Source of the DNA: Candidatus Desantisbacteria bacterium CG1_02_49_89
GTDB lineage: Bacteria; Desantisbacteria; UBA1551
Assembly: GCA_001871075.1 (NCBI GenBank)
Contig: MNUP01000127.1
Location: 1-9,495 of the forward strand
DNA: 9,495 nt
Direction: 5' to 3'
In this document: piece by piece, positions 1 through 9,495 of the stretch
Layout: the number at the start of each line of letters is the position of its first letter
Numbering within the stretch: the first letter of the stretch is position 1
The notes under the pieces: model-generated
The model's input: only the letters and a program-made list of their open reading frames with translations
Databases searched by the model: none
Told to the model about the DNA's origin: nothing
Made by a program: the position numbers and the translations under genes

Positions 1-618
1 TTCATTATCATACTCGTTGCTACCCATCAGGAATTCACCTGCGGGGATATAGACCATAACTGAGTTGTCTTTTTCCCAGGTGATTTCCTCTGTTTTTGCC
101 TGTGCTGGCTGAACAGCTTGAGGAGCAACTCCTGATTGTACCGGCAATCCTGCTATCTTGCTTGCAATGTTTCTCATGGAAACAAGCAAGGCGTCTTCTT
201 TGCATTTAGCGCACTCTTCTGTCTCTGCCCTTCCTATCTTGCCTGATTGCACATCAATAATTTTAAGGGTTACAACATAGGTAGCGCCTATTTTGGTAAT
301 TACGCCCGCAAACATCTTACGCACGCCCAAAAGCTGACCTGCCTGAACAATACATTCGTTGCTTGTGCAGCCTGAGAGCTGGAGCTTCTGCTCTTTCAGG
401 ATATCTTCCATATTCTCACGCGTAACTATGTCAAACTTCTGCGTGTTGATAAGCTGGACCCTCAGGTAATCTGAAAGTGACGCAGCCACCCCGGCAGAAA
501 CTCCTTCCTTTGCCTCCATGTCCATCACTGCAGCGGTTGTCTTCTGGATACCTGTCTGTTGAGCGCCCAGCCCAAAAGCAACGAACAACAAAACCAAAAA
601 GATACATAGCTTCCTCAT
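1..618 (-). CDS. Exported CsgG-like protein with C-terminal FGE-sulfatase domain (3' end outside window)
   Basis: Partial gene: the first 206 codons are present and the frame is still open at the window edge. Translation from the ATG at 618-616 starts with a signal peptide (MRKLCIFLVLLFVAFGLGA). Residues 28-150 resemble the CsgG/TolB-N-like fold of lipoprotein-associated proteins, with VMDMEAKEGVSAG, LSDYLRVQLINTQKFDIVTRENM, an LSGCTSNECIVQAG cysteine pair and GQLLGVRKMFAGVITKIG. A CAKC motif is at 136-139. After a Gln/Ala/Pro linker (160-176) the protein enters MVYIPAGEFLMGSNEYDNE (188-206), the typical opening of a formylglycine-generating-enzyme/SUMF1-like domain. A strong AGGAGGT at 624-630, five bases upstream, fixes the start; an overlapping frame starting with GTG just upstream is a shadow. 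In family terms CsgG-like domains act in the envelope. FGE-like domains either oxidise sulfatase cysteines or serve as non-catalytic modules, and which applies cannot be told because the catalytic part is missing. Confidence 0.85.
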   Translation of the reverse strand, partial: MRKLCIFLVLLFVAFGLGAQQTGIQKTTAAVMDMEAKEGVSAGVAASLSDYLRVQLINTQKFDIVTRENMEDILKEQKLQLSGCTSNECIVQAGQLLGVRKMFAGVITKIGATYVVTLKIIDVQSGKIGRAETEECAKCKEDALLVSMRNIASKIAGLPVQSGVAPQAVQPAQAKTEEITWEKDNSVMVYIPAGEFLMGSNEYDNE

Positions 619-630
619 CTTGCACCTCCT

Positions 631-657
631 AAAAAATAGGGACAGCCCCCATTTTTT
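631..657. repeat. Imperfect 27-bp inverted repeat next to the ribosome binding site
   Basis: Seven bases at each end are perfectly complementary (AAAAAAT and ATTTTTT) around an imperfect GGGACAGCCCCC core. The dyad directly abuts the AGGAGGT ribosome binding site of the CsgG/FGE gene, on the 5' side. It resembles the GGGACAG-type intergenic repeats common in metagenomic bacterial genomes. In the leader RNA it could fold next to the ribosome binding site. That regulatory role is inference. Confidence 0.55.
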
Positions 658-705
658 ATTCCCTTTTTTTAAGGTAAATGCAGAATCTAAAATTTAGGAT
701 TGCTT

Positions 706-729
706 CCCCGCCACAATTATTGGCGGGCT
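706..729. repeat. CCCGCC/GGCGGG palindrome, copy 1 of a dispersed repeat
   Basis: CCCGCC at 707-712 pairs with GGCGGG at 722-727 around a nine-base loop. Read on the minus strand, its sequence nearly matches the palindrome at 8500-8524: both begin AGCCCGCCAATA and end GTGGCGGG, differing in the loop. The two copies have opposite orientation, consistent with a small dispersed palindromic (REP-like) family. On the minus strand it is not followed by a T run, so it is a poor intrinsic terminator. Confidence 0.6.
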
Positions 730-756
730 GCAATAACAACTAAAATCACTCTGTCC

Positions 757-776
757 TCTCCCTTTATAAAGGGAGA
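757..776. repeat. Perfect 20-bp palindrome
   Basis: The ten bases TCTCCCTTTA are followed at once by their exact reverse complement TAAAGGGAGA. No spacer separates the arms, so this is a two-fold symmetric site or cruciform rather than a normal RNA hairpin. It lies in the gap between the glycosidase gene and the CsgG/FGE gene. Its function is unknown; a protein-binding site or a dispersed palindromic repeat are both possible. Confidence 0.6.
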
Positions 777-795
777 TTTATAACCACTGCAATTG

Positions 796-811
796 GCAGG
801 GCAAGCCCTGC
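796..811. repeat. Short perfect inverted repeat GCAGGGC-AA-GCCCTGC
   Basis: Two seven-base arms are perfectly complementary with only two bases between them. It is one of five dyads packed into 631-849 and has no T run on either side, so it does not look like a terminator. Confidence 0.5.
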
Positions 812-828
812 AGCTACCTTAACTTTTC

Positions 829-849
829 CGCCCGTCTTTGCAGCGGGCG
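829..849. repeat. Hairpin CGCCCG/CGGGCG downstream of the glycosidase gene
   Basis: Six-base GC-rich arms (829-834 and 844-849) enclose a nine-base loop. Read on the minus strand it is the first stable hairpin after the glycosidase stop codon at 904-906. It could slow RNA polymerase or protect the 3' end of the transcript, but no T run follows, so a rho-independent terminator is not supported. Confidence 0.45.
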
Positions 850-880
850 AGACTGCGCCCCGATTGATATCGGTACTGGC

Positions 881-912
881 AACCTTTAACCCTTTTAACC
901 TTTTTAACCTTT
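881..912. repeat. Short tandem array (AACCTTT type) containing the glycosidase stop codon
   Basis: Units beginning AACC repeat with spacings of 7, 9, 9 and 7 bases (AACCTTT, AACCCTTTT, AACCTTTTT, AACCTTT). The array supplies the last codons and the TAA stop (906-904) of the beta-mannosidase gene. The same unit, more regular, recurs at 7006-7040 and 7381-7415. Confidence 0.75.
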
Positions 913-3492
913 AACGGTAGTTGAAGGCGCGTTAACCGCATCAAGACGCAGATCTGGTGCAGGCCTGTCTTTGATGCCGGGGCGGGTCGTTTCGTTCTTT
1001 TTGAAGGCCCTGAACTCTATCAGCGCCTTTTCACCCGGGAAGATCGTCCTGTAATTATTTAAATGTGAAAGCGCCCATTTGTGGTCTGTATTGAACAGCC
1101 GCACTGCAACAGCCGCGTATTTCCCCGTATTTCTGACATTTATCATGCTGCCGGCACGCTGTATTGAAAGCCGCGCCTGCGGAAGAGCGCGCAGGAAATT
1201 CAGCGGATTTTTTACGTTGTTTGAAAACGCGTAAACATTGCCGCACACAGGTTTTCCCCCTCGTTCTACCCTGATGTCCGCAAAGAAAACACCGCGCGGC
1301 ATATTCTTGGCCTTCCACTCAAAAACCCCGATCTCCTGCGAAAAAAGCCTTTTTAAGGCGGTGCCGAACATATTTCCCGCGATCACCTTTCCGGATATGT
1401 CCCGCAGAAAAACCTTTACGACGATATTTCCCGGCAGGGCTTTTTTACAGTGCAGGAATATTGTCCCTTTGAAGGTCTCTCCCGCAGCCCAGCCGAGTTT
1501 TTCGTATTTCATCGAAACGTGGAACCTTCCAAACGCTTTCTGTATGCCTGAATACGCCATCTTGGTATGGCCGAAAGCGTCTATTATGGAATTATTCGCT
1601 GTGTTCAGGAAAGGCTCATTGCCTGCCCAGTACATTATGCCCGAGCAGTTGAAAGCGCGGCGCAGACAGGATTCGGTGGAATACCGCAGGGATTCGAATT
1701 GCAAATACTGGCTGCATTTCACGAACTTCTCTATCTCGTTTCTTTTCTCGTCCCACTTGCCGAACATCTGGCCCATCATCTCAGGTATTATCCACCACGC
1801 CCCGTGATGCACCCACTGGGGATTTTCTTTGCGCGGCGGCCAAATTTTTTCTTTCCTTGTTATATATTGCAGCGATGAAAGATCAGCAGCTCCGGGTGAA
1901 CCGGTCTCAAACCTTGCAAGCGAATCGTCCTTGTTGAAATAATTATAATGGGTTTTTTCACCCAGGTACATCCAGGGGCCGTGGACCTCGTAGTGAATGC
2001 CTTTGCCATACTGGTTCTCATGCGCGTAACCGGTAGGGCCGCTCGCGCTTGTGGGCAGGAACCATTTTCCCGGGTCAAGCCTCCTGCAAAGATTTCCAAG
2101 CGCCCTTATGCAGGGATACGACTCATCCACAGGTTTCCCTTTCCTGCTCATCAGCTCGTTGCCGCAGTCCCAGACAGCAGAGCTCACGTGCCATCCCCTT
2201 CTCCTTATATAGATCCCGGCGATCTTTACCAGTTTGTCTATCATTGTACGGTTCCCGACAGGAAGGTTTGAAATGCCGCTTGATGACTGGGGGAACTCTT
2301 GTAACACCATAAGCCCCATTTCATCGCAGAGGTCAAAAAAGACCTCCTTTTCAAGTATAGCTCCGCCCCAGACCCTGATGATGTTGCAGCCCATCGTTTT
2401 GAACTGGGCAAGCTCTGATCTGTAAAGCGACTTATGCGCTGCCCCGTAAAAAGGCACAGGCACCATCCAGTTCACTCCCTGGATAAAGACTTTTTTTCCG
2501 TTTATCTTCAGGGTGTATGGCGACGCCTTCGCAGGCGCGTTCTCGTTCTTTGCAATCTCTATTTTTTTGAAGCCTACCTTTTTATTTACCGTATCCAGGG
2601 CCTTTCTCCCCTTAACGAGCTCAACCGAGATATTATATAGTTTCTGCGCTCCGTAACCGTTAGGGAACCACGCTTTTATCCTACCCGCGGAGAAACCGCG
2701 GCTGAATTTGTTATTCCCTTTTGAGATTTTCAGCGGAAAAACCTTTGCGGCGATTTTCTTATTACCATCGTCCAATGTCACGCGCAGGCCCGCGCTCATA
2801 CCGGCTGAGGACCAGATGGTCCCGCTTAGATGCATTTCTCCCTTCGCGCCGCCTGCAAGCCCGGTCCTTAAAAATATCTCTTTCAAATGCGCGGTATCAA
2901 CCGCCTTGATGAAAACGCTGTCCCATATGCCGGTCGGCACAACCCTCGCGCACCAGTCCCATATGTAGTTGAACCTGGACTTGAAATGCTTCACCCTTTC
3001 CGTCCAGCCGAACTGCCCGTATTCCTCGGGTGTCTGGTAAAAAACAACGCTGAGCAGATTTTCCTTGCCCCAGAGCGCTTCCTTCGTGATATCCACCCGC
3101 ACAGGCACGAACATCCCTTCGAATTCAGCCAGCTTCTTTCCGTTCAGGATTATCTGGCCGTAATAATCCAGGCCCAGGAAATTCAGGATGAGTCTTTTAC
3201 CCTTGAACGCATTTTTCAGGCGGAATTTTTTTTCATATATCCACTCCCTGTGCTCGGTCCACTCCTGCAGGAAGCTGTTCTTGTCAATATCCACCTCGGA
3301 GATAACGCCAGCCCGGATAAGGTCCGTCTGCACGCTGCCGGGCACCTCTGCCTTTACCGCGGGCACAGGCAGGTCAGGCACGCCGGTCATGCACGCTGTC
3401 TTCTGCCACCTCCACTGGTGCGGCCACCATCCTGCCACTTTCCAGTCTTTCCCGTCCAGCGACTGTATATTTTTCCCGCGGATCATATCCAT
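904..3492 (-). CDS. GH2 family glycoside hydrolase, beta-mannosidase type
   Basis: This encodes 862 aa from the ATG at 3492-3490, which has AAGGAG five bases upstream; a TTG one codon earlier is less well spaced. Such enzymes hydrolyse terminal beta-mannosyl (or related) residues with retention. Residue numbers below count from that TTG. The N-terminal sugar-binding beta-sandwich domain covers about 15-200, with VPGSVQTDLIRAGVI and FNYIWDWCARVVPTGIWDSVF, the equivalent of the beta-mannosidase GWDWGP...GIW stretch. An immunoglobulin-like domain follows to about 310, then the TIM barrel with FIQGVNW and IIRVWGGAILEKEVFFDLCDEMGL. The likely acid/base is Glu447 in WDCGNEL and the likely nucleophile Glu530 in ARFETGSPG. 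MYWAGNEP (621-628) matches the family's YW..N motif, and about 655-863 is a C-terminal beta-rich region. Length is normal. There is no signal peptide, so it is probably cytoplasmic and acts on imported oligosaccharides. Substrate is uncertain, since FETG deviates from the usual SEFG. The final VKG-stop comes from the tandem array. Confidence 0.88.
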   Translation of the reverse strand: MDMIRGKNIQSLDGKDWKVAGWWPHQWRWQKTACMTGVPDLPVPAVKAEVPGSVQTDLIRAGVISEVDIDKNSFLQEWTEHREWIYEKKFRLKNAFKGKRLILNFLGLDYYGQIILNGKKLAEFEGMFVPVRVDITKEALWGKENLLSVVFYQTPEEYGQFGWTERVKHFKSRFNYIWDWCARVVPTGIWDSVFIKAVDTAHLKEIFLRTGLAGGAKGEMHLSGTIWSSAGMSAGLRVTLDDGNKKIAAKVFPLKISKGNNKFSRGFSAGRIKAWFPNGYGAQKLYNISVELVKGRKALDTVNKKVGFKKIEIAKNENAPAKASPYTLKINGKKVFIQGVNWMVPVPFYGAAHKSLYRSELAQFKTMGCNIIRVWGGAILEKEVFFDLCDEMGLMVLQEFPQSSSGISNLPVGNRTMIDKLVKIAGIYIRRRGWHVSSAVWDCGNELMSRKGKPVDESYPCIRALGNLCRRLDPGKWFLPTSASGPTGYAHENQYGKGIHYEVHGPWMYLGEKTHYNYFNKDDSLARFETGSPGAADLSSLQYITRKEKIWPPRKENPQWVHHGAWWIIPEMMGQMFGKWDEKRNEIEKFVKCSQYLQFESLRYSTESCLRRAFNCSGIMYWAGNEPFLNTANNSIIDAFGHTKMAYSGIQKAFGRFHVSMKYEKLGWAAGETFKGTIFLHCKKALPGNIVVKVFLRDISGKVIAGNMFGTALKRLFSQEIGVFEWKAKNMPRGVFFADIRVERGGKPVCGNVYAFSNNVKNPLNFLRALPQARLSIQRAGSMINVRNTGKYAAVAVRLFNTDHKWALSHLNNYRTIFPGEKALIEFRAFKKNETTRPGIKDRPAPDLRLDAVNAPSTTVKG

Positions 3493-3508
3493 CAAAACTC
3501 CTTTTCGC

Positions 3509-3538
3509 CACTGAGTTCACTGAATTCACTGTCGCCAC
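3509..3538. repeat. Nine-base tandem array (CACTGAGTT type)
   Basis: CACTG recurs every nine bases (CACTGAGTT, CACTGAATT, CACTGTCGC, then CACT). It starts six bases upstream of the AAGGAG ribosome binding site of the glycosidase gene. Its unit differs from the array at the other end of the same 98-bp gap. Confidence 0.6.
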
Positions 3539-3563
3539 TTCGGCGACCCGCCGATGAGGCGGG
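3531..3563. repeat. Two adjacent hairpins (GTCGCC/GGCGAC and CCCGCC/GGCGGG)
   Basis: GTCGCC (3531-3536) pairs with GGCGAC (3542-3547) over a five-base loop. CCCGCC (3547-3552) then pairs with GGCGGG (3558-3563) over GATGA. The stems share base 3547. The second stem has the same arms as the palindromes at 706-729 and 8500-8524, suggesting one repeat family with different loops. No T tract follows in either direction. Confidence 0.6.
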
Positions 3564-3574
3564 ACACGCTTTAA

Positions 3575-3605
3575 ACTGGATACTGGACACTGGTTACTGG
3601 TTACT
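3575..3605. repeat. Heptamer tandem array (ACTGGTT type) spanning a stop codon
   Basis: Four units of seven bases (ACTGGAT, ACTGGAC, ACTGGTT, ACTGGTT) are followed by a partial ACT. The stop codon of the URO-D-like gene (3596-3594) and its last three codons (Ser-Asn-Gln) are inside the array. A related TGGTTAC-type array flanks the other end of the same gene at 4681-4708. Confidence 0.78.
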
Positions 3606-4664
3606 AAAGTCCCTGCCCGCTTCCAGCATCGCAAGGTAATTTTTAACCGGGATGTAATTCGCGACTGTGTTACCTGTGCCAAGCGCGTAACCGCCGCCGG
3701 GCGCGCACTTCTCAAGTATGTTGCGCGTGTATTTCTTCACTTCGTCTTCCGTGTGCCTGCACAGGAAATCAACGTCAACGCCGCCAAGTATCGCGATGCG
3801 CTTTCCGTATTTCTTTTTCGCCTCTGTGACCGGAAGGATAACGTCCTCCCAGGAATGCTTCGCGTCTATCTTCACGTAATCGATAAGGTCATCCATTATC
3901 TCCTCAAGATTGCCACAGGAGTGGATTATGAAAGGCAGGTTATATTTGTGCGCTACCTCGGCGGCTTTTTTCTGCCAGGGAAAAATATATTCGCGCATTG
4001 CCTTGGGGCTTACCATTATCGAGGTCTTGAACCCCATATCGTCCCCAATAACCAACCCTCCCACATTGGGGAGCTTCGCAGCCCTTTCAAAAACAGCGCA
4101 TATGGTGGCTCCGACCTTATCCGAAATATCCCTGACCAGGTCCGGTTGCTCGAAAAGCATGTATGAAAATATTTCGTAGCCGGTAAGCCACATCACGTTC
4201 TCAAGCACCCCGCCCGGGCCGTTGAAAAGGAGCTTCATCCCGTCAGGCACGTTCTTTGCCAGGAATTCAACCCACCTGAAATCCGCTTTTGACGCGTCCG
4301 GCCAAAGGTACTTATCGTAGCTCTTCCTGTCCTCGATCTCCCCGTGATGCTCGTCCTGCCAGCCTCTTGCCGCGTGCGGCAGATTTGCCGTGTCAGCCGC
4401 GGAAAGGATATTTGAGCGCTGGAAACCTAAAGGGCAGGGAGCAGGAACGTAATCATAACCGAGGTCAACGTAGAATTTTATCATCGCCTTATAATATTTC
4501 TCCCATCCTTCAGCCGTGTTCTCAAGGGTATATTTTGTCATCGGTTCGCCTGTCACCGCTTCCATTATCTCTATGTCAGCGAACAGTTCGTAGAACGGTA
4601 CTTTGTCGGGTTCCCCCTTACGTAACAGGACCTTACGCAGTCTCTCAAAGTTTGGTTGGTTCAT
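3594..4664 (-). CDS. URO-D/MtaA-family protein, probable methyltransferase-like (paralogue A)
   Basis: This encodes 356 aa from the ATG at 4664-4662, with AAGGAG five bases upstream. The uroporphyrinogen decarboxylase superfamily fold is shown by IGDDMGFKTSIMVSPKAMREYIFPWQKK (207-233), IIHSCGN (246-252), KHSWED and ILGGVDVDFLCR, and a C-terminal CAPGGGYALGTGN (320-332). True HemE-specific N-terminal motifs are not seen, so it belongs with the non-haem branch that includes corrinoid/coenzyme M methyltransferases. His248 and Cys250 match the His-x-Cys zinc ligands of those enzymes. Where MtaA-type proteins have a third cysteine ligand near the C-terminus, my hand alignment gives Thr330, so zinc binding is uncertain. 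No signal peptide, so cytosolic. It is nearly the same as the gene at 5921-6991 from residue 229 on. It lies 98 bp upstream of the glycosidase. The substrate is unknown; a methyl-transfer role is family-based inference. Confidence 0.85.
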   Translation of the reverse strand: MNQPNFERLRKVLLRKGEPDKVPFYELFADIEIMEAVTGEPMTKYTLENTAEGWEKYYKAMIKFYVDLGYDYVPAPCPLGFQRSNILSAADTANLPHAARGWQDEHHGEIEDRKSYDKYLWPDASKADFRWVEFLAKNVPDGMKLLFNGPGGVLENVMWLTGYEIFSYMLFEQPDLVRDISDKVGATICAVFERAAKLPNVGGLVIGDDMGFKTSIMVSPKAMREYIFPWQKKAAEVAHKYNLPFIIHSCGNLEEIMDDLIDYVKIDAKHSWEDVILPVTEAKKKYGKRIAILGGVDVDFLCRHTEDEVKKYTRNILEKCAPGGGYALGTGNTVANYIPVKNYLAMLEAGRDFSNQ

Positions 4665-4680
4665 GTTTACTCCTTATTTT

Positions 4681-4708
4681 TGGTTGCTGGCTACTCGTTA
4701 CTGGTTGA
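4681..4708. repeat. Heptamer tandem array (TGGTTAC type)
   Basis: Four seven-base units (TGGTTGC, TGGCTAC, TCGTTAC, TGGTTGA) fill the centre of the 68-bp gap between the AT-rich pseudogene and the URO-D-like gene. The array begins five bases upstream of that gene's AAGGAG ribosome binding site. The unit is related to the array that carries the same gene's stop codon. Confidence 0.7.
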
Positions 4709-4732
4709 AAATCTTATGGAATCATTGCATTT

Positions 4733-5714
4733 TTATTGATCTTTTTCAAAAAAGACCCTTTTCTTTTGTTCGACTATTTTCTTTGCATTCGATTCGCCCA
4801 TATTGCTTGCAATAAACCATGAAGGAACAGCAATAAGAGGATAAGCCCAATACCATGTAAAACCAAATATTGCAGCAGCAGGAATAGCCTCAATCACTAT
4901 CGTTGTTTGCGCAAGCGAAATACCTTCTTTTCTTATTTCATCTTTCTTTGCTTTTAAAAAAACATTTTCTTCATTTATGCTGCCTTTTAAAACAATTTTG
5001 GGCGTGAAATAATTTGATGAATAATCTTTCGTGTTTTCACTTGTTAAATCAAAGATCATCATTTTTTGTATTTCCTCATTAACCTCTTTCATCATTTTTG
5101 CAATAAGCCTTTTTAATATCTTTTTTTCCTCAAAAGAAATCGGATTTGCCACTATCTCTTCTTTTGTTTTTAAACTACATTTATCAACCCATATAATTGA
5201 TGAAGTATTTATATCTATAAGTAATAATTTAAAAATAGATTCTACCGTATATTCGAGCAGAAAAACGCCTTTTCTAATAGTATCGAATCTCCATTTTTCA
5301 ATTTTTCCACAAAGTAGGACGTTAACTTTAAGCTCATCCGCGATTGCTCTGCTTATTGTGTCATTTACACTGCTATTCTCAAATTGCTGAAGAAGATTAA
5401 ACGGCACTTCTTTAACTTCCTCAAAAACATTGCTCTGAGTGAATTGATTTACCAGGGCTTTCGTGAATTCCTTATTAAAAGGAACCGAAAAAATAACGGA
5501 ACAATCATTTTCATTGCGACGATCTTCAAATCTTAAAACACCTACTTTTAAAGGAATCGGGGGGGGTTTCATATTTAAGTGACGTAGCTGTATAATATAT
5601 ACGAGACTGCATATCATAATAGGAACAAAAAGAAAAGGAAAAACACTGCTGCGAAAAAAACAGCAGTATAAATAAAAAACTAATTATTTTTATTGCCTTT
5701 ACAATTTTAGACAT
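4733..5714 (-). pseudogene. AT-rich exported protein, frameshifted at a run of eight C
   Basis: A start at 5714 with GAGGAA upstream gives MSKIVKAIKIISFLFILLFF, a clear signal peptide. Cys24 or Cys30 might be lipidated but neither has a canonical lipobox. The frame runs to LKYETPP and then meets C8 on the minus strand (G run at 5559-5566), after which it ends within about ten codons. The next frame continues smoothly from the same point as PIPLKVGVLRFEDRR to a stop at 4733. With seven C the two parts join into one 326-aa protein. The body reads like an envelope lipoprotein of the CsgG/TolB-N type (KVGVLRFEDRR, FTKALVNQFTQSNVFEEVKEV). Near the C-terminus a hydrophobic stretch (VIEAIPAAAIFGFTWYWAY, then PLIAVPSWFIA) could be membrane-inserted. 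I do not recognise a named family. The gene is far more AT-rich than its neighbours, which suggests transfer. It may be a real pseudogene, a phase-variable gene or a sequencing error. Confidence 0.72.
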
Positions 5715-5773
5715 TCTTATTCCTCAATAGTATACTAACCAAATTTTACATTATGAGGATAAGTTGTCATTTC

Positions 5774-5820
5774 AAATCCCCCTCTTTCCCCCTTTTTCAA
5801 AGGGGGATGCAGGGGGATTT
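5774..5820. repeat. 47-bp cruciform repeat (CCCCCT/AGGGGG)
   Basis: The outer arms AAATCCCCCT (5774-5783) and AGGGGGATTT (5811-5820) are perfect complements. The inner arms CCCCCTTT (5788-5795) and AAAGGGGG (5799-5806) are also perfect, with a TTC loop and a four-by-four internal bulge. It sits between the URO-D-like gene and the AT-rich pseudogene. This form of palindrome is a familiar dispersed intergenic element in many environmental bacteria. It could fold in RNA from either strand, but no uninterrupted T run follows it. Confidence 0.75.
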
Positions 5821-5825
5821 CCCTT

Positions 5826-5875
5826 ATCCACATATCCACTTATCTACTTGTTTGCTAACCACTGACCACTCACCG
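5826..5875. repeat. Two adjoining tandem arrays, period 8 then period 7
   Basis: ATCCACAT, ATCCACTT and ATCTACTT (5826-5849) repeat every eight bases. Five bases later CTAACCA, CTGACCA and CTCACCG (5855-5875) repeat every seven. Two unrelated or drifted units side by side, next to the cruciform at 5774-5820, make this gap almost wholly repetitive. Confidence 0.6.
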
Positions 5876-5896
5876 CATAAAGCGAGTCCCCCTTCT

Positions 5897-5914
5897 TGCT
5901 TTCCTGAGAAAGCA
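5897..5914. repeat. Hairpin just after a URO-D-like gene
   Basis: TGCTTTC (5897-5903) pairs with GAAAGCA (5908-5914) over a four-base loop, and further CCCT/AGGG matches lie outside. On the minus strand it begins within about ten bases of the stop codon at 5923-5921. No T run follows it, so it is more likely an mRNA 3'-end hairpin or a repeat than a rho-independent terminator. Confidence 0.5.
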
Positions 5915-5920
5915 GAGGGA

Positions 5921-6991
5921 TCACTGACCACTGAATTTACGGCCTTCATCTAACATAGCAAGGTAGTTCTTAACAGGGACGTAATTGGTAACGGTGTTTC
6001 CTGAGCCAAGGGCGTAACCGCCGCCAGGCGCGCACTTTTCAAGCACGTTGCGGGTGTATTTCCTGACCTCGTCCTCGGAATGCCTTGCAAGGAAATCCAC
6101 GTCAACGCCTCCTAATATCGCTATGCGCTTGCCGTAGATCTTCTTCGCCTCTGTGACCGGAAGTATAATGTCCTCCCAGGAATGCTTGGCGTCTATCTTA
6201 ACGTCGTCTATAAGGTCGTCCATTATCCCGGCCAGGTTCCCGCAGGAGTGCAGGACAAAAGGGAGCTTGTTCTTATGCGCCACTTCAACCGCCTTTTTCT
6301 GCCAGGGAAAAACATATTTTCTGAAAAAATCCGGCGCGAACATCGTGGAGGTCTTGTATCCCATGTCATCCCCCATCCTCATAGCTCCCATCACAGGGAT
6401 CTTTGATATGATCTCATCAGCGTAGATCCTGTAAGCCCCGGTCTTGTTGAACATATCCTCAACGAGCTTGGGGTCGTCGTGAAGCGCCATTGAAAGCGGC
6501 ACGAATCCCATAAGCCCTGAGACCTGCTCAAGGATACCGCCCGAGATCCCGCCTATGACCTTCATCCCTTCAGGCAGGACCTCTGCCAGGATCTCAAAGT
6601 GGGAGAAATCAGTGCATTTCTCAATAGCAGGCCAGGGGTATCTTTCGAAATCCTGCCTGTTCTTTATAGGACCTGAGTTTTCATCAGCCCAGCCGCGCTT
6701 TCCGTGCGGCATCTGCGCGGTGTCATCCGCGGCAAGGACGTTGTCCCTGGGAAAGTTAAGGCCGATCTCAAGCGGAACGTAGTCGTAACCAGTATCCGCG
6801 TAGAACTTGACCAGCGCCGTGTAATATTCTTTTTTGCCTGGTACTGTACTTGTGTCTATTTTTGACATCTTAATGCCGGTGACCGCTTCATAAATTTCCA
6901 CGTCGCAGAAGTGCTCGTAAAACGGCATCCAATCCGGTTCACCTTGCCTTAATAGTACCTTGCGCATACGTTCGAAGTTGGGCTGGTTCAT
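5921..6991 (-). CDS. URO-D/MtaA-family protein, probable methyltransferase-like (paralogue B)
   Basis: This encodes 356 aa from the ATG at 6991-6989, with AAGGAG five bases upstream. It shares length, ribosome-binding-site spacing and the opening MNQPNFER-RKVLLR-GEPD with paralogue A. Family motifs are MGDDMGYKTSTMFAPDFFRK (206-225), VLHSCGN (246-252) with the His248-x-Cys250 pair, KHSWED, ILGGVDVDF and CAPGGGYALGSGN (320-332). By hand count about 84% of residues 229-356 match paralogue A but only about half of 1-228 do. The two therefore probably keep a common catalytic and metal-binding half and differ in the half that shapes the substrate pocket. Ser330 stands where MtaA-type enzymes place a third cysteine ligand. 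Cytosolic, no signal peptide. The tandem array at 7006-7040 lies directly upstream of its ribosome binding site. The methyltransferase role is family-based inference; the substrate is unknown. Confidence 0.85.
   Translation of the reverse strand: MNQPNFERMRKVLLRQGEPDWMPFYEHFCDVEIYEAVTGIKMSKIDTSTVPGKKEYYTALVKFYADTGYDYVPLEIGLNFPRDNVLAADDTAQMPHGKRGWADENSGPIKNRQDFERYPWPAIEKCTDFSHFEILAEVLPEGMKVIGGISGGILEQVSGLMGFVPLSMALHDDPKLVEDMFNKTGAYRIYADEIISKIPVMGAMRMGDDMGYKTSTMFAPDFFRKYVFPWQKKAVEVAHKNKLPFVLHSCGNLAGIMDDLIDDVKIDAKHSWEDIILPVTEAKKIYGKRIAILGGVDVDFLARHSEDEVRKYTRNVLEKCAPGGGYALGSGNTVTNYVPVKNYLAMLDEGRKFSGQ
5922..5935. repeat. Two-unit heptamer repeat (CACTGAC type) at a stop codon
   Basis: CACTGAC and CACTGAA are two seven-base units encoding the last residues and most of the TGA stop of the second 356-aa URO-D-like gene. 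The unit resembles the CTGACCA units at 5855-5875, so the array may once have been longer and been interrupted by the hairpin segment at 5888-5920. Confidence 0.5.
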
Positions 6992-7005
6992 GTCTGCTCC
7001 TTCTC

Positions 7006-7040
7006 GGTTAAAGGTTAAAGGTTGAAGGTTAAAGGTTGGA
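7006..7040. repeat. Heptamer tandem array (GGTTAAA), five units
   Basis: There are five seven-base units: GGTTAAA twice, then GGTTGAA, GGTTAAA and GGTTGGA. The array occupies the gap between the stop of the four-helix-bundle pseudogene (7045) and the AAGGAG of the next URO-D-like gene (6997-7002). The reverse-complement unit forms the array at 7381-7415, so the pseudogene is bracketed by inverted copies of one array type. Confidence 0.82.
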
Positions 7041-7044
7041 AACC

Positions 7045-7355
7045 TTACGAAACATCTTTTGTTCTGACCCTTGCCTTTATTTTTGACTTCTTGAGATAAT
7101 CAATAAGATTGAATAACATTGAGCTGATTATCCGGCACATTTCTCTCAGTTCACGATAACAGGCTTCATCAATATATTTTTGGTCTAAAGCAACCGTCAA
7201 TTGCGCTCTTACCTCGCTGCAGGAACCTTAGCCCGCCTTATCTGATCCGAAAGCCAATAGTCTTTTGAAAATAAATTACCTTTTATAATATCGTAAATTC
7301 TATTTGACAAGCTCCTGGCCATTTTATAAACATCCATTTCTTCAACATTTTTCAT
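7045..7355 (-). pseudogene. Decayed four-helix-bundle protein (23S rRNA intervening-sequence family)
   Basis: The first part, from ATG 7355 to a TAA at 7211-7209 (48 aa), reads MKNVEEMDVYKMARSLSNRI and then SDQIRRAKVPA, the hallmark start of the PF05635-type four-helix-bundle family. One base out of frame, EVRAQLTVALDQKYIDEACY and later MLFNLIDYLKKSK continue the same family to a stop at 7047-7045. The middle block expected between them, roughly Ile-Pro-x-Asn-Ile-Ala-Glu-Gly through Gly-Ser-x-x-Glu (about 28 residues), is missing. An internal deletion that also shifted the frame explains this. The family's biochemical role is not well defined; members are small proteins found in rRNA intervening sequences and, very often, as stand-alone genes in environmental genomes. 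It is more AT-rich than its neighbours and sits between inverted tandem arrays. Confidence 0.82.
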
Positions 7356-7380
7356 TAAGCCCTCTTTTTTTCTTTTTTGC

Positions 7381-7415
7381 TTTAACCTTTAACTTTTAAC
7401 CTTCAACCTTTAACT
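7381..7415. repeat. Heptamer tandem array (TTTAACC), five units, containing a stop codon
   Basis: There are five seven-base units: TTTAACC, TTTAACT, TTTAACC, TTCAACC and TTTAACT. The TGA of the 352-aa URO-D-like gene (7405-7403) and its last three codons (Val-Lys-Gly) lie in the array. The unit is the reverse complement of the one at 7006-7040 and matches the array at 881-912. Confidence 0.82.
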
Positions 7416-8461
7416 ATCAGTTTGCAGGACAGCGCTTCTTCGTACACGGCCAGGATATTCTCCACCGGGGTGTCAGGCTGGATGCAGTGAGCTGGCGAGA
7501 AAATGTACCCGCCGCCTTTCGCTATAACGTCCAGGCGGTGGCGCGCTTCCCTTCTGCAATCCTCAACGGTTCCGTGCGGCAATGTCTGCTGGGTGCTTAT
7601 AAGCCCGCAGAACGCGAGCCTGCCTTTGCATATCTTCCTTATTGTTTCAGGGTCCATTCCCGGAGGTTCTGGCTGCATCGCGTCCAGCACGTCCAGGCCC
7701 ATTTCAATGAATGTCGGCATAATATCGTGCGTGTCGCCGCAGGAATGCATCATCGCTTTCGCGCCGAACTCGTGCGCGAGATCATAGAACTTCTTAAGCC
7801 GCGGCAAGAAAATCCTGTCAAAGACCCGGGGGGAAACAAGCCTTCCCTTCTGCGTGCCGCAGTCCTCCCCAAGACAGACTATATCTATCTTTCCCTTCCC
7901 TGCCTGCAGGCCGCGCTTGATCTCTTCGTAACAAAAATCCACGCGCTTGTCTATTACTGCTATCCCGACCTCGTCTTCAAGCGCGATATCCGTCAGGACC
8001 TGTTCCATTCCTCTGCCCCTGGACACGCCGTTGACTATGTCCGGGGTGCCTGCGCCTCCAAGGCAGACCGCGAAATCTTTATTCTGCCCGCATTGCTGCT
8101 CTATGGCCGAAAAATCGTAATCGTTTATGTCAGGCCAGGGATATTTCCCGAGATCGTCCATTGTCTTTATGCGCGCAAGCCCCAGGTCAGCCGCCTCGTC
8201 ATAAACGCCGAACTCGTTCTTCTGCCTGCGGTAACCCGTGCCCCAGATGTCGTAGTAAAGGCCGTCCTTCGGCTCTTTGACCTTTCCTTTCCAGGCTGGG
8301 CCCACGCTCCTGAAATCTATGCCGAATACCTCAAGCAGATCCCTGCCCTTAAAATGTTCGGACAGGCGCTGCGAGATCTCCGGTGTCAGGTAGATCTGCA
8401 AAGGGACCCTGTCCGGCTCTTTCCACGCCAGCGATATTTTTACGCGTTCTTTTGAATTCAT
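7403..8461 (-). CDS. URO-D/MtaA-family protein with His-Ser-Cys and C-terminal His-Cys motifs
   Basis: This encodes 352 aa from the ATG at 8461-8459, with GAGG four bases upstream (a modest site). It belongs to the URO-D superfamily but is only distantly related to the other two copies. Visible blocks are SLAWKEPDRVPLQIY (10-24), DIWGTGY (71-77), KYPWPDIND (106-114), LGEDCGTQKGRLVSPRVFDR (197-216), MMHSCGDTHDIMPTFIEMG (237-255) and GGGYIFSPAHCIQPDTP (316-332). His239 and Cys241 match the zinc ligands of corrinoid/coenzyme M methyltransferases. His325-Cys326 lies where those enzymes have their third, cysteine, ligand, so this copy is a better zinc-site candidate than the 356-aa pair. Cytosolic. 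Length is typical for the family. The natural end was probably near EEALSCK; the final VKG-stop is contributed by the tandem array. No corrinoid-binding partner is encoded in view. The substrate is unknown. Confidence 0.85.
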   Translation of the reverse strand: MNSKERVKISLAWKEPDRVPLQIYLTPEISQRLSEHFKGRDLLEVFGIDFRSVGPAWKGKVKEPKDGLYYDIWGTGYRRQKNEFGVYDEAADLGLARIKTMDDLGKYPWPDINDYDFSAIEQQCGQNKDFAVCLGGAGTPDIVNGVSRGRGMEQVLTDIALEDEVGIAVIDKRVDFCYEEIKRGLQAGKGKIDIVCLGEDCGTQKGRLVSPRVFDRIFLPRLKKFYDLAHEFGAKAMMHSCGDTHDIMPTFIEMGLDVLDAMQPEPPGMDPETIRKICKGRLAFCGLISTQQTLPHGTVEDCRREARHRLDVIAKGGGYIFSPAHCIQPDTPVENILAVYEEALSCKLIVKG

Positions 8462-8499
8462 CGAACCTCAAAAAAATTTAGCCACGGATTTCCCCCTGT

Positions 8500-8524
8500 A
8501 GCCCGCCAATATTCGTGGCGGGCT
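8500..8524. repeat. AGCCCGCC/GGCGGGCT palindrome, copy 2 of a dispersed repeat
   Basis: Eight-base arms (8500-8507 and 8517-8524) are perfect complements around a nine-base loop. The sequence is almost the reverse complement of the palindrome at 706-729. It lies in the 215-bp gap between the truncated phosphatase-like gene and the 352-aa URO-D-like gene; that gap holds no gene on either strand. Confidence 0.62.
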
Positions 8525-8535
8525 CAACGCAGGGA

Positions 8536-8569
8536 CCTTCGGGTCAGAACCAAGCTGATGACCCTACGG
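8536..8569. repeat. Imperfect hairpin GGGTCA/TGACCC
   Basis: Arms at 8536-8546 and 8559-8569 match at nine of eleven positions, with the inner six (GGGTCA/TGACCC) perfect, around a twelve-base loop. On the minus strand it lies in the leader region of the 352-aa gene. No ligand-binding RNA class is recognised. Confidence 0.4.
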
Positions 8570-8580
8570 CACGGATTTCA

Positions 8581-8616
8581 ACTTTGTAAACTATATAAAC
8601 TCTGTAAACTTTGTAA
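8581..8616. repeat. Nine-base tandem array (ACTTTGTAA), four units
   Basis: ACTTTGTAA, ACTATATAA, ACTCTGTAA and ACTTTGTAA follow each other without gaps, and a partial ACT follows. The period is nine, not the seven seen in most other arrays. It is in the gap downstream of the truncated phosphatase-like gene. Confidence 0.75.
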
Positions 8617-8644
8617 ACTGCATTTGCAATTACGGATTTTTTGC

Positions 8645-8672
8645 GATGCACGAAGAACGATGCACGATGAAC
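8645..8672. repeat. Heptamer tandem array (GATGCAC type), four units
   Basis: GATGCAC, GAAGAAC, GATGCAC and GATGAAC form four seven-base units. On the minus strand the array starts a few bases after the TAG stop (8679-8677) of the phosphatase-like gene, again placing a heptamer array at a gene's 3' end. Confidence 0.72.
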
Positions 8673-8676
8673 GAGT

Positions 8677-9402
8677 CTACCAGAGTGGCGGCTCGTACGG
8701 CCTGGTGAGCGGGTGTCCGTCAAGCGGCGGCTGGATCTTCGACAGGTCAACCCCGAACCTGTCAAGTATCGTCGGCGTGATGTCGGCCCGGATGCCGCGC
8801 CGCATAACTTTAGGGTCGTTGGTCGCCAGGAACACATACGGAGCGTCCCCGTGGCCTGTTAATCCCTCGTCGAACCCGTGGTCCGCTGTCACGTAGATCA
8901 GGGTCTTGTCGTAAATGCCCAGCTCTTTTAATTTTTCCATGATCTTTCCTGTCCCGGAATCATCGGATATATACGCGTCGTTTGATTCCTTTGAGTTCTC
9001 CCCGTATTTATGGCCCTGCGCATCTATTTCAGCGAAGTGCACGAACATGAAAAAAGGCCTGTTTGCGTTCTGTCCCAGAAGCTCGATCGCCCTTTCCACG
9101 ACCTTTTCATTCTTAGTAAGGCCGTTCTCGAAAAGGTCCATTCCCTGGCTTGCGTTGTAATACGGTTTGCCCTGCACAACAAAATATGTCTTGCCATCTT
9201 CGGCAATTATTTTGCCGTCTGACTGCTTTTTTTGCAGCAACTTTCCTTTCTGCTTTTCGTTTTTTATCTCCCTTTTCACGGGAGCGTCAGCGTCCACGTG
9301 GCCTTTTTTACCTATGACAGCTGCAGTGAAAAAATCCTGGGGGGAAAAATACTGCTCAAGCCGCTCAAATACGGTGTATCCCTGTGGTATGGGCTGGTAC
9401 CT
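8677..9402 (-). pseudogene. 5'-truncated alkaline-phosphatase-superfamily protein
   Basis: An open frame on the minus strand reads RYQPIPQGYTVFERLEQYF from 9402, then VIGKKGHVD, GKPYYNASQGMDLFENGL, FFMFVHFAEIDAQGHKYG, DKTLIYVTADHGFDEG, GHGDAPYVFLATND and ADITPTILDRFGVDL, ending in EPPLW at 8677. These are C-terminal blocks of alkaline-phosphatase/phosphodiesterase-superfamily proteins. Asp and His in EIDAQGH, Asp-His in TADHGF and the later GH are expected metal ligands. The N-terminal half, with the first metal-binding Asp and the nucleophilic Ser/Thr, is absent. Upstream of RYQPIP the frame soon reaches a TGA (9414-9412), and the sequence there looks like an intergenic repeat, not coding. 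The GTG at 9297 lacks a ribosome binding site and would fall inside the conserved domain, so it is not taken as a start. Probably a remnant left by insertion or deletion at about 9403-9412. The remnant should be inactive. Confidence 0.75.
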
Positions 9403-9495
9403 AGTATGGTGTCACATAAATCCCTTGACATTTGATTCTGCTTTGAGTTGTCATTGCGAGCGACCAAAGGGAGCGTGGCAATCTCGATTTTTAGG
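9403..9495. repeat. Dispersed intergenic repeat abutting the truncated gene
   Basis: The segment ends with TGTCATTGCGAGCGACC, AAAGGGAGCGTGG and CAATCTC (about 9449-9485), a form of short palindromic repeat commonly seen between genes in environmental bacteria. Its ATTGC and GCAAT ends are complementary. Between it and the gene remnant is a non-coding stretch containing TAGTATGGTGTCACATAA (9402-9419). The junction with coding sequence at about 9403-9412 may mark one end of an inserted element, but the other end is outside the window, so element identity is not established. Confidence 0.5.

Follow-up and report, generated by a model that had tools for sequence, protein, structure and literature searches.

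Intergenic repeats with 7-bp units have reportedly been described piecemeal in bacteria, under the names STRR, LSSR, TAACTGA, GGGAATC or 'global regulator' sites, and their cause has been guessed to be slippage or regulation; the slippage proposal for long repeats of 5-11 bp is attributed to Mrazek and colleagues. S23, a ring-forming (pentameric) 'four helix bundle' protein, has to our knowledge been without an assigned function since rRNA intervening sequences (IVSs) were found, and we know of no catalytic domain for mobility in it. GxxExxY proteins correspond to Pfam PDDEXK_3, a nuclease-like family. In REP-RAYT systems, the RAYTs are Y1 transposases and the REPs are single palindromes.

The IVS in the 23S rRNA of Coxiella burnetii carries an S23 gene within complementary ends that form a stem of approximately 28 bp, has tandem GACAGAT heptamers before the S23 start, and is thought to be selfish (PMC4990558). 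The STRR and the GGGGA(C/T)T and GGGAATC heptamers of cyanobacteria and Xanthomonas are intergenic and mostly comprise approximately four units; some form inverted pairs, and the arrays lie closer to the 5' neighboring open reading frame (ORF) (PMC4692102). Tandem 7-8 bp sites of three to five units occur in Geobacter metallireducens as opposite-strand pairs at variable distance (PMC2700814), and within one genome of Beggiatoaceae, TAACTGA repeats form dispersed intergenic arrays that contain two to six units each (PMC4679880).

The stretch of DNA analyzed here (9,495 nt, hereafter the window) contains seven genes, and all six gaps between them hold array sequence, in agreement with an earlier note that placed arrays in nearly every gap. 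The features are as follows:

881..912, minus strand: array that mixes 7- and 9-bp units of the AAAGGTT family (minus strand) and overlaps the GH2 gene (904-3495) at its stop codon.
3509..3531, plus strand: three 9-bp units, CACTGAATT, similar to the three-unit arms of the GxxExxY type.
3575..3605, minus strand: 31-bp heptamer array AGTAACC AGTAACC AGTGTCC AGTATCC AGT, S23-type; it overlaps the URO-D gene (3594-4664) at its stop codon.
4681..4708, minus strand: degenerate heptamer array of the same family as 3575..3605, immediately upstream of the start of 3594-4664; not returned by TRF.
5823..5849, minus strand: array of 8-bp units, AGTGGATA type.
5855..5875, minus strand: short degenerate heptamer stretch, AGTGGTC family.
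5922..5935, minus strand: two AGTGGTC-family heptamers, located where 5921-6991 has its stop codon.
7006..7037, plus strand: arm of an S23-type element, AAAGGTT array, inverted relative to 7380-7414 and located 15 bp upstream of where 5921-6991 starts.
7111..7343, minus strand: broken S23 (four-helix-bundle) gene, PF05635, in two pieces (7111-7230 and 7227-7343).
7380..7414, minus strand: second arm of the S23-type element, an AAAGGTT array (minus strand) that overlaps 7403-8461 at its stop codon.
8580..8619, minus strand: array of 9-bp units, AGTTTACAA, approximately 4.5 units, S23-type by resemblance.
8644..8674, minus strand: 31-bp heptamer array, CGTGCAT / ACGATGC family; 3 bp separate its end from the stop codon of 8677-9297.

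A mismatch-tolerant scan of the window found four period-7, two period-8 and three period-9 arrays, compared with 0.00, 0.05 and 0.05, respectively, expected from first-order Markov resampling. Repeat scans confirmed the array positions in the earlier note, with two corrections: the array at 881-912, described there as mixed 7/9, exists but is mainly a 9-mer array, and the arrays at 4681-4708, 5855-5875 and 5922-5935 exist but are degenerate or short, none of the three being returned by TRF. Neighboring gaps carry different units, as expected if the arrays are not copies of one transposed sequence.

On the scale of the genome, 557 kb (~22%) was sampled as stretches, several of which were picked for AACCTTT arrays, so that density figures may be somewhat high. 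This sample held 236 arrays with units of 6-12 bp, 140 of which were heptameric. Its intergenic portion (79 kb) contained 83 period-7, 29 period-8, 26 period-9 and 13 period-10 arrays and none of period 2-6, and third-order Markov shuffles of the same DNA yielded approximately zero. The earlier note had called for such an enrichment check and had suggested a locus-independent process; genome-wide enrichment, a locus-independent process and the suggested kinship to the cyanobacterial heptameric repeats are all supported. Arrays occupied 115 of 183 gaps of 120-520 bp. The units vary from gap to gap, yet they fall into recurring families, since AACCTTT (2.5 units, at most two mismatches) occurs at 77 places in the genome versus one for the backward-read pattern. 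We claim no conserved AG/AGT core of the units, because the AG columns are no better conserved than others in this genome and the pattern has 1858 matches across all genomes versus 1464 for its backward-read control.

Slippage was offered in the earlier note as a possible maker of the arrays, and it has been proposed for heptamers, the commonest class in many genomes (PMC4679880; PMC4692102). However, heptamer arrays have a sharp length mode, 69 of the 140 measuring 30-32 bp. This argues against simple slippage, since that process predicts no preferred length. The lack of 2-6 bp repeats, the occurrence of inverted array pairs well above control and the framing of specific genes described below also speak against it, and what would mark slippage-made LSSRs (5-11), an open-ended copy number without a tie to genes, is not what we found. 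Copy number does differ between Coxiella strains (PMC4990558) and between closely related elements at one site, where the left arm has three units in L308 and five in L304; on these sequences, slippage seems to alter copy number after arrival. As the origin of the arrays, slippage with a preferred 7-bp step, the nearby genes being incidental, is very improbable.

The gap at 6992-7402, in which inverted AAAGGTT arrays flank the broken S23 gene, points elsewhere. The element at 7006-7414 has an S23 (PF05635) gene, albeit a broken one, inside complementary ends, and it lies between two protein genes rather than inside a 23S rRNA gene, so that it is not strictly an IVS. Of the other nine S23 genes in the genome, six also lie between inverted arrays, each with its own unit. 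GxxExxY genes had inverted arrays in 17 of 25 cases (control, 7.7%), and their arms form a second array class of three 8-10 bp units (CACAGAGG and CACGGATTA types); the class of array follows the enclosed gene, S23 or GxxExxY. Among sampled ORFs overall, inverted flanks were found in 3.4% versus 2.4% in the control. With so little excess, the link to inverted arrays is therefore gene-specific. The idea that the units of one arm recur in exactly mirrored order in the other was rejected, the signal being weak and biased by the alignment (mean z 1.15).

The association of arms with these genes extends across phyla. In a set of 79 S23 loci that spans many phyla, 63% had inverted-array ends (control, 3.2%; direct arrays, 11%), as did 21 of 29 loci of an independent set (control, 0.4%) and all 11 plasmid S23 loci examined; the S23 class as a whole thus has terminal inverted repeats like those of a transposable element or MITE. 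No transposase acting on these ends was recognized inside the S23 element. The array pattern occurred in 41 of 70 S23-positive genomes versus 13 of 122 S23-negative ones (p = 2e-12), and in the one same-order relative, whose genome lacks S23, 89 kb contained almost no such arrays.

Filled and empty sites were found on cyanobacterial plasmids. Two S23 elements lie at different sites, each between exact 5-bp direct repeats (GTAAT...GTAAT and TTCTA...TTCTA), and related plasmids lack the elements at those sites. Empty sites with target-site duplications of 5 bp are thus documented, for two mutually related elements only, and they indicate that arrays arrive as the ends of an inserted element, contradicting slippage as their origin. 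For the window's own element, no close relative offered an empty site for comparison. The two elements encode S23 proteins that are 79% identical and have the same type of arm at different sites; therefore, arms and gene moved together. Likewise, in G017 an S23 gene stands between DUF1385 and prfA, and six relatives have no S23 at this site. S23 elements are mostly in the sense orientation (49 versus 7 antisense), and the stop codon upstream of them is a median of 4.5 bp away. Operons in which small S23 and GxxExxY genes occur include nrd, suf, CRISPR-cas and prfA.

Arrays in this genome also lie near stop codons (within 15 bp in 37%, versus 15% at random). Such placement, together with their occurrence within operons, would suit sites or RNA structures selected for regulating neighboring genes (as global regulator sites, in translational control or at 3' ends), as the Geobacter paired sites and TAACTGA arrays were read earlier (PMC2700814; PMC4679880). 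However, each place has different units, presence is polymorphic among closely related plasmids, and the framed S23 or GxxExxY genes are of no regulatory kind, and we regard this explanation as quite improbable.

Overall, we consider it probable that most arrays are ends or remnants of small mobile elements of the S23 or GxxExxY type. A complete element of the main class spans approximately 0.4 kb: an S23 gene stands between two copies of an arm, one inverted relative to the other, and each arm has four to five units of 7-9 bp. Both arms of a given element share a unit, and units differ between elements. Insertion would occur between operon genes, beside the upstream stop codon and usually with S23 in the sense orientation. 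Loss of the gene would leave a hairpin of two arms, and decay or nested insertion would leave single arms. The second class has arms of three 8-10 bp units and carries a GxxExxY gene. We infer that insertion is driven or aided by binding of the S23 pentamer (and of GxxExxY) to the arms, in trans for gene-less copies, that the unpaired arrays of this genome share this origin, and that the likeness of the two arms is maintained by slippage and by exchange between them.

Several observations count against this mobile-element reading. For approximately three quarters of this genome's arrays, no inverted partner was detectable within 150 bp, and only ten S23 and five GxxExxY genes stand against hundreds of arrays. 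Armless S23 genes exist (L085; approximately one third of the 79 loci), and arrays also occur in some S23-negative genomes (G047, G065, G108 and G052). Heptamer-armed hairpins might instead be basic and spread by another enzyme, with S23 and GxxExxY as passengers in the loop. Gene-less hairpins are common, and one (L313) occupies one of the plasmid S23 sites; nevertheless, the array class follows the enclosed gene, and the 79%-identical elements carry same-type arms at different sites, which makes this alternative unlikely. A host Y1 (REP-associated) transposase or a reverse transcriptase could also move the arrays, as ten Y1 matches and one partial reverse transcriptase were found in this genome, and S23 is distantly related to Avd, the partner of a reverse transcriptase. 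However, the Y1 genes carry their own, non-heptameric inverted repeats, and no reverse transcriptase was detected in the array-rich genomes G017, G019 and G002, so that reverse transcriptase was rejected as the mover; we give this explanation, too, very little credence.

Returning to the S23- and GxxExxY-type elements, we speculate, with less than even confidence, that S23 and, separately, GxxExxY are mobility proteins of a new kind of transposable element. The pentameric ring would recognize a stem of approximately five units (7-9 bp) from its spacing or shape, not from a fixed sequence. It would insert this stem next to stop codons, sense-oriented and with a joint staggered by 5 bp, and would have seeded the heptameric repeats of many phyla, including rRNA intervening sequences.

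A mobile-element reading offers an origin for the 7-bp repeats of many bacteria. If true, it would account for much of the intergenic DNA of candidate phyla, would explain the small S23 and GxxExxY genes inside the nrd, suf, CRISPR-cas and prfA operons, and would merge the repeats and S23 function into one question: whether S23 (or GxxExxY) moves DNA and how tandem arrays of free sequence are recognized.

Compared with known systems, the STRR share tandem heptamers between genes; however, their descriptions give them fixed units and do not assign them to mobile elements, PMC4692102 reports no link to S23, and this genome has many families instead of one or a few fixed units. The TAACTGA repeats differ in having one fixed unit near start codons, related heptamers being rarely repeated (PMC4679880). 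The Geobacter metallireducens sites resemble the present paired arrays and differ in their interpretation as sites of an IHF/HU-type global regulator (PMC2700814). REP-RAYT systems likewise have a small gene framed by inverted repeats and many gene-less copies in the genome, but here heptamer arrays frame S23, for which no catalytic domain is known, each arm is a tandem array whose unit is specific to the locus, and Y1 genes lie between other repeats. S23-encoding IVSs share the S23 gene within complementary ends, the sense orientation and the heptamers. In contrast to IVSs, which reside in rRNA and are excised by RNase III, the present elements have protein genes on either side and occur in many phyla as well as on plasmids, and their arms consist wholly of arrays with locus-specific units.

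We propose that most of the short tandem arrays in the gaps of the window are the ends, or the remnants, of small mobile elements that carry either an S23 gene (four-helix-bundle family, PF05635) or a GxxExxY gene. The AAAGGTT arrays at 7006-7037 and 7380-7414 are mutually inverted, and an S23 gene broken into two pieces sits between them. The genome holds nine other S23 genes, six of which have inverted arrays close on both sides, each with its own unit (AGTGGTC, ACGACGT, GGTCATG, AGCTCAT, AACGTGT and AATTTAC types). At the remaining three loci, the arrays were direct 8-mers (L081), were absent (L085), or the gene was cut by the contig end (L086). All sampled ORFs of the genome taken together (n=439) showed little excess (3.4% vs 2.4% in the control).

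A GTDB contig scan for S23 yielded 80 loci in Bacteroidota, Verrucomicrobiota, Planctomycetota, Acidobacteriota, Fibrobacterota, Pseudomonadota, WOR-3, FCPU426 and other phyla. An inverted repeat joined the 200 bp upstream and downstream of S23 at 63% of 79 loci, compared with 3.2% when flanks of different loci were paired and 11% for direct repeats; these inverted repeats were mainly period-7 arrays with a locus-specific unit. An independent set of S23 loci gave 21 of 29, compared with 0.4%. Additionally, of 70 S23-carrying genomes, 41 had three or more matches to a spaced five-unit pattern, compared with 13 of the 122 genomes that lack S23 (Fisher p = 2e-12 over 192 genomes, phylogeny ignored).

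Inverted arrays also frame genes of the nuclease-like GxxExxY family (TIGR04256; Pfam PDDEXK_3), at 17 of 25 loci versus 7.7%. Their arms consist of three 8-10 bp units, for example CACAGAGGCACAGAGACACAGAG or CGCAGATTACGCAGATT. CRC words formed chains in 14/17 GxxExxY arms and 0/50 S23 arms, and period-7 AG chains were found in 35/50 S23 arms and no GxxExxY arm. By resemblance, the array at 3509-3531 of the window is GxxExxY-like and most of the others are probably S23-like. Y1 transposase genes are framed by different, REP-like inverted repeats (18/29); a REP-like sequence at 634-660 of the window, AAAATAGGGACAGCCCCCATTTTT, resembles those around such genes at other places in the genome (L055:3680-4345; L043:6573-7268).

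Plasmids show that the elements insert. All 11 plasmid S23 loci examined, ten of them cyanobacterial, had inverted arms, as did one plasmid GxxExxY locus. When the flanks of the element on Trichormus variabilis plasmid C were joined, they matched six element-free plasmids at 97-98% identity (the sequence of three was inspected). The empty site reads GTTAAAAAGTAATTAACAAATA and the filled site GTTAAAAAGTAAT, 423 bp, GTAATTAACAAATA. Nostoc ATCC 53789 plasmid a carries, at another site, a related element with the same arm type and an S23 79% identical to that of Trichormus; TTCTA lies on both sides of it, such 5-bp repeats being known from two elements that are related to each other. Sister plasmids b and c of this strain are without the element at this site, and a distinct S23 element, its arms built of AAAAGGG, lies one gene further along plasmid c. 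The Trichormus site itself is occupied by a gene-less hairpin with Trichormus-type arms in Brasilonema pBOCT2 and by a truncated S23 in Nostoc C052. In genome G017, an S23 element separates DUF1385 and prfA, and no S23 lies between these genes in six relatives from the same order. S23 genes with heptamer arms were also seen in type I-D CRISPR operons, flanked by cas6 and cas4, on plasmids of two genera, Pseudanabaena (L299) and Anabaena (L301).

The arrays that the earlier note had reported in nearly every intergenic gap of the window were present. The window holds four arrays of period 7 (0.0 expected), two of period 8 (0.05) and three of period 9 (0.05). The window is contig 125 of a 2.48-Mb genome in 150 contigs, from which 557 kb were sampled in stretches partly picked for arrays, with simple ORF calls as genes. 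Intergenic arrays of periods 7, 8, 9 and 10 numbered 83, 29, 26 and 13 in this sample, and none had periods of 2-6; third-order Markov shuffles gave approximately zero arrays, which bears out the proposed enrichment. Units vary across adjacent gaps but come back as families. The AACCTTT unit occurs at 77 places in the genome and the reversed pattern at 1. In stretches of genome G004 chosen around matches (L100-L103), arrays all had a 7-bp period and belonged to the AACCTAT/GGTTATG and ACCCTTT types. For approximately three-quarters of the arrays in the genome, no inverted partner was detected within 150 bp, and their putative origin was assigned by resemblance.

Array lengths are not open-ended. 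Heptamer arrays measured 30-32 bp in 69 of 140 cases and exceeded 45 bp in just three; 9-mers clustered at 39-40 bp, 8-mers at 34-35 and 10-mers at 28-29. Slippage is likely a modifier of copy number, because the left arm has three units at locus L308 and five at L304.

Where both neighbours were co-directional, S23 pointed the same way at 49 loci and the opposite way at 7. Arms started a median of 4.5 bp from the upstream stop codon and ended approximately 10 bp ahead of the next ORF. Among gap arrays of the genome, 37% had a stop codon no more than 15 bp away, compared with 15% at random, and no excess was found at start codons. Four stop codons of the window (904, 3594, 5921 and 7403) fall inside an array or at its edge, and that at 8677 is 3 bp from one.

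At 8490-8580 of the window, a CACGGATTT array is apparently split by a nested insert of approximately 70 bp (CCCCCTGTAGCCCGCC...ACCCTACGG), which points to nesting among intergenic elements; inserts of this sort were seen in further gaps. At 5880-5920, a short hairpin insert, TTGCTTTCCTGAGAAAGCAG, breaks the AGTGGTC array, and gaps elsewhere in the genome contain words like it. A 294-residue ORF at 4733-5617 has arrays on either side and zero Pfam matches.

S23 is described in PMC4990558 as a homopentameric ring, and five chains are present in each of its solved relatives, 2gsc and 2rld. We suggest that the ring would bind a stem or duplex of approximately five units and may have a part in insertion. 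Gene-less hairpins and single arms would then be served in trans or be remnants. No recognised transposase was found inside the element, and several array-rich genomes had no detected reverse transcriptase.

Comparable arrays have been described as paired tandem 7-8 bp sites in Geobacter metallireducens (PMC2700814), as GGGAATC heptamers, with 70-75 inverted pairs, in Xanthomonas (PMC4692102) and as TAACTGA arrays in Beggiatoaceae (PMC4679880). A literature search that took in few subscription papers found no report linking arrays of this kind with S23 or GxxExxY genes except in rRNA. In Coxiella, the rRNA intervening sequence carries S23 together with a 28-bp terminal stem, and has tandem heptamers ahead of the S23 start (PMC4990558). 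The elements described here look like the same kind, lying outside rRNA.
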